From assembly GCA_017527495.1 (NCBI GenBank), contig JAFXPY010000002.1, forward strand, positions 1 to 64,000: DNA of 64,000 bases, given 5' to 3'. Origin of the DNA: Paludibacteraceae bacterium. GTDB taxonomy: Bacteria > Bacteroidota > Bacteroidia > Bacteroidales > Paludibacteraceae. Positions 1-64,000 of this stretch are shown in pieces (the stretch's first letter is position 1; the number at the start of each line of letters is the position of its first letter). The notes beneath the pieces were generated by a model. It made no database searches. It was not told where the DNA came from and was given only the letters and a program-made list of their open reading frames with translations. The translations under genes and the position numbers were made by a program.

Positions 1-537
1 GTAAAGAGCATCGGCCGATGAAAGCGAAGAAATGTTTGTTTTCAGTCGTCTATCGCTTGAAGTAACAAAAGAAGCTGCAGTCATTGTTCCTGTTGCCTTC
101 ACATCGCCTGAAAAATAACCGGCATAAGTGCCAAGACCAGAGGTCGGTAATGCAGAACCTGTGGCACCATAAATGCCCACGCCATATTCAGCCACACCGG
201 CGACACCAATCATAACGATATTTGAAAAGGCTCTTGGTTCATCACTATTGAGAATAACAGGTCCGTTTCCTGCATATTTAACTTTACCAAAAATAGCTGA
301 TCCTTGGCGGTCTGTATATAAGTTTCTTTGTGAATTTAACTCTGAATATAAACCTATATAATTACCGTAATTAAGAAGCCTGATAGTTTGCAACCCTGCA
401 TTGACACTAAAATTAGTAGCAGAGCCGAGAGCGACGCTATTGTTTAGGCGAATGCGTCCGATGCTATCAACTTTGAGTTGAGCATTTGCCATAACAACCA
501 CTGATATGGCAAAAAGAAATAAAATTGTTTTTTTCAT
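1..537 (-). CDS. Secreted protein with C-terminal S74 (endosialidase chaperone) motif, partial
   Basis: The gene runs off the left edge, with 179 codons visible from the ATG at 537. Residues 1-20 form a signal peptide ending ANAQ, so the product is exported. The middle part (about 21-150) is Gly/Asn-rich and resembles the beta-structured stalks found before S74 domains. Residues 161-169 read SDRRLKTNI, the hallmark opening of the peptidase S74 intramolecular chaperone domain, which trims itself off after trimer folding in phage tail spikes and some bacterial surface proteins. The rest of that domain lies outside the window. A promoter sits at 595-627. The S74 motif is clear, but the role of this protein is unknown. 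Confidence 0.8.
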   Translation of the reverse strand, partial: MKKTILFLFAISVVVMANAQLKVDSIGRIRLNNSVALGSATNFSVNAGLQTIRLLNYGNYIGLYSELNSQRNLYTDRQGSAIFGKVKYAGNGPVILNSDEPRAFSNIVMIGVAGVAEYGVGIYGATGSALPTSGLGTYAGYFSGDVKATGTMTAASFVTSSDRRLKTNISSLSSADALY

Positions 538-594
538 GATGTCTTGTGGTATTTAAAAATTAATAAAATATTGTGATAAACAAATTTATGCCTG

Positions 595-627
595 CAAAGT
601 TATATAATTAAATTAAAAACTCCCAAA
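595..627 (-). promoter_or_regulatory. Bacteroidota promoter for the S74 protein gene
   Basis: On the minus strand, TAACTTTG (602-595) matches the -7 consensus TAnnTTTG and TTTG (627-624) matches the -33 box, with a 21-bp gap. Confidence 0.75.
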
Positions 628-630
628 AAT

Positions 631-699
631 AGGTGTGGATATTTGCTGTGCAACCATATCTGAATATCAGCGAGTTATGAAAATGAGGTGTGGATATTT
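631..699 (-). promoter_or_regulatory. Paired upstream motif (copy A)
   Basis: Two copies of GTGGATATTT (plus-strand 635-644 and 690-699), inside 14-nt exact repeats AGGTGTGGATATTT, lie just upstream of the -33 box. The 69-bp stretch resembles 1508-1574 upstream of the next minus-strand promoter. It is interpreted as a shared operator. Confidence 0.5.
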
Positions 700-906
700 T
701 CATTTGCCGCTATTTTTGAGCTTTAATTTTTGCTTATTTCAGACATTAAAACTTGCTAATTATTGCGGTTAGAAGTGTAATTTGTAGTAATAATTCAATT
801 TATTACAGTATTTAACAAAGAATATTGCTCTAAATTACCCGATGAAATCGAAGATTTGGACATGCTTGATATCTTGGCAGTGGTAGTATTGTAGATAAGT
901 TAAAAA
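700..906. other. Intergenic DNA without a recognisable gene
   Basis: No start-bearing reading frame of note. The plus strand has a 37-codon open stretch (781-894) without a usable start, ending in a hydrophobic tail. It may be a decayed gene end or chance. Confidence 0.4.
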
Positions 907-1031
907 TTAGTCTACATATTGTATGTTTATTATGTTTATTGCTGTTTCTATGCATTTATCGTATGAATTGATTTCTTTTTCTCCTTTCCAATCAATATCT
1001 TCAAAATCAATCTCAGTATTATCAAATTTTG
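907..1031 (-). pseudogene. Orphan C-terminal gene remnant
   Basis: On the minus strand an open frame of about 40 codons ends at TAA (909-907). Its translation is rich in Asp/Glu/Lys/Ile (for example FDNTEIDFEDIDWKGEKE) and looks coding. There is no ATG, GTG or TTG at a sensible place, because the frame is closed just upstream by a TGA near the end of the DUF3244 gene. The simplest reading is the 3' end of a gene whose 5' part has been deleted. The family is not recognised. Confidence 0.4.
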
Positions 1032-1034
1032 ATG

Positions 1035-1436
1035 TTATTCAACTGAAAATTCGCCTATTAGAATAAGATCATCACTCTGAATCTCTATTGAATAATCACC
1101 TGCCGATGGTATTTGTTCAATACTGATACCTACAAATTGTTGATTGACAATAATAGAGCCGATAGAATTGCGTACAATGACAGTAGCGATATTGCTATTT
1201 TGTGAGGATACCGCGAGTGTTCTTCCTGTTATCGTTGCCCGATAATCATTCGGTCGTGGCGGATTTTCTTCTTGTCCTATATTGCTATCTAATGGACTGT
1301 CCCCATTGTTGCTCTCAGAACTTGTTAACTCAAATAATAGGATTTCGTTTTCTGTTTCATCTGCGTTAAGCAGTAAAGTTGGTGTAGTGAATAACATACA
1401 ACACAACAAAAGAAATAAATTTGTTTTCATACTCAA
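1035..1436 (-). CDS. Small secreted DUF3244-like protein
   Basis: This is a 133-residue product. It has a signal peptide (residues 1 to about 24, Lys then a Leu/Cys-rich core), an acidic Ser/Asn-rich linker, and from about residue 65 one beta-sandwich-like domain ending in a GDYSIEI...GEFSVE pattern. The short beta-rich domain with a late Gly-x-Tyr and final Gly-Glu-Phe strand is typical of DUF3244, a Bacteroidota family of exported proteins of unknown function. The second Met (position 3) is an equally plausible start. The gene has its own promoter (1469-1502) and the paired upstream motif, and lies directly downstream of a TPR/HTH regulator gene on the same strand. Confidence 0.65.
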   Translation of the reverse strand: MSMKTNLFLLLCCMLFTTPTLLLNADETENEILLFELTSSESNNGDSPLDSNIGQEENPPRPNDYRATITGRTLAVSSQNSNIATVIVRNSIGSIIVNQQFVGISIEQIPSAGDYSIEIQSDDLILIGEFSVE

Positions 1437-1468
1437 AATTTTTAATGTTTATATTTGTTTGTGTTGTG

Positions 1469-1502
1469 CAAAGTTATAAAGTTTTATTCTGCAAACCACA
1501 AA
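1469..1502 (-). promoter_or_regulatory. Bacteroidota promoter for the DUF3244-like gene
   Basis: TAACTTTG (1476-1469) is the -7 box and TTTG (1502-1499) the -33 box, with a 22-bp gap. The same -7 octamer is used at 602-595. Confidence 0.7.
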
Positions 1503-1507
1503 AAAAT

Positions 1508-1574
1508 GTGGAAATTTGATTTTGCATAATTGTCTGAACTTTAGCAGAATGTGTAAATTGGGGCGTGGAAATTT
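1508..1574 (-). promoter_or_regulatory. Paired upstream motif (copy B)
   Basis: Two copies of GTGGAAATTT (plus-strand 1508-1517 and 1565-1574) are 57 bp apart. The proximal copy begins 32 bp from the -7 box, against 33 bp in copy A. The intervening DNA also matches copy A in patches (TCTGAA, then AGC). Confidence 0.5.
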
Positions 1575-1588
1575 TTGAATAGTTTTAT

Positions 1589-3148
1589 TTATATTTGTCC
1601 ATTTAGTGCTATTTTCATAAGAGCATTCCTTAAATTTTTACTATTAGTGTTCAGTTTTTTTGCTGTTATACTTTTGAGGTTTCTAATACCTGATTGAGAA
1701 TAACATAGTAGTTCGGCTAATTGTTTTGAACTATATTCACCGATCAAAACTAAAACACAAAGCTGAATTTCTCTTTTGTTTAACTTTTGGGTAGCCTTAA
1801 GTTTGTTGGCAAACATGTAGAAAAGTTTGTTAACTATTTCGCACATAGTATTGTAGTTGTCCAAAGATATTTCCTTTTTTATGTCATGTGATTGTTGTAA
1901 GGCTTTACAATTATTATTGATCTGGCTAATAAGATCCTCTTTGTGCCGTTTGTTGTCTTGTTCTAATTGTTTTGATTCTTTTTTGAGTAATTCATTTTTT
2001 TGAATTATTACTTGTTGTTTTTTTCTCAAAATGTATTGTTTGCTTTGTTCTGTTTGGGTTTCAGTTTGTAATTTTTGTCGTTCTTTTACTATTTTGTATT
2101 GCTGTCTTTTTTGCCAATGTATTATTAAAAATATCACGAGTAGTAAAGTGAGTGCAATAATGAGGTAAATATAATTTGTTTTTTTTGAATTATCTTGTTC
2201 AACGAGAAGTATCGCTTGGGCAAGTTCATCATGGTAGCGATCCAAAATGTCATTTACATCTGTTCTATTTGCAGACAAGATATTAACGCTGTCTATTGAA
2301 ATGTTATTGTCGTCATGTTGGAGTATATAGTAAGCATTGCTTAAATTTTCTAATGTGGCGTTTGGAGTGATGCATTTTGCTGCATAGATTAAAGCAGAAT
2401 CTTTTATGCCCATAGAAGATAATATTTGGGCTTTCATCATAACTCCACATTGATTGTTGTTGCAATATTCAAGTTCTCTGTTTACACAAAACAGGGCGGA
2501 ATCATACATTTGTAAATTCCTATATAATAAGGTTTTTACTTGATAATACTCGGAATATAGAATAGAATCATTAGTGGTTGTGTCAACTTGTGAGAGTAAA
2601 CTTAATGTTTCTTGTTTTTTATTTTGTTTTGCTAATTCAAAGGCCATACTGCAAAGTCCATAGTAATAGGCTCTTTTGTTATTAGCTAACTTAAATTGTT
2701 TGGTTGATTTACTAAATAAGTCGAATGATAATTGGTATTTATGTTCAAGATGGCACATAGATCCCATATTGCTATATGTTCTGCCAAGGATATTATATTC
2801 TTCAGTGTTTATTTGCCGAAATGGAACCCCAATTTGATTGCTAAATGCCGTTTCCGGGTCTGTGTGAGAGGCTTTAATAAAACAGCGCATTGCTCCCAAC
2901 TGATTACCTTTTTTTCTTAAAAGTTTTCCATAGTAGTAATTGATGCAGGCAAACTCTTTGGGATAAAAATTCCTATATATGAAATTATCAAGTGTGTGAG
3001 CTGATTTTGCCAAGCGAATACTATCTTCAAAGACAATATTATATGCACGCAAACTATCTGCTTGTATAGCTATTTGTCGAGCTTCTTGCAGTCTAACGCA
3101 AGAGGTTGCAAAAAACAAAAATGATATGTATATTACAACTTTTTTCAA
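1589..3148 (-). CDS. Membrane-anchored TPR regulator with LuxR-like HTH
   Basis: This is a 519-residue protein. It starts with a lipoprotein-type signal (lipobox FATSC, Cys17), followed by TPR-like helical repeats (about 60-300), one transmembrane helix (about 325-343), a Gln/Lys-rich coiled coil (about 345-400) and a C-terminal LuxR-like helix-turn-helix (about 455-510, with KLNKREIQLC and LLCYSQSGIRNLKS). The order places the TPRs outside the inner membrane and the HTH in the cytoplasm, a layout common in Bacteroidota sensory regulators. The start is TTG at 3148: a stop codon lies three codons upstream and no internal ATG would keep the signal peptide. Its target is not known; the two downstream secreted-protein promoters are candidates by proximity. 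Confidence 0.8.
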   Translation of the reverse strand: MKKVVIYISFLFFATSCVRLQEARQIAIQADSLRAYNIVFEDSIRLAKSAHTLDNFIYRNFYPKEFACINYYYGKLLRKKGNQLGAMRCFIKASHTDPETAFSNQIGVPFRQINTEEYNILGRTYSNMGSMCHLEHKYQLSFDLFSKSTKQFKLANNKRAYYYGLCSMAFELAKQNKKQETLSLLSQVDTTTNDSILYSEYYQVKTLLYRNLQMYDSALFCVNRELEYCNNNQCGVMMKAQILSSMGIKDSALIYAAKCITPNATLENLSNAYYILQHDDNNISIDSVNILSANRTDVNDILDRYHDELAQAILLVEQDNSKKTNYIYLIIALTLLLVIFLIIHWQKRQQYKIVKERQKLQTETQTEQSKQYILRKKQQVIIQKNELLKKESKQLEQDNKRHKEDLISQINNNCKALQQSHDIKKEISLDNYNTMCEIVNKLFYMFANKLKATQKLNKREIQLCVLVLIGEYSSKQLAELLCYSQSGIRNLKSITAKKLNTNSKNLRNALMKIALNGQI

Positions 3149-3204
3149 AATGGATTATGCGAATATACAATTTACAGTTTTATGTAGAAAAATAGTTTTC
3201 CGTT

Positions 3205-4680
3205 TTATTCCCAACCATCAAAGATATGCTCGTCATAGTAATTGTGTTCATCTTTGTGTATAGGTTTCCACACTTGTGCAAAGAACGGATTGTTTTTTGC
3301 GATTTCATCGTAATTCCATGGAGCCGGTAAACATTCAGGACACCAATGCCCTCCAAGCAGAATGAGTGCCGGACTTGCTTTGAAACGATGCCCAAACTGG
3401 CATTGCCATTCAAGTTGAGTCGCCATATCGCCCGTTTTCATCGTAGTCGTAAGACATTTTCCGCCTCTATATTCTGCAGCTTGCTGCATATCTCCTATTG
3501 TTAGTTCTGAGATCTTTTTGTTCTCATCGTAGCCATGATTGAGTACGATGGCCTTAGTTGGATCGTCCATTGGACGCGATGTGTCTAATTTATCCCAATT
3601 AGGTATCTTTTGCCATTCTTCTTTTGAACCATAAAAGGCAGCGATGCGAGCTCGATTATTTGTTTTTATCCAGTCTTGAGTGCCGAGGTTTTTCTTGTAA
3701 GCTAATTGGCGCAAAATAGGTTTTATTAGCCATGCCGGTGCAAGTGGTGTTAAGCGGAAATACCATGGCAGATGTTTTGCCATTTGGGCAAAATATTCGT
3801 CAACTGGTGTATTTGCGCGGAAATGCAGATAATCTTCAAGTACCTGACTGTCCAAATACCATTGTCCATGAAAATTGCGAAGCACAAACCACTTTGGTTC
3901 AAAGATTTTTTCGGGAGGAGGACAGCCGATGGCTTTGAGAAGTTTTTGCTCAAACTCATAGTTTGAAAGACGATATTCCGGACCTGAGCCGATATTATAG
4001 AATCTATTCCAAAAGTCCTGGGGTACTGACGGGTCGCAAATATTGGCAAGCAGTCTGCCACTATCTTCAACAGTAGCCCATTCCAATACGCCACGAATTG
4101 GAACATGAAACATGATGGGATCAAAGTTCTTGAGTATGGCGGGGTAGAGAATGCCAGATTGACGCAGGCATACCCAGCGTTTTATGCCGGAATCAACAAT
4201 AATGCGTTCGGCTATTGTTTTGGTTATTGCATAATGGTCGTAAACAGAAATAGATATAGGGTCGCCTGTTCGTCCCCAATGGATAGGTTCGTTGCGGTCG
4301 GATGTCTGGGCCACAGAGCCGATATAGACCACTTTAGGCTGTCTGTCTTGGGGTTGAGCAAGAACGGCTTTCGCTATGTTTTCTGCGGCGCCGATATTGA
4401 TGCGACGGGTGGTCTTAGGCTTGTAGTCCGCTTGAGGTGAAACCATGCCACCGACATGCAAGACAATGTCACTATCGGTTACACCTTTGAGAACATCTTC
4501 GTAGCGGGTTAAATCACCCCAAACTATATTTATTTTGTCTTGCAGACTATGTAGTTTTTCGATGTTTTTTTTACTTTTACGTGCAAGAATGGTTACTTGC
4601 ATATCGGGCTTTTTGAGCAGTTCTTGAAGTCCTGCCCAGCCCATAGTACCGGTGGCACCGGTGAGAAACACTTTTGTCAT
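3205..4680 (-). CDS. NAD-dependent epimerase/SDR with C-terminal zinc-ribbon domain
   Basis: This is a 491-residue protein. Residues 1 to about 330 are an extended short-chain dehydrogenase: TGATGTMG (7-14) binds the dinucleotide, and Tyr150/Lys154 (YAITK) are the catalytic pair. The substrate is probably a sugar or steroid-like ketone/alcohol, but this cannot be read from sequence. After a linker, residues about 400-455 carry a zinc-ribbon-like module with CxxxH (Cys427, His431) and CPEC (Cys447, Cys450), preceded by a GGKCL motif. That pattern is known from DNA-binding or endonuclease-associated zinc ribbons, so the fusion is odd. The ATG overlaps the antiporter stop by 4 nt, indicating translational coupling. 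Confidence 0.8.
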   Translation of the reverse strand: MTKVFLTGATGTMGWAGLQELLKKPDMQVTILARKSKKNIEKLHSLQDKINIVWGDLTRYEDVLKGVTDSDIVLHVGGMVSPQADYKPKTTRRINIGAAENIAKAVLAQPQDRQPKVVYIGSVAQTSDRNEPIHWGRTGDPISISVYDHYAITKTIAERIIVDSGIKRWVCLRQSGILYPAILKNFDPIMFHVPIRGVLEWATVEDSGRLLANICDPSVPQDFWNRFYNIGSGPEYRLSNYEFEQKLLKAIGCPPPEKIFEPKWFVLRNFHGQWYLDSQVLEDYLHFRANTPVDEYFAQMAKHLPWYFRLTPLAPAWLIKPILRQLAYKKNLGTQDWIKTNNRARIAAFYGSKEEWQKIPNWDKLDTSRPMDDPTKAIVLNHGYDENKKISELTIGDMQQAAEYRGGKCLTTTMKTGDMATQLEWQCQFGHRFKASPALILLGGHWCPECLPAPWNYDEIAKNNPFFAQVWKPIHKDEHNYYDEHIFDGWE

Positions 4681-6281
4681 TTTTTATTCTTTTTAGAAAG
4701 GATTTTCCGTGATTTGAGATATTTAATTGCCCCCTGAAAGGCCACAGGCATGGCTATATTCTTGTGTTTGGCGTGTTCCAGAATGATGCTCTCAAGGTCA
4801 GCAAGCGCATTTTTGTCGTTACTGATAACAAGCAGATGATCGTTAGGACGAAGGTCTGTTTTGCCTGTTGGGACAAATAGTGCTTCACCGCTTCGTGAAC
4901 GTCTCGGACGGCGCACCATGATTGCCAATGTGTGAGCAGGTAACCCTAAATCCATAAGCAGATTGCTGCCCTCAAGCATCTCTTCTGTAATCTTTATTTC
5001 TGTGGAAACAGATTTTGCTTCCTCTAATATATCTGTTTCGCTTGTGGCTTCAATATTAAGGTGTTGTTCTTTTGTCTCTTCTTCAACTTTGAGTAATTTA
5101 GCTGCGTATGGAATAGACGTTCCCTGAATAAGTAGCGAGATGAGTGTACAGACAAACACTATGTCGAAAATCTGATTGCCATTGGGTACTTGAGCAGCAA
5201 CGCACAAAATGGCAAAAATAATGGGTGATGCTCCACGCAATCCGACCCATGAAACAAAGAGACGTGCATTGAATGGTAATGTCTTGCGCCACCCTAACAA
5301 ACAAATGAATGTGCTCAATGGTCGGGCTATAAAAATCATAATCACGCTTATAATCAAAGCAGGAAGCCATACTTCACTTTGTATCATATCGCTTGGATTG
5401 ACTAATAAACCAAGTGTCAAGAACATTATCAACTGACATAACCAACTTATTCCGTCAAAAAAATTCATCGTTGATGTCTTGTGGGCAAATTTGTTGTTGC
5501 CAAACATTAAGCCACCAATATAAACAGCAAGATACGGATTACCGGCAAGATAATATGTTGCCGAAAAAATGAATATGCAACTTGCAAAAACCAAAATAGG
5601 GTAAAGAGATTGATTGCTGATGGATATCTTGTTGATGAACCAAACTAATGCATTCCCGAGCAGAAAGCCGACGAGTGCTCCGATAATAATTTGTAGAAGT
5701 ATCGTTCCTGCTATGTTTAAAGCAGATGGCACAAATTCAGCATTTACAATGCCTATCATCGTTGTGGTGAGAATATAAGCGACAGGGTCGTTACTTCCAC
5801 TCTCAAGCTCAAGCATGGGTTGGAGATGGTATTTGAGCTTGATTTTTTTTGTGCGCAATATGCTGAATACAGAGGCTGAATCTGTTGATGACATAGTGGC
5901 ACCAATCAAAAGACATGATGCAATCGGCACTGTGGCAAGCAAAGGTGTTTTGCCCAGAAGCCACCATGTAATACCCGTAAAACCTGCCATCAGCACAACG
6001 CCTATTGTGGCAAGGACAATTCCCTGACCCAAGATAGGCCGAATAGTCTCAAATTTGGTGTCCATTCCGCCGGAGAACAAGATTATGCAAAGAGCACAAG
6101 TACCAATAGCTTGCGCTAAACCTATATTTGCAAAATTAAGACCTAAGCCATCGACGCCAAATATCATACCGACAAGTAAGAATAAAAGCAATGCCGGGAC
6201 ACCGAATTTTGCCCCAATCTTGTCGGAAACTATACTGACAATGAAAAGAACAGAAAGAATTAAAAGATAAAATTCAACCAT
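4677..6281 (-). CDS. nhaP2: K+/H+ (cation/proton) antiporter, CPA1 NhaP2/CvrA type
   Basis: This is a 534-residue inner-membrane protein with about 12-13 transmembrane helices. Family signatures are GATMSSTDSASVFSILR (127-143) and ESGSNDP (160-166); Asp165 is the expected cation/proton-exchanging residue. After the last helix, a cytoplasmic region (about 405-510) contains an RCK_C/TrkA-C domain (LVISND), the usual ligand-sensing module of the NhaP2/CvrA subgroup. The likely role is K+ or Na+ efflux in exchange for protons in pH and osmotic control. The gene is followed without a gap by the SDR gene. The symbol is given by family resemblance; ion specificity is not determined. Confidence 0.85.
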   Translation of the reverse strand: MVEFYLLILSVLFIVSIVSDKIGAKFGVPALLLFLLVGMIFGVDGLGLNFANIGLAQAIGTCALCIILFSGGMDTKFETIRPILGQGIVLATIGVVLMAGFTGITWWLLGKTPLLATVPIASCLLIGATMSSTDSASVFSILRTKKIKLKYHLQPMLELESGSNDPVAYILTTTMIGIVNAEFVPSALNIAGTILLQIIIGALVGFLLGNALVWFINKISISNQSLYPILVFASCIFIFSATYYLAGNPYLAVYIGGLMFGNNKFAHKTSTMNFFDGISWLCQLIMFLTLGLLVNPSDMIQSEVWLPALIISVIMIFIARPLSTFICLLGWRKTLPFNARLFVSWVGLRGASPIIFAILCVAAQVPNGNQIFDIVFVCTLISLLIQGTSIPYAAKLLKVEEETKEQHLNIEATSETDILEEAKSVSTEIKITEEMLEGSNLLMDLGLPAHTLAIMVRRPRRSRSGEALFVPTGKTDLRPNDHLLVISNDKNALADLESIILEHAKHKNIAMPVAFQGAIKYLKSRKILSKKNKK

Positions 6282-6299
6282 GGGGAAAAGTGAAAATAC

Positions 6300-6728
6300 T
6301 TATTGCTGGGGTAGTAAAACTGAATTGATGGCACTTTCAAGCGTTTCTTTAGGCAATAGACCTTGTGCAAGTTGTGGCTTGCCTACTGCAGGGCAAAATA
6401 AGATTGTAGGAATAGAGCGAATTCCAAACACTGCCGCTAATTCACGCTCTTGCTCAATATCAACTTTATAAAAGCGGACTTTACCTTGATATTTTACAGC
6501 AAGTTCTTCCATTATTGGCGCCAATCGCTTGCAAGGACCACACCATGTTGTATAGAAATCAATAATGCATGGAATATCACTTTCATATACCCATTGATTT
6601 GGGTTTTGCTTGTAGTTGAACACAACCTCTTGAAACTCTTTGGTGGTCATATAATCAACTAAACTCTGTGAATAGGCACAAGTAATACAAAAAAAACAAA
6701 AAATAAGTGCTAATTTGAACTTTTTCAT
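6300..6728 (-). CDS. Exported thioredoxin-fold protein
   Basis: This is a 142-residue protein with a signal peptide (1-20, ending AYSQ) and one thioredoxin domain. The active site is WCGPC (62-66), and the cis-proline stretch IRSIPT is present. A redox-active Cys pair with an export signal suggests a periplasmic thiol reductase or oxidase, perhaps supporting cytochrome or protein disulfide maturation; the partner is unknown. It lies just upstream of the antiporter gene (18-nt gap) on the same strand and probably heads that operon from the promoter at 6751-6781. Confidence 0.88.
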   Translation of the reverse strand: MKKFKLALIFCFFCITCAYSQSLVDYMTTKEFQEVVFNYKQNPNQWVYESDIPCIIDFYTTWCGPCKRLAPIMEELAVKYQGKVRFYKVDIEQERELAAVFGIRSIPTILFCPAVGKPQLAQGLLPKETLESAINSVLLPQQ

Positions 6729-6750
6729 ACAAAAACAATCTTTTGAAATG

Positions 6751-6781
6751 CAAAATTAACAAAATTATTTTGTTATTACAA
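6751..6781 (-). promoter_or_regulatory. Promoter for the thioredoxin-antiporter-SDR operon
   Basis: TAATTTTG (6758-6751) is the -7 box. A TTG at 6781-6779 is a weaker -33 box with a 20-bp gap. It is back to back with the aroB promoter. Confidence 0.65.
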
Positions 6782-6798
6782 GAAAAGCAGTAATTTTG
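6769..6798 (+). promoter_or_regulatory. Promoter for aroB
   Basis: TTTG (6769-6772) and TAATTTTG (6791-6798) are separated by 18 bp. Transcription would begin near 6805, leaving a leader of only about 5-15 nt. Confidence 0.65.
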
Positions 6799-6818
6799 CA
6801 GTGTAAAAAATGAAAAAA

Positions 6819-7919
6819 ATGAAAATAACAGTTGATTTAGACCTTGAGCTTCGTGAGGCTGTCGCACTTTATGAACGAGAGCAGGTGTTTGTTCTAACTG
6901 ACGAGAATGTTAGACAGAATTGCTTGTCGATTGTACAACAAACTCTCAGCCTGCCGGAAAATAATATACTTGTGATTGCTGCCGGTGACGAAAACAAAAA
7001 TCTTGACACTCTATCATGGATATGGACACAACTATCTAATCGTCATGCTACTCGCCATTCGTTGTTGATTAATCTCGGTGGCGGTATGGTTACAGATATT
7101 GGCGGTTTCGCAGCTTCTACTTTCAAACGCGGAATTCACTTTGTCAATATCCCCACAACACTTCTTGCTTGTGTCGATGCGGCTGTGGGGGGCAAATGTG
7201 CCATCAATTTTAATGGTTTGAAAAACGAAATCGGTTTAATCAAATTGCCGGACGAAATCATTGTTTATCCTCCATTTTTTGCAACACTATCTGAACAACA
7301 ATTTCTATCTGGTTATGCAGAGATGCTAAAACATGGACTTATCTCGTCAGATATAGACACAAACATATTGCTCTCTTTCAATCTTGATGAATTTTTCGCC
7401 AACATCAGCAAACCCATAATTACCGATGAAATCGGGAATGAAAGCGTCAATCCTTTTCTCGAAAATTTCATTCACATGCTAAGCCGAAGTATTGAGATTA
7501 AACAATATATTGTAGATCAAGACATAGAAGAATCGTCGTTGCGTAAGAGCCTAAACTTTGGACATACTGTCGGTCATGCTCTGGAAACACTTTCTCTGCA
7601 TAAAGGTCAAGCCCTTCCTCATGGTTATGCTGTGATGTATGGAATGATAGCAGAACTATATCTTTCTGTAGCTAAACTGAATTTTCCAACGCAAAAATTA
7701 CAGCGTGTCATAACTTTTATGATAGAAAATTATGGCAAGCCATCGTGTCAGTGTAAAGAATATGAATTGTTATACGATTTGATGTTACACGACAAAAAAA
7801 ACCTGAATTCATCGGAAGTCAACTTCACTTTGCTTGCTGATGTCGGTCGCCCGAGAGTTAATCAAATTGCAAGTAAAAATGAAATATTTGAGGCATTGGA
7901 TTTCCTGCTGAATTTATAG
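6819..7919 (+). CDS. aroB: 3-dehydroquinate synthase
   Basis: This enzyme converts DAHP to 3-dehydroquinate, the second step of the shikimate pathway, using NAD+ and a divalent metal. The NAD-binding loop GGGMVTDIGG, the PTTLLACVDAAVGGK signature, and the metal ligands in GYAEMLKHG, FGHTVGHALE and LPHGYAV are all present. Length is about 366 residues, normal for the family. Two in-frame ATGs exist (6810 and 6819). The second is preferred because the predicted transcription start is near 6805 and the homologous part starts with KITVDL. The gene is monocistronic or read together with the repeat protein behind it. Confidence 0.93.
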   Translation: MKITVDLDLELREAVALYEREQVFVLTDENVRQNCLSIVQQTLSLPENNILVIAAGDENKNLDTLSWIWTQLSNRHATRHSLLINLGGGMVTDIGGFAASTFKRGIHFVNIPTTLLACVDAAVGGKCAINFNGLKNEIGLIKLPDEIIVYPPFFATLSEQQFLSGYAEMLKHGLISSDIDTNILLSFNLDEFFANISKPIITDEIGNESVNPFLENFIHMLSRSIEIKQYIVDQDIEESSLRKSLNFGHTVGHALETLSLHKGQALPHGYAVMYGMIAELYLSVAKLNFPTQKLQRVITFMIENYGKPSCQCKEYELLYDLMLHDKKNLNSSEVNFTLLADVGRPRVNQIASKNEIFEALDFLLNL

Positions 7920-7951
7920 TATTAATTCTTTCACTAATAAATATTTTTGTT

Positions 7952-8287
7952 ATGAAAAGACTCCTTTCTATCGTTGTTTTTATGTTCGTTATGACAGCAA
8001 CTTTTTGTGAAGACGTGCGAATTATTCCAAAAGAGTGTGTTGTTGTTAAAGGTAACGAATTATTGCCTTTATATGGTAAGGTGAAGATTGTTGACTATGG
8101 TGAAGACCTAAAAGTTAAGATTGTGGATTATGGTGAAGATGTGAGAATAAAAATTGTCGATTATGGCGCTGATAGTTGCGGTAAAATCAAAATTGTCGAT
8201 TATGGTCAGGATGTGAAGGTTAAGATTGTAGATTATGGTGAGGATATCAGAATCAAAATAGTTGAATACGGCGAGGGTATTCGATGA
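7952..8287 (+). CDS. Small exported KIVDYG-repeat protein
   Basis: This is a 111-residue product. A signal peptide (1 to about 19, ending ATFC) is followed by seven near-perfect units of about 10 residues, KVKIVDYGED and variants (about 44-108), with one unit interrupted by an inserted SCGK. Alternating Lys/Val/Ile with a fixed Asp-Tyr-Gly predicts a short beta-solenoid or stacked beta-hairpins. It resembles other Bacteroidota proteins made of tandem VDY-type repeats, whose function is unknown. The repeats are diverged at DNA level (GTG/GTT/ATT swaps), so selection appears to act on the protein. It ends 8 bp from the convergent minus-strand gene. Confidence 0.7.
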   Translation: MKRLLSIVVFMFVMTATFCEDVRIIPKECVVVKGNELLPLYGKVKIVDYGEDLKVKIVDYGEDVRIKIVDYGADSCGKIKIVDYGQDVKVKIVDYGEDIRIKIVEYGEGIR

Positions 8288-8295
8288 TGTTTTTG

Positions 8296-8706
8296 TTATG
8301 CTGTTTTATTCCTCTGCTCTCGTACAATCATAAGTGCTTCGTCTCGAAGCTGTTGAGGTAGTTCAATTTCTCGAAGCTGAAGACTTCTAAGCCATCCGGC
8401 CACTTCATTTTCCTTCAGAGTAAATAATACCTCACTGAATTGTGATATTTCGTTTTCATCGTAAGTATTCGATTCTCTTCCTATGTACTGGTCCAATTCT
8501 TCATCATTGTAGTATATTATTTCTGTTGATGAGTTGAGTAAGGTGTCTTTTTCGCATACCAAATGAGCACCACAGCAGTCTGCCGGTGGACTTTGAATTT
8601 TCTTTGTAGCGTCGGTGGAAACGGTCTTTTTGCGCCTACGCTCTCTGATTTCAATCAGTACGACAACACTGGTTACAAAAGCAATGAAAACGAATAAAAT
8701 TGTCAT
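8296..8706 (-). CDS. Single-pass membrane protein with CCGAHxVCE motif
   Basis: This is a 136-residue protein with an N-terminal transmembrane helix (about 2-20), a basic stop-transfer stretch (RERRRKK), then a soluble domain with a conserved-looking Cys/His cluster CCGAHLVCE (about 44-52), an acidic YYNDEELD stretch and a C-terminal helical part. The start is 2 nt downstream of the parE stop, so it is co-transcribed with parE. I know no function. The Cys/His cluster could bind metal, but this is only suggestive. Confidence 0.65.
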   Translation of the reverse strand: MTILFVFIAFVTSVVVLIEIRERRRKKTVSTDATKKIQSPPADCCGAHLVCEKDTLLNSSTEIIYYNDEELDQYIGRESNTYDENEISQFSEVLFTLKENEVAGWLRSLQLREIELPQQLRDEALMIVREQRNKTA

Positions 8707-8707
8707 A

Positions 8708-10591
8708 TTAATCAGCTGCGTCTTCTTCTATAGTTAGGTTGTTGATAATAAATTCTTGCCTCTCTTGACTATTCTTTCCCATGTAGTAAGCCAACAAGTC
8801 AGCTACAGCATCTTCTTTTCTGAGTGTGACTTGGTCTAAGCGAATGTCTTTACCTATAAGTTTTCTAAACTCGTTTGGCGAAATTTCGCCAAGTCCTTTG
8901 AAGCGAGTTATCTCAGGTTTGGGCCCTAAATCGTTTATTGCACTAACTCGCTCTTCGTCGGTGTAGCAATATCGGATTTCTTTTTTATTTTTTACACGGA
9001 AAAGCGGTGTCTGCAGTATGTAAACATGACCTTTTTTTATCAGATCAGGGAAGAACTGCAGGAAAAAAGTTAGCATCAGAAGCCTAATGTGCATTCCATC
9101 CACATCGGCATCGGTTGCTATGATGACCTTGTTATATCTTAGGTCGTCAAGCCCATCTTCAATATTCAATGCAGCTTGCAAGAGGTTAAACTCTTCGTTT
9201 TCATAGACCACTTTTTTTGTAAGTCCATAACTATTTAATGGTTTACCGCGGAGGCTAAACACAGCTTGTGTGTTTGCATCTCTACTCTTAGTAATTGAAC
9301 CTGAGGCAGAGTCTCCCTCCGTGATGAATATGCTTGATTCCTCACGTAGATCGCCTTTAGCGTCATTGTAGTGTATTCTGCAATCACGTAATTTACGGTT
9401 ATGGAGATTAACTTTTTTTGCTCTTTCTCTTGCTACTTTGGTGACTCCCGCTATAGCTTTTCGTTCTTGTTCTGAATCTTGTATTTTCTTTAGAAGTATG
9501 TCCGATGTTTCCGGATTTTTATGTAAGTAATTGTCAAGTTCTTTTTTTATAAAATCGTTGACAAACTTATTTACTGAGATACTTCCTTCTTGGGGCGACA
9601 TATCTCGCGAGCCAAGCTTGGTTTTAGTCTGGCTCTCAAATACAGGCTCTTCCACATTTATTGCTATAGCGGCTACAATACCATTTCGGATGTCAGACAA
9701 ATCTTGGTTTTTGTTGTAGTATTCTTTCACTGTACGGCCGATTGCCTCACGAAAAGCTGCTTGGTGAGTCCCGCCTTGTATCGTGTGCTGACCATTGACA
9801 AACGAATGGTACTCTTCACCCGATTGGTCTGTATGTGTGATAGCAACTTCAATGTCGTCTCCTTTCAGATAGATAATCGGGTAAAGGGGATCAACGGTCA
9901 TTGTCTCATTGAGCAAGTCGAACAAACCATTTTTAGAGTGAAATTTCTTGCCGTTATAATTTATTGTTAGACCCGTGTTCAGATACGCATAGTTGCGCAT
10001 CATTGTCTCAATATATTCGTTGCGGAATTGGTAGTTTTCAAATAATCCCTTCGATGAATCCGGCTCAAACTCAGTAAGCGTACCTCTTGCAGTGTTGTCG
10101 GTGTTATCGATTATTCCTGTGTCAGAAATCAATTTCCCTTGTTTGAATTCTGCGCGTCGTGTTTTCCCGTCGCGCCATGCCTGCACCGTGAAATGCCAAC
10201 TCAAAGCATTTACCGCCTTTGTACCAACACCATTCAATCCGACTGATTTTTTGAAAGCAGCAGAGTCATATTTAGCTCCTGTGTTGAGCAGTGAAACAGC
10301 CTCTACCATTTTCCCGAGTGGAATACCGCGACCATAGTCGCGCACACGCACTTTACCATCTTGAACCGTAAGCTCTATGACCTTGCCCTCGCGCATGCGG
10401 AATTCGTCAATAGAATTGTCTATCGTCTCTTTAATCAGTACGTATATACCATCGTCAGAATGGCTTCCGTCCCCCAATTTACCAATATACATACCTGGGC
10501 GGAGACGGATGTGCTCCATGTCTTCCAAATGTCGGATGTTTTCATCACCATACTCCGCTGAAATGAACTCTTCTTGATTGTTTTCGGCCAT
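8708..10591 (-). CDS. parE: DNA topoisomerase IV subunit B
   Basis: This is the 627-residue ATPase subunit of a type IIA topoisomerase. It has a GHKL ATP-binding domain ([33 protein letters not shown]), a transducer domain, and a TOPRIM domain ([20 protein letters not shown]). The length and the lack of the long gyrase-B insertion fit ParE rather than GyrB. Its partner A subunit is encoded separately at 43740-46589. It unlinks daughter chromosomes. The gene is driven by the promoter at 10620-10651, divergent from the acyl-CoA synthetase. Confidence 0.88.
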
Positions 10592-10619
10592 AGTGTTTTT
10601 GTTTTATCATTTTACTATG

Positions 10620-10651
10620 CAAAATTAGTTTTTTTTTGCGATATGTGCAAA
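10620..10651 (-). promoter_or_regulatory. Promoter for parE
   Basis: TAATTTTG (10627-10620) and TTTG (10651-10648) are 20 bp apart. Confidence 0.75.
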
Positions 10652-10738
10652 ATTGATAAATTTATTTCACCATTATATGTTAAATTTCACCCCTAATATC
10701 ATAATTTTATCCCAATCAATTCTGTTAAATACCTTAAA

Positions 10739-10770
10739 TTTGCTCGTTTATCTGCGTGTTTGTAATTTTG
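10739..10770 (+). promoter_or_regulatory. Promoter for the first acyl-CoA synthetase gene
   Basis: TTTG (10739-10742) and TAATTTTG (10763-10770) are 20 bp apart. The predicted transcript starts near 10777, which rules out the upstream TTG at 10653 as the start codon. Confidence 0.75.
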
Positions 10771-10826
10771 CAGCGTCAAAAATTTTAACATTAACAAAAT
10801 TTAAAGAAGATTTCAATTTTATAATT

Positions 10827-12509
10827 ATGTCAACTAAAGTAATTAAACAAGGTGATGCTCAAACACCGCATTTTTTTGAGTATTTTAATGAACGTATTCC
10901 ACAGAATTGGAACGAGCCGGCTCTAACAGACTATAATGGTACCAATAACTACACTTATGGTGAGATGGCAACTCAAATGGCAAGGGTACAGGTGTTATTT
11001 GAAAATACGGGCATAAAAAGAGGTGATAAAGTTGCGATATGCGGTAACAACTGTGCCAACTGGGGAGCTGCGTTTGTTGGAGTAGCAGCTGCACAAGGTG
11101 TGATAGTGTCAATCCTCTCTGATTTCAATGGTGAAGATGTTGAAAAATTAGTGAATCACTCTGATGCAATAGCTATGTTTGCAGGCGAGTCTGTTTGGAA
11201 AAAAATAGACGTTACAAAAATACCTAACATAAAGTTCGTCCTCAGTTTACATAATTTCGAGTTGTTATATGCAAAGACCGATGAAATCGGTGAAACATAC
11301 TCAAATTGGGATAAATTATTTGCGCAAAGATATCCCGATGGTTACTCTGCCAAAGATGTCAAATTCCCGACTGATAATCTTGACGAGTTGATGCTCATTA
11401 ATTACACCTCGGGTACAACAAGCGATCCTAAGGGCGTTATGCTTACCTATCGTGCGATGAGTTCTAATGTGCATTTTGGTCAAGAGCGTATTCCGAATCA
11501 TGCCGGTTGGACAGAGGTCTCGATGTTGCCTCTTGCTCACATGTTTGGTTTGACTTATGAATTTCTCTATCAGATAGCAGGCGGATGCCACGTGTATTTC
11601 TTTGGTAAGACACCGGCAGCTTCTCTCTTGTTGAAATGTTTTGCAGAAACTCATCCTTATATGATTCTGACGGTACCTCTCGTTATAGAGAAAATCGTGC
11701 AGGCAAAGGTCTTTCCCGCTCTGCAAAAACAGCCAGTCAAGTTGCTTTGGAAAATTCCAGGCATAAACAAATTGATAGGGAAGAAGATTCGTTCTCAGCT
11801 AATGGAAGCTTTTGGCGGAAAACTGATTTACTTTATTGTTGGTGGTGCAGGACTTAATCCGGAAGTAGAAAAGTTACTTCGTAAGATTGATTTTCCGCTA
11901 CATGTCGGGTATGGTATGACTGAATGTGCTCCATTGATTTCATACGAAGATTGGAACGAACAGCCGTTCGGAAGTTGCGGTAAGTGCGTTTATCGTAATG
12001 AATTGAAAATAGATTCAGCAGATCCACACAACATCGTAGGCGAGATATTGGTTAAAGGTCAGCATGTCATGTTGGGTTATTATAAAAATGATGAAGCAAC
12101 GAAAGCTGCATTTACCCAAGATGGTTGGATGCGCACAGGCGATCTCGGTGTTGTTGATGCAGAAGGCAACTTATTTATTCGTGGAAGAAGTAAAAACATG
12201 ATATTGAGTGCAACAGGTCAGAACATCTATCCTGAAGAATTGGAGGCAGCCATAAATATGTTGGATGGTGTTGTAGAATCTGTTGTCGTTGAACGCCAGA
12301 ACAAACTTGTAGCTCTTGTGTTCCCTAACTATAAATTGGAGGGAGATGCATCGCTCGGTGGAAAGTCGCTCGAACAATATCTCAATGGGCAATTGGTTCA
12401 ACTAAATCAGAAACTACCTGCGTATGAGCGCATACACTCAATAGAACTTGTAAAGGAAGAATTCGAAAAAACTCCAAAAAGAAGTATCCGACGCTTCCTT
12501 TATAAGTAA
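10827..12509 (+). CDS. AMP-forming long-chain acyl-CoA synthetase-like ligase (copy 1)
   Basis: This is a 560-residue ANL-superfamily enzyme that activates a carboxylic acid with ATP to an acyl-adenylate and passes it to CoA (or another thiol). The P-loop YTSGTTSDPKGV, the A5 motif GYGMTECAP, the hinge region GWMRTGDLG and the C-terminal Lys in EKTPKRSIRRF are intact. The ATG at 10827 is chosen because it follows the promoter and aligns with the start of copy 2. Copy 1 and copy 2 (12664-14325) are clearly tandem paralogues with long identical stretches. The substrate is unknown; a fatty acid is most likely. Confidence 0.88.
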   Translation: MSTKVIKQGDAQTPHFFEYFNERIPQNWNEPALTDYNGTNNYTYGEMATQMARVQVLFENTGIKRGDKVAICGNNCANWGAAFVGVAAAQGVIVSILSDFNGEDVEKLVNHSDAIAMFAGESVWKKIDVTKIPNIKFVLSLHNFELLYAKTDEIGETYSNWDKLFAQRYPDGYSAKDVKFPTDNLDELMLINYTSGTTSDPKGVMLTYRAMSSNVHFGQERIPNHAGWTEVSMLPLAHMFGLTYEFLYQIAGGCHVYFFGKTPAASLLLKCFAETHPYMILTVPLVIEKIVQAKVFPALQKQPVKLLWKIPGINKLIGKKIRSQLMEAFGGKLIYFIVGGAGLNPEVEKLLRKIDFPLHVGYGMTECAPLISYEDWNEQPFGSCGKCVYRNELKIDSADPHNIVGEILVKGQHVMLGYYKNDEATKAAFTQDGWMRTGDLGVVDAEGNLFIRGRSKNMILSATGQNIYPEELEAAINMLDGVVESVVVERQNKLVALVFPNYKLEGDASLGGKSLEQYLNGQLVQLNQKLPAYERIHSIELVKEEFEKTPKRSIRRFLYK

Positions 12510-12534
12510 AGCAGAAATCTTCAATTTTGTTTCC

Positions 12535-12577
12535 ATAAGGCTGCCCGATGGGAATCGTGCAGCCTTATTTATTTTTA
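12535..12577 (+). terminator. Intrinsic terminator after synthetase copy 1
   Basis: The arms ATAAGGCTGC and GCAGCCTTAT (12535-12544 / 12559-12568), with an inner CGAT/ATCG stem, form a long hairpin followed by a T-rich run. This separates the two synthetase genes transcriptionally. Confidence 0.85.
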
Positions 12578-12605
12578 TTTGGCAGAATCGGAATATTTGA
12601 AAAAC

Positions 12606-12636
12606 TTGTTTTTTTCAAATAATTAGTATAACTTTG
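12606..12636 (+). promoter_or_regulatory. Promoter for the second synthetase operon
   Basis: TTG (12606-12608) and TAACTTTG (12629-12636) are 20 bp apart, upstream of the ATG at 12664. Confidence 0.65.
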
Positions 12637-12663
12637 CAAATTGTATGAATTTTTAGTAGAATT

Positions 12664-14325
12664 ATGGGTATGACAAAACATTTTTTAACTTACATTAGAG
12701 AGCAGATAGAGCGCGGTGAGAATAATCCGGCGCTGACTGATTTGGAGGGACAGGTGAGTTATACCTACGGTGAAATGGGGGTGCAAATAGAGCGTTTGAG
12801 AGTTCTATTTGATTTGTTGGGTATAAAAGAGGGAGAGAAAATCGCACTTTGTGGGAAGAACTGCTCTAATTGGGTTGTAGCCTTTTTGGCTATTGCTGCG
12901 GCAAAAAGAGTTGTAGTCTCTATTTTGCCTGAATTCTCTGCTGAAAACATTTATTCTTTGGTGCAACATTCGGATGCAAAAATGTTTTTTGCAGGTCCTT
13001 TAGTGTGGAAAACACTTGAGGCTGATAAGTTTGCAAATCTTGAGGCCGTAGTTTCGCTTAGTGATTTTGAACTATTAGTCAGTAAAAATGCTGAAATCGC
13101 GTCTAAATATGCCAAGTGGGAAACGGCTTTTTCCAATCGTTATCCCCAAGGGGTTAATGTTAAGTCATTAGATTGGCCAAATGAAAATCTTGATGATTTA
13201 GTTTTGATCAACTATACTTCTGGTACCACAAGTCAGCCCAAAGGGGTGATGCTTTCTAACGAAAACATCTCAAATAATGTTGAATATGGGCAAATTCGAA
13301 TCCCTAACCATCCGGGTCAAGCGTCTATTGTTGTTCTGCCTTTGGCTCACATGTTTGGATTGGTTTTAGGCCTGCTCTATCAGTTGGCAGGAGGAACACA
13401 TTGCTATTTTCTCGGACGCAATCCGTCTCCTTCAAGCCTGAAAAAAGCATTTGAGCAGGTACATCCATACATGCTTGTTACTGTACCGCTAATTTTGGAA
13501 AAAGTTGTCCGCAAAAATGTTATTCCGGTACTCAATAAGCAACCAATTAAATTTTTATGGCATACTCCGATATTGCGTAAGATTGTTCAGAAAAAAATTT
13601 ATAAGGAATTACAGAAGGCTTTCGGTGGTCAGTTGGGTTACGTGGAGATTGGAGGTGCTGCATTAAGTGAGGACGTCGAAAAAATTCTCGTTTCCATCGG
13701 TTTCCCCATAACTGTTGGTTATGGAATGACGGAAACAGCACCACTGATAGGTTATGAAGATTGGCAACAATTCCGACCTCACACTTGTGGCAGAATTGCC
13801 GGCGGAATGGAACTGCGTATCGATTCGCGCAACCAACATAAAGAAGTAGGTGAAGTGCAAGTTAAAGGCAAAAATGTTATGCTGGGGTATTATAAAAACG
13901 AAGAGGCGACAAAAGCAGCTTTCACTGAAGACGGATGGCTTAAAACCGGAGATTTAGGTGTTATTGACAAAGATGGTTACATACATCTCAGAGGACGGAG
14001 TAAAAATATGATTTTAGGCGCCTCGGGTCAAAATATCTATCCCGAAGAGATAGAAGATAAACTCAACAGCCTTGATGGGGTGGCAGAGTCGGTTGTTGTA
14101 GAGCGAGATGGAAAATTAGTTGGGCTTGTCTATCCTGAAAGTTTGCAAGCACTTGGTGCAAAATACGATGAGTTGAAAGATAAAATCGCTGAACAAATGA
14201 AAGCTAATCTTGAAAAACTCAATCAGATTTTACCAAAATTCAGCAAAGTATCAAAGATAGAGGTGGTCGATAAAGAATTTGAAAAAACACCTAAAAGAAG
14301 TATAAAAAGATTTCTTTATAAATGA
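12664..14325 (+). CDS. AMP-forming long-chain acyl-CoA synthetase-like ligase (copy 2)
   Basis: This is a 553-residue paralogue of the gene at 10827-12509. It has the same intact signatures: YTSGTTSQPKGV, GYGMTETAP, GWLKTGDLG and the terminal EKTPKRSIKRF with the adenylation Lys. The two differ mainly in the acid-pocket region and near the C-terminus, so they may favour different acids. Its stop overlaps the start of the PgpH-like gene (ATGATG), which makes it the first gene of an operon with 7TM-HD, PspC, HAD and OPT genes. Confidence 0.88.
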   Translation: MGMTKHFLTYIREQIERGENNPALTDLEGQVSYTYGEMGVQIERLRVLFDLLGIKEGEKIALCGKNCSNWVVAFLAIAAAKRVVVSILPEFSAENIYSLVQHSDAKMFFAGPLVWKTLEADKFANLEAVVSLSDFELLVSKNAEIASKYAKWETAFSNRYPQGVNVKSLDWPNENLDDLVLINYTSGTTSQPKGVMLSNENISNNVEYGQIRIPNHPGQASIVVLPLAHMFGLVLGLLYQLAGGTHCYFLGRNPSPSSLKKAFEQVHPYMLVTVPLILEKVVRKNVIPVLNKQPIKFLWHTPILRKIVQKKIYKELQKAFGGQLGYVEIGGAALSEDVEKILVSIGFPITVGYGMTETAPLIGYEDWQQFRPHTCGRIAGGMELRIDSRNQHKEVGEVQVKGKNVMLGYYKNEEATKAAFTEDGWLKTGDLGVIDKDGYIHLRGRSKNMILGASGQNIYPEEIEDKLNSLDGVAESVVVERDGKLVGLVYPESLQALGAKYDELKDKIAEQMKANLEKLNQILPKFSKVSKIEVVDKEFEKTPKRSIKRFLYK

Positions 14326-16385
14326 TGAAATTCAAGGTAAGCAAGGATATAATCGAAAACTTAATTAAGTTCGGAGCACTGATATGCCTCGTCTTAATTA
14401 TGGTGCAATTTCATTCCGTTCGGACAAAATCTTTTCGTTATCATTACGTAGAAGGGCACCCATGGACTTATGAAGGTCTGCAAGCGCCATTCGATTTCCC
14501 AATCTACAAATCGAATGCGGCCATTGAAGCCGAACGGGCTGAAATGTTGCGTAATTATATGCCTTGTTTCCGTCTTGAAGAAGTAAGTATAGAAACTATT
14601 CTTGATTCGTTACAAAAACAGTATTCATTGTCAATTCAAGAAAGAAATCAATGTGGACAGGTCTTTTTGAGAATCTTTTCCGAGAATATATTGTCGGGGC
14701 AGGATATGCAATGGCTTGCAGATAGCACTTATTCGAATATCAAGATTATTGACGACCATAATGTTGCACAGTCAAAGACTCTTCTTGAATGTTTTACTCC
14801 TTTAACGATTTATTCGAAAATCACCGCTATTTCTGATTCTGTAACTCTCGAATTAATAGATCGTTTTTCTATATATAAGTATATAGTTCCCAATCTTACT
14901 TATGACGAATCAATGTCAGAAAAATTGCGTAATGACATTCTTTCCAAGATAGCCATTTCTGAGGGGACTATTCAATATGGAGAAATGATAATCGACCGCG
15001 GTGAAATCGTAACAAAAGAGAAATATCAGATACTTCAATCTTTAGAGCGTCAGTATCAAGAAATTTATTCTTCAAAACAATCATGGTTGTCTTTGTTAGG
15101 CGATGTGATGCTTGAATTATTCTTTGTTCTTTTGTTGATATTGTATTTGGTAAGATTTCGCCCGGGCTATTACAAGGGAATGAAAAATGTTATGTTTTTC
15201 TTTATTCTTGTTGGTTTGATGGTTTCACTCTCTGCTGGTGCAATAAAACTTGGAGAAATGCTCAATCTCCCCATGTGTGTCTATCTTGTTCCGTTAGCAT
15301 GGGTCCCTATATTGATAAGGGTGTTTTTCGATGCCCGTACAAGTTTGTATGTTCATTGGATAACTCTGGTGCTTGTGGCATTGATGCTTGACGACCCATT
15401 CACGTATGTCCTTATTCAAGTTGCCGTAGGAATGGTAGTTGTTACAAGCTTGAAAGATATTACGGTGAGGTCGCAATTGGCAACAACAGCATTATATGTA
15501 TTCCTGACCTATTCGTTTATATATACTGCTCTGACACTCTCTATAACAGGAGATATAACGAAATTGGATTGGATAGTATATGTCTTGTTTGCAATAAATT
15601 GTGTGTTGCTTTTGCTTGCCTATGGTCTGATCTTTTTGTGCGAAAAATCTTTTAAGATGTTGTCGTCGATGACTCTTGTGGAGTTGTCTAATGTTAATTC
15701 GGAGTTGTTGATGAAACTTGCTCAAGAAGCTCCGGGAACATTCCAGCATAGCTTGCAAGTGGCTAATCTTGCTTCAGAGGCAGCTAAGAAAATAGGTGCT
15801 GATAGCCTATTGGTACGGACAGGTGCTATGTATCATGATATAGGTAAGATGGTTAATCCTCAAAATTTCACGGAAAATCAGCAAGGAGGAGTAAATCCAT
15901 TGTCATCTATGCCGATTATGGAGGCTGTTGCAATCATTTTAGCGCATGTGACAGATGGTGAAAGTATTGCAAAAAAGAATCATTTACCACAGAAATTGAT
16001 CGATTTCATCGTAACCCACCATGGAACATCAAAGGCAAGATATTTTTACAACACTTATGTTAATACTCATCCAAACGAAAAAGTTGATGAGTCGCTTTTT
16101 ATGTATAAAGGTTTAAAGCCATTTACTCGTGAGCAGGGCATACTCATGATGGCAGACGCAGTAGAAGCAAGAAGCAGAAGCCTAAATGAGTATTCCGAAA
16201 AATCTATCGATGAAATGGTAGAGCAAATGGTCAATGCGCAAATCAATGACGGACAACTCAATCAAACGCCACTCACCTTCAAAGACATTGAAGATATAAA
16301 GGCTGTACTTAAAGAAAAATTACGTAATATATATCATCATAGAATAACCTATCCGGAATTAAATTTTCAGGAAAAAGAAAAATAA
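14322..16385 (+). CDS. pgpH: PgpH-type 7TM-HD phosphohydrolase (c-di-AMP phosphodiesterase family)
   Basis: This is a 687-residue membrane protein. It has an N-terminal helix (about 15-30), an extracytoplasmic 7TMR-HDED region (about 40-250), a bundle of about seven transmembrane helices (about 260-450) and a cytoplasmic HD domain with FQHS (His476), YHDIGK (His505-Asp506), a VTDGES/AHVT stretch and the VTHHGT motif. PgpH proteins hydrolyse cyclic di-AMP, linking it to envelope or osmotic state. All metal ligands I can identify are present. Either of two adjacent ATGs (14322 or 14325) could start it. The overlap with the acyl-CoA synthetase indicates coupling. Confidence 0.87.
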   Translation: MMKFKVSKDIIENLIKFGALICLVLIMVQFHSVRTKSFRYHYVEGHPWTYEGLQAPFDFPIYKSNAAIEAERAEMLRNYMPCFRLEEVSIETILDSLQKQYSLSIQERNQCGQVFLRIFSENILSGQDMQWLADSTYSNIKIIDDHNVAQSKTLLECFTPLTIYSKITAISDSVTLELIDRFSIYKYIVPNLTYDESMSEKLRNDILSKIAISEGTIQYGEMIIDRGEIVTKEKYQILQSLERQYQEIYSSKQSWLSLLGDVMLELFFVLLLILYLVRFRPGYYKGMKNVMFFFILVGLMVSLSAGAIKLGEMLNLPMCVYLVPLAWVPILIRVFFDARTSLYVHWITLVLVALMLDDPFTYVLIQVAVGMVVVTSLKDITVRSQLATTALYVFLTYSFIYTALTLSITGDITKLDWIVYVLFAINCVLLLLAYGLIFLCEKSFKMLSSMTLVELSNVNSELLMKLAQEAPGTFQHSLQVANLASEAAKKIGADSLLVRTGAMYHDIGKMVNPQNFTENQQGGVNPLSSMPIMEAVAIILAHVTDGESIAKKNHLPQKLIDFIVTHHGTSKARYFYNTYVNTHPNEKVDESLFMYKGLKPFTREQGILMMADAVEARSRSLNEYSEKSIDEMVEQMVNAQINDGQLNQTPLTFKDIEDIKAVLKEKLRNIYHHRITYPELNFQEKEK

Positions 16386-16388
16386 GAT

Positions 16389-16580
16389 ATGAGTTCAAAA
16401 CGGTTATTACGTTCCAATAATAGAATTATTGCCGGAGTATGTGCAGGTATTGCGGAATATTTTGATGTTGATCCTACTCTTGTCCGTATTATTTACGCTT
16501 TAGTCTCGATGTCGTCAGCCGGTTTTCCCGGTTTGCTCGTATATTTGATTTTAATGATTATAATGCCTCAAGCAGAATGA
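16389..16580 (+). CDS. PspC-domain small membrane protein
   Basis: This is a 63-residue protein that is almost wholly a PspC domain: RSNNRIIAGVCAGIAEYFDVDPTLVR, followed by a hydrophobic helix and MPQAE. PspC domains sense or respond to envelope stress in phage-shock systems. Here it is free-standing, as is common in Bacteroidota. It lies 3 nt after the pgpH stop, and its TGA overlaps the HAD gene's ATG by 4 nt. It is too small to have a regulator domain of its own. Confidence 0.88.
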   Translation: MSSKRLLRSNNRIIAGVCAGIAEYFDVDPTLVRIIYALVSMSSAGFPGLLVYLILMIIMPQAE

Positions 16581-17200
16581 TTAAAACTCTTATATTTGAT
16601 TTTGGCGGTGTCTTGATCAATCTTGACAAAGAAGCTTGTGTTAGTAGGTATAAGCAATTAGGTGTATCCAATGTTGATAAATTGCTCGACAATTATATTC
16701 AGTCAGGAGTATTTCTCCAACTTGAGCAAGGAGAAATATCGCTTGCAGAATTTCATGATAAAGTCCGACAGCTGTCAGGACATAACATTTCAGACAAAGA
16801 TATTGATGATGCCTTTTGCGCTTTCTTGCTTGATATACCGGACAAGAAAATGCAAAAAATAAAACAGCTGCGCAGTAAATATAGGATAGTAATGCTGAGC
16901 AATACAAATGAGTTGCATTTTCCGATGAATTCGGGTAAACTCGTAGGTGGAGATTATTTGATTTCCGACTATTTCGACCATTGTTATTTGTCTTTTCAGA
17001 TGCATTTGTCAAAGCCGGATAGTCGAATATTTCAAGCATTATTAGAGAATGAAAAGGTCTTGGCTGAGGAGTGCTTATTCCTTGACGATGGGCCGCAAAA
17101 TATAGCGGCTGCTCAGAAAATGGGCTTTAATTGTTTTCTTGTAGAAAACGGTCTGTGGATCGATGAAATCGATGAATTATTACAATCATTAAATAAATAG
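16577..17200 (+). CDS. HAD-superfamily hydrolase, subfamily IA (YihX-like)
   Basis: This is a 207-residue cytoplasmic phosphatase-type protein. Motif I is DFGGV (Asp8), motif II is MLSNTN, the motif III Lys is in HLSKPD, and motif IV is LDDGPQN. The helical cap between residues 20 and 90 is the small YihX/haloacid-dehalogenase type. Phosphatase activity on a sugar phosphate or FMN-like compound is typical of relatives, but the substrate is not predictable. It is translationally coupled to the PspC gene. Confidence 0.87.
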   Translation: MIKTLIFDFGGVLINLDKEACVSRYKQLGVSNVDKLLDNYIQSGVFLQLEQGEISLAEFHDKVRQLSGHNISDKDIDDAFCAFLLDIPDKKMQKIKQLRSKYRIVMLSNTNELHFPMNSGKLVGGDYLISDYFDHCYLSFQMHLSKPDSRIFQALLENEKVLAEECLFLDDGPQNIAAAQKMGFNCFLVENGLWIDEIDELLQSLNK

Positions 17201-17208
17201 GTACAAGT

Positions 17209-19164
17209 ATGGATGAAAAAAAAGTGTTGCCGGAAAATGCTTATCGTGAATTGAAAGACGGTGAGAGATATGAGCCTATTCTTAAAGGCGATAAGTTATA
17301 TCCGGAAGTTAGTTTCTATTCTGTAGGTGTTGGTTTGTTGATGGCAGTGATATTTTCTGCAGCAGCAGCCTATCTCGGACTTAAAGTTGGTCAGGTCTTT
17401 GAAGCCGCAATTCCGATTGCAATTATTGCTGTTGGTTTGTCAAGCGTAACTAAACGCAAAAATGCTCTTGGTGAAAATGTTATTATCCAGAGCATAGGAG
17501 CAAGTAGTGGAGTAATTGTTGCAGGTGCAATATTTACTCTTCCTGCTTTATATATTCTGCAAGCAAAATATCCGGACATAACAGTCAGCTTTATGCAGGT
17601 TTTCCTTAGCTCACTTCTTGGTGGGTGCTTGGGAATTTTGTTCTTGATTCCCTTCCGTAAGTATTTTGTCAGTGATATGCACGGAAAATATCCTTTCCCC
17701 GAGGCAACAGCCACAACGCAGGTGCTCGTTAGCGGTGAAAGCGGAGGAAATCAAGCAAAACCACTGATTTGGTCTGCCGTAATAGGAGGGCTATACGACT
17801 TTGTAGTGTCAACATTCGGTGTTTGGCCGGAGACATTGTCTTCTCGTATGACCGCATGGGGAAATGCTATTGCAACTAAGACGAAATTCACGATGTCGCT
17901 CAATACAAGTGCTGCTTTGTTGGGACTTGGTTATATCGTCGGTTTGAAATATGCTGCCATAATATGTGCCGGTTCGCTTTTCGCATGGTGGATTATTGTG
18001 CCATTGCTTGGAATGACAACAGTTGACTCCGTAATGCTGAGCACACAAGAGCCTGAGTGGATTTTTTCTAATTATGCTCGATATATTGCCATTGGCGCAA
18101 TAGCTATGGCAGGTCTGATTGGTATTGTGAAATCTTGGGGTGTAATAAAAGGAGCTGTCGGACTTGCAACAAAAGAATTTGGGAGTAAAGGAAAGCAAAT
18201 TGCAAAAGCTGTACCTCGAACAGATAAGGATTTAAGTATGAAACTCATTGTCATTTCTATCGTTGCAGCTCTTGTTATAACTTTTGTGTTTTTCTATTTT
18301 GGAGTAATACATAATCTGTTACAAACTCTTGTTGCTTTCCTCGTCGTTGCTGTGATAGCTTTTTTGTTCACCACTGTTGCCGCCAATGCTATTGCGATGG
18401 TTGGTTCTAATCCTGTTTCCGGAATGACACTTATGACGCTTATAATTGCTTCTGTAGTTCTTGTTGCTGTTGGACTTAAAGGAACAAGTGGTATTGTGGC
18501 GTCAATGATAATCGGTGGTGTTGTGTGCACAGCACTCTCTATGGCAGGTGGTTTTATCACCGATTTGAAAATCGGTTATTGGATAGGTACAACACCGGCC
18601 AAACAAGAGTCATGGAAATTTTTGGGCACTTTGGTTAGTGCCGCCACTGTTGGTGGTGTCATAATTTTGATGAACGAAGCTTATGGCTTTACCGGCGAAG
18701 ATGCTCTTGTGGCGCCTCAGGCCAATGCTATGGCTGCGGTTATTGAACCTTTGATGATGGGGCAAGGCGCACCATGGTTGCTTTATGGAGTAGGAGCTTT
18801 ATTGGCATTGATGCTCAACTTCCTTGGAGTTCCTGTTCTGGCGTTTGCTTTGGGTATGTTCATTCCTTTGCAGCTTAATATGCCACTTCTTGTAGGTGGA
18901 CTAATTAGTTGGTTTGTTTCTTCTCGCTCAAAAGATGCAGAAACGAACAAAGCTCGTTTAGACAAAGGGACTCTTATCGGGTCCGGTTTTATTGCCGGTG
19001 GTGCATTGATGGGCGTGGTAAGTGCCGGACTGAAATTTGCTAATGTGGATTGTTTCCTCACTGAGTGGGAAGCCTCTTCTGCTGCAGGTATAGTAGGAAT
19101 TGTGGCATATCTGTTGCTGATCGCTTATTTCATTTGGGCATCGATGAAAACAGAGAAAAAGTAA
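17209..19164 (+). CDS. OPT-family oligopeptide/metal-complex transporter
   Basis: This is a 651-residue inner-membrane protein with about 15-16 transmembrane segments. The family signatures include the N-terminal YLGLKVGQ with a following AAIPIAII, GSNPVSGMTLMTL in the middle and a VLAFALGM stretch near the end. OPT proteins import oligopeptides or metal-chelator complexes with protons. It is the last gene of the synthetase-pgpH-pspC-HAD operon (8-nt gap) and is followed by a clear terminator. The substrate is unknown. Confidence 0.88.
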   Translation: MDEKKVLPENAYRELKDGERYEPILKGDKLYPEVSFYSVGVGLLMAVIFSAAAAYLGLKVGQVFEAAIPIAIIAVGLSSVTKRKNALGENVIIQSIGASSGVIVAGAIFTLPALYILQAKYPDITVSFMQVFLSSLLGGCLGILFLIPFRKYFVSDMHGKYPFPEATATTQVLVSGESGGNQAKPLIWSAVIGGLYDFVVSTFGVWPETLSSRMTAWGNAIATKTKFTMSLNTSAALLGLGYIVGLKYAAIICAGSLFAWWIIVPLLGMTTVDSVMLSTQEPEWIFSNYARYIAIGAIAMAGLIGIVKSWGVIKGAVGLATKEFGSKGKQIAKAVPRTDKDLSMKLIVISIVAALVITFVFFYFGVIHNLLQTLVAFLVVAVIAFLFTTVAANAIAMVGSNPVSGMTLMTLIIASVVLVAVGLKGTSGIVASMIIGGVVCTALSMAGGFITDLKIGYWIGTTPAKQESWKFLGTLVSAATVGGVIILMNEAYGFTGEDALVAPQANAMAAVIEPLMMGQGAPWLLYGVGALLALMLNFLGVPVLAFALGMFIPLQLNMPLLVGGLISWFVSSRSKDAETNKARLDKGTLIGSGFIAGGALMGVVSAGLKFANVDCFLTEWEASSAAGIVGIVAYLLLIAYFIWASMKTEKK

Positions 19165-19182
19165 AAAAATGTATGACCCAAT

Positions 19183-19218
19183 AAAAAGCCCTGCTTTATG
19201 TTAAAGTAGGGCTTTTTT
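19183..19218 (+). terminator. Intrinsic terminator after the OPT gene
   Basis: AAAAAGCCCTGCTTTA pairs with TAAAGTAGGGCTTTTT around a short loop, and the 3' arm runs into T6. Confidence 0.88.
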
Positions 19219-19372
19219 GTATATGATTAATGCAAGTTGTTGCATTGAATGGAATGTCGTTTTGGGGAAGAAATCAAATTAAAATGAAACTTATTAACCT
19301 AGCATGTAATTTCTATGTTTATAACAGAAGTAAAAAATAAATTATGTGTAACTCGCACAATGGAATATTATC

Positions 19373-19708
19373 TTAAGGCATTACCATTTCGCCTTTTTGT
19401 GTCATTAATCCTCTATCTATCAAAGATTGACAACGCTTGATGTTTAATTCCGTCCAGTGGCTGTTTTTGCGTCTTGGAGAAATCCTTTGTGCCAATCTCC
19501 CGTCAGGAAGGCGTTTAAGTGTAGAGTCAATCCACCCAAAGCATAAAGCTTCCTCAACAATGTCAAGATAGGCCAACGAAGCATAATCAGGTTTGACCTT
19601 CCCTCTATATGACGATACCCATACTTCTTTTTCACTATTGTGATTCTCACTTAGCCATTGGCGAAGTTCCGACCTATCGTTCAATTCCAATAATAATGTT
19701 ATTTCCAT
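19373..19708 (-). pseudogene. YdeI/OmpD-associated family protein, apparently truncated
   Basis: This 111-residue product matches the N-terminal half of the YdeI family, with EALCFGWIDS, SPRRKNSHWTELN and LIDRGLMTQKGE. Relatives are usually about 180-200 residues and continue with a second helical domain after this point. Here the frame ends at MVMP, and no continuation is seen in any minus-strand frame of the next 150 bp. A -7 box TAATTTTG (19738-19731) sits upstream, so it may still be transcribed. It could be a decayed gene or a genuine short variant. Confidence 0.6.
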
Positions 19709-19747
19709 GTCTTAGCTCTCATTAATTGCGCAAAATTAGTGTTTTTT

Positions 19748-19779
19748 TTTGATTATTTTCAGAAAAACACTTAATTTTG
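19748..19779 (+). promoter_or_regulatory. Promoter for the NtrC-like gene
   Basis: TTTG (19748-19751) and TAATTTTG (19772-19779) are 20 bp apart. The start site near 19786 excludes the TTG at 19749 as the start codon and supports the ATG at 19797. Confidence 0.75.
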
Positions 19780-19796
19780 TAAAAAATATTTCTATT

Positions 19797-20969
19797 ATGT
19801 CTAAAATCTTAATTATAGATGATGAACTTGCTATCTGCGAGTCAATGAAAGAAACGCTTGAGTTTGAGCAGTATGAAGTTCAGTATGCCACTGACCCCAA
19901 AGTAGGACTTAAAATTGCACAAGAATCTGATTTCGATTTGATTATTTCAGATGTTAAGATGCCCGGAATGGATGGCATAGAGCTTGTGCATGCTTTACGA
20001 GAAAATGGCGTTAATGCTACTATATGTATGATGTCGGCCCATGGCAATATTGAAACTGCTGTTAAGGCTCTGCAAGAGGGAGCATTTGATTTCCTTGAAA
20101 AACCTTTTGCTCTCGATCGTTTGTTTGTTATGGTGCGTAATGCATTGGAGCGCAAAGCTTTGATTGCTGACAACCAGCAGTTAAAAACAGACAATCGCGA
20201 CCTGAAACGCAAGGTAAGCCTTAAGAATCAAATGATAGGCCAAAGCAAACCGATACAAGAAGTGCGTGAGATGATAGATCGTGTTGCGCCAACAGATGCA
20301 AGCGTGCTTATTTTGGGCGAGAATGGTACAGGAAAGGAAGTTGTGGCGCGTTTAATTCATGAACAATCGCAACGCAATAAAGCACCTATGATTGAAGTCA
20401 ACTGTGCTGCAATACCGGCAGAGTTGATAGAGAGTGAGTTGTTTGGACATGAAAAAGGCTCTTTCACATCGGCAATCAAACAGCGTGCCGGCAAGTTTGA
20501 GCAAGCCAATGGTGGCACTTTGTTCCTCGATGAAATCGGCGATATGAGTCTGTCTGCACAAGCAAAAGTACTCCGTGCATTGCAAGAACGTGAGATAACA
20601 AGAATTGGTTCAGACAAAGCGATAAAAGTCGATGTGCGTATCATAGCAGCAACAAATAAAAATTTGCAAAAAGAAATAGAAGAAAAAAACTTCCGAGAAG
20701 ATCTCTATCATAGGCTTAATGTTATTCCTATTCATGTGCCGAGTCTTGACGATAGAAAGGACGATATCCCGCTGCTTGTAAATTACTTTGTTCAACAAAT
20801 ATCAGGAGAACAAGGAATTGCAGAAAAAACCTTTGACAATGATGCTATTGAGGCACTCAAAGAAAGACATTGGACAGGCAATATACGCGAACTGCGCAAT
20901 ATGGTAGAACGATTGATAATTCTTGCCGGCAATCCGGTGCGAAGGGCTGATGTTCAAAAATATGCCTAA
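19797..20969 (+). CDS. NtrC-family response regulator lacking a DNA-binding domain
   Basis: This is a 390-residue protein. It has a receiver domain (1-120; phospho-acceptor Asp52 in SDVKMPG, acidic pair Asp8-Asp9, Lys102), a linker, and an AAA+ sigma54-interaction domain (about 145-380) with Walker A GENGTGKE (174-181), Walker B FLDEIGD and an arginine-finger region REDLYHRL. The sigma54-contact loop reads GSFTSA (221-226) instead of the usual GAFTGA. The protein ends at VQKYA, right after the AAA+ lid, so the Fis-type HTH is absent. The ATG at 19797 is chosen from the promoter position and the SKILIIDDE start. No histidine kinase is adjacent. Confidence 0.88.
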   Translation: MSKILIIDDELAICESMKETLEFEQYEVQYATDPKVGLKIAQESDFDLIISDVKMPGMDGIELVHALRENGVNATICMMSAHGNIETAVKALQEGAFDFLEKPFALDRLFVMVRNALERKALIADNQQLKTDNRDLKRKVSLKNQMIGQSKPIQEVREMIDRVAPTDASVLILGENGTGKEVVARLIHEQSQRNKAPMIEVNCAAIPAELIESELFGHEKGSFTSAIKQRAGKFEQANGGTLFLDEIGDMSLSAQAKVLRALQEREITRIGSDKAIKVDVRIIAATNKNLQKEIEEKNFREDLYHRLNVIPIHVPSLDDRKDDIPLLVNYFVQQISGEQGIAEKTFDNDAIEALKERHWTGNIRELRNMVERLIILAGNPVRRADVQKYA

Positions 20970-20997
20970 AAAATTTTAAAAAGTTGGAAAATAATTG

Positions 20998-21005
20998 TAA
21001 TTTTG
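20998..21005 (+). promoter_or_regulatory. Probable -7 box for the FkbH-ACP-MBOAT operon
   Basis: TAATTTTG matches the consensus 28 bp before the ATG, but no convincing TTTG lies 19-21 bp upstream. Confidence 0.5.
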
Positions 21006-21032
21006 CAAACTAATGTGTTTTTTTGATTGAAA

Positions 21033-22745
21033 ATGAAAACCTTTAAAGAACTAAAAAGATTGCTCAAAAATGATACATCAGCTCTGCCTACGCTAAAAGT
21101 ATCATTATTAGGAGATACTGCAACACAATTTCTTGCGACAGCTCTAAGAGGAACTGCTATAGATAGGAAATATGATTTTGATCTTTTCGAAGCAGAGTAC
21201 AATCAAGTTGAGAGACAAGTTCTTGATCCAACCAGTGACCTCCATCAGCACAACGCAAAATACACAATCGTTTTTCAGTCAACACATAAATTGCTCGAAC
21301 ACTTCAGCAATCTTGCTCCCTCGCAACGCAATATAGCGGCAGAGCGCATTGATTTTGTTCGCACGCTATGCGAAACGGTTCAGGGGAAAATCATCTATTT
21401 CAACTATCCGGAAATTGACGATACTGTTTTCGGTCAGTATGCCAATCATTTAGAAGAATCATTTACATGGCAAATTCGTCAGCTTAACTATGAACTGATG
21501 AAGCTCACGCAAGAGTACCCCAATCTATTTATTTGCGACATAGCGTCGCTGCAAAACAAATATGGTCGTGATTGGATGTTTGATTCGTCGGTGTATGTAT
21601 CCACGGAGATGATTCTTTCTCTTGATGCTGTTCCCGCTGTTGCCTCGCTTGTTTTGGATATCGTTTGTGCTATTGAAGGAAAATTCAAAAAATGTCTGAT
21701 TTTGGATCTTGACAATACTCTTTGGGGCGGAGTTGTTGGAGATGATGGATGGGAAGGCATACAAGTCGGGCATGGACTTGGAATAGGAAAGGCTTTCACC
21801 GAGTTTCAAGAATGGATCAAAAAACTTCGCCAGCGTGGAATAATAATTTGCGTATGCAGCAAAAATGATGAAGATAAAGCCAAAGAACCTTTTGAAAAAA
21901 ATCCGGAGATGGTGCTCCGACTTGAAGATATTGCAGTCTTTGTGGCTAATTGGGACAACAAAGCAGACAACATACGCACAATTCAAAGCATACTCAACAT
22001 CGGTTTCGATTCAATGGTCTTTCTCGACGATAATCCTTTTGAGCGGGCTATGGTCAGAGAACATGTACCGGAAATATTAGTGCCCGAATTGCCTGAAGAT
22101 CCCGGGGATTATCTTGAGTATCTCTATTCGCTCAATTTGTTTGAGACAGCAGCGTATAGTAGTGCCGACAAAGATCGAACAAAGCAGTATCAAACAGAGG
22201 CAAAACGTGTTCAGGCTGCACAAAAATTCACCAATGAAGCTGATTTTCTAAAATCACTTGAGATGGAATCTGTTGTAGAAGGATTTACTCCCTTCAATAC
22301 ACCTCGTGTTGCACAGCTTTCACAGCGCAGCAATCAGTTTAATCTCCGAACAGTACGATACACAGAGGGAGAAATAGCCGAACTTTCGCAAAGCCAACAA
22401 CATGCTTGTTTTTCATTTACTCTTGAAGACAAATTTGGCGACAATGGGCTGATATGTGTAATCATACTTGAAAAACAAAACAAAGAAACGCTTTTTGTCA
22501 ACACATGGTTTATGTCATGCCGAGTGCTAAAACGCGGTATGGAAAACTTTACACTCAACACCATTGTTGATTATGCACGACAAAATGGTTTCAAAAAAAT
22601 TATAGGTGAGTATATTCCAACGCTGAAAAACGGCATGGTTAAGGATCACTATCCAAATCTTGGATTTCAACCCTGTGGCGACAACATGTACGAATTGCAG
22701 GTTGATAATTATAAAAACAGAGAATGTTATATTAAAAGAAAATAA
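21033..22745 (+). CDS. FkbH-like HAD-IIIC enzyme (glyceryl-ACP loader type)
   Basis: This is a 570-residue protein with the three-part FkbH layout. An N-terminal SGNH-like domain (about 20-210) carries LLGDTATQFL, with Thr where hydrolases have the catalytic Ser. The HAD phosphatase-like domain (about 215-360) has motif I DLDNTLWGG (Asp225, Asp227), CSKND and LDDNPFER. A C-terminal GNAT-like domain (about 400-565) has an FGDNGLI stretch. Characterised FkbH proteins take a glyceryl group from 1,3-bisphosphoglycerate, dephosphorylate it and load it on an acyl carrier protein; an ACP gene follows 6 nt downstream. The ATG at 21033 is preferred over TTG at 21027. The substrate here is inferred. 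Confidence 0.87.
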   Translation: MKTFKELKRLLKNDTSALPTLKVSLLGDTATQFLATALRGTAIDRKYDFDLFEAEYNQVERQVLDPTSDLHQHNAKYTIVFQSTHKLLEHFSNLAPSQRNIAAERIDFVRTLCETVQGKIIYFNYPEIDDTVFGQYANHLEESFTWQIRQLNYELMKLTQEYPNLFICDIASLQNKYGRDWMFDSSVYVSTEMILSLDAVPAVASLVLDIVCAIEGKFKKCLILDLDNTLWGGVVGDDGWEGIQVGHGLGIGKAFTEFQEWIKKLRQRGIIICVCSKNDEDKAKEPFEKNPEMVLRLEDIAVFVANWDNKADNIRTIQSILNIGFDSMVFLDDNPFERAMVREHVPEILVPELPEDPGDYLEYLYSLNLFETAAYSSADKDRTKQYQTEAKRVQAAQKFTNEADFLKSLEMESVVEGFTPFNTPRVAQLSQRSNQFNLRTVRYTEGEIAELSQSQQHACFSFTLEDKFGDNGLICVIILEKQNKETLFVNTWFMSCRVLKRGMENFTLNTIVDYARQNGFKKIIGEYIPTLKNGMVKDHYPNLGFQPCGDNMYELQVDNYKNRECYIKRK

Positions 22746-22751
22746 ATCAAT

Positions 22752-22988
22752 ATGGAACACGCACAAATTTTGGCGGAAGTGCAAGACATATTCCGCGACA
22801 TACTTGACAATGAAGACATTGTACTGCAAGACCAAACAACGGCAGATGATATTGAAGAATGGGACTCTTTGACTCATATTCAACTCATAGTGGCAATAGA
22901 AAAACATTTCAAAATCAAATTCACTTCAGCAGAGATTCTTTCATGGAATTGCGTTGGTGAAATGGTTGATTGTATAGCAAAAAAATAA
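22752..22988 (+). CDS. Acyl carrier protein
   Basis: This is a 78-residue, acidic, all-helical carrier protein. The phosphopantetheine site is in EWDSLTHIQL, with Ser39 the attachment residue. It differs from housekeeping AcpP (which has DSLD), as expected of a dedicated carrier. It lies between the FkbH-like gene and the VOC gene with 4-6 nt gaps, so it probably holds the acyl group made by FkbH and presents it to the MBOAT enzyme, as DltC does for D-alanine. Confidence 0.88.
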   Translation: MEHAQILAEVQDIFRDILDNEDIVLQDQTTADDIEEWDSLTHIQLIVAIEKHFKIKFTSAEILSWNCVGEMVDCIAKK

Positions 22989-22992
22989 ATCG

Positions 22993-23370
22993 ATGAGAGT
23001 ACATCATATTGGTATTGCATGTTCTGACATTGATGAGGCAATTGAAGAATTATCCAAGTTTCATACCATACTGAGCCGTAGCGAGACAGTGTTCGACCCT
23101 GAGCAGAATGCATCATTGTGTATGGTATCTACAGAGTTGGGATTAGATTTTGAGTTCATCAGTGGTGAGCAGGTTGCGCGCTTACTCAAAAAAGGAGTAA
23201 GCTATTATCATTTGTGCTATGAAGTGGAAAATTTAGAGGCTGTGATAGAGAAATATATAGCCGATGGAGCAATGCTTATCTCTCCGGCAAAACCTGCAGT
23301 TCTCTTTGGCGGAAAGAGAGTAGCTTTTCTTTATGTGTCATACGGATTGATTGAATTAGTTGAACAATAA
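22993..23370 (+). CDS. VOC-superfamily (glyoxalase / methylmalonyl-CoA epimerase-like) protein
   Basis: This is a 125-residue protein with the two beta-alpha-beta-beta-beta modules of the vicinal-oxygen-chelate fold. Candidate metal ligands are His5 (VHHIGIA), His73 (YYHLCYEV) and Glu121 (LIELVE), the His/His/Glu pattern seen in methylmalonyl-CoA epimerase. It probably acts on the carrier-bound or CoA-bound acyl group, for example by epimerising or tautomerising an alpha-substituted acyl chain. That role is inferred only from its position between the ACP and MBOAT genes. Confidence 0.8.
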   Translation: MRVHHIGIACSDIDEAIEELSKFHTILSRSETVFDPEQNASLCMVSTELGLDFEFISGEQVARLLKKGVSYYHLCYEVENLEAVIEKYIADGAMLISPAKPAVLFGGKRVAFLYVSYGLIELVEQ

Positions 23371-23375
23371 ATTTT

Positions 23376-24827
23376 ATGGTATTTAATTCTTTCCCTTTTG
23401 TTGTCTTTTTCATAATAGTTTTTCTCGTCTATTGGTATCCTCTGAAAGAAAAAACTAATTTGCAAAACTTCTTTTTGCTCGTAGCAAGTTGGTTTTTCTA
23501 TGGTTATGCCAATTGGAAAATATTGCCTTTACTTATTGTTTCTATCCTTATCTTCTATTTTCTTGGAAAAGCAATCAGCAAACATAAAACCGATAAGACA
23601 GGCTCGTGGCTTACAACCTTGGGTGTTGTCCTTGGTATTGGCGCATTGGTCTATTTTAAATATTTCAATTTCTTCATAGACTCTTTTGCTGCACTTTTCA
23701 ATTCGTTAGGTCTTCAAACAAACCTGCACACATTCAACATAATATTGCCTCTTGGCATAAGTTTCTATACTTTCCGTCTCTTGAGTTATATCATTGATAT
23801 CCATCGTGGAAAAGGAGAGGCAACAAATGACTTCGTGGCATTTGCCACTTATATATCTTTTTTCCCATGTTTATTGTCAGGACCTATTGATCGTCCTAAG
23901 TTTATTGCTCAATTGCAAAAAACTCGCACATTTAGCTATGCTTTTGCAGTAGATGGTAGCCGCCAAATCCTCTGGGGATTGTTCAAAAAGATGGTTATAG
24001 CCGACAATATAGCCACTTATGTAGATGCAGTTTGGGGCAATATGGACGCTCGCGGAGGGTCAACATTTGTTCTTGCTGCAATACTATACTTATTCCAAAT
24101 TTATGCCGATTTCTCAGGTTATAGCGATATGGCAATAGGTGTAGGTAAGTTGCTCTGTTTTAAGATAGCCGACAACTTCAAAGCACCACTTTTTGCACTC
24201 AATATTGCCGATTATTGGCGTCGCTGGCATATCACACTGACGCAATGGCTGACAGATTATGTCTTTATGCCCCTAAACATCAAGTTTAGAGACCTTGGCA
24301 ATGGAGGTATAATTCTTGCTATCTTGATTAATTTCGTCTTGATCGGAATGTGGCATGGAGCAGATTGGACTTTTGCTCTTTTCGGACTATATCATGGTCT
24401 GCTTTATATTCCGCTTATTCTCTCAGGTGCATTTTTCAAAAAAACAAAACTGCAAACTAATAAGTTGGGATTGCCTGTGTTGAAAGATTTTGGGCGCATC
24501 ATTCTCACTATGTCCCTTGTCGTTGTCGGGTTGATACTTTTCCGTGCCGACAATATGGGACAAGCCATTGATTACACACAGCATATTCTCCAAACAAGTC
24601 TGTTCTCTATGCCATGGCTCTATGCAAGTAATTGGTACCCAACCGTGTTTATAAGTATCATATTGCTAATAGTGTTAGAATGGTTGACTCGTAAAGAAGA
24701 GCATCCGCTGACTCTATTTGCAGGTAAGCCAATCGCTTTGCAAGTTGTAGTTTATTATGCCTTGGTAATTGCTATCTATTTCCTTCATCCACAGGCTGAA
24801 ATGACATTTATTTATTTCCAATTCTAA
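23376..24827 (+). CDS. MBOAT-family membrane O-acyltransferase (AlgI/DltB-like)
   Basis: This is a 483-residue protein with about 11-12 transmembrane helices. It has the MBOAT core: a YADFSGYSDMAIG stretch (243-255), DYWRRWHITL with His285, and the invariant catalytic His327 in GMWHGADW. AlgI and DltB move acyl groups from a cytoplasmic donor to an extracytoplasmic acceptor. Here the donor is presumably the neighbouring acyl-ACP and the acceptor a surface polysaccharide or lipid. It is 5 nt downstream of the VOC gene and is followed by two SGNH-like partners, matching the DltB-DltD and AlgI-AlgX/J arrangement. Confidence 0.9.
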   Translation: MVFNSFPFVVFFIIVFLVYWYPLKEKTNLQNFFLLVASWFFYGYANWKILPLLIVSILIFYFLGKAISKHKTDKTGSWLTTLGVVLGIGALVYFKYFNFFIDSFAALFNSLGLQTNLHTFNIILPLGISFYTFRLLSYIIDIHRGKGEATNDFVAFATYISFFPCLLSGPIDRPKFIAQLQKTRTFSYAFAVDGSRQILWGLFKKMVIADNIATYVDAVWGNMDARGGSTFVLAAILYLFQIYADFSGYSDMAIGVGKLLCFKIADNFKAPLFALNIADYWRRWHITLTQWLTDYVFMPLNIKFRDLGNGGIILAILINFVLIGMWHGADWTFALFGLYHGLLYIPLILSGAFFKKTKLQTNKLGLPVLKDFGRIILTMSLVVVGLILFRADNMGQAIDYTQHILQTSLFSMPWLYASNWYPTVFISIILLIVLEWLTRKEEHPLTLFAGKPIALQVVVYYALVIAIYFLHPQAEMTFIYFQF

Positions 24828-24841
24828 TTTGAGCAAAAAGA

Positions 24842-25894
24842 GTGAAACGATTCATAACTAATATATTGTTGTTGATTATTCCCATAATCATTATCGTTAT
24901 TCCTTATTTTGTTTTAGATCCGTTCAAGGTTTTGCGTGATTACGACTTATATGGAGCACCGGGAAATCCAATGTATGTTAATATCAATCGAACACTTATT
25001 TCGCAAAAAATGTTTGATCGCTATCGCGATTTTTATGGTTGGGACTCGTATGTTTTTGGAGGCTCACGAAGCGGGTACTACAGATACGATATATGGTCGG
25101 AACACCTTGATTCAACAGCAAGTATAGCACATTTGGACGGCTATGGTGAATCACTTTATAATATCTATCACAAAGTAAAATATATCGATGGCAAAACGCC
25201 AATCCAAAATGCTCTTTTGTGTATTGATGAGCAAGTTCTATTCAACACCGAAAATGAACTCAATCCGATAAATACAATCACTTCGGATTTAGATCCGACA
25301 TTTTCAAAATTAGATTTTCATGCCTTGTTTCTTAAAGCATATCTAACGCCGTCATTTTTTGTCGGCTACTTGCATTTCAAAATAAGCGGAAAGTTATATC
25401 CCTATATGTTAGAGAGTCAGAAACTGCAAAAGTCAATTTATTATTATGATATGACTCACAATGAGATGCTCAACGAAAACGACTTCAAAAATATACCAGA
25501 CTCTGTCTATTATAACGAAAAACGCATGGCACTATTCCCGAAAGAAAGGCCAACAGAACAGCAATACTTCAAACCTGTCGTGAAAGACGAACAAGTTCGT
25601 ATGCTGACTGAAATAAAGCAGATATTTGAGAAAAACGGTACTAATTATAAAGTAATAATCAATCCAATTTACGACCAGAAAAAACTTTGCGACTCGGATA
25701 TGCAACAACTATATGACATCTTTGGCAAAGATTTGATATATGATTATTCGGGTATAAATTTCATTACCAATGATTATCATAATTGGGCAGACACGCAACA
25801 CTTCAACAAACATTGTGCTCGTCAGATGCTCAAGTGGGTGTATGTAGATAACGCTCACACCATTCCGGAAGGTCAAACTGATTTCGATTTATAG
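24842..25894 (+). CDS. Membrane-anchored SGNH/DltD-like partner of MBOAT (copy 1)
   Basis: This is a 350-residue protein with one N-terminal anchor (about 5-25) and an extracytoplasmic domain. VFGGSRS (71-77) matches the block I nucleophile region, with Ser75. Near the C-terminus DTQH (Asp317, His320) matches the Asp-x-x-His pair of SGNH hydrolases and of AlgX/DltD proteins. No family name can be assigned with certainty, since the rest is poorly conserved. The start is GTG at 24842, 14 nt after the MBOAT stop. Such proteins usually accept the acyl group outside the membrane and pass it to the polymer. It is clearly paralogous to the following gene. Confidence 0.75.
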   Translation: MKRFITNILLLIIPIIIIVIPYFVLDPFKVLRDYDLYGAPGNPMYVNINRTLISQKMFDRYRDFYGWDSYVFGGSRSGYYRYDIWSEHLDSTASIAHLDGYGESLYNIYHKVKYIDGKTPIQNALLCIDEQVLFNTENELNPINTITSDLDPTFSKLDFHALFLKAYLTPSFFVGYLHFKISGKLYPYMLESQKLQKSIYYYDMTHNEMLNENDFKNIPDSVYYNEKRMALFPKERPTEQQYFKPVVKDEQVRMLTEIKQIFEKNGTNYKVIINPIYDQKKLCDSDMQQLYDIFGKDLIYDYSGINFITNDYHNWADTQHFNKHCARQMLKWVYVDNAHTIPEGQTDFDL

Positions 25895-25897
25895 CAC

Positions 25898-26950
25898 ATG
25901 AAGAGATTTCTAAGAAATATCATCCTGATGAGTTTGCCGGTAGTCATAATCTGCCTTGCCTATTTGATTATGGACCCATTCAAAGTGGTGTATGATTATG
26001 ATATCTATTGTGCGCCGGGTTCGCCGTCATATATAAGTATAAATAGGTCTATGGTGTCGCAAAAAATGTTCGACAAATATCATGATTTCTACCATTGGAA
26101 TTCCTATGTCTTCGGAGGGTCAAGAAGTCTTTATTTCAGACATGATATCTGGCAACCATATCTTGACGATACATGTTCTATAACCCACATGGACGGCTTT
26201 AATGAATCGCTATATAGCGTCTATCATAAGATAAAATATATTAATGGAAAAACGCCAATAGATAATGCTTTGCTCTGTATTGACGAGGATCTATTGTATA
26301 AAACTGTAAATGAATTAGAACCTCTTTCGTGCATAACACCTGATCTTGATCCTAATTTTTCGTACTTTGAACAGCAAACGTTTTATCTCAGTGCTTTTAT
26401 GCGTAAGCCCTTAGTTGCAATAGCTTACACGTACTATCGGCTTTCGGGAAAAGTCAAGCCGTAGGTTGTCAGACTTGGTGAATTCGACACAACAATACGC
26501 TATTATGACATTCGTCACAATGAAGATGTCAATATGATAGAGGTGAAGAACTTGCCTGACTCTTTGATATACAACGACACCCGCTTGGCGATGTTCTATC
26601 AGCGACCGAACTATCAGGTTTATGGACAAAAGGTGATAGACACTACCGCACTGAGAATGTTGACTGAAATAAAAGAAATATTTGAAGCAAATAACACTGA
26701 TTACAAGGTGATTATCAATCCGACCTACAATCAAAAGAAATTATCTCTTGACGACCGGCAAATCATAGAATCGCTCTTTGGTGATAGATTGTACGATTAT
26801 TCAGGAATAAATTTCATTACACAAAATTATCACAACTATTCCGACAATCTGCATTTCCGCAAGCATGTCGCACGGCAAATCTTGAAGTGGATATACGAAG
26901 ATAATGCCCACACAATACCCGAGGGACAAACTGATTTTGATAAATTCTAA
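25898..26950 (+). pseudogene. SGNH/DltD-like paralogue (copy 2) interrupted by an amber codon
   Basis: The frame opens at ATG 25898 and reads as a full-length paralogue of copy 1 (anchor, VFGGSRS with Ser, C-terminal SDNLHF Asp/His pair, final TIPEGQTDFD). It contains one in-frame TAG at 26462-26464, after SGKVKP. Copy 1 has Tyr at the aligned position (KLYPY), so TAT/TAC to TAG is the likely event. Downstream the frame is intact and well conserved to 26950, with no other lesion. The upstream fragment alone (188 residues) lacks the Asp-x-x-His pair. The break is recent, or else an error in the sequence. TAG is an ordinary stop elsewhere in this window (aroB). Confidence 0.8.
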
Positions 26951-26966
26951 TTCTCTAAATCTGTAA

Positions 26967-27110
26967 ATGAAACTGCGATTGACAATCATATTGTCTATTG
27001 TTTTTGTAGTCTGCAGTTGCTCGACAAGTTCGTTTCGCAAGGCGCAAAACATAATTGAAAACAACAATTGGTACGCAGTTTATATGTGCGTACCAATTGC
27101 CGTTTTATGA
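26967..27110 (+). CDS. Putative 47-residue lipoprotein or gene relic
   Basis: The ATG at 26967 opens 47 codons: a signal with lipobox-like VVCSC, then a short polar stretch. The last part of the frame coincides with the terminator hairpin at 27065-27099, which is unusual for a real gene. It could be a small lipoprotein, or the surviving 5' end of a larger lipoprotein gene. Confidence 0.4.
   Translation: MKLRLTIILSIVFVVCSCSTSSFRKAQNIIENNNWYAVYMCVPIAVL
27065..27103. terminator. Bidirectional terminator between the MBOAT and feoAB operons
   Basis: A perfect 13-bp stem (CAATTGGTACGCA / TGCGTACCAATTG) with a 9-nt loop. T-rich stretches follow on both strands (CCGTTTTA on plus; TTGTTTTC on minus), and converging operons end here. 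Confidence 0.85.
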
Positions 27111-27133
27111 ATAGATATATATGCTTTGATTAG

Positions 27134-27277
27134 CTATTTCTCTCTTTTACACTCTGAGAGTAATTTACAGCCATTACAATCTTTTGTGCATGTCTGAGGA
27201 TGATTAATGCGGTATATAGTTAAATACACCGCATACGCTATTGCTAAACCAATTATTATGTAAGCTATCCAATCCAT
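27134..27277 (-). CDS. FeoB-associated Cys-rich membrane protein
   Basis: This is a 47-residue protein with one transmembrane helix (about 3-25), then a cytoplasmic tail with four Cys in a C-x3-C-x2-C-x5-C pattern (TCTKDCNGCKLLSEC). It matches the small FeoB-associated Cys-rich family, thought to help FeoB with iron handling or membrane assembly. Its ATG shares the A of the feoB TGA stop (1-nt overlap), so it is translationally coupled. A longer frame extends upstream into feoB, but this ATG gives the family's usual start. Confidence 0.88.
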   Translation of the reverse strand: MDWIAYIIIGLAIAYAVYLTIYRINHPQTCTKDCNGCKLLSECKREK

Positions 27278-29670
27278 CAAAATAAACTTGCTATTTGATA
27301 GAATATCGTACTGACAACCCATGCCAGAGTGGTGTTGTAAAGCACACTGAACCACATCCATTTCCTGCCAATCTCTTGTCGTATTGTCCCCAGGGTGGAG
27401 ATACATGGGAAATAAAGCAGAATGAACAACATCAAGGCAAAGGCCGAAATGCTTGTCATTATGGGATTGCCTGTTTTGTCTGTCATGTCTCTTAGGTGTT
27501 CTGCGAGAGGCTCTTGCTCGTCAATGATGTTCTCATCGTCAATACCGTATGTTACTGCCATTGAGGAAATAATCACTTCTTTAGCAGCGGCACCGGCAAT
27601 CAAACTTACCCCCGTACGCCAATCTTGACCAAATGGCTCAAAGACAGGCTCTATCGTTTGGCCAACCTTACCAAGATACGACTGCTCTAATTGTTGCTCT
27701 TTGTCCAAATCAGTGTTGTGAGGGAAATAGCCTAACCCCCAAATAATGATTGAGGCCAATAAAACAATTGTAGAAACGCGTTTGAGCCATTCGGATGTCT
27801 TGTCCCACATGTGGATTACTGCATTGCGGAATGTCGGGAAACGATATGGAGGCAACTCCATAACAAACGGATTGGGTTGTTCCTTGAATGATATCTTGTT
27901 GAGTACAAGCGATGTTACCACAGCAAAAAGCAATCCGATGAGATATATCGACAGCATTACCAAAGCTTGTGAGTGCGGGAAAAATGCTGCAACCAATAGC
28001 ATATAAACGGGCAAGCGCGCGGAGCAAGAGATAAAAGGAACGGTTATTATAGTCAGAATACGGTCTTTGGGGTTTTCAAGTGTTCGTGCTGCAAGTATGC
28101 CCGGCACAGAACAACCGAAACCAATAAAATATGGAATAAATGATTTGCCGTGTAGTCCCATGCGGTGCATTATCTTGTCCATGAGAAAGGCGGCACGCGC
28201 CATATAGCCGGAGTCTTCAAGTAGAGCAATAAAGAAAAATAGAATGAGAATCTGCGGCATAAATACAAGTACCGAACCACAACCGGCTATTACGCCGTCA
28301 ACAAGTAAGTCGGTCAGTGTGCCTTCGCTCATTACCGACCGGCACCAATCGCCTAAGGCCGTCATGCCCGTGTCAATCCAATCCTGGAAAAAACCACCTA
28401 CATAGAATGTCAACTCAAAGATAATGAACAAAAAAGCAAGTAAAATCGGGAACCCCAACCATTTGTTGGTTAGAATTTTGTCGAGTGCATACCCGATTTC
28501 GTTCTTTTCTCTATTGGCGTTGGCAGTGTAGGTCTCGCCCAATGCACCACGAATAAAGCCAAACTTCATGTCGGAAATAATACTTGAAGCATCTTGATTA
28601 TATGTCGTCTCAAGACGCTCACGCCACGACTTTGCCACACTGACGATTTCACTTCCATTGGCTAATTGCGAAATGCGTTTGGTTGTCATCTGGTCGTTTT
28701 CAATCAGTTTTAGTGCCACATAGCGTGGATGGTAGAGAGGGCGAACGTCTGCATTAGTATCGAGTAATTGCTTGATTCCCTTAATTGCCTGCTCTATTTC
28801 TGTGCCGTAATTGATGTGGATGTGTTTCGACACGCTTGCCTTGCCTTCGTACACCTCAACAATGGCTTCAAGCACATTGTCTATTCCCCAGCCGGTGCGA
28901 GCAACAACAGGAACAATAGGGAAACCAAGAAGTTGCGCAAGGGCATTGTGGTCTAATGTGTCGCCGCTTTTTTGCAATTCGTCGTACATATTCAGAGCCA
29001 ACACCATAGGGTGGTTGCGGTCGATAAGTTGAGTCGTGAGATAGAGGTTGCGTTCCAAATTGCCGGCATTGACAATATTGAGAACCACATCAACCGGACT
29101 ATTGTCGAGATAGTCGCGAACATACATCTCGTCTGGACTATATTCTGTAAGCGAATATGTTCCGGGCAGGTCAACAAGATTGATTGTGTAGCCCTTATGA
29201 TTGAATGTGCCTATCTTAGAATCTACGGTAACACCTGAATAGTTGCCTACTTTTTCTCTCATTCCGGCTGCATAATTGAAAAATGAAGTCTTACCGCAGT
29301 TGGGATTTCCAACAAGGGCAACAGTAATTTGTTTCCCTAATTGCTCAACTTCAGCTCTGACATGTTCCTCAATTGTCATGGTGGAATTATTTTGCTCACT
29401 ATTGAAATCAGGGTGAGCCTCGGCAGACAAATCAACAACTTCAATGCGTCGTGCCTCAGCGCGTCGCAGAGCGACATGCGAACCCATAATCTCATACTCG
29501 ATAGGGTCGGCAAGAGGAGCTTGTTTGACAACGCTCACTTTCTCACCACGTACAAAACCTAATTCCATAATACGATGGCGAAAACCTCCATGCCCATGAA
29601 CCTTAACTATAATACAATTGCCGCCAATAGGCATGTCGGCAAGCGTATGTATATTCTCTTCGTTTTGCAT
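27277..29670 (-). CDS. feoB: Fused FeoA-FeoB ferrous iron transporter
   Basis: This is a 797-residue protein. An SH3-like FeoA domain (about 5-80, RHRIMELGFVRGE) is fused to FeoB: a cytoplasmic G domain with GNPNCGKT (G1), DLPGTYSL (G3) and NMYD (G4), a helical guanine-dissociation-inhibitor region, and about 8-10 transmembrane helices with Gate motifs, including GCSVPGI. It imports Fe2+. The start is ATG 29670, because the frame upstream is non-homologous and crosses the promoter. It is divergent from recF. Confidence 0.93.
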   Translation of the reverse strand: MQNEENIHTLADMPIGGNCIIVKVHGHGGFRHRIMELGFVRGEKVSVVKQAPLADPIEYEIMGSHVALRRAEARRIEVVDLSAEAHPDFNSEQNNSTMTIEEHVRAEVEQLGKQITVALVGNPNCGKTSFFNYAAGMREKVGNYSGVTVDSKIGTFNHKGYTINLVDLPGTYSLTEYSPDEMYVRDYLDNSPVDVVLNIVNAGNLERNLYLTTQLIDRNHPMVLALNMYDELQKSGDTLDHNALAQLLGFPIVPVVARTGWGIDNVLEAIVEVYEGKASVSKHIHINYGTEIEQAIKGIKQLLDTNADVRPLYHPRYVALKLIENDQMTTKRISQLANGSEIVSVAKSWRERLETTYNQDASSIISDMKFGFIRGALGETYTANANREKNEIGYALDKILTNKWLGFPILLAFLFIIFELTFYVGGFFQDWIDTGMTALGDWCRSVMSEGTLTDLLVDGVIAGCGSVLVFMPQILILFFFIALLEDSGYMARAAFLMDKIMHRMGLHGKSFIPYFIGFGCSVPGILAARTLENPKDRILTIITVPFISCSARLPVYMLLVAAFFPHSQALVMLSIYLIGLLFAVVTSLVLNKISFKEQPNPFVMELPPYRFPTFRNAVIHMWDKTSEWLKRVSTIVLLASIIIWGLGYFPHNTDLDKEQQLEQSYLGKVGQTIEPVFEPFGQDWRTGVSLIAGAAAKEVIISSMAVTYGIDDENIIDEQEPLAEHLRDMTDKTGNPIMTSISAFALMLFILLYFPCISTLGTIRQEIGRKWMWFSVLYNTTLAWVVSTIFYQIASLF

Positions 29671-29691
29671 AAACCTAAAAATATAATTTTG

Positions 29692-29722
29692 CAAAGATAC
29701 TCCAACTTTTGCAAATACACAA
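29692..29722 (-). promoter_or_regulatory. Promoter for feoAB
   Basis: TATCTTTG (29699-29692) is the -7 box, with a TTG (29722-29720) 20 bp upstream. Confidence 0.6.
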
Positions 29723-29819
29723 TAACCACAAATGGCGAAATTTATAGACAAAATGAAGTTGCATACCAATAAATAATCAGCAGTTGCAAGTCAAATCTAT
29801 GAGCAAAGATAGCAATTAA

Positions 29820-29851
29820 TTTGCTTTTTTACAAAAAAAAAGTTAATTTTG
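29820..29851 (+). promoter_or_regulatory. Promoter for recF
   Basis: TTTG (29820-29823) and TAATTTTG (29844-29851) are 20 bp apart. The start site near 29858 precedes the ATG at 29884. Confidence 0.72.
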
Positions 29852-29883
29852 CAACCTAAATGATAGAATGATTGTTAGATACA

Positions 29884-30984
29884 ATGTTTTTGAAGCAACT
29901 CAATATTCTCAATTATCGTAATTTGCGTGAAGCAAATCTTGATTTCTCGCCAAAAATCAATTGCTTGATAGGCAGCAATGGCATGGGGAAGACTAATGTG
30001 CTTGATGCCATTTATTTCCTTTCCTTCGGAAAAAGCATTCATACAAATATCGATAGCCAGAACATAACTCATGGTGAGACTTATTTCATGCTGAAGGGAG
30101 AATATGAGCGCAAAGAACAGCCGGAACTGATTTCATGCGGTTTGAAGTCAGGGCAGAAAAAACATCTCAAACGCAACCAAAAAGAGTATCAACGACTGAC
30201 CGACCATATTGGTCTTTTCCCACTTGTAATTGTGTCGCCAAAGGACTCTGAATTGGTGGCAGGAAGTAGTGAGTTGAGACGTAAATTTATCGATGGCGTA
30301 ATATCACAAACAAATCGTGAGTTCCTGCAATATACATTGGCTTATGCTCAACTCTTGAGACAACGCAATGCCTTGCTCAAAAATGACGATTTGCAATACG
30401 ATTTGCTTGAGGTGATTGATTTGCAAATGGGGCAATATGGGACGAAAATATACGAGCAAAGACGACAATTTATCGAACAATTTATTCCGATTTTTCAAGA
30501 TTATTATTCCTTTATAGCCAATACTTCGCAAGAAATTATTTCTCTTGACTATAATTCACATCTAAGCCAAAAAGATTTGTATGATGACTTGGTCGCCTGT
30601 CGCGAGCGTGACCATATCATTGGTTTCACTACTCATGGTGTTCATAAAGACGATTTAGAAATGCTGCTTAATGACTATCCTGTTCGTCAGGTTGCATCGC
30701 AAGGGCAGCAGAAAACATTTCTCTTGGCGCTGAAATTAGCGCAATTTGAATTCCTAAAAACCTTTCATGGCTTTTGCCCATTGCTGCTGTTGGATGATTT
30801 GTTCGACAAATTAGATTCTTTGCGAGTGGCTCGTTTGGTTGAATTGGTTAATTCGGAGCGTTTTGGTCAGATATTCATCACCGATACGAATCATGCTCAT
30901 ATAGATGAAATATTGCAGCCTATTGAGCAAAGTAGCAAGATCTTTTATGTAGAGAACGGCAATGTGACAAATCAAACTAAATAG
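29884..30984 (+). CDS. recF: DNA replication and repair protein RecF
   Basis: This is a 366-residue SMC-like ATPase that helps load RecA at single-strand gaps. Walker A is GSNGMGKTN, the ABC-type signature region is SQGQQKTFLLALKLAQ, and Walker B is LLLLDDLFDKLD. The N-terminal LKQLNILNYRNL is typical. ATG 29884 is chosen over TTG 29872 because it gives the family start. Here recF is not beside dnaA/dnaN/gyrB but next to feoAB, which is usual in Bacteroidota. Confidence 0.93.
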   Translation: MFLKQLNILNYRNLREANLDFSPKINCLIGSNGMGKTNVLDAIYFLSFGKSIHTNIDSQNITHGETYFMLKGEYERKEQPELISCGLKSGQKKHLKRNQKEYQRLTDHIGLFPLVIVSPKDSELVAGSSELRRKFIDGVISQTNREFLQYTLAYAQLLRQRNALLKNDDLQYDLLEVIDLQMGQYGTKIYEQRRQFIEQFIPIFQDYYSFIANTSQEIISLDYNSHLSQKDLYDDLVACRERDHIIGFTTHGVHKDDLEMLLNDYPVRQVASQGQQKTFLLALKLAQFEFLKTFHGFCPLLLLDDLFDKLDSLRVARLVELVNSERFGQIFITDTNHAHIDEILQPIEQSSKIFYVENGNVTNQTK

Positions 30985-31032
30985 TGAGACAAAAGGATAA
31001 TTAAATACTGATAAAATCATATTTAAACAGCT

Positions 31033-32115
31033 ATGAAACGATTATTTTACACCTTTATTTTTGCAATAACAAGCGTGTTGAGTTTTTCTCAGGTTGTGAG
31101 CTTTGATTTGTCCGACACTGCTCTTTCTGCCGAAGAGGTAAAGGCCAAGACGGGTAAAGCTGTAAAGTTGATTTACCCCACGAGCATGAAAAGCAAAATA
31201 CCCGCAATGGAATGCAATGTTCAAGTAGATGGTTTAGGTCCTTTCAGTGTGGCCGAGGGTAAGCAAGTGATGTTTGCTCCGGGTAATTTGCAGTTCAATG
31301 CCGCTCTGGGTACTCATCAATGCGCCGATGGCACCACGCAAAAGGGCACATGGCGTTTTGCCGAACACCAATGGGATTATGTCGGTGATGCAAGTAATGG
31401 TAATGTCTATCACAATGGCACCAAATGCGATAATACCAAAATCTCAGAAACTTACGATGGTTGGATAGATTTGTTTGGTTGGGGTACGAGTGGTTGGAAT
31501 AGTGGTGCTGTCGCTTATCAACCATGGTCAACAAGCACGAGTGATTCCGACTATTATCCCGGCGGCAATGAAAATAATGACTTTATGGCTGAGTACGCTT
31601 ATGCCGATTGGGGTGTATATAATCAAATAGGTAGTGATGCTTCGAACGCATGGCGTACATTGACAAGCGATGAATGGTTGTATATATTTCGTGACCGTGC
31701 CGGTGCAGAGGAGTTGTTCGGATTAGGTAGCGTTAATGGTGTTAATGGCGTGATAATACTGCCTGATGTATGGAAGACACCGGATGGTTTAAACTTTGTT
31801 GCAAGTACTTCTAAGGGTTTGATGTGGATGAATAACTATTATACTATTCCGGGTGTTGATTGTTTCTCTCATAACACCTATACCTCTGAGCAGTGGAAGC
31901 AGATGGAGACTCATGGTGCGGTGTTCTTGCCTGCTGCCGGTCGTCGCAATGGCACCTATATACTCAATGCCGGTTCGTATGGCTACTTGTGGTCCGCTTC
32001 AAAATACGATGCCGTCTATTCTAAAACTATCTATTTCTATGCCGGCTACCTAAATCCGCAGAACAACTATTATAGAGACAATGGACATAGCGTGCGCCTC
32101 GTAGCTGATTTATAG
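31033..32115 (+). CDS. Secreted FISUMP-domain protein
   Basis: This is a 360-residue exported protein (signal peptide 1-19, ending SFSQ). Residues about 70-110 (GKQVMFAPGNLQF ... RFAEHQWDYVG) open a FISUMP-like (Fibrobacter succinogenes major paralogous) domain that ends with the usual YLWSAS ... HSVRLV strand pair at about 325-357. Such proteins are abundant and repeated in Bacteroidota surface proteomes; a lectin-like fold has been suggested, but function is unknown. The gene is Gly/Asn/Trp-rich, unlike its neighbours, and stands alone between recF and an AraC regulator. No consensus promoter was found. Confidence 0.8.
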   Translation: MKRLFYTFIFAITSVLSFSQVVSFDLSDTALSAEEVKAKTGKAVKLIYPTSMKSKIPAMECNVQVDGLGPFSVAEGKQVMFAPGNLQFNAALGTHQCADGTTQKGTWRFAEHQWDYVGDASNGNVYHNGTKCDNTKISETYDGWIDLFGWGTSGWNSGAVAYQPWSTSTSDSDYYPGGNENNDFMAEYAYADWGVYNQIGSDASNAWRTLTSDEWLYIFRDRAGAEELFGLGSVNGVNGVIILPDVWKTPDGLNFVASTSKGLMWMNNYYTIPGVDCFSHNTYTSEQWKQMETHGAVFLPAAGRRNGTYILNAGSYGYLWSASKYDAVYSKTIYFYAGYLNPQNNYYRDNGHSVRLVADL

Positions 32116-32161
32116 AATAAAAGACACTATTAGACCGCATTGCTGTTTCCATTGGGCTTTT

Positions 32162-32193
32162 TCAAATCTTCAAATCTTCAAATCCTCAAATCT
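32162..32193. repeat. 8-bp tandem repeat, TCAAATCT x4
   Basis: Four head-to-tail copies (the third is TCAAATCC). The array runs into the stop codon of the AraC gene. Confidence 0.85.
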
Positions 32194-33028
32194 ATCCATT
32201 CCGATATGTTTTGGGGCTTACGCCGACATGTGTTTTGAAGTATTTGTTGAAAAACATCACATTGTCGAAACCGAGTGATACTGCAATTTCTTTCACCGGT
32301 GTGTCAGTTAGTTTCAATTGCGATTTAGCATCGGTAAGTATCGTTTCGGCGATAAAGAATGCTGCTGTTTTGCCTGTAACATCTTTTATAGTTGAACAAA
32401 GGTGTGGCAGTGTTACGTGCAGTCGGTCGGCATAATAAGAGAGCTGGTGTTCTCTCTGATAGTTGGCGGCAACGAGATCAGAGAATTGTTGTGTAAGTTC
32501 TTGTTTGCGTGAGTGTGTGCGGTTTTGAGGTTGGTTGTCGCTTGCAAAATCTGATATGAGTTGCTGGATTATGTTGTACACCTGTACCATGATGGGCAGT
32601 GTCAGCATTGATGGCTCGCAATTTGACGCATCCATCATAAGGTCAATCATTGATTTGATTACTTTTTTTCTGTCGTCAGGAAGTGAAAAATATGGTTGAC
32701 GTAACTTCAATGAGTGCAAATTCATTTTGTTGCCATACACTTGTTTGTCCATAAATGAGGCAGAGAAACCTATGTAATAGACAAGTGCGTCTTCTGAAAA
32801 TTCGTGAATGAGCAGAAACGCCCCCGGTTGCACAACAATAGCATCACCTTCTTTGAATTTGTATTTTTCGATATTGATGGTGGCTTCTGCATGTCCGCTA
32901 ACCATATAGGCGAACACACCGCATTTTATTTTGCATGGAAAACGGCCGTATTGGTTGAGTATTTTGCCTGTCGCATCACCAATTAGATAATCAACAGGAA
33001 AATCAAGTAGAGGTATAGATGATTGCAT
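32192..33028 (-). CDS. AraC-family transcriptional regulator
   Basis: This is a 278-residue protein. The N-terminal half (about 15-160) is a cupin-like ligand-binding domain (SGHAEATINIEKYKFKEGDAI). The C-terminal about 100 residues form the two-helix-turn-helix AraC domain with the signature VKEIAVSLGFDNVMFFNKYFK...VGVSPKTYR. It probably acts as a ligand-responsive activator. The adjacent FISUMP gene (convergent) or a distant gene could be the target. It has its own promoter (33069-33100). Confidence 0.9.
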   Translation of the reverse strand: MQSSIPLLDFPVDYLIGDATGKILNQYGRFPCKIKCGVFAYMVSGHAEATINIEKYKFKEGDAIVVQPGAFLLIHEFSEDALVYYIGFSASFMDKQVYGNKMNLHSLKLRQPYFSLPDDRKKVIKSMIDLMMDASNCEPSMLTLPIMVQVYNIIQQLISDFASDNQPQNRTHSRKQELTQQFSDLVAANYQREHQLSYYADRLHVTLPHLCSTIKDVTGKTAAFFIAETILTDAKSQLKLTDTPVKEIAVSLGFDNVMFFNKYFKTHVGVSPKTYRNG

Positions 33029-33068
33029 AAAAAAGTATCTTTACAATGTGACTGAAAAAATTACTTTG

Positions 33069-33100
33069 CAAAGATACTAATTTTGTTCTAAAATTACAAA
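33069..33100 (-). promoter_or_regulatory. Promoter for the AraC regulator
   Basis: TATCTTTG (33076-33069) and TTTG (33100-33097) are 20 bp apart. The region is partly palindromic, with TTTGCAAA at 33065-33072. Confidence 0.7.
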
Positions 33101-33163
33101 TTATCTTAAAAAAATAGCTGTTTTTAGTTCGAAAAAAAACTGTTTTGTTGCTTATAATGAAAA

Positions 33164-36100
33164 TTATTGTAATATTTTTATGCACGCATGGTTTTTGAAT
33201 CCGTCAATAGTGATTTGTATATCGTTGTTGAGTCTGACATGTCGGACAAGTTCTGTTTCTTCCAGTGCAGGTAGTTCATTGAGTTGTTGCTCGTTGTAAG
33301 TCTCGTTTGGTCTGCTGTATGGGTCAACATTGATATATCCTACGTTGAATGATGTCATGTTTTGGAAAAAGTGTGAGCCCTGACTCGGGTCTGTTCTGAA
33401 CCTTTCCAAGCTGCACTCTACGATGGCTTTTGCCTCGCTTATGTCGCTCCATTTGACAGGGACGCCAAGTGTCGGAATCGTTGAGCCCCAGCGACCAAAA
33501 CCAATAAGCACATAGCTCTTTTGTTGTTCGCGCATCTTAGAGTTCCATTCTCGTAATGTGTTTGCAATCTCCTCTGTCTTGAGTATGTCAAATGTTGATT
33601 GCTTTAGGTAGATGATATCTCTGACACCTTTCGTTTGACCTGTTCCGAGTGCGCTATCTGACACTATGAGCGGGTTGGTTTGGTCTATAGTGTTCCAATC
33701 GACTTCGGCATTGAGACTGTCTGCCGAGATAGGTCTGATTTGCAAAACATTGAATATCGCGGGTTCGGCTTTAAGATTGGCTGCAAACTCTATTTCTACC
33801 GGACATTTCATTTCTTCTTGCGCTATGTTGAGCAGTCGCTCGATGATTTTAGCAAGAGGGAAGGTGTTGAATTTCAGGACAGGTGCAAAAGTGATGAACC
33901 GTGGACCTTTGGGATAGCAGGAATCAACTATACGCTGATTTTCGTAATCGTAGGTTGAAGCAATGAGTTTGAGCGAGTCGAATTGCTCACATTCATGTAT
34001 GCCTAATCGTGTAAGATTAACGGCATCATCAACTGAGGTCTTGAATCTGTCGGGCTGCATAGAAAGAGCCAGTATGGTCTTTTGCGTCTCGCCCATAACT
34101 TGTTCAGGTGTTGAAGTCTGCATTGTGTGTTTCGGGAACTTGGGTGAGAAGCGTAGTACTTGTTCACCTTCGACGACAACTTTTCCAAGGCCATAGGCTA
34201 TTTTCACTATTCCGTCCTCTGCTTTCTCGTGCCCGACGGGATAGAAATTAATGCTCCTTGCAACACCGGATATCGTGGGGAAAAAATATCCGTTTTCTTC
34301 TGCTCCGCAAACTTCTTGAAGCACTATTGCCATCTTCTCTTCAGAGATAACATTGGCTGTTGATGTTATGTAACCACGTGCAGCGGCAAAATACACGGCG
34401 GCATAGACGCTTTTTATCGCTTTACCGAGGAGGCGGAGTTGTTGGTCTTCATTCTCAGTGCATGGCACCATATAGGTGGAATATACTCCGGCAAAGGGTT
34501 GATAGTAGGAGTCTTCAAGCTTGCTTGACGAGCGTACTGCCAATGGACGATGGCTCACACGTATAAAATGGCGAAGAGCGTCGTTTAGGTCTTGTGGCAG
34601 TGTTGAGGCTACAAATTCTGAAAGAATCTCTTCGTCTGATAGGTCTGATTCAATGACATATTGCAACCCGTTGTCGTAGATAAAACGGTCGAAAAACTCA
34701 GTGGTGATGACCATAGTGCGCGGCACAAGGACTCTTACGTCTTGCCACTCGTCATAGAGATTGTATTTTTGCAGGATGTGGTTCAAAAAAGCGAGTCCGC
34801 GTGCCTTGCCTCCCAATGAGCTTGAACCTAATCGTGAGAACCAAATAGTGTCGTTGAATGTATCAGGATTATATTTTGCCACAACACCTTGCGCTTGGTT
34901 GATGCGGTAGTCGTGGATGAGGCGTATGTTGTTCTGGCGTATGTTTTCAATGTCGTCGTCGTCTCTTATCTTGAGTTTGTTGACTTCTTTGCCCACGGCG
35001 AATAATCCTCTTGCAAAAAGCCATTTGCTCAGATAGTTGTTGTCGGACAAACGTCTGAAAGCTTTGGCAGGGATAGTTGATATAATACGTTCGAAACCTT
35101 CGAGGTCGTTGGCTCTTGCTATTTCGCGTCCGCTTTCAGGGTCAATGGCGACGAAGTCGCCGAAACCAAATTCGCGTCCGATATAGTCGCTAAGTTGCTG
35201 GGTAAGTGTTTTGCTCGATTTAAGGATAAAACCGAAACCTAAATTATGAGCATTTTCACGCATAGATTCTTGCGATGATTGCATCAAAACAGGCATTGTC
35301 GGAATGTCTTGTCGGATGAGTTGGCAGAGGTCGAATCCGGCATCGAGTTTTTCTGTCTCGGGTGCATCGTTTTTGTGGATTACGAAGCCTATGTCTGATA
35401 TTACGCCTATAATGTTTTTGCTGTATTTTTTGTAGATGTTGAGTGCTTCATCGTAACATGTTGCCATGAGTACTTTTGGGCGCGAGCGTTTGCGCAGAAT
35501 TTGCTGTTTTTCGTTCAAAGCGTCACGAATGGCGATGCTGTTTTGTTGGAGCACAAGTTTGTACAAGAGTGGCAAATAGGTAGAATAATAACGCACAGAG
35601 TCTTCAACGAGGAGTATAGCGCGCACACCTTCGGTGAGAATGTCGTGTTGTGCATTGAGCTTGTCCTCAAGAAGTTTTATTATGGCGATGATGAGGTCGG
35701 TAGAGTTGTTCCAACAGAAGATATAATCAATATCATTATCTTTTGATTTGCTGAACTGTTCGTATATTGTTTTTGAAAACGACGATAGCAGAACAATAGG
35801 GGTCTTTGCATTGATTTGCTTCATGTCGTGTGCAAAGGTGAATGTGTCGTCGAGTGCGGCATTGTGCATCACTATGACAAGGTCGAACATTTCGCCGTTT
35901 TGCACAAGTTGCAGTGCGTCATCTTTTGTTTCAGTGCGCACAATTGCCGGAGGGTTGCTCAAGTTGAGCTCGGCATATTCTTGTGCTATTTGTACGTCAA
36001 TGCGTCCGTCTTCTTCGAGGGCGAAGCTGTCGTAATTATTGCAGACTAAAAGAATTCGTTTGATTCTTATAGCCATGAGTCTTGTCAGGTCGGTTGTCAT
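33164..36100 (-). CDS. PEP/pyruvate-binding (PpdK-N) domain protein fused to receiver-like domains
   Basis: This is a 978-residue cytoplasmic protein. Residues about 10-140 and 160-325 look like two receiver-like domains; the second has LLVEDS and VISDIG, the first lacks clear phospho-acceptor signatures. After a linker, about 415-795 is an ATP-grasp domain as in pyruvate phosphate dikinase / PEP synthase (SSSLGGKARGLAFL, AVRSSSKLEDS, LQIRPIS). The swivelling phospho-His domain and PEP-binding barrel are absent, so it cannot be a complete PEP synthase. It may be a regulator or a kinase-like enzyme. It lies 16 nt after gdhA, suggesting a link to nitrogen or carbon balance. Met9 is an alternative start. 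Confidence 0.8.
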   Translation of the reverse strand: MTTDLTRLMAIRIKRILLVCNNYDSFALEEDGRIDVQIAQEYAELNLSNPPAIVRTETKDDALQLVQNGEMFDLVIVMHNAALDDTFTFAHDMKQINAKTPIVLLSSFSKTIYEQFSKSKDNDIDYIFCWNNSTDLIIAIIKLLEDKLNAQHDILTEGVRAILLVEDSVRYYSTYLPLLYKLVLQQNSIAIRDALNEKQQILRKRSRPKVLMATCYDEALNIYKKYSKNIIGVISDIGFVIHKNDAPETEKLDAGFDLCQLIRQDIPTMPVLMQSSQESMRENAHNLGFGFILKSSKTLTQQLSDYIGREFGFGDFVAIDPESGREIARANDLEGFERIISTIPAKAFRRLSDNNYLSKWLFARGLFAVGKEVNKLKIRDDDDIENIRQNNIRLIHDYRINQAQGVVAKYNPDTFNDTIWFSRLGSSSLGGKARGLAFLNHILQKYNLYDEWQDVRVLVPRTMVITTEFFDRFIYDNGLQYVIESDLSDEEILSEFVASTLPQDLNDALRHFIRVSHRPLAVRSSSKLEDSYYQPFAGVYSTYMVPCTENEDQQLRLLGKAIKSVYAAVYFAAARGYITSTANVISEEKMAIVLQEVCGAEENGYFFPTISGVARSINFYPVGHEKAEDGIVKIAYGLGKVVVEGEQVLRFSPKFPKHTMQTSTPEQVMGETQKTILALSMQPDRFKTSVDDAVNLTRLGIHECEQFDSLKLIASTYDYENQRIVDSCYPKGPRFITFAPVLKFNTFPLAKIIERLLNIAQEEMKCPVEIEFAANLKAEPAIFNVLQIRPISADSLNAEVDWNTIDQTNPLIVSDSALGTGQTKGVRDIIYLKQSTFDILKTEEIANTLREWNSKMREQQKSYVLIGFGRWGSTIPTLGVPVKWSDISEAKAIVECSLERFRTDPSQGSHFFQNMTSFNVGYINVDPYSRPNETYNEQQLNELPALEETELVRHVRLNNDIQITIDGFKNHACIKILQ

Positions 36101-36116
36101 AGTTGTTGGATTTTTT

Positions 36117-37475
36117 CTACACGACGCCTTGCTCTACCATTGCGTTGGCTACTTTGATAAATCCTGCAATATTTGCACCTTTAACATAGTTGATATAACC
36201 GTCGTCTTGTGTGCCGTATTTGAGGCATGCTTCATGTATGTCTGCCATAATGCGATGTAGGTGTTGGTCCACTTCTTCTGCTGTCCAGCGCTGGCGTATT
36301 GAGTTTTGTGTCATCTCCAGACCGCTTGTTGCCACGCCTCCTGCGTTACTTGCTTTTCCGGGACTGTAGAGTATTCTTGCATTTTGGAAAATGGCTATTG
36401 CCTCTGGTGTTGATGGCATGTTGGCACCTTCTGCAACGCAGTAGCAACCATTATCAATGAGGTGTTGTGCGTCGTCTTTTTCTATCTCATTTTGTGTTGC
36501 GCAAGGCAAAGCTATGTCACATTTGATGCGCCAAGGGCGTTCGCCGGCAAAATATTGAGCTTGAGGATATTTTTTGACATATTCGCTTATGCGTCCGCGT
36601 CGGATATTTTTGAGTTCAAAGACAAAATTGAGTTTTTCCTCGGTAAGTCCTTCCGCGTCGTACATGAATCCATCGCTATCAGATAGTGTTACCACTTTTG
36701 CTCCTAATCGCATTGCTTTCTGAGCTGCATATTGTGCCACATTACCGGCTCCGGAGATACATACTGTTTGTCCTTCAAATGTTTTGTTTTGTGTGGCAAG
36801 CATGGCCTGTGTGAAATAGCAGAGTCCGTAGCCTGTTGCTTCAGGACGCAGACGGCTGCCGCCCCAGTATTGACCTTTGCCGGTCAGTGTGCCGGTGAAT
36901 TCATCGCGCAAGCGCTTGTATTGACCGAACATATAGCCTATTTCACGTCCGCCAACGCCAATATCGCCGGCAGGAACATCAGTGTCTTGCCCTATGTGTC
37001 GTTGGAGTTCGGTCATGAAACTTTGGCAGAAACGCATCACCTCGGCGTCTGATTTGCCACGTGGCGAGAAGTCGCTTCCTCCTTTGGCTCCGCCCATAGG
37101 TAAGGTGGTCAGGCTGTTTTTGAAGGTTTGCTCGAAGGCAAGGAACTTCATTATGCTGAGGTTGACGCTTGCGTGAAAACGTATGCCGCCTTTGTACGGA
37201 CCGATGGCTGAATTCATCTGCACGCGGTAGCCTCGATTGATTTGTATCTCGCCTTGGTCGTCAACCCATGGAACGCGAAACATAATGACGCGCTCGGGCT
37301 CAACAATGCGTTCAAGAACCTTCTGTTCGCGCAAATAAGGGTATTGCATAATATAAGGCGCAACACTCTCAACAACTTCTCTAACTGCTTGATGAAACTC
37401 TTTCTCGTTCGGATTTTTTCGTTCCAATTCCGACATGAATGAGTCGATATATTGGCGTGTTTGTTTGTCTATCAT
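36117..37475 (-). CDS. gdhA: Glutamate dehydrogenase (NADP-type family)
   Basis: This is a 452-residue enzyme catalysing reversible amination of 2-oxoglutarate to glutamate with NAD(P)H. The family stretches NSAIGPYKGGIRFH, LPMGGAKGGSDF (catalytic Lys) and PAGDIGVGGREIGYMFG are present, as is the Rossmann GAGNVAQYAA. The length fits the hexameric bacterial NADP-dependent group. It is followed directly by the receiver/PpdK-N gene on the same strand, likely one operon. Confidence 0.93.
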   Translation of the reverse strand: MIDKQTRQYIDSFMSELERKNPNEKEFHQAVREVVESVAPYIMQYPYLREQKVLERIVEPERVIMFRVPWVDDQGEIQINRGYRVQMNSAIGPYKGGIRFHASVNLSIMKFLAFEQTFKNSLTTLPMGGAKGGSDFSPRGKSDAEVMRFCQSFMTELQRHIGQDTDVPAGDIGVGGREIGYMFGQYKRLRDEFTGTLTGKGQYWGGSRLRPEATGYGLCYFTQAMLATQNKTFEGQTVCISGAGNVAQYAAQKAMRLGAKVVTLSDSDGFMYDAEGLTEEKLNFVFELKNIRRGRISEYVKKYPQAQYFAGERPWRIKCDIALPCATQNEIEKDDAQHLIDNGCYCVAEGANMPSTPEAIAIFQNARILYSPGKASNAGGVATSGLEMTQNSIRQRWTAEEVDQHLHRIMADIHEACLKYGTQDDGYINYVKGANIAGFIKVANAMVEQGVV

Positions 37476-37565
37476 AATGTTGTTTACTTAGATATTAGAT
37501 CACTTACTTCGTTCGCTGTTGGAGGAAGGAAATTGGCAATCTAATTTATTCGCATATTTACTTTT

Positions 37566-38264
37566 TTATATATAGCCATTTTCAAGAAATGAGTACATCT
37601 TGTCATGTGCTACAATAATATGGTCAAGAAGCCTGATGTCAAGTAGTTTACAGGCATCATTGATTTTTTTTGTCAGATTGATGTCTTCTTTTGATGGGGT
37701 GGGGTTGCCTGAGGGGTGATTATGAGCCAGAAACATGCCTGTTGCTTGCACCTGCAAAGCATATCCCATAACAACTCTTACATCTACAACACTTGCGGTC
37801 AGTCCGCCTTTACTTATACAACGTTTGTCTATAACACAATTCTTTTTGTCGAGCAACAGAATCCACACTTCTTCGTGTTTGAGGTGGCAGAGCATCGGTT
37901 GGAGAATATTGAAGGCTTCTTGTGGTGAAGTGATGCTTTTTTTGTTTTCCCATTCCTGTATAGAACGGCGTTTGCCGAGTTCTATTGCTGCAAGAATGGT
38001 TATTGCTTTAACTTCTCCTATCCCCTCAGATTCGGATAGTTTTTCAACGCTCAGTTGGGCTATTTTGTTGAGGTCGTTGTCGTATCTGGCTAAAAGCCGT
38101 TTGCAACATTCGAGTACATCAATATTTTTAACTCCTGTTCTAACCAAGATGGCAAGCAACTCAGCATTACTCAAAGACTGGGCTCCTTTTTTGTGCAGTT
38201 TCTCTCGTGGTTGGTCGTCTGAAGCCCAATCTTTCACTGTGATATGTCGGTCGTCATCTATCAC
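37566..38264 (-). CDS. radC: RadC-family JAMM/MPN protein
   Basis: This is a 232-residue protein with an N-terminal helix-hairpin-helix region ([22 protein letters not shown]) and a C-terminal MPN domain whose metal motif is [14 protein letters not shown]. The family was named for DNA repair, but its function remains unsettled. The start overlaps the clpX stop by 4 nt, so it is coupled to the Clp operon. Confidence 0.9.
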
Positions 38265-39556
38265 GCAAGTGCTTCTTCAGGTGTGTTGTCGAGTTGTTTT
38301 TTTGCGTAGTCGTAGGTGATAACCAAATCAGTTTGTTTCAACGAAGGTGCGTCAAACATTATGTCGGTCATAACCTTTTCTGTCAGAGCTCTAAGCCCGC
38401 GTGCTCCAAGTTTGGACGAAATGGCTTTGTCAACAATATAATCGAGAGCCTTATCCTCAAATTTGAGTTCTATGCCGTCAAGTTGGAGTAGGCGTGTATA
38501 TTGTTTGATTAGAGCATTTTTAGGTTCTGTCAGAATAGTGCGTAATGCTTTTCTGTCGAGTTGTTCGAGATGACATAACACAGGCACACGCCCTACAATC
38601 TCAGGAATCAAGCCGTATGATTTGAGGTCTTGCGGCGAGATGTAATCAAGCAGGTTGTTGCGGTCGATATGCTTAGTTGTCTCACTTGTATCGTACCCTA
38701 CAACGCGTGTGTTAAGTCGTTGAGCGATGCGTTTCTCTATTCCATCGAAAGCACCTCCGCAAATGAACAATATGTTTTGAGTATTGACAGGGATAAGCCT
38801 TTGTTCGGGGTGTTTTCTGCCTCCGTATGGAGGTACATTGACTATAGTGCCTTCAAGTAGTTTGAGAAGTGCCTGCTGTACGCCTTCGCCTGATACATCG
38901 CGAGTTATAGAAGGGTTGTCCGATTTGCGGGCAATCTTGTCTATCTCGTCAATAAATACAATACCTTTTTCTGCTTGTTTGGCGTCGTAATCACATTCTT
39001 GCAACAGACGCGAGAGAATTGACTCAACATCCTCACCGACATAACCTGCTTCGGTCAGCACCGTGGCGTCAACGATAGTGAAAGGAACGGAAAGCAAACG
39101 AGCAATAGATTTGGCAAGCAGTGTTTTCCCTGTACCTGTCGGACCAACCATGATGATGTTTGATTTTTCAATCTCTACATCTGTCATTTGTGCGTTGTGT
39201 GCAAGGCGTTTATAGTGGTTATATACCGCCACAGAAAGTACGCGTTTGGCCTGGTCTTGCCCTATAACATATTGATCAAGAAATTTTTTTATTTCCTGCG
39301 GCTTTGGGATGGCATTTTCTTGCTGTGCTTTTTTAGGTTTGGTGGGTTGAATGACCGGTTGAGCCTGTGCCTGTTGTTTTTTGGGCTTTTGTGGTTCGGG
39401 ATAGTCTTGTTGGAATCTTTCTTGAAGGAGTTGATCAAGCGACATAATGCAGTCAGTACAGATATGGGCGTATCCGTCCATACCAGGTACTAACATTGCT
39501 TGTGATTCATCGCGGCCACAGAAAGAGCAGTATCTGAGTCTGTTGTTTTTGCTCAT
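38261..39556 (-). CDS. clpX: ATP-dependent Clp protease ATP-binding subunit ClpX
   Basis: This is a 431-residue AAA+ unfoldase. The N-terminal C4 zinc-binding domain (Cys10, Cys13 and a CTDC pair) binds substrates and adaptors. There is a proline/glutamine-rich linker ([19 protein letters not shown]). Walker A GPTGTGKT, Walker [11 protein letters not shown] and the IGF-like loop are expected for ClpP docking. It feeds unfolded proteins to ClpP, encoded immediately upstream without a gap. Confidence 0.94.
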
Positions 39557-40234
39557 TTATTTTTTGTTATATACTTTGTCTATCATTCCGTATTCTGCTG
39601 CTTCTTGGGCTGTCATCCAGTAGTCGCGGTCGGAATCTTTTTGTATTTTTTCGAGTGTGTTGCCTGAGTGGTCGGCTATGATTTGGTAGAGCTCCTGCTT
39701 GAGTTTGAGTATCTCTCGTGCGGTAATCTCAATGTCGCTTGCCTGACCTTGAGCACCTCCCATCGGTTGGTGAATCATGATTCGGCTGTGTGGCAGAGCG
39801 GCGCGTTTGCCCTTCTGCCCGGCAACAAGCAGCACGGCTGCCATAGAGGCTGCCAAACCTGTACAGATAGTTGACACTTCGCTATGAACAAATTGCATTG
39901 TGTCGTAAATGCCAAGTCCTGCATAGACGGAGCCGCCGGGGCTGTTGAGATAAATAGAGATGTCTTTGTCGGGGTCGGCAGAGTCGAGATAGAGCAACTG
40001 TGCTTGAACAACATTGGCAGTATAGTCGTTCACCTCTGTGCCGAGGAATATAATGCGGTCCATCATCAAACGAGAGAACACGTCCATTTGAGTTACATTC
40101 ATCTGGCGCTCTTCAAGGATTGACGGGTTGATATAACCATAGCCGCTACTCATTTGTGCATCGTGCATAACATTTTCCACGTGCATAGAGTTGAGTCCGC
40201 GGCTAACGGCATATTTCAAAAAATCATTTTGCAT
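39557..40234 (-). CDS. clpP: ATP-dependent Clp protease proteolytic subunit ClpP
   Basis: This is a 225-residue serine protease. The catalytic triad is Ser130 (LAASMAA), His155 (MIHQPMGG) and Asp204 (SDRDYW), with the spacing of E. coli ClpP. A propeptide-like N-terminus of about 30 residues is present. It forms the tetradecameric chamber for ClpX. It lies 6 nt after tig and 0 nt before clpX, the common tig-clpP-clpX order. Confidence 0.94.
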
Positions 40235-40240
40235 AATCGT

Positions 40241-41587
40241 CTATTTTTCAAATAATTTGTTGAAATCAGCAAGAGAGATTTTTTTCTCCTGAAGTTTAAC
40301 TTGTGATTTGATGATTTCGAAAACTTTGTTTTCTTCCACTTTACTTACGATGTTGCGAACTTGATCTTCATGTTTGAGCATTTCAGCAGCATAGTTTTCG
40401 AGTATGGCATCTTCAATATTGGCAATGCCGTATTGCATGAATTGCATTCTTGCAATTTCCTTGGCGTATGCCTTAACATCAGTATCCTCAATCTTTATGT
40501 CGTTGGCTGTTGCAATTTGTTCTTTTGCGAGATGCCATTTGAGGTCTTCTATCATTTTTGGCATATCCTCATCGATTTTCTCAGGGGTGAGTTTTTTGTC
40601 GTCTTTGTTTGTTGCAAGGAGCCAGCGTTTGAGGAAAGCCTCAGGGAATTGCAGGTCTTTCATTTTTGCAAGAGTCATTTCGCGTGCATCAAGACCAAAT
40701 TTGTAGGCAGAGTCTTGAGCCATATTGGCTTCAATGTCGGTCTTTACTTTTGCACGGAACTCTTCTTCTGATTTAACAGCGTCTTTGCCGAACACTTTGT
40801 TGAAAAACTCTTGGTCAATAGCAGATTTTTTGTAGCGAGAGATGCGACCGATTTTGAATGTAACATCGCTTTCAAATTTCTCAGCTTCCTCTTTGCTTAT
40901 TTTTAGAAGCCCTTCAAGTTCAGCGTCGCTCTTCATCGCTTTTTTAGGATTGAAAACTATTTCGTCACCAACTTTTTTTCCAATGAATAATTTCTGACTT
41001 TTCTTGTCTTTCAAGTAGTTAGGAGTGATTGTTGCATCGTCAAGATGTATGCCGTTTTCGGCATTTTCTGTTAGTGTGCCGTGGACCATGTCCTCTAATT
41101 CTACTTCTTCGCCATCACTATATGTGCCAAAGCGCTGAGCGTATGCCTCTACTTGTTTGTCAACCATCTCGTCGGTTACTTCAATTTGATAGTTGGTGAG
41201 TTTGTCCTTTGCTGTCGGTTTGGCATCAAACTCAGGTGCTACAGCAATATCAAATTTGAAATCGAACTCAGTGTCGTTGTTGAAGTCGATGGGTTTATCG
41301 TCTTCAGTGTTAGGCAGTGGGTCTCCAAGAATGTTAAGTTTGTTTTCTTGAATATAGCTGTAGAGCTTTTCGGAAAGCAGGTTGTTGATGACATCAGCCA
41401 TTATTGAGCCGAGGTACATCTTACGAATCATGCCCTTTGGTACCATGCCTTTGCGGAATCCCGGAATAGTGGCACGCTTACGGATGTCAATAATTTCTTT
41501 TTCTACTGCTTCTTGATAGTCAGCAGGCTCAACATGAAGGTTGAGAGTAGCATTGAGTTGATCAATGTCTGTTTTTGTAATTTGCAT
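40241..41587 (-). CDS. tig: Trigger factor
   Basis: This is a 448-residue ribosome-associated chaperone. The N-terminal ribosome-binding signature GFRKGMVPKGM is present near residue 42. The middle PPIase-like part is degenerate, as in most Bacteroidota, and the C-terminal helical arms end in KISLADFNKLFEK. It folds nascent chains at the exit tunnel. It is the first gene of the tig-clpP-clpX-radC run, 72 bp after typA. Confidence 0.92.
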   Translation of the reverse strand: MQITKTDIDQLNATLNLHVEPADYQEAVEKEIIDIRKRATIPGFRKGMVPKGMIRKMYLGSIMADVINNLLSEKLYSYIQENKLNILGDPLPNTEDDKPIDFNNDTEFDFKFDIAVAPEFDAKPTAKDKLTNYQIEVTDEMVDKQVEAYAQRFGTYSDGEEVELEDMVHGTLTENAENGIHLDDATITPNYLKDKKSQKLFIGKKVGDEIVFNPKKAMKSDAELEGLLKISKEEAEKFESDVTFKIGRISRYKKSAIDQEFFNKVFGKDAVKSEEEFRAKVKTDIEANMAQDSAYKFGLDAREMTLAKMKDLQFPEAFLKRWLLATNKDDKKLTPEKIDEDMPKMIEDLKWHLAKEQIATANDIKIEDTDVKAYAKEIARMQFMQYGIANIEDAILENYAAEMLKHEDQVRNIVSKVEENKVFEIIKSQVKLQEKKISLADFNKLFEK

Positions 41588-41626
41588 AATTATATAGTGT
41601 CTAAAAATTTATCTTTATTAAAAAAA

Positions 41627-41650
41627 CAAGTAAATCGTAAATAAGTAAAT
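41627..41650. repeat. Intergenic AT-rich repeat, copy 1
   Basis: The minus strand reads ATTTACTTATTTACGATTT followed by ACTTG. The same 19-mer recurs at 50471-50489 and in altered form at 56279-56314. Confidence 0.6.
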
Positions 41651-41659
41651 AGGTATATC

Positions 41660-43459
41660 TTATTGTCTATTTGAGCGTTTGCGCTCTATCTCGTCGAGGA
41701 TGATCTTGCGCATACGCATGTGTGTTGGGGTTACCTCAACATATTCGTCCTCTTTGATGTATTCAAGTGCTTCTTCAAGTGAGAAAATGATTGGAGGAGG
41801 CAGTACGGCTTTGTCATCGGCTGATTTTGAACGCATATTGGTGAGTTTTTTCGATTTGGTCACATTAATCACTATATCACCTTCTTTGGCATTTTCTCCA
41901 ACCACTTGTCCTGCATAGACTTCATCTTGCGGATTGATGAAGAAACGGCCACGATCTTGCAATTTGTCAAGAGCGTAAGCATAGGCCGTTCCTGTCTCCA
42001 TCGCAACTAATGAGCCGTTTGTACGGCGCTCTATCTCACCTTTATATGGTTCGAAGGCAACAAAACGATGTGTCATGATAGCCTCGCCGGCTGAGATATT
42101 GAGTATGTAAGTTCGCAAACCTATAATACCACGACTCGGTATCTTAAACTCTAATTGTATGCGATCTGACACGGTGCTCATCGAAACCATCTCGCCTTTG
42201 CGACGCGTAACAGCCTCAATAATCTTGCCTGAACATTCCTCAGGGGTATTGATTGTCAATTGCTCTATTGGCTCGCATTTCTGACCATCTATTTCTTTGA
42301 TGATCACTTGTGGCTGACCTACTTGCAACTCATAACCTTCTCGGCGCATCGTTTCAATCAGTACCGACAAGTGGAGCACACCACGACCATATACATGCCA
42401 TACATCTTGGTCTTGTGATTTCTCAACGCGGAGAGCAAGGTTCTTGTCCAATTCGCGCATCAGACGCTCATGAATATGGCGTGAAGTAACAAATTTTCCT
42501 TCTTGACCGAAAAATGGAGAGTCATTGATGGTGAATACCATCGACATTGTCGGCTCGTCAACAGCAATAGGGGTGAGTGGTTCCGGATTTTGAATGTCGC
42601 AAATGCTGTCGCCAATTTCAAAACCATCAATACCAATCAGCGCACATATATCGCCGGATTGTACTTCTTGTGTCTTTTCGCGTCCAAGACCTGTGAAAGT
42701 GTCTAATTCTTTAATACGCACTTTTTGCTTCGTGCCATCGCGTTTCACAAGCATAACATCCATGTTTTCGCGCAGCGTGCCGCGGTGCAAACGACCAACA
42801 GCTATACGGCCAACGTATGGACTATAGTCCAAACTCGTGATGAGCAATTGAGGTGTACCTTCAATGAATGGTGCTTCGGGGATATATTCTATTATCGCGT
42901 CAAGCAATGGTGTGATGTCTGTTGTCGGTTTCTTCCAATCTGTTGACATCCAACCATTTTTGGCAGAGCCATATATGGTTTGGAAATCAAGTTGGTCCTC
43001 TGTTGCATCGAGATTGCACATTAGGTCGAACACTTGTTCTTGAACAACATCCGGATGACAATTCAGCTTGTCAACTTTGTTGATAACCACGATAGGTTTT
43101 AGATTCATTTGCAAGGCCTTTTGTAGTACAAAACGTGTTTGCGGCATAGGACCCTCAAAGGCATCAACGAGCAATAAGACTCCATCGGCCATATTGAGTA
43201 CTCGCTCAACTTCTCCACCAAAATCGGCGTGCCCCGGAGTGTCTATGATGTTGATTTTGTAGCCTTTGTATTCAATGCTGACATTCTTGGCAAGGATAGT
43301 TATTCCGCGCTCGCGTTCCAAGTCGTTGTTGTCAAGAATTAATTCGCCTTTTGTTTCATTGTCGCGGAAAAGATGTGCGGCGAGAAGCATCTTATCAACT
43401 AATGTTGTTTTGCCGTGATCGACATGCGCTATGATAGCGATATTTCTAATTTTCTGCAT
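41660..43459 (-). CDS. typA: Ribosome-associated GTPase TypA/BipA
   Basis: This is a 599-residue translational GTPase. G1 is [11 protein letters not shown]3 is [12 protein letters not shown] and G4 is NKVDK. It has EF-G-like domains II, III and V and the BipA-specific C-terminal domain. It aids 50S assembly and growth under stress or cold. It has its own promoter (43547-43577). Confidence 0.94.
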
Positions 43460-43546
43460 ATTACGAAGAGCAACTATTGTGCAGTATTCTCTACTGCATA
43501 TATAGTTTGTTATGTGTTATTTTTTTTAAGCAAACTTTTCAAAATG

Positions 43547-43577
43547 CAAAAATACAAAAAAATGTTCAAATAGCAAA
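43547..43577 (-). promoter_or_regulatory. Promoter for typA
   Basis: TATTTTTG (43554-43547) and TTTG (43577-43574) are 19 bp apart. A second -7-like octamer, TAATTTTG (43581-43574), overlaps the -33 box. Confidence 0.6.
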
Positions 43578-43595
43578 ATTATGTGTTTGATTTTC

Positions 43596-43626
43596 AAAAA
43601 AAATAGCGACAAAAGCCGCTATTTTT
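43596..43626 (-). terminator. Intrinsic terminator after parC
   Basis: On the minus strand, AAATAGCG and CGCTATTT flank a short loop and are followed by a run of T. It isolates typA from parC. Confidence 0.75.
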
Positions 43627-43739
43627 TCAGTTTGTGTTATTCAAATACTTATATTCGGATTGGACAATGAGTCTCAGTTGTTGTCATTATTGAGTAAAGA
43701 GCAACTATCCTATATTGTAAATTGTGTCATAACTGCTAA

Positions 43740-46589
43740 TTAAAAAAGATCTAATTCTAATTCTTGCGAGCCGTCATCGTTGTTGTTTACTATCTGGCTG
43801 TCTTCAGGCTGTGGAACAATGATTTCCATCTTGATGTCGTCTATTGGTGTAGTTGACTTGTTGGGTGTTTCGTTTTGAGGCGCTGATGGTTCAGAAGTCT
43901 TTTCTTTTGTAACGTTGTCTTCCGCTGTCTCATTTCCTTCTGTTTCAATCGCTTCCTCAACTTCTTCTGTCTCTTCAACAATAGGCTCGGGTGTGATGTC
44001 TTCTATGCGTTCTACTTCGTATGTCGTAAGTCGTTTGCCCTTAGCTTTGAAGCCTTTAACAGCGATAAACTCCTCCATCTGCACTTCAAGGGGTTCACGA
44101 TTTTCATCCTTGAATATAATTCTGAAGGTGGCATTGATTTGGTCTTGAAGCAGCACAATGCGACTTTCTTCATTCTCGCCGAGTATATTCTGAGGCTTGT
44201 TGCTGTCTTCCAGTAGGAAGCGTTTTGCGTAGTAATAGTTTTGGTCGGCATCCCAAAGAGCAAGCGACCATATCTTTTCACTATCGTATTTTTCTATACG
44301 CAAGATATTGTCGTCGTAGTGGTTGGTGAGTTCAAAATTTGTGAGATAATAGTTACCTGTTTTTGTGATTACCAGCACTTTGTCGTCTGAATGGAACTCG
44401 CCAAGGTACAAACCGCGATTGTCGTAATTGATGCGTAATACATCAGGATCAAACCACACTTGTCTGCCACCGAGTGTGCTGGCGCCTTTTTGCTTGAGGG
44501 TGATTTTCGATACCTCAAATTTGGTGAGTAGGTTGCCTCGACTTTGTCGTCCTTTAACTGCCAGTTCGCTGAAGTCTTTGAGCACTTCGAGCTTTTTGAG
44601 TTTCAGAACAGGTTTGAGGTGAACATTGATTATCTCGGCTTCGCCGTTGTGGTTGGCGGTGAAGTAGATAACCTTAGAGCCGGGTTTGCCCTGCGTGAGA
44701 TCATATTCTTTGTCGCGCGACAGACCTGTGGCAGCAAAGCGTTTCATAAAGTACCAACCGGCTTTACCATCGCGATAGACTGCATTGTAGATAGTGCGGA
44801 CATCATTTTTCTTGAATATGTCGATATGCAGAATATTGGTGCCAACAAAAAGTTTTTCTGCGACGCGCACGATTTTGTATTTTCCGTCTTTGTAGAAAAT
44901 AATCACATCGTCCATGTCGGAGCAGTTGGCAAGGAACTCATCTTTTTTGAGACTTGTGCCAATAAAGCCTTCTTCGCGGTTGATGTATAGTTTTTCGTTT
45001 GCTTCTGCCACTTTGGCAGCTACGATAGTTTCAAAGTTACGTAGCTCTGTACGACGTGTGAAGTCTTTGCCGTATTTCTTTTTCAGGTTTTCAAACCATG
45101 CAATTGTGTAGTCTGTTATTGTGGCGAGGTTCTTCTCTATTTCTGCGATGCGCTCTTTGAGGCTTATCATGAGGTCGTCAGCCTTTTGTGCATCATAGCG
45201 CGTGATGCGCACCATTTTGATTTCGAGTAAACGGAGCAAGTCTTGGTCGGTTACCTCACGAATGAAATCTTTTTTGAAAGGTTCAAGCCGTTTGTCGATA
45301 TGTCTGATTGCTTCTTCAGGCGATTTACTTTGCTCAAATTCAGTGTCTTTATATATTCGTTGCTCGATAAATATCTTTTCAAGTGAAGTATAGAAAAGCT
45401 GTTCGAGCAGCTCACCTCTTTGTATTTCCAGTTCCCATTTGAGCAATTCGCGTGTGTGATCTGTTGATATACGCAACAGGTCGCTCACCGTTGTGAAAAT
45501 CGGCTTTTTGTCTTTAATCACGCAAGCATTTGGCGAAATGCTTACTTCGCAATCTGTAAAAGCATACAGCGCGTCGATAGCCTTATCGGATGAACTGCCG
45601 GGTTGAAGATGGACAAGAATTTCCACTTGTGCCGCAGTGATGTCTTCAACCTTACGAATCTTTATCTTGCCGCGCTCATTAGCTTTCAGAATCGTTTCAA
45701 TAAGTTTGGGTACGGTAACCCCGTAAGGTACTTCGCTGATAACAAGTGTTTTATTGTCGAGTTTGCTGATTTTCGAGCGTATCTTCACCACTCCGCCGCG
45801 TTGTCCATCGTTGTAGTGACTGACATCTATTGAGCCTCCCGTTGGAAAGTCCGGGTAGAGTTGGAAATCCTCGCCCTTCAAATAATTTATTGATGCGTCG
45901 CAAAGCTCGTTGAAGTTATGTGGCAAAATCTTTGAGTTCAAACCTACGGCAATACCTTCAACACCTTGTGCGAGGAGTAATGGAAATTTGATTGGCAGCG
46001 TAATAGGTTCTTTGTTTCGTCCATCGTATGACAGCTTCCAGTGTGTAGTTTTGGCGTTGAATACTGTTTCGAGGGCAAATTTTGATAATCGCGCTTCGAT
46101 GTAACGCGGAGCGGCTGCACTATCGCCGGTCAGGATATTTCCCCAGTTTCCTTGTGTGTCGATAAGAAGTTCTTTTTGTCCCAATTGGACTAAGGCATCA
46201 CCTATTGAAGCATCACCATGAGGGTGGTATTTCATCGTGTTACCAACCACATTGGCAACTTTATTGTAGCGCCCGTCGTCAAGTTCTTTCATCGAATGTA
46301 GAATGCGTCGTTGTACAGGTTTGAGTCCATCATAGATGTCCGGTACGGCGCGTTCAAGTATGACGTATGAGGCATAGTCAAGAAACCAATTCTGGTACAT
46401 ACCCGTGAGATGATACTTTTGTGTACCATCAGTGTCGGTTGGTGCAACATAGTTGGAGTGCGCGGTTGGTTCGCTCTCTTCGGAGGAATCTGACGACGCA
46501 TCTGTTTCTTGTGTTTCCTGAGCGTCTTGAAGCTGATCTTCAGATTGCTCGATAGGCTCTTCGATAGGTTCTTTGTTGTCTATGTCCAT
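43740..46589 (-). CDS. parC: DNA topoisomerase IV subunit A
   Basis: This is the 949-residue cleavage subunit of a type IIA topoisomerase. The catalytic Tyr is Tyr163 in AAPRYIEARLS. The breakage-reunion core (about 60-530) is followed by beta-propeller-like C-terminal repeats (about 570-830). It has an unusually acidic N-terminal extension (1-55, Glu/Ser-rich) and a long acidic tail (about 850-949), both low-complexity. No GyrA-box is evident, consistent with ParC rather than GyrA. Its ATPase partner is parE at 8708-10591. Confidence 0.87.
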   Translation of the reverse strand: MDIDNKEPIEEPIEQSEDQLQDAQETQETDASSDSSEESEPTAHSNYVAPTDTDGTQKYHLTGMYQNWFLDYASYVILERAVPDIYDGLKPVQRRILHSMKELDDGRYNKVANVVGNTMKYHPHGDASIGDALVQLGQKELLIDTQGNWGNILTGDSAAAPRYIEARLSKFALETVFNAKTTHWKLSYDGRNKEPITLPIKFPLLLAQGVEGIAVGLNSKILPHNFNELCDASINYLKGEDFQLYPDFPTGGSIDVSHYNDGQRGGVVKIRSKISKLDNKTLVISEVPYGVTVPKLIETILKANERGKIKIRKVEDITAAQVEILVHLQPGSSSDKAIDALYAFTDCEVSISPNACVIKDKKPIFTTVSDLLRISTDHTRELLKWELEIQRGELLEQLFYTSLEKIFIEQRIYKDTEFEQSKSPEEAIRHIDKRLEPFKKDFIREVTDQDLLRLLEIKMVRITRYDAQKADDLMISLKERIAEIEKNLATITDYTIAWFENLKKKYGKDFTRRTELRNFETIVAAKVAEANEKLYINREEGFIGTSLKKDEFLANCSDMDDVIIFYKDGKYKIVRVAEKLFVGTNILHIDIFKKNDVRTIYNAVYRDGKAGWYFMKRFAATGLSRDKEYDLTQGKPGSKVIYFTANHNGEAEIINVHLKPVLKLKKLEVLKDFSELAVKGRQSRGNLLTKFEVSKITLKQKGASTLGGRQVWFDPDVLRINYDNRGLYLGEFHSDDKVLVITKTGNYYLTNFELTNHYDDNILRIEKYDSEKIWSLALWDADQNYYYAKRFLLEDSNKPQNILGENEESRIVLLQDQINATFRIIFKDENREPLEVQMEEFIAVKGFKAKGKRLTTYEVERIEDITPEPIVEETEEVEEAIETEGNETAEDNVTKEKTSEPSAPQNETPNKSTTPIDDIKMEIIVPQPEDSQIVNNNDDGSQELELDLF

Positions 46590-46718
46590 AGTCGTTAATT
46601 TATTCTTATCTGCACATAACTTGCATGCTAATTAAATCCTTAATTAGTAGGCTCTGTTTGTCATCGGCGTACAATTTCGATGGCAATACTGATTTTTCGA
46701 AAAATAGTGTGTGTTCTC

Positions 46719-46886
46719 TTATTGTTTGAGGCGGTTAACCACGATATGTGTGCCTATGCCTACAAGCATCAAAACAATTGATACAACAAGCAAAGCGTTG
46801 GAAGGTGTTCCAAAGTGATAAACCACCAAGACAATAACGCCAATCAAGACGATTATTGCGCCTAAGTATTTAAGTAATGTGTCCAT
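46719..46886 (-). CDS. Small two-helix membrane protein
   Basis: This is a 55-residue protein with two transmembrane helices (about 5-23 and 31-49) joined by a short YHFGTPSN turn, ending in NRLKQ. It starts 18 nt after the dprA stop on the same strand and is probably the last gene of the lytTR-upp-vanZ-dprA run. No family function is known. The length, clean start and reading frame make it a credible gene. Confidence 0.6.
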   Translation of the reverse strand: MDTLLKYLGAIIVLIGVIVLVVYHFGTPSNALLVVSIVLMLVGIGTHIVVNRLKQ

Positions 46887-46904
46887 AATTATATAATTAT
46901 TTGT

Positions 46905-48005
46905 TTATTTTAGTGCTCTATAAAGTCCGCCGGGGAGTGATTTCACGAGTCCTTTCATTTCCATGGTAAATAGTTGTGCGCTGACTTCTGCAAAAGGGAG
47001 TTCAACAAATGTAAGTATTTGGTTGATGTGCATCCCGTCCGGTTCATGGTGTAGTGTGTCAATGATTTTTTGTTCATTAGGCTCGAGCTCAGGCAAAAGC
47101 TCGGTTTGCAATGGTTGCAACTGTTTTGTTTGTTCCCACATCATGTGTGTGAGCATGTCTTCCGCGTTTTCAATCAGGCGTGCTTTGTCATATTTGATTA
47201 GTTTGTTGCAACCTTTTGATTGCTCATCATTCCCTCTCCCCGGAAATGCAAAAACTTCTCTGCTGTATGAGTTGGCCATTTCTGCCGTTATGAGCGAACC
47301 ACCGCGCTCTTTAGACTCCACCACCACAACTGCGTCGGCAAGACCGGCAATAATTCTGTTTCGTTGTACAAAATTAGGTTTATCCGGTCGGGTTCCACTC
47401 TTAAATTCTGTCAGTATGCCACCATGCCTAACTGCTTCCATAGCCACATTGCGATGAACGGCAGGGTAGATGCGATCAAGTCCGTGAGCAGGAATAATTA
47501 GAGTGGGCAATCCGTAGTCAAGTGCAGCTCTATGGGCTGTAACGTCAATTCCGTATGCCAACCCGCTGATGATTAGTGTGTCGGGCAGTAAGTTGGCAAG
47601 GTCGGCAACAAACTGGCGGCACTGCTCTTTGCCTCTGTCTGTCGGCATTCTCGTGCCTACAACAGATACAACATGTTTGCAATTGTAATCGTAATTGCCT
47701 AAACCATAAAGTAGTATAGGTGCGTCAATACATTCTTTGAGCCGGTAAGGGTAATCATCGTTTTGGTAGTAGGCAACGCGTATGTTGTGTTTGTGTATAA
47801 ATTCCATTTCGGCATCTGCTTGCTCAAGAGCTTGCTGCTTAATTTGTTTTATACTTACATTGCCATGTTGTGTTTTAGCTATGTCTTTGTCGGCATACAA
47901 AAAAACATTTTCAGCACTTCCATAGTGTTCAATGAGGTGTTTGGCGTTATTCAAACCAATGCCATAGAGTTGCTGTAGTGCTATTTCGTAACGAAAATCC
48001 GACAT
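46905..48005 (-). CDS. dprA: DNA-processing protein DprA
   Basis: This is a 366-residue Rossmann-fold protein that binds single-stranded DNA and loads RecA during natural transformation. An N-terminal HhH/SAM-like region (YGIGLNNAKHLIEHYG), the core motifs VVGTRMPTDRG and SGLAYGIDVTAH, and a C-terminal winged helix (about 300-366) are present. The start overlaps vanZ by 25 nt. DprA is widespread even in species not known to be competent. Confidence 0.92.
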   Translation of the reverse strand: MSDFRYEIALQQLYGIGLNNAKHLIEHYGSAENVFLYADKDIAKTQHGNVSIKQIKQQALEQADAEMEFIHKHNIRVAYYQNDDYPYRLKECIDAPILLYGLGNYDYNCKHVVSVVGTRMPTDRGKEQCRQFVADLANLLPDTLIISGLAYGIDVTAHRAALDYGLPTLIIPAHGLDRIYPAVHRNVAMEAVRHGGILTEFKSGTRPDKPNFVQRNRIIAGLADAVVVVESKERGGSLITAEMANSYSREVFAFPGRGNDEQSKGCNKLIKYDKARLIENAEDMLTHMMWEQTKQLQPLQTELLPELEPNEQKIIDTLHHEPDGMHINQILTFVELPFAEVSAQLFTMEMKGLVKSLPGGLYRALK

Positions 48006-48346
48006 ATCAAAAAAGCTGCAAATGTACCTATCGTGTTAGCAGCAAAATCAGCCCAGTCGCCAACGCGCGGTGCAAAAAAATAGTGTTGTAACAATTCAAT
48101 AATTCCTCCTAAACATATTGGAATACAAAATAACAAAATAGTTTGTCTTGGCTCAGTAACATTGTCTTGGCGCATTTCAAAAAAGAGCAGTAAGGTTAGT
48201 GCGGTGTACGCCAAAGCGTGAAATATCTTATCTCTCCATGAAAATATAGGTTGCCATAATAGTGGGACTTCTCTAATAAGCGATAAGTAAATAATTACAA
48301 TAGCGCAAAGTGTTGTTTTCCAATATGTTTTAATTCGTTCAATCAT
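47981..48346 (-). CDS. VanZ-like membrane protein
   Basis: This is a 121-residue protein with four hydrophobic segments and the VanZ-family stretches DKIFHALAYTALTLLLF and ELLQHYF...RVGDWADFAANTIG. The polar residues in the helices are conserved in the family, but its function is not known (VanZ gives low-level teicoplanin resistance in enterococci). It is coupled to upp (4-nt ATGA overlap) and overlaps dprA. Confidence 0.82.
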   Translation of the reverse strand: MIERIKTYWKTTLCAIVIIYLSLIREVPLLWQPIFSWRDKIFHALAYTALTLLLFFEMRQDNVTEPRQTILLFCIPICLGGIIELLQHYFFAPRVGDWADFAANTIGTFAAFLICRIFVTK

Positions 48347-48993
48347 AGTTTATCGCCAAAAGCGAGGTCGCCGGCATCGCCTAAGCCCGGAACTATATAG
48401 CTATGTTCGTTCAGTTCAGGATCGATGGCGGCTATCCAAAGCTCTGCATTGTCGCCAATCTCTTTCTCGACATAGTCTATGGCTTTCTTTGTACCCAAGA
48501 CACTTGCCAAGATTACTCTTTTAGGTTGTCCGTTTTTGAGTAAAGCATGGTAGGCCGTAACCATTGAATTGCCCGTGGCAAGCATAGTGTCGGCAATAAC
48601 TACTGTTTTGCCGTTTAAATCGGGAGCTGCAAGATATTCTGTCTCAATCGTGAAATGTTCTTTGTCTGTATATTTTCTAAAGGCAGAGATAAAGCCACAT
48701 TCAGCCTTGTCGAAAAACTCCATGAATCCTTCTTGCATCGGTAGGCCTGCGCGAAGGATTGTGGTGATTACAAGACTATCACTTATTGTGTTGACTTCTG
48801 CAATACCAAGTGGCGTTGTAACTTGTTCGGTCTGAAATTGAAGTGTCTTGCTTATTTCATAGGCCATAACAGAACTGATACGCGCAATGTTTTTCCGAAA
48901 ACGCATCGAGTCTTTTTGCAGTTTTGTGTCGCGAAGCTCCTTCAAAAACTGATTAATAACACTATTGTGTTGATTAAGAACCGTTACTTTCAT
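48343..48993 (-). CDS. upp: Uracil phosphoribosyltransferase
   Basis: This is a 216-residue salvage enzyme converting uracil and PRPP to UMP. The PRPP-binding motif is DTMLATGNSM, and the uracil-binding C-terminus is IVPGLGDAGDLAFG. It is coupled to vanZ (ATGA overlap) and follows the LytTR gene by 6 nt. Confidence 0.93.
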   Translation of the reverse strand: MKVTVLNQHNSVINQFLKELRDTKLQKDSMRFRKNIARISSVMAYEISKTLQFQTEQVTTPLGIAEVNTISDSLVITTILRAGLPMQEGFMEFFDKAECGFISAFRKYTDKEHFTIETEYLAAPDLNGKTVVIADTMLATGNSMVTAYHALLKNGQPKRVILASVLGTKKAIDYVEKEIGDNAELWIAAIDPELNEHSYIVPGLGDAGDLAFGDKL

Positions 48994-48999
48994 ATCGTT

Positions 49000-49905
49000 T
49001 TATGTTGTTGGTTTGTCTTCTTGAATTGTCGTTCCTGACAGTGCGCTGAACAATCGGTTGCTGTATGTTTTGGATATCGGTATGTTGGGAACTTTTTCTG
49101 TATCAAGACCGATATACAAACCATCGTCTTCTCGCCTTATCAATTTTACTTTATTGATATTTACAATGTAAGAGCGATGACAACGAATCAAATAGTCAGG
49201 GTATAATTCCTCAATACTTTTCATCGTGGCTCGGTGCATGTAATATTGTATCTTGCCTTGATGAGAGTAACATATCTTAGCATAATTGTCTGCACTTTCA
49301 ATGAAATAAAGGTTGTCGATAGCCACAGTCAGTTTCGGGTTGCCTTTTTCGTCGTTGAAACGCAACAAAATACTCGTTCTGTCTGGCGTAACGACTATTG
49401 GCTGTATGCTGTTGTTGACTTTGTTTTCTCTTTCCAATTCTACAAGCAAACGACTCTTATTGTCCCACGCAAAATAAAAGTGAAAAATCAAATATGGAAG
49501 CAAAAGTGTGAAACCGGTGTATAGCAGAACTTTGACAAATAATTCTCCAAATGTCTCTTTGGGCGTACCAACGTAGAACACAAAGGTTGAAAAAATCACT
49601 GCCATTGCCAAAACTTCACCTGTAATCCAAAGTGCGTAAATCAGGTAAGTGAGCTGATTTCCTTTTTTTACCCATTTATACATCAAAACACGGCTAATTG
49701 CTATTACGCCAAGTGCAACAAGAGCAATGGCGTCTGCCAGCAAAAAATATGTTATTGACGGATCGATGATGTTGATGTCAAGTTTCTCAAGCAAGTCAAA
49801 AAAAGGACGAAAGATATTCAGAAATAATAGGCAAAATATGGCAGTACCAACTATAAGTGTTGTTACATTACGTTTAGAGTTTATGTATTTTGGCACAATT
49901 TGCAT
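49000..49905 (-). CDS. Membrane-bound LytTR-domain transcriptional regulator
   Basis: This is a 301-residue protein with four transmembrane helices (about 15-35, 50-72, 82-105, 120-145), then a short linker and a C-terminal LytTR DNA-binding domain (about 195-290, with LYFIESADNYAKI and LIRCHRSYIVNINKV). It couples an unknown membrane signal directly to DNA binding, without a receiver domain. It heads the operon with upp, vanZ and dprA, and has the promoter at 49937-49968. Confidence 0.87.
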   Translation of the reverse strand: MQIVPKYINSKRNVTTLIVGTAIFCLLFLNIFRPFFDLLEKLDINIIDPSITYFLLADAIALVALGVIAISRVLMYKWVKKGNQLTYLIYALWITGEVLAMAVIFSTFVFYVGTPKETFGELFVKVLLYTGFTLLLPYLIFHFYFAWDNKSRLLVELERENKVNNSIQPIVVTPDRTSILLRFNDEKGNPKLTVAIDNLYFIESADNYAKICYSHQGKIQYYMHRATMKSIEELYPDYLIRCHRSYIVNINKVKLIRREDDGLYIGLDTEKVPNIPISKTYSNRLFSALSGTTIQEDKPTT

Positions 49906-49936
49906 AGCCCTTTTACCACAAATTAATCTTTCGTTG

Positions 49937-49968
49937 CAAAATTACAAAAATTTTGTTTATATTGCAAA
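49937..49968 (-). promoter_or_regulatory. Promoter for lytTR-upp-vanZ-dprA
   Basis: TAATTTTG (49944-49937) and TTTG (49968-49965) are exactly 20 bp apart. Confidence 0.78.
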
Positions 49969-49994
49969 TTTAATTTAATCGTTTTTATTTATCG

Positions 49995-50037
49995 GACAAA
50001 AAAAAACATAGTCTCAATCACTTTGAAACTATGTTTT
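49995..50037 (-). terminator. Intrinsic terminator after the HIT gene
   Basis: The arms AAAACATAGT and ACTATGTTTT, extended with one mismatch by TCAA/TTGA, flank a short loop. On the minus strand the hairpin is followed by a run of T. Confidence 0.85.
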
Positions 50038-50057
50038 AATTGTTTATTAGAATTGTT

Positions 50058-50459
50058 CTATTCAAAATTTGCAGCAATTTTTTCTGCTGTTTCCTTCATC
50101 TCTTCCGGACTGAGTTTTAGCTTCGGATTGGTGAATAGCATGTCTGTCTCTTTGTCGAGCGGGATGAGGTGGATGTGTACATGCAGAACTTCCATCCCGA
50201 GTACTGCCACTCCAACTCGTTTGCAAGGAATGGCTTTTTCAATCGCCGATGCAACACGTTTTGCAAACACTGCCATTTCGGCTAATGTCTTATCGTCAAG
50301 AGCAAAGATATAATCGGCTTCAGGTTCAGCCAATTTAGGAATTACAAGCGTGTGGCCTTTCTTCAAAGGGTTGATGTCGAGAAAAGCAAAAAAATGCTCA
50401 TCTTCTGCCACTTTAAAAGAAGGAATCTCACCCTTGATTATTTTTGTGAAAATAGTCAT
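50058..50459 (-). CDS. HIT-family nucleotide hydrolase/transferase
   Basis: This is a 133-residue histidine-triad protein. The catalytic motif is HVHIHLIPL near residue 92. Relatives hydrolyse AMP-lysine or AMP-NH2-type nucleotides (Hint group). It follows greA by 40 bp on the same strand and ends at a strong terminator, so greA and this gene are probably one operon. Confidence 0.9.
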   Translation of the reverse strand: MTIFTKIIKGEIPSFKVAEDEHFFAFLDINPLKKGHTLVIPKLAEPEADYIFALDDKTLAEMAVFAKRVASAIEKAIPCKRVGVAVLGMEVLHVHIHLIPLDKETDMLFTNPKLKLSPEEMKETAEKIAANFE

Positions 50460-50470
50460 TTTTATTTTTG

Positions 50471-50489
50471 ATTTACTTATTTACGATTT
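50471..50489. repeat. Intergenic AT-rich repeat, copy 2
   Basis: ATTTACTTATTTACGATTT on the plus strand, 19 of 19 identical to the minus strand of copy 1, located between greA and the HIT gene. Confidence 0.6.
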
Positions 50490-50499
50490 TTCAATTTAC

Positions 50500-50970
50500 T
50501 TACAAGCTTATTTCAAGGATTTCAAACTCCATCAGACCCGCAGGTATTTGTATTTGTGCTTTTTCCCCTACTTTTTTGTTGAGCAGTCCTTTGGCTATTG
50601 GAGTTGTAACCGATAATTTGCCTTCTTTCAGATTGGCTTCGCCCTCCGGAACGATAGTATAATTCATAACGGCTCCGTTTTTTGTGTTTTTGATTTTCAC
50701 TTTAGTCAAAATCTGAACCTCGTCGTTCTTAATCATACTTTCGTCGATAAGCCTTGCATCTGCAATCTTTGCTTTGATTATCGCAATTTTCGACTCTAAA
50801 ACACCTTGCTCTTCTTTGGCTGCATCATACTCCGCATTCTCACTCAAATCGCCTTTGTCGCGAGCCTCGCCAATCGCCTTAATTACGCGAGGACGTTCGA
50901 CTGTCTCTAAATAAGACAGCTCTTCGTTTAGTTTTCTTAGCCCTTCGGCTGTTACATAAGTTATTGCCAT
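50500..50970 (-). CDS. greA: Transcription elongation factor GreA
   Basis: This is a 156-residue protein. The N-terminal coiled coil (about 1-75) carries GDLSENAEYDAAKEEQ, whose acidic tip enters the RNA polymerase secondary channel and stimulates RNA cleavage. The C-terminal FKBP-like domain ends EILEI. It rescues arrested complexes. A promoter, short leader and strong hairpin lie upstream, suggesting an attenuated leader. Confidence 0.93.
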   Translation of the reverse strand: MAITYVTAEGLRKLNEELSYLETVERPRVIKAIGEARDKGDLSENAEYDAAKEEQGVLESKIAIIKAKIADARLIDESMIKNDEVQILTKVKIKNTKNGAVMNYTIVPEGEANLKEGKLSVTTPIAKGLLNKKVGEKAQIQIPAGLMEFEILEISL

Positions 50971-51025
50971 GATATTTTCTTTTTGTTGTTATTTTTCAAA
51001 ATATGTTATAAATGCCCTTTCCCTT

Positions 51026-51088
51026 TTAATGAAAAAAGAGAAAAAGCAAAAAACTGCAACGAGCAACTTCCCAGCTACTCGTCGCCAT
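51026..51088 (-). other. 20-codon leader reading frame of greA
   Basis: An ATG at 51088-51086 opens MATSSWEVARC..., 20 codons to TAA at 51028-51026. The start codon is directly adjacent to the terminator hairpin at 51056-51085, so a ribosome here would block the hairpin. Whether it is translated is unknown. Confidence 0.35.
51041..51085 (-). terminator. Strand-specific intrinsic terminator in the greA leader
   Basis: In minus-strand RNA, arms 85-73 and 68-56 pair over 13 bp, including 3 G-U pairs, around a GGGA loop. The hairpin is followed by U-rich tracts. The wobble positions would be A-C mismatches on the plus strand, so it is built for minus-strand transcription. Confidence 0.8.
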
Positions 51089-51136
51089 AAAACCTAAACC
51101 TTAACTATGAAAAAGATTTGTTTTTCAAATCCGTTG

Positions 51137-51168
51137 CAAAAGTAATTCATTTTTTTATATTTACCAAA
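51137..51168 (-). promoter_or_regulatory. Promoter of the greA leader
   Basis: TACTTTTG (51144-51137) and TTTG (51168-51165) are exactly 20 bp apart. The predicted start is near 51131, about 85 nt before the terminator end. Confidence 0.75.
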
Positions 51169-51204
51169 TTATTTTAGTTTTTTTAATATTTAAATGGTTT
51201 TTGT

Positions 51205-51235
51205 TTTGTTATTTTGCTAAAATGTATTAATTTTG
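51205..51235 (+). promoter_or_regulatory. Promoter for the TPR/PD40-nucleosidase-pnuC operon
   Basis: TTTG (51205-51208) and TAATTTTG (51228-51235) are 19 bp apart, divergent from the greA leader promoter. Confidence 0.72.
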
Positions 51236-51258
51236 CATTAAGTATGTGAAATAGTTTT

Positions 51259-52632
51259 ATGCGGAATAAGCTTTTATTTATATTCTCACTTGTCCTTATT
51301 CATTATGCTTCTGCTCAACCGGCAGCAGAAGCTGAACGATTGTTTTTTGAAAAACAATACGCTCAATCTGCCGAATTGTATAACAAATTGTTGAAGCAAA
51401 ATCCGCAATATCAATTGTACAACTATCGTTATGCGCGTTGTTTGTATGAATTGGGGCAGACCGACCAAGCTATTGATTATTTTTTGAAGTCGGGCAATCG
51501 TTACCCTCTGACCAATTTCTATCTTGGCGAGTGCTATTTTAGAGCTTATCAATTTGAACTCTCGCAAGATGCCTTTACCTCATACTTATCGCGTATTGAT
51601 TCAACAAGCCCTAATTGGGCTATAGTAAATCGGAGAATACAACAAAATACTCTTGGCAAGCGACTGATCAATAGAGTTCTTGATGCAGAAATAATTGACA
51701 CCATGATTGTTGGGAAACAAGGTTTTTTGTCGGCACTCCATTTCTCGCCGACATCAGGACGAATTGTTGATAGTGAAGCATCAATTGATTATATCAACTC
51801 AAAAGGAGATCGGAAAATAAGTGTCATGCAGAATGATACAACAGAGAGTCTGTCTTTCTATTCATCGCAAAAATTGATTGATGGTTGGACGCTTCCCGTA
51901 CACTATTTCTCCTATCAAAATTCTGACATTAATTTTCCGTTTTTACTCAATGATGGTGTAACATTGTATTTTGCCTCTGATATTCAAACAGGTATGGGAG
52001 GATATGATATTTTCAAAACGCGAATGAATCCGGAGTCGCAAACTTTTCTTAAACCTGAAAATTTAGGATTTCCATTCAATTCGCCCTACAACGATTATCT
52101 TTTGGCAATTGATGAAGATAGGCAAATTGCATGGTTAGTGTCTGATCGTTATTGCGCTGACGACTCTGTTTGTATCTATGTGTTTGATTGGAACGAAACA
52201 AAAAAATATTTGCAACAAAGTCAGGATAGCAATTCACGCTCTTTTGCCCAACTCAAACAATTCACCAAATCTGAGCGAGAAATAACTCTCTCCGACCGAA
52301 TGCCAGACAATATCGTGCAAGAACAAGAGCAGCACCAAAATTCGGATTTTGTTTTTATTGTGGCAGATGGAGTTGTTTATACTCGCCTCGATAACTTCAA
52401 AAATCAAGAAGCTAAGAAAAAATTTGTAACATATAAAAATGAGCAAGAGCAATTTGAAACCCAACAGAACAAATTGCAAAATATGCGCAAAGAGTATGCA
52501 ACCGTTTCTGTTGCCAACAAAAGTGTACTCGCAGTGAAAATACAAGCGCTCGAACAGACATTGCTCGAACAAGAAACAACGCTTAATCAAAAAGCAAATA
52601 TAATCAGACAATTAGAACAACAAAAATTATGA
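51259..52632 (+). CDS. Exported TPR/PD40-repeat protein with C-terminal coiled coil
   Basis: This is a 457-residue protein with a signal peptide (1 to about 20, ending SAQ). TPR-like repeats follow (about 22-130, AEAERLFFEKQYAQSAELYNKLL and similar), then WD40-like PD40 beta-strands (about 215-330; NDGVTLYFASDIQTGMGGYDIFKTRM) and a Gln/Glu-rich coiled coil (about 385-455). TPR plus PD40 is common in Bacteroidota envelope proteins that bind peptidoglycan-anchored complexes, but no peptidoglycan-binding OmpA domain is present here. Its TGA overlaps the next ATG by 4 nt. Confidence 0.75.
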   Translation: MRNKLLFIFSLVLIHYASAQPAAEAERLFFEKQYAQSAELYNKLLKQNPQYQLYNYRYARCLYELGQTDQAIDYFLKSGNRYPLTNFYLGECYFRAYQFELSQDAFTSYLSRIDSTSPNWAIVNRRIQQNTLGKRLINRVLDAEIIDTMIVGKQGFLSALHFSPTSGRIVDSEASIDYINSKGDRKISVMQNDTTESLSFYSSQKLIDGWTLPVHYFSYQNSDINFPFLLNDGVTLYFASDIQTGMGGYDIFKTRMNPESQTFLKPENLGFPFNSPYNDYLLAIDEDRQIAWLVSDRYCADDSVCIYVFDWNETKKYLQQSQDSNSRSFAQLKQFTKSEREITLSDRMPDNIVQEQEQHQNSDFVFIVADGVVYTRLDNFKNQEAKKKFVTYKNEQEQFETQQNKLQNMRKEYATVSVANKSVLAVKIQALEQTLLEQETTLNQKANIIRQLEQQKL

Positions 52633-53135
52633 TAGTCATTGCAACACCTAAAGAATTAGAATTGGTTGACAAAATATTTGGCGACCAAGCATATCGTTAT
52701 TATCCTATTTTGGTAACCGGAGTAGGTGGAACAAATGTTGTGGAGAAACTTCGTGACATACCGCGCGACACACCTATTATAAATATAGGTTATGCCGGTA
52801 GTTCAAATACAAAAATCGGTACAATCGTTGAAGTTAGTCAGTGCAGCATTTACCATCCTAATGTTGAATACAACGAGTCTGTATTCCGATTGCCAAAAGG
52901 AGTTTTTGATGATAAAGTATTAGATGCCTTATCACAAAAGCGAATGACTTGTTATACTTCTAATGATTTTGTGCTCGAAACAAAACAACACGATTGCGTT
53001 TTCGACATGGAGTTGGCTTTTATCTGTGCCCTTGGCTTTGAAAACCTTAGAAGTATAAAAATGGTTAGCGACAACCTGAGTATCGACCAATATGAAACAG
53101 TAGAAGAAAAAATAATAACTTTCACTAACAAATAA
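52629..53135 (+). CDS. Nucleoside phosphorylase / nucleosidase-like protein
   Basis: This is a 168-residue protein that keeps the core of the PNP/MTA-nucleosidase fold: INIGYAGS near residue 55, a FDMELAFICAL stretch (substrate-binding Glu region) and MVSDN near the end. It is shorter than typical MTA/SAH nucleosidases (about 230 residues), with the N-terminal strands trimmed. It probably cleaves or phosphorolyses a nucleoside. The gene downstream encodes a PnuC-type nucleoside transporter, which fits salvage. Confidence 0.7.
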   Translation: MIVIATPKELELVDKIFGDQAYRYYPILVTGVGGTNVVEKLRDIPRDTPIINIGYAGSSNTKIGTIVEVSQCSIYHPNVEYNESVFRLPKGVFDDKVLDALSQKRMTCYTSNDFVLETKQHDCVFDMELAFICALGFENLRSIKMVSDNLSIDQYETVEEKIITFTNK

Positions 53136-53150
53136 AATTACTTTTTTACC

Positions 53151-53909
53151 ATGAACACACTTTGGAAAACCCATGCGAAGAATTTTATCATTTCGCTGGG
53201 GCTTTATGCAATTCTTTTTGTTGTATTGCTCGTAATGCAAGAGTATGCACATTTCGACAACTTACTTCGCTTTGGCGATGTCGATTTTCTTGTTGGCATA
53301 CCGGCAAGTATTTTTGGCGTAGCGTATATCTTGACAATACGCGATCCGCAAAACTATACCGGTTTCTATTCCGGAATAATTATGTCATTGCTTCTTGCTG
53401 CACAATTTTATTTTCAAGGACAATACGATTCAACCATTCTTTATGATGTCATTTTTATTCTCTTCCAGATTATGTCTATCATAACATGGAAGAGGAGTTC
53501 AAAGCAAAAAGAAAGTACAGACGATGCTTTTAAACCTGCATTTTTAGAGTGGAAACCAATGATTCTTGCCAATCTTTGTTTCTTGCTAATCACAGTGGGC
53601 GATTATTTTCTTGCTACCTATTGGTTCAACCCTGATGGTGCAGGAATGATCAATGTCTTAAATGCGTTGCTTATTTCCTCGTCTGTGTTAGCCAACTACT
53701 TGTTGATTTTCAAGAAAACCGATTCGTGGATTTATTGGCTTGTATATAGTGCAGCCGGAATTGTCTTGTTTGCCTTGGTTCACAATGTGTTTAGTATAGT
53801 ACTTTTCATCTTTTTCTTGATTATCAATGGTTCTGCTGCAATAACATGGTTCAAGATTACAGAAAAAGAAAACATGGGGTGGCTCAAGTTTTTGAGTAAG
53901 TCAAAGTAA
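53151..53909 (+). CDS. PnuC-family nucleoside (nicotinamide riboside-type) transporter
   Basis: This is a 252-residue membrane protein with about seven to eight helices. The C-terminal part NALLISSSVLANYLLIFKK...SWIYWLVYSAAGIVLFA has the conserved Trp/Tyr/Asn spacing of PnuC transporters. These carry nicotinamide riboside or other vitamin-like nucleosides by facilitated diffusion. It lies 15 nt after the nucleosidase-like gene. The exact substrate cannot be set; the adjacent nucleosidase argues for a nucleoside that is cleaved after uptake. Confidence 0.75.
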   Translation: MNTLWKTHAKNFIISLGLYAILFVVLLVMQEYAHFDNLLRFGDVDFLVGIPASIFGVAYILTIRDPQNYTGFYSGIIMSLLLAAQFYFQGQYDSTILYDVIFILFQIMSIITWKRSSKQKESTDDAFKPAFLEWKPMILANLCFLLITVGDYFLATYWFNPDGAGMINVLNALLISSSVLANYLLIFKKTDSWIYWLVYSAAGIVLFALVHNVFSIVLFIFFLIINGSAAITWFKITEKENMGWLKFLSKSK

Positions 53910-54267
53910 TGTATCCATTAGAGCATATTGAATTAAGACAATAGCATTTAAACAAAATATTGCTCTCCTCTAAAAAAAAACAGATATGCAGCGATATATT
54001 AATGAAAAAGGATATAGTGAATGTCAAAAAAGGGGCTTGTTTTTTGAAAATATCGCGCAGCGATTCTCTTTTAATAGTATAGTTAAATGTATCACGGTGC
54101 TATATTCCGTAGGGATTTTCTTTTAGTTTCGAAATATCATTTATTTGAAAGAAATTCCCTAACGGGAAATGAGATTAGGATATGCGTCAAATTGCTATTA
54201 AAAGTTATTCCCTAACGGGAAAACATGGATTAATCGGACAATAATATAAAAAATTGAGTTAATAACT
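53910..54267. other. 358-bp intergenic region with palindromic repeats
   Basis: It contains no well-supported gene. A 47-codon plus-strand frame (53986-54126) runs into the repeat and looks spurious. Short palindromic elements lie at 54105-54115, 54155-54168 and 54208-54221. Confidence 0.6.
54105..54221. repeat. REP-like short extragenic palindromes
   Basis: TTCCCTAACGGGAA occurs twice, exactly (54155-54168 and 54208-54221). A diverged relative, TTCCGTAGGGA, is at 54105-54115. Each can form a 4-5 bp stem. They lie only in this spacer. Confidence 0.65.
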
Positions 54268-55026
54268 ATGGCAAAGAAAGTGAATATAGAGATTAACGAG
54301 GCCACGCTTGTTGCTTATCGGAAGCGAGTAGAGAAAATGAAAAAGGTGACCAATGTGCTCTTTTTCATCACCTTAGGGCTGGGAGTGTTTGATATTTTTT
54401 ATCTGACGTTTTTCCAACATGTGCCATGGGAAGAGGCTGTATTCCGCGTGATGCAATATGTAGGAATGATGTTTGTGCTTGCAGCACCTAAACTTTTGCG
54501 TCGTTTTAATATCTTTGTTCCTATCTCCCTTTCGGTAGTAATCTCGGTGTTTGCTTTTGGTGCTTTAGTGTTAGGCGATGGGCTTGATTTGTATGGCCGT
54601 TTCACGTGGTGGGACTCGTTGTTGCATACTTTTTCCGGTGCTTTGCTGTCGTATATTGCGTTGTGGCTCATACACTTCATTATGGCTCATAATGACAAAT
54701 ATATCTATCTGAACAAATATTTTCTTGCTTTGTTTTTGGTTTGTTTTGCAGTAGCTATGGGGGCTTGTTGGGAGATGATAGAGTTCACCTACGACCATCT
54801 CTTTGGCACTAACACACAGCAGTTTATGGCAACCACTACGGGCAGTATAATTGGCCCTGACGACCAGCCACTATGCGGTCATGAGGCTTTGATAGATTCT
54901 ATGGTAGATTTATTGCTCGACCTTGCTGGAGCATTGCTTATAGCAATATATAGTATCCTCCGCCACGACAGACTCAAAAAGAACTACGCACTGATCCAAT
55001 TAGTTATGAAGGAAAGTGTGAAATAA
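54268..55026 (+). CDS. DUF2238/YjdF-like membrane protein
   Basis: This is a 252-residue protein with about six transmembrane helices. The central GRFTWWDSLLHTFSGALLSYIALWLI, GACWEMIEFTYDHLFGTNTQ and the late DSMVDLLLDLAGALL resemble the YjdF/DUF2238 family, whose function is unknown. The clustered Asp/His/Glu in these helices could form a membrane active site. The N-terminal 25 residues are charged and cytoplasmic. The gene stands alone between a repeat-rich spacer and a strong terminator. Confidence 0.75.
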   Translation: MAKKVNIEINEATLVAYRKRVEKMKKVTNVLFFITLGLGVFDIFYLTFFQHVPWEEAVFRVMQYVGMMFVLAAPKLLRRFNIFVPISLSVVISVFAFGALVLGDGLDLYGRFTWWDSLLHTFSGALLSYIALWLIHFIMAHNDKYIYLNKYFLALFLVCFAVAMGACWEMIEFTYDHLFGTNTQQFMATTTGSIIGPDDQPLCGHEALIDSMVDLLLDLAGALLIAIYSILRHDRLKKNYALIQLVMKESVK

Positions 55027-55030
55027 AATA

Positions 55031-55086
55031 CAAGAACAACGCTCCCACTCAAATCACTTTGAGTGGGAGCGTTGTTCTTGCTTCTC
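55031..55086 (+). terminator. Long perfect hairpin terminator
   Basis: A 23-bp perfect inverted repeat (55031-55053 / 55058-55080) surrounds a TCAC loop. Only short T-rich stretches follow, but it sits between convergent genes. Confidence 0.85.
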
Positions 55087-55108
55087 ACATCTTACTTCTC
55101 ACCTCTTA
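55081..55108. repeat. 14-bp tandem duplication at the ADH gene end
   Basis: CTTCTCACATCTTA and CTTCTCACCTCTTA lie in tandem. The second copy ends on the stop codon of the minus-strand dehydrogenase gene. Confidence 0.7.
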
Positions 55109-56278
55109 TTCACACATTTTGTAGATATTGACGACATCTTGTTGTTGTAGTGGTTTGAAGCCGTGGAGGGTGCCACCGCCTACGGCCTTGCGAGCCATGT
55201 GCTCAAAGTGGCTCTCGTCAATGCCTACTTCTGTCAGGGTGCTCTTCAGTCCTAATGTGTCGAACAAGAAATGGCTCATACATTCTATTGCTTTATGAGC
55301 TATTTCCATTGGAGGCAAAGTTGCATTTATGCCAAACACATTAACTCCAAATTGAACATATTTGCTCACTGTCGTTTCATCAAGGCAATATTCTAACCAG
55401 CGCGGCGTGAGTATTGCAAGTCCTAATCCGTGGGTTATGTCATAGATGGCTGATAACTCGTGCTCCATTGGGTGACACGACCAAGCAAGCTGTCTGCCTC
55501 CGTCAATGAAACCATTGATAGCCCATGACGATGTCCACATCAGGTTGGCGCGCGCTTCGTAATTGTCCGGCTCACGCATGGCTATTGGAGCAAAGCGGAT
55601 GATTGTTTTCATCATGCCTTCCATGAAGCAGTCAAGCATATAAAGGTCTTGTTCCATATTGAAATAGACTTCTATAATATGCGAAAACATATCTGCTGCT
55701 CCACATGCTGTCTGATATGGGCTTACAGAGTAGGTATTTGTCGGGTCGAGGAATGATACTTTTGGCAAGAGTTTGCTCGATAGTCTGCCAATCTTATCGC
55801 CAGTCTCAGGATTGCTTATCACTCCACCCGAATCCATCTCTGAGCCTGTGGCTGACAGCGTGAGAATATCAACAATAGGCAATGCTTTTTCTATCGGAGC
55901 ACGTTTCTTGAGGTCGATAAAATCCCATGGGTCGAAGTCAACACATGCACCTGCGGCAATAAATTTGGTTGCATCTATTGTTGAACCACCGCCAACGGCA
56001 AGAAGTACATCAATACGATTCTCTTTGCACATCTGTGCTCCTTTGCGTACGGAGTCGATGCGAGGGTTAGGCTCTATTCCGCCTAATTCAAAGAGTTGAA
56101 GTCCTGCTTTATTTATTTCTGCTACTACTTTGTCGTAGAGACCTATGCGTTTTATACTTCCTCCGCCGTAGGTCATCAGTACACGAGAGCCATATTTGCG
56201 TAATTCCTCGCCAAGGTGACCTAATTGGTCGCGTCCAAAATATACCTTTACCGGTATGTCATAAATAAAACCATTCAT
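55106..56278 (-). CDS. Iron-containing alcohol dehydrogenase (BdhA/YqhD-like)
   Basis: This is a 390-residue group III alcohol dehydrogenase reducing aldehydes to alcohols with NAD(P)H. The cofactor motif is GGGSTIDATK. Metal ligands lie in GAADMFSHIIEVYF (Asp and His), the HPMEHEL region and DITHGLGLA. The length fits YqhD/butanol dehydrogenases. Its ATG is next to repeat copy 3, and no consensus promoter is visible. It is likely a fermentative enzyme or an aldehyde scavenger. Confidence 0.9.
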   Translation of the reverse strand: MNGFIYDIPVKVYFGRDQLGHLGEELRKYGSRVLMTYGGGSIKRIGLYDKVVAEINKAGLQLFELGGIEPNPRIDSVRKGAQMCKENRIDVLLAVGGGSTIDATKFIAAGACVDFDPWDFIDLKKRAPIEKALPIVDILTLSATGSEMDSGGVISNPETGDKIGRLSSKLLPKVSFLDPTNTYSVSPYQTACGAADMFSHIIEVYFNMEQDLYMLDCFMEGMMKTIIRFAPIAMREPDNYEARANLMWTSSWAINGFIDGGRQLAWSCHPMEHELSAIYDITHGLGLAILTPRWLEYCLDETTVSKYVQFGVNVFGINATLPPMEIAHKAIECMSHFLFDTLGLKSTLTEVGIDESHFEHMARKAVGGGTLHGFKPLQQQDVVNIYKMCE

Positions 56279-56314
56279 ATTTACTTATTTTTTTATTTAC
56301 GATTTACTTATTGA
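56279..56314. repeat. Intergenic AT-rich repeat, copy 3 (expanded)
   Basis: ATTTACTTATTT, a short T-rich insertion, then TATTTACGATTTACTTA. It is related to copies 1 and 2. Confidence 0.5.
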
Positions 56315-56386
56315 TATTCTTATTTTCTTATTTAATTTGCGCAGAGATAAAAATGTCCAAATGTTAAATGATAAAATGACCAAATG

Positions 56387-57154
56387 TCATGCTGACACGC
56401 TCACATTGAATCCTAATTGTCGTGCTCTGTCGGCTATTTGTTCCATTTTTTCTCGGCTTATTTTTTCGAGAGTCTCAACAGGTGTGGCGCGGTCGATAAC
56501 ATATATCATGATGTCTTTGGGGTGTATGATAGGTAAGATGTTTAGCCATGCGTCCACTTCCTCGTCTGTTGTGTTGTCAATCTGTATATTGCCGTTGTGT
56601 CCGCGCAAGAAGCATGTTTGCAGTGTGAAATCACCATCGAATTGTTTGAGATAGTCGATTATCGTTTGTACCTTGAGTTGTTTGTTGACGGGTTGGTCGA
56701 TTGCCTGCATTGTAGCGTCAATAGCAGAATCAAGTTTGAGTATGCGATTTTCAATCATCATAAGTGCCTGTCTGACTTCCGGCCGAAATAGTTGTGTTGA
56801 GTTCGAGAGAACACTTATCTTGGCTTGTGGTGCGTATTGATTTCGCAGTGCAACGGTCTGTTTAATAATTGCGAGAAAGTCGGGGTGCATCGTTGGTTCA
56901 CCATTGCCTGAAAAGGTAATTACATCAAGTTTTGTGTTTTGTTGATTGAGTTCAATGAGTTTTTGTCGGAGTTGTTCTGTCACTTGTTGAGCGGTAGGCA
57001 ACAGCGGATGTCTGACTTGTTGATTGAAACCGCATTCGCAATAGACACAATCGAACGAGCATAGTTTGGCATCTGTCGGCATGAGATTGATGCCGAGAGA
57101 GATGCCGAGACGGCGACTATGGATTGGGCCATATACAATAGAATTGAAAAGCAT
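56387..57154 (-). CDS. Radical SAM protein
   Basis: This is a 255-residue protein. The iron-sulfur motif CSFDCVYC (Cys32, Cys36, Cys39) coordinates the [4Fe-4S] cluster that cleaves S-adenosylmethionine. It has FSGNGEPTMHPDF near residue 80, typical of the short Radical SAM proteins related to activases and NifB/MoaA. No additional SPASM cluster is evident. It starts 2 nt after the dnaG stop and is the end of the surA-ostA-barrel-dnaG run. The substrate is unknown. Confidence 0.85.
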   Translation of the reverse strand: MLFNSIVYGPIHSRRLGISLGINLMPTDAKLCSFDCVYCECGFNQQVRHPLLPTAQQVTEQLRQKLIELNQQNTKLDVITFSGNGEPTMHPDFLAIIKQTVALRNQYAPQAKISVLSNSTQLFRPEVRQALMMIENRILKLDSAIDATMQAIDQPVNKQLKVQTIIDYLKQFDGDFTLQTCFLRGHNGNIQIDNTTDEEVDAWLNILPIIHPKDIMIYVIDRATPVETLEKISREKMEQIADRARQLGFNVSVSA

Positions 57155-57156
57155 GG

Positions 57157-59196
57157 TCAGTTGATAACTACTTTTTTTAGAAATTCTGCTAATGTTTTTA
57201 TGAGTGTGTTGTTGGCAGTTAGTTTTTGCATTAGTTCAAATACAAGTTGACTCTCGTTTGCTTCATTGGCTTCTTTCATCTGGTTGAGCAAAGCCTTTTG
57301 TTTGTCAACTAAATAATAGTATTTGTATTCATACACTACTTTCGGAACGAGATCGTTGAGTTCATCAGCGTCAGAAGGCATTCGTTTTATAATCTTAGGC
57401 TCTTTGTCTGGTGAGAAATCGGTGTTTTCTGGTTCCTCAACTTCATGTATCTTGCTCAACCTATGATCGTCGGTAAGCAAATGGACGGCAATTTCGCTAA
57501 TTTGTTGATTCGGATGATCTAAAAAATACTGAAACACATTGAAATTCTCGTCTTTGTAGGAGTATAGATATTCGTCGTAGATTTGTTGCAGAAGGTCGTT
57601 CTCAAATGTTATGTCATCTCCTGACACCATAGCATTAATAAATTCTGCCACGCCTATCTGATCCGGGGTATCTTTGAATATATACGCAGTGCCATAGCGA
57701 AGTAGGAGTTGTAATATGTTTTTTGCGTATTGGTCTAAGCCTTCATCTTTTGTCTCGTCTTTTGTTCCTTCTTTATTATCAGTCGTAGTGGGTGGAACGT
57801 AATCGTCAGGAACATAATCTGTTGCCGGGTCTTTTTGGTATGTCTGTTTATATTGTTCCCTAAGTTTGATGTCTTTAGTGATTTCTTCAATTTTTTTGTA
57901 GATTATGTCGGCAGAGAAATTCAGGATAGTAGCAACTTTGCGGACGCAAATATCACGATATACGGCGTCAGGTATGGTTTGCAGTTTTTCGCTGAGTTGG
58001 TTGATTAAATCGGTTTTTTTTGCTATGTCGTTGATGTCGTTGGCATAGGCATATTTCATTAGGTAGTCGATCCAATCTGTTTGTTGAGATTCGATATATT
58101 CTACATATTCTTGTGCTGTGTGTTTGCGGGCAAAAGAGTCGGGGTCGTCATCGTCGGGCAGTACAAGCACGTTAATTTTCATTTGATTGGGCAGCAATAG
58201 GTCAATTGCTCTTGTGGCAGCCTTTATTCCTGCTTTATCGCCATCGTATAAGATGGTGATGTTTTTTGTGTAGGTGCTTATGCGGTGGGCTTGTTGTTCG
58301 GTTAGAGAAGTACCGCATGACGCTACTGCATCGGTAAGCCCATTCTGGTGCATTGAGATGACATCCATATAGCCTTCGCAAAGGTAGATATGGTCTTTGC
58401 GCCGAATAGTTGAAATGGCTTGGGCTAAACCATAAAGTTCTTTCGACTTGACATAGAAATCGTCTAATTCGGAGGAATTATAGTACTTTGCTTTGTCGCT
58501 ATCTTTTTCAAGTATTCTTCCTCCAAAGGCAATCACCCTGTTGCTGATTGAAAGAATGGGGAATATCACTCGTCCGAAAAAGAAATCGTATTTTTTGCCT
58601 TTTTCGTTTTCTTTGCAAAGGTGAAGGTCTTTCAGAAGTTCGTCTTTGTAGCCGGCTTGCAGGGCGGCATGATAGAATGTGTCGTCAAATGATTTGGCAT
58701 TAGGGCAATAGCCTAAATGGAAAGCTTTGGCTATGTCTTCTCGTATGCCGCGATTGTGGAAATAACGCCATGCGATGTCTTGTCCGGTTGGTGTCTCCCA
58801 CATTTGTTTTTGAAACCATTTGTCAGCAAAGTCGGTTACTGCATAAAGGGCCTCTTGCCGTTCCTCTTTTTCTTTCTCTTTTTTTGTCAGAGGCTTATCC
58901 TCAACCTCGATATTATATCTTTTGGCTAATATCTTGATTGCGTCAACATAATTGACATTTTCCATCTCTATAACAAAAGAAATGGCGTCACCTCCTTTGC
59001 CACAGCCAAAGCATTTGCAGATGTTTTTTGCCGGTGTGACACAGAATGATGGTGTTTTTTCTTCGTGTCCGGGGAACGGACAATTAGCCCATAGACTTGT
59101 TCCGCGCCTACGAAGATTGACATTATAAGAACGCACAACATCCTCAATGTTGGCTGCTTGTTTGACTTGTTCTATGACGCTTCTAAGAATCGGCAT
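57157..59196 (-). CDS. dnaG: DNA primase
   Basis: This is a 679-residue primase making RNA primers at the replication fork. The zinc-binding CHC2 domain is Cys39, His44, Cys62, Cys65 (ANCPFPGH...CKCFGC). The TOPRIM core has LCEGYMDVISMH and LYDGDKAG. The C-terminal DnaB-interacting domain is about 130 residues, with a charged, Asp/Glu-rich linker (about 440-480) of unusual length. It lies 6 nt after the barrel gene. Confidence 0.93.
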   Translation of the reverse strand: MPILRSVIEQVKQAANIEDVVRSYNVNLRRRGTSLWANCPFPGHEEKTPSFCVTPAKNICKCFGCGKGGDAISFVIEMENVNYVDAIKILAKRYNIEVEDKPLTKKEKEKEERQEALYAVTDFADKWFQKQMWETPTGQDIAWRYFHNRGIREDIAKAFHLGYCPNAKSFDDTFYHAALQAGYKDELLKDLHLCKENEKGKKYDFFFGRVIFPILSISNRVIAFGGRILEKDSDKAKYYNSSELDDFYVKSKELYGLAQAISTIRRKDHIYLCEGYMDVISMHQNGLTDAVASCGTSLTEQQAHRISTYTKNITILYDGDKAGIKAATRAIDLLLPNQMKINVLVLPDDDDPDSFARKHTAQEYVEYIESQQTDWIDYLMKYAYANDINDIAKKTDLINQLSEKLQTIPDAVYRDICVRKVATILNFSADIIYKKIEEITKDIKLREQYKQTYQKDPATDYVPDDYVPPTTTDNKEGTKDETKDEGLDQYAKNILQLLLRYGTAYIFKDTPDQIGVAEFINAMVSGDDITFENDLLQQIYDEYLYSYKDENFNVFQYFLDHPNQQISEIAVHLLTDDHRLSKIHEVEEPENTDFSPDKEPKIIKRMPSDADELNDLVPKVVYEYKYYYLVDKQKALLNQMKEANEANESQLVFELMQKLTANNTLIKTLAEFLKKVVIN

Positions 59197-59202
59197 CGCA
59201 TC

Positions 59203-59973
59203 TTATTCTGTATAGGCAAAATACCAACCTATTGCAATCGACCATTGGTCGTTTCGAGCGCGACGCGACCATTCTTCTTTTGTCTGGGTGCGGTCGTAGT
59301 AGTTGTTGGCTATACCGAAATTATATCCGCCGCGGAGGTAGAATTGGTGAAATTGCAGAGCAATGCCGAATCCCATGAGAGGGTTGAAACGATTGAAATC
59401 GCGACGGAAATCGCCATCGGCATCGGAATACTTGTTGAATTCCGAGTCAGAATGAACGGTATAATAGTTGAATGTGTAGCGGAAGGTATTGTTTTTTTCT
59501 TGTCCTATTGTTGCGTATTTCAAAATCGGCTGTTCATGCACTTGTACGGCTTCTCTGCTGATGGCGTATTGAAAGGTCGGGCCGACATAAATGGTTATCC
59601 ATGTTTGGTCTGCAAGCAAGATTTTGTATTGCAGATGTAGCGGGATATTGATGGAGTGGTATTTGGTTATGGTTTGAGTTTGGTAGTCGTTAGCCATAGC
59701 CGGAGTGAGTTTTTCGACTTTTGTGGTATAGGCGTAATTCGCATTTACGTATATTCCCAAACCTTTCCAGAACAAAATTTCGTATGCCAGACCTACCTGA
59801 CCGCCATTGAGCAACTGATATTGGGTCAGTTTTTTTGGTTGCAGATAGTTGTTGGTATTGTATCTGAAAATATCTTGTTCAAAGCCGAATTGAAAGCCGA
59901 CAGATTGCCTTATTTGTGCAAAGAGTGGCGTTAGGCTTAATATTGCGATAAGGGTTAGAATTGTTTTTTTCAT
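59203..59973 (-). CDS. Outer-membrane beta-barrel protein
   Basis: This is a 256-residue protein with a signal peptide (1-19, ending LFAQ). The rest has alternating aromatic/hydrophobic strands (YEILFWKGLGIYVNANYAY, LHLQYKILL, WITIYVGPTFQYA) and an aromatic C-terminus ending SIAIGWYFAY, typical of small barrels of the PorT/OmpW-like type in Bacteroidota. The function is unknown; its place between ostA-like and dnaG genes suggests an envelope-biogenesis operon. Confidence 0.75.
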   Translation of the reverse strand: MKKTILTLIAILSLTPLFAQIRQSVGFQFGFEQDIFRYNTNNYLQPKKLTQYQLLNGGQVGLAYEILFWKGLGIYVNANYAYTTKVEKLTPAMANDYQTQTITKYHSINIPLHLQYKILLADQTWITIYVGPTFQYAISREAVQVHEQPILKYATIGQEKNNTFRYTFNYYTVHSDSEFNKYSDADGDFRRDFNRFNPLMGFGIALQFHQFYLRGGYNFGIANNYYDRTQTKEEWSRRARNDQWSIAIGWYFAYTE

Positions 59974-59993
59974 TTTTTTATTTGTTGTTTTCG

Positions 59994-61730
59994 TTATTTC
60001 TCTTTTTTGTTTTCTGCCGAGGCTTTGAGTGCTCCTGCTTTTGGTCGCGGTGTGGAAGGCGGATTGTCGAACACATCTTTTGGCTCGCGAGGACGCTCTT
60101 GTTCTGCCCAGAAAAAAGCCATAAGGCGCATTTCCTCTGTCGTTAAATCGTCAAGAGGATACATCGTTCCGGTTGTTGCGGTGGTGAACACTACTCGCTG
60201 TACTTTCTGGTTCTTTATGTACATCTTGACATAACTGCTTTGCGTCTTGTTTACTCCCACTATATTACCTCTCTGCGTCGAGTCTTTACTTTCTTCACGC
60301 GGGAAAAAGACTGTCTCTGCATTACCACTGACGTCAATTTGTCGCATTTCGTGCTCAATGATGTAGCCTATCATTTCTTTGCCGGAGAGTTGGTCGAAAT
60401 AGTCTTTTTCTTCATGTCGTATTGCTATTGCTGAGCCGTAGCAGTGTGCGCGGTCAACTTGTCCGTTGACGAATTGCACCCTGATGCTGTCGGCTGAAAG
60501 TTGGTTCGAGTCGTTCCATGCGATGGGGTCGTAATAGAATTTCATTAATGAGTCTTTGGCCGTGTACGACATTGAGTCGCATACGGCTTGGAGGTCTTGC
60601 CGATAGACGCGCACAGAGCGATAGCCTCGCATGCGTTGGAAAGCCGTGTCGTAGCGCAGTGTGTCAGGAGCTTGTGCCGTGAGCACGGAGTCAACAAGTA
60701 TGCTGTCGCGTGGAATAAGTGTAACCACTTGTATCGTTTCAGGCTCGGTAAATAGTGTGTCGGCATGAATATAGAGCCATATAGAGTCGCTTCTGTCGAT
60801 GGCAAGAGCAGAGTCGGTTGCCAAACCGCGTTGCTCGTGTTCGTGATATTCGCCGTAATTGCCATAGAGAGTAATCTTCTCAACCGTGTCGGTCAGTTCC
60901 ATGTGGGAGTAGATATGCCCAATGCCTATTTTCTTGTCGTAAAAAATGGTGTCGCCCGTCATTTGTTTACCGTCATAATGCTCCACCCGTGAGCGATTGT
61001 AGAGTGTGGATTGTTCCGTATTTGTGTTGTACCAGCCGCTGTCTGAAAGAATTGTTGTCTCGCCTTGGTAGAGAATTGTTGTCGGACTGACTATGTTGGC
61101 TATGTATGTTCTTGTGTTGTATTGTAGAGTGTCAGTGGTGAGATTGAAGTTGGGGTTGAGAAGGTAAACAGAATCTTTGAATATCGCTTGATTGGTTGAA
61201 GGGTTGTATTGTCCCCATATTGAGGTTAGCGAATTGAGGCTGTCCACGATTTGTCCGCCGGTGAAGTAATACGCCATATCTTCTATACGGTCGTAGTTGA
61301 GCGAATCTGTTGTCAGTGTGGTTTTATAATGCACGAGTTTGACATTATTGCGAAGTCGTGCCTTTTTTGTGTTGCCGTCGTAGTAGAGTATGTCGCCGTA
61401 GCCGAATAGTGTGTCTCCTTGTTCGAATCGTATATTTCCAAAGGCGTCTATAGAATTGGCTTTTTCGTAGAAATAGGCGGTGTCGCAAAACATCAGTGCG
61501 TCGTCGTGGCGAAAGCGTACATCGCCTATCAGAAGTTGTGCCCCGGGATGGTTCTGTTCGTCATAAATCAGTGTACGGCAGTTCTCCAAATACACAAGAG
61601 TGGCATTGGGGTCTATGCTTTGCTCCGGTTTGGCAAGTTGTGCGTATGATTTGCATACGCACAGTAAAATTATGAAAAATAATATGTAGAGTCTTTGTTT
61701 CAATGTCTTGTCTATTTCTTTTTTAACCAT
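59994..61730 (-). CDS. OstA/LptA-like LPS-transport domain protein
   Basis: This is a 578-residue exported protein from ATG 61730. It has a signal peptide (about 10-30, ending SYAQ) and repeated beta-jellyroll strands of the OstA/LptA type (LLIGDVRFRHDDALMFCDTA, ARLRNNVKLVHYKTTLTTDSLNY). LptA bridges LPS across the periplasm; Bacteroidota carry long variants of this domain. The C-terminus is a lysine/alanine-rich tail. The ATG at 61730 is used rather than GTG 61751. It overlaps the surA stop by 19 nt, so the two are coupled. Confidence 0.8.
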   Translation of the reverse strand: MVKKEIDKTLKQRLYILFFIILLCVCKSYAQLAKPEQSIDPNATLVYLENCRTLIYDEQNHPGAQLLIGDVRFRHDDALMFCDTAYFYEKANSIDAFGNIRFEQGDTLFGYGDILYYDGNTKKARLRNNVKLVHYKTTLTTDSLNYDRIEDMAYYFTGGQIVDSLNSLTSIWGQYNPSTNQAIFKDSVYLLNPNFNLTTDTLQYNTRTYIANIVSPTTILYQGETTILSDSGWYNTNTEQSTLYNRSRVEHYDGKQMTGDTIFYDKKIGIGHIYSHMELTDTVEKITLYGNYGEYHEHEQRGLATDSALAIDRSDSIWLYIHADTLFTEPETIQVVTLIPRDSILVDSVLTAQAPDTLRYDTAFQRMRGYRSVRVYRQDLQAVCDSMSYTAKDSLMKFYYDPIAWNDSNQLSADSIRVQFVNGQVDRAHCYGSAIAIRHEEKDYFDQLSGKEMIGYIIEHEMRQIDVSGNAETVFFPREESKDSTQRGNIVGVNKTQSSYVKMYIKNQKVQRVVFTTATTGTMYPLDDLTTEEMRLMAFFWAEQERPREPKDVFDNPPSTPRPKAGALKASAENKKEK

Positions 61731-63067
61731 CCGGGGTATTGAAAGTCGCACCCCTGCCAGTGAGGCTCAATCCAAATATATGTCTCTGATTGTTTCTTGG
61801 CTATCCATTTTTGCAAGAATAAATTTGATTCGTGTGCCTCATACATATCTTTGATTACCTGATAGTCATCAACCAAATTAGCACGGTGACTATCTGTTCG
61901 GTTCTTGAGCTTCACTATTGCAACAATTTCTTTGTTTTTTGTCTCGTCAATCATCACAAAAGGTTTTGATATATCGCCGATTTGCATAGAGTAGATTTGT
62001 TTTGCGATTTCCGAAGGCAGTTGTTGGTATTCAAATTTTGTTGAACCTGCTTGTTCGTTATTCATCAAGCCGGCATTCATGGCGGTGTTTTTGTCTTGTG
62101 AGTAACGAGCCACGGCTTCCTCAAACGACATACTGTCTTTTCTGATTAGGTTGGAAAGGCTGTCGAGCACAAGTATGGCTTTTTCTTTGTCTGCTGTTGA
62201 CACTCTTGGGCGCAGTAAGATATGTCGGCAATTGGCGCGTTCGCCCTTGCGCTCAATGAGTTGTATGATGTGATAGCCGTATTCTGTTTCTATAATACGC
62301 GAAACTTTTCCCGGAACAGTCATGCTGAAAAGCGCGTCAGCAAAAGGAGGAACCAACTGCCCTTTGCCCATAAATCCGAGTTCTCCACCGCGTCGGGCGC
62401 TCTCTGTATCCTCTGAATAGAGTCGGGCAAGCATAGAAAAATCAGCGTCGCCGGAATTGACGCGTTCCGTAAACTCGCGAAGACGAGTCTTGATACGGTT
62501 GATTTCTTCAATAGGCACTTGTGGCTCAAAGCTTACAATCTGTACCTCAACTTGAGCCGGTATCATGGGTAAAGAGTCTTGGGGCAAACTATTGTAGTAG
62601 CGTTGAATCTCGGCGGGGGTTCCTTTTATGTGCTCGACCAATTTTTGTTGCATCTGCTGAACAATCATCATGTTACGAATTGAAGTGGCCATCTCCTCGC
62701 GTATCTCTGCCATAGGCTTGCGGAAATATTCCTCCATCTTCTCTTTTGAGCCTATCTGCGATTCAATATAGTTCATTCGGTAATCAACCTGAAACTTTAC
62801 CGTACCTTCGTTGGCATAGATGCTGTCCAATTCGGCTTGATGAAGATAGAGTTTCTGAACAGCCATCTGTTCCGGCAGGAAACAATACGGGTCACCCGGA
62901 ATAGATTGCCCCTCGTATTGTGAGCGCATGCGCTCTTCTTCTACCTCAGATTTCAGAATGGCCTCATCGCCCACAACCCAAATGATTTCGTCAATCACAT
63001 TGTCTTGTGCAATGATACTGAGTGTGCAAAGCAATGATGCTATGAGTGGAAGTATATTGTGTTTCAT
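61712..63067 (-). CDS. surA: SurA-like periplasmic peptidyl-prolyl isomerase chaperone
   Basis: This is a 451-residue protein with a signal peptide (1-20, ending SIIAQ), an N-terminal chaperone region (about 25-170) and two parvulin domains (about 175-275 with FSMLARLYSEDTESARRGG...GFMGKGQLVPPF, and about 280-390 with FEEAVARYSQDKNTAMNAG). It escorts outer-membrane proteins in the periplasm. It is coupled to the OstA-like gene and lies 15 nt after a partial upstream gene of related role. Confidence 0.87.
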   Translation of the reverse strand: MKHNILPLIASLLCTLSIIAQDNVIDEIIWVVGDEAILKSEVEEERMRSQYEGQSIPGDPYCFLPEQMAVQKLYLHQAELDSIYANEGTVKFQVDYRMNYIESQIGSKEKMEEYFRKPMAEIREEMATSIRNMMIVQQMQQKLVEHIKGTPAEIQRYYNSLPQDSLPMIPAQVEVQIVSFEPQVPIEEINRIKTRLREFTERVNSGDADFSMLARLYSEDTESARRGGELGFMGKGQLVPPFADALFSMTVPGKVSRIIETEYGYHIIQLIERKGERANCRHILLRPRVSTADKEKAILVLDSLSNLIRKDSMSFEEAVARYSQDKNTAMNAGLMNNEQAGSTKFEYQQLPSEIAKQIYSMQIGDISKPFVMIDETKNKEIVAIVKLKNRTDSHRANLVDDYQVIKDMYEAHESNLFLQKWIAKKQSETYIWIEPHWQGCDFQYPGWLKKK

Positions 63068-63082
63068 AATGTTTTGTTTTTT

Positions 63083-64000
63083 TTAGTTGAATATGTTTGA
63101 ATCGAAAGTAGCTTTCGAATTGTTGTTGTTCTCTTCTGTCGGTTGAGTAGTTTGTTGTGCGGGTTCCTGAGCAACGGGAACGATGGTCGTTGGTTGTTCT
63201 GTTTTGGTCTGTTCCGTTTTTTGTTCAATAGTTTTGCTCTGTACCGGCTTTTGTTGTACCGGTTGTTGAGTTGGTGTATTTATTTGTTTGGGCTGTTGTT
63301 CATTTTGTTGTGTTGCTTGCTTTGGTGTCTGTTGTATAGGCTGTTGCACTTGTTGCTGTTTTGTCGGTTTTGTGGCCGTGCCAGGTATGCTATCGGTCAG
63401 TTCAACTTGTTGGGGTAGGTTGTTGTTGAGCGACTCTAATTGTTGTTCCAAAGAAAGTGTGTTGCGAAGATAAATATCACCTTTTTCCACTCCGTCTTGA
63501 TAGATCTCTTGTTCAATTCTCTTGAGTGTGTTCACTTGTTGGCTGTTCTGTATGGCTTTGATTATTTCGCTATGGGCAAATTCGTATGGCATCTGTTCGC
63601 CAACAAAAAGTTTGTCGGTTATGCGAAGAATATAAATCAGTTCAGAGTCTTCCAGCCTCAAGAAATCATTGGCTGTGAGCCATTCGCGATCAGTACCCTG
63701 CTGCGAAAATGGGATATGGCTTTTTATCTCGCTGAAAGACTGCCATTGGTCGAAAAAGATATTGTAACCTAACGATTTTTGGAATGCAATAGCTTCAATC
63801 TTCTCCATGTTTTCCTTTGTAGGATTGCGCATCCAACCGACCAATTTATTAACGTCTCTGCTGTTTTTGTTCACTATGATGTACATGCCCTTTATGAGGC
63901 TTTCTTTGAGCAAAAATAAGTCTTTGTGAGATTGATAGAACTGACTGATTTGTGTCTCTGAAATGCTGTCAGGAAGTCTGCGCTGAAGCAGATTTTGCTC
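63083..64000 (-). CDS. SurA-neighbour protein with Gln/Pro/Thr-rich tail, partial
   Basis: The gene runs off the right edge; 305 residues of its C-terminal part are visible (the first visible codons read EQNLLQRRLPDSI). The visible part starts with a helical domain resembling the chaperone part of SurA-cluster proteins (DSISETQISQFYQSH). From about visible residue 205 it becomes a Gln/Thr/Pro-rich low-complexity tail of some 90 residues ending in SNIFN. No PPIase domain is seen in the visible part. It is co-transcribed with surA (15-nt gap). The true start and function lie outside the window. Confidence 0.7.
   Translation of the reverse strand, partial: EQNLLQRRLPDSISETQISQFYQSHKDLFLLKESLIKGMYIIVNKNSRDVNKLVGWMRNPTKENMEKIEAIAFQKSLGYNIFFDQWQSFSEIKSHIPFSQQGTDREWLTANDFLRLEDSELIYILRITDKLFVGEQMPYEFAHSEIIKAIQNSQQVNTLKRIEQEIYQDGVEKGDIYLRNTLSLEQQLESLNNNLPQQVELTDSIPGTATKPTKQQQVQQPIQQTPKQATQQNEQQPKQINTPTQQPVQQKPVQSKTIEQKTEQTKTEQPTTIVPVAQEPAQQTTQPTEENNNNSKATFDSNIFN

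Follow-up and report, generated by a model that had tools for sequence, protein, structure and literature searches.

In the Dlt pathway (DltA, DltB, DltC, DltD, and DltX), which is responsible for the D-alanylation of teichoic acids, D-alanine is loaded by the adenylating enzyme DltA and held as a thioester on a carrier protein, and the microprotein DltX serves as the acyl shuttle. In O-acetylation systems of the AlgIJF/X, PatAB, and WssHIFG type, the FxYxxF shuttle is fused to the C-terminus of the MBOAT, and a separate SGNH protein follows; these systems use acetyl-CoA as donor and no carrier protein (PMC12148441). FkbH proteins act together with a standalone ACP in glyceryl-ACP pathways (tetronates, methoxymalonyl-ACP, and bryostatin-type loading). 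A known glycerate substitution is that of gellan of Sphingomonas, an exopolysaccharide bearing an L-glycerate ester as well as acetyl groups (PMC9737242, citing Kuo 1986); that review does not name the genes of the glyceryl donor.

The window analyzed here, a stretch of 64,000 nt, contains at positions 21033 to 26950 a cassette of six genes, all on the plus strand and spaced by 3–14 bp, in the order FkbH, ACP, VOC, MBOAT, SGNH1, and a broken second SGNH copy. We interpret it, with a probability of roughly 70%, as a Dlt-like envelope acylation machine in which an FkbH loader provides a glyceryl-type group. This agrees with the original prediction of a surface acylation system loaded by FkbH, which the analysis supports. 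The acyl group, the directions of the steps, and the acceptor are inferred, and no biochemistry is available. The features are as follows.

21033–22745, plus strand: FkbH-type loader, 570 aa, with FkbH_N, HAD phosphatase domain, and C-terminal GNAT-like transferase domain
22752–22988, plus strand: acyl carrier protein, 78 aa, PP-binding match; phosphopantetheine Ser39, codon 22866–22868
22993–23370, plus strand: VOC protein, 125 aa, Glyoxalase_4; methylmalonyl-CoA-epimerase/glyoxalase-like metal site
23376–24827, plus strand: MBOAT transmembrane acyltransferase, 483 aa, His285 and His327; Pfam 65 bits
24261–24293, plus strand: MBOAT segment VFMPLNIKFRD, residues 296–306, replacing the PLGG(N/S) of ordinary MBOATs
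24807–24824, plus strand: C-terminal acyl-shuttle hexapeptide FIYFQF with Tyr480, from the alignment; mechanism in PMC12148441
24842–25894, plus strand: membrane-anchored SGNH acyltransferase 1, 350 aa, Ser75, Asp317, and His320; DltD-like
25898–26950, plus strand: second SGNH copy with an in-frame TAG at 26462–26464; pseudogene or sequence error

The cassette is confirmed as real. The original prediction of six tightly packed genes holds for their presence and spacing, not for the integrity of the sixth, which is interrupted by the TAG codon. The two halves of this second copy share one reading frame, and reading through the TAG would give a protein 57% identical to SGNH1. With no evidence for recoding of the TAG, we regard the gene as either a pseudogene or the result of a sequence error. 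An Rfam search revealed no elements in the cassette region. Among 296 evenly sampled Bacteroidota genomes, FkbH_N matched above the cut-off in nine, at least four of which harbor an MBOAT within about 5 kb of FkbH. Since only about 0.003 MBOAT genes per FkbH locus are expected by chance within 10 kb, the arrangement is not a chance one. The order FkbH-ACP-MBOAT-SGNH was also found in genomes across Bacteroidota and in members of Treponema, Omnitrophota, and Alphaproteobacteria; a lack of conservation in relatives, which would have refuted the original prediction, is thus not the case.

The identification of the first two proteins as an FkbH-like HAD enzyme and an ACP was borne out by family matches (FkbH_N 279 bits; TIGR01686 302 bits, above the cut-off of 147; PP-binding). 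All catalytic motifs of FkbH are intact and invariant in the alignment, including the HAD phosphatase residues D225, D227, S276, K310, D332, and D333, and Ser39 is invariant among the cassette ACPs. One phosphopantetheinyl transferase of the ACPS family is encoded in the genome. The predicted model of the C-terminal FkbH domain resembles GNAT folds in the PDB; the entry for comparison of the loader is 3slr (B. fragilis BF1531). Within this GNAT-like domain, Cys496 (codon 22518–22520) is invariant and likely represents the transfer nucleophile, as inferred from the family in the absence of an assay. The second FkbH of the genome (L012/L113) is accompanied by a KASIII gene, which is not found with the FkbH of the window.

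The interval between ACP and MBOAT varies among the cassettes. It is empty or holds either VOC or MaoC, the latter alone or together with SDR. None of 53 MBOAT cassettes contained both VOC and MaoC, which are mutually exclusive (p = 0.015 after dereplication). MaoC/SDR and methyltransferases as partners are reminiscent of the editing steps in the glyceryl-ACP pathways. In the VOC protein, the metal ligands His5, Glu54, His73, and Glu121 are conserved, and the match to the methylmalonyl-CoA epimerase model TIGR03081 is weak (35 bits, cut-off 115). The original prediction suggested that the VOC protein may rearrange the acyl group; epimerization at C2 is inferred to be more likely. According to the alignment, the VOC proteins of the cassettes do not conserve the glutamate that acts as second base for proton transfer in methylmalonyl-CoA epimerase, and the epimerase step is left open for this reason. 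The formation of L-glyceryl by C2 epimerization of glyceryl-ACP is the least certain step, inferred without activity data. By the same type of inference, cassettes without an editing gene are predicted to yield D-glyceryl, whereas those with MaoC and SDR probably lead to lactyl via dehydration and reduction and those with VOC and a methyltransferase probably lead to an O-methylated group. It is conceivable, if not our favored interpretation, that the same carrier-fed MBOAT/SGNH export delivers a group other than L-glyceryl in the window as well, be it D-glyceryl (with VOC as a repair enzyme or isomerase), lactyl, or another C3 group. The glyoxalase/epimerase-type metal site does not specify a single reaction, other cassettes contain MaoC/SDR or no editing gene, and the closest relatives of the window's cassette (L014, L016, and L017) do without VOC. 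However, the presence of a conserved metal-binding VOC protein in the slot otherwise taken by MaoC/SDR points to a defined change of the carrier-bound group.

The MBOAT carries His327 as originally proposed, and this residue is invariant in the alignment. DltB (6bug/8jem) was its only sequence match in the PDB, and the score against the DltB equivalog TIGR04091 (173 bits) is below the cut-off of 375, which makes the protein a relative of DltB rather than DltB itself. As in DltB, PLGG(N/S) is missing. Nothing in the whole genome exceeded the cut-off for DltA (TIGR01734, best score 52.6 bits), and no match to the DltD family (PF04914) was found in the genome; by the DltA, DltD, and DltB cut-offs, a true Dlt system is ruled out. 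Features shared with the Dlt pathway include the carrier protein next to the MBOAT, given by Ser39 of the ACP and the conserved linkage. In contrast to Dlt, the cassette has an FkbH phosphatase/transferase as loader, a C3 hydroxyacid as the predicted group, an MBOAT-fused shuttle, and additional editing enzymes, and its hosts are Gram-negative bacteria without teichoic acids. A C-terminal [FY]xYxxF terminates every complete MBOAT except one (L087), and Tyr480 is invariant. Because of this acyl-shuttle motif, which the Dlt pathway also employs, the transfer from MBOAT to SGNH should follow the DltX/PatA mechanism; no assay supports this so far.

The MBOATs linked to FkbH/ACP form a supported clade (30 rows, SH-aLRT 99), which includes that of the window. 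Between the two active-site histidines, they mostly contain xxIxFRD. PLGG(N/S) is absent from 48 of the 51 MBOATs neighboring FkbH (the exceptions L056, L070, and L093 retain PLGGN), but present in 42 of the 44 others (43 counting GLGGN; Fisher 1e-20). At 34 MBOAT loci picked irrespective of FkbH, no ACP-linked MBOAT was encountered. For an independent check, 29 MBOATs were selected by similarity alone, ignoring FkbH. A carrier gene was the neighbor of all six R-type MBOATs and of only one of 22 of the GG type (p = 2e-5). We propose that the segment between the histidines marks a carrier protein as donor, and infer that PLGG(N/S), which unlinked Bacteroidota MBOATs carry, marks the acetyl-CoA type; both assignments are based on sequence alone. 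The acetyl-CoA-type feature, PLGG(N/S) without a carrier gene, is not met by the window's MBOAT with its VFMPLNIKFRD segment and its ACP. The difference in this segment is newly found here and provides a sequence rule for predicting the donor type of MBOATs.

These data bear on the reading that two unrelated modules lie side by side, with FkbH-ACP-VOC producing a glycerate-derived metabolite and MBOAT-SGNH being an ordinary pair for O-acetylation from acetyl-CoA. Carrier-free MBOAT-SGNH pairs are indeed common in Bacteroidota, homologues of SGNH1 also follow carrier-free MBOATs (L105, L107, and L108), and FkbH-ACP occurs without an MBOAT at L012, L026, L027, and L057. Nevertheless, the separate clade of FkbH-linked MBOATs with its distinct active-face segment, the prediction of a carrier neighbor from this segment in the independent sample, and the preservation of the FkbH-MBOAT linkage over several phyla render this reading improbable. 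An ordinary acetyl-CoA pair is disfavored by the clade and the segment signature, which also argue, without an assay, against an MBOAT that needs acetyl-CoA only, which would have refuted the original prediction. A polyketide or tetronate pathway was rejected, as no polyketide synthase is found among the annotated neighbors; unlike in the glyceryl-ACP pathways, the MBOAT/SGNH pair is predicted to export the carrier-bound group from the cell. FkbH pathways elsewhere feed glyceryl-ACP into polyketides, and the product here could differ.

The SGNH proteins matched no Pfam or NCBIfam family, and a profile search against PDB sequences gave nothing meaningful. Ser75, Asp317, and His320 were found at the positions originally given; alignments showed Ser75 and His320 to be invariant and residue 317 to be Asp or Glu. 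The top 11 Foldseek PDB matches of the SGNH1 model were all DltD, with weak support (E-values 0.005 to 0.06, low TM-score). The five homologues of SGNH1 in other genomes are located directly behind an MBOAT. With His327, Tyr480 in FIYFQF, Ser75/His320, and the DltD-like model, the features of the MBOAT-SGNH class are met.

Taking together the observed parts, how they are conserved and linked, and the independently checked MBOAT signature, we propose the following route for the Dlt-like machine. FkbH would take a glyceryl group from the glycolytic intermediate 1,3-bisphosphoglycerate; its HAD domain would strip the phosphate, and D-glyceryl would be loaded onto the ACP, with Cys496 as the likely nucleophile. 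The VOC metalloprotein may then abstract the acidic C2 proton of the alpha-hydroxy thioester and return it on the opposite face, giving L-glyceryl-ACP. DltB binds DltC, and by analogy the charged ACP would dock at the cytoplasmic face of the MBOAT via the FRD-type segment. Using His327, the MBOAT would place the acyl group onto Tyr480 of its own C-terminal hexapeptide, from where the anchored SGNH protein would accept it on Ser75 and transfer it to an extracytoplasmic hydroxyl, most likely of a surface glycan. The predicted product would be of the same type as the L-glyceryl substitution of gellan.

The glycan remains a guess, because most cassettes outside Chryseobacterium, including that of the window, are not situated within glycosyltransferase clusters. 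Only six of the 28 non-Chryseobacterium MBOAT loci longer than 15 kb contain a member of the two glycosyltransferase clusters, and the flanks in the window are devoid of glycosyltransferases. This would suit a lipid, a lipid-linked intermediate, a secreted small molecule, or a protein as acceptor instead of a polysaccharide. We regard such an acceptor as unlikely, though it deserves consideration, since the cassettes of Chryseobacterium and of several rumen Bacteroidales are located among glycosyltransferases, the Sinorhizobium cassette adjoins capsular export genes, and characterized MBOAT/SGNH pairs modify envelope polymers (PMC12148441).

No description of an FkbH-ACP-MBOAT-SGNH cassette was found in the literature on FkbH/HAD-IIIC with MBOAT, capsule/polysaccharide, and the Sinorhizobium genes. 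A carrier protein and a fused Tyr shuttle are combined in the cassette, and its acyl group is predicted to come directly from glycolysis without an adenylating ligase; exchangeable editing genes would result in differing surface groups. Through the cassette, glycerate and lactate ester decorations, for which the sources consulted identified no donor, become accessible to genetics. As a tentative extension, which we consider possible rather than probable, such cassettes may constitute a general bacterial route for glyceryl, lactyl, and methylated C3 hydroxyacyl surface esters, including the donor of gellan-type L-glyceryl, and the MBOAT segment may reveal, whatever the genome, whether the donor is a carrier protein or CoA. 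Conserved cassettes were found in dozens of further genomes from many genera and several phyla. The host of the cassette described here is a gut-type Bacteroidales bacterium, and the same kit is present in many bacteria.

The six plus-strand genes of the original prediction are present in the window in the order it stated, and the residues it named (His327, Ser75, Asp317, and His320) are correct. Pfam and NCBIfam confirm the families of the first four genes; no family match was found in either for the SGNH1 and SGNH2 proteins.

Genes of the cassette in the window
21033-22745, + strand, FkbH gene
22752-22988, + strand, ACP gene
22993-23370, + strand, VOC gene
23376-24827, + strand, MBOAT gene
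24842-25894, + strand, SGNH1 gene
25898-26950, + strand, SGNH2 gene, split by an in-frame TAG

The single TAG of SGNH2 (26462-26464) has conserved protein sequence on both sides, so that either the gene became a pseudogene recently or the sequence contains an error. The flanking genes in this genome of 2.47 Mb (59 contigs) encode AMP ligases, an HD receptor, an OPT transporter, an NtrC-type regulator, and FeoB; none are polysaccharide genes.

The scan of genome contigs yielded 80 loci with FkbH relatives. The gene maps showed the order FkbH-ACP-[editing genes]-MBOAT-[anchored protein of about 300 aa], which the original prediction had proposed to seek in other Bacteroidales. It was found there (rumen and gut species), in other Bacteroidota including Chryseobacterium, Pedobacter, and Mucilaginibacter, and in Treponema, Omnitrophota, and Alphaproteobacteria. 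Annotated plasmids added Rhodobacteraceae and Sinorhizobium meliloti, where the cassette adjoins rkp capsule export genes. Chryseobacterium makes up a disproportionate share of these loci. Few Bacteroidota genomes contain FkbH_N: in an even draw of 296, it exceeded the cut-off in nine, and at least four of the nine have an MBOAT gene within about 5 kb of it.

The FkbH/ACP-linked MBOATs of Bacteroidota form one clade of 30 sequences including that of the window (SH-aLRT 99; 31 sequences with FastTree). Between His285 and His327, MBOATs of loci without FkbH read Y-I-P-L-G-G-N/S, and FkbH neighbors mostly carry F-x-P-L-x-I-x-F-R-D or a related segment (R-type), which also occurs in lineages outside the clade. 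The matching segment of DltB contacts DltC in the DltB structure; the aligned sequence in DltB (6bug) is VFMRLVIVLMRN. PLGG(N/S) is absent from 48 of 51 FkbH-neighbor MBOATs, leaving three exceptions, and present in 42 of 44 others, with GLGGN in one more. The last of the 44, L109, itself adjoins an ACP gene, and its lack of PLGG(N/S) is as would be expected, judging from sequence, for a carrier donor. The locus (L109:1672-4652) reads MBOAT-SGNH1-ACP-SDR on a short contig with no FkbH visible.

Because this first set had been chosen through FkbH, a second test used 29 MBOATs from 295 Bacteroidales genomes for which similarity to that of the window was the sole selection criterion. ACP or FkbH lay at most 1.5 kb away for 6/6 R-type versus 1/22 GG-type proteins (p = 2 × 10−5); one protein was of neither type. 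This p-value is optimistic, since one R-type protein (L157) represents the same locus as L016, already in the first set, and close relatives occur among the 22. At a further locus, L142 (G450:C2:203000-219500), two MBOAT-SGNH pairs linked to a carrier follow one another; one of them has an ACP of its own but lacks an FkbH of its own. A third MBOAT-SGNH pair lies upstream.

In PatA, a tyrosine of the C-terminal FxYxxF motif is acylated, and the group then passes to the SGNH protein PatB; Dlt uses the same tyrosine chemistry via the separate DltX (PMC12148441). The window MBOAT ends in FIYFQF, whose Tyr480 is invariant in the MBOAT alignment, and all complete MBOATs but one (L087, SVYKGY) end in [FY]xYxxF. 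In contrast to the cassette, non-Dlt pathways of this kind have no carrier protein (PMC12148441). Five SGNH1 homologues were found in 150 genomes of the window's family, each directly after MBOAT; Ser75 and His320 are invariant in the SGNH alignment. The eleven best PDB matches of the SGNH1 model (pTM 0.82) are DltD structures, with weak E-values.

All 73 FkbH proteins compared (100%) have the HAD residues D225, D227, S276, K310, D332, and D333, as well as C496, the cysteine of SCR. A solved structure of the B. fragilis relative BF1531 (3slr) spans the first two domains; the C-terminal domain is modelled as a GNAT fold. Ser39 of the ACP is invariant, the VOC ligands His5, Glu54, His73, and Glu121 are conserved, and the VOC profile matches methylmalonyl-CoA epimerases from humans and bacteria. 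The activity for which PMC8949500 is cited is inferred for the cassette and not shown in it.

FkbH would load a glyceryl group, the ACP would hold it, VOC would edit C2, and MBOAT would move the group onto Tyr480, from which SGNH Ser75 would accept it and give it to an outside hydroxyl. The parts support this sequence; activity, cargo, and acceptor have not been shown. Among 53 MBOAT cassettes, 20 contain VOC (12 with a methyltransferase too), 18 contain MaoC, mostly with SDR, and 15 neither; none combines both (p = 1.6 × 10−5; p = 0.015 once the cassettes were dereplicated by FkbH at 80% identity). Pfam confirmed the MaoC, SDR, and methyltransferase assignments. By chemical inference, MaoC and SDR would convert glyceryl-ACP, a 3-hydroxyacyl thioester, via enol-pyruvyl to lactyl-ACP. 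Gellan bears L-glycerate (PMC9737242), a product of the predicted type, whose donor genes are named in no open-access source found. As only open-access literature was searched, the missing description of the cassette is not proof of novelty.

Another FkbH of the window's genome, which has diverged, belongs to a KASIII-FkbH-ACP cluster (L113:8269-12192, G000:C49) with two hexapeptide acyltransferase-like genes and without MBOAT, perhaps making an acyl group for a sugar. Three FkbH-ACP cassettes (L018:7475-10638, L110:6270-11158, and L024:12484-16602) include a transketolase split into N and C halves, together with MaoC and either an SDR or an aldo-keto reductase; their acyl group may be longer or constructed in another way. 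In S. meliloti RCAM1750 (L101:650-5849) and 1021 (L104, pSymB), MBOAT, an unknown 409 aa protein (annotated as a TonB receptor in RCAM1750), ACP, and FkbH adjoin calcium-binding proteins. The rkp capsular export genes come after the set in RCAM1750, and in strain 1021 the FkbH frame shows up as a pair of ORFs that overlap.
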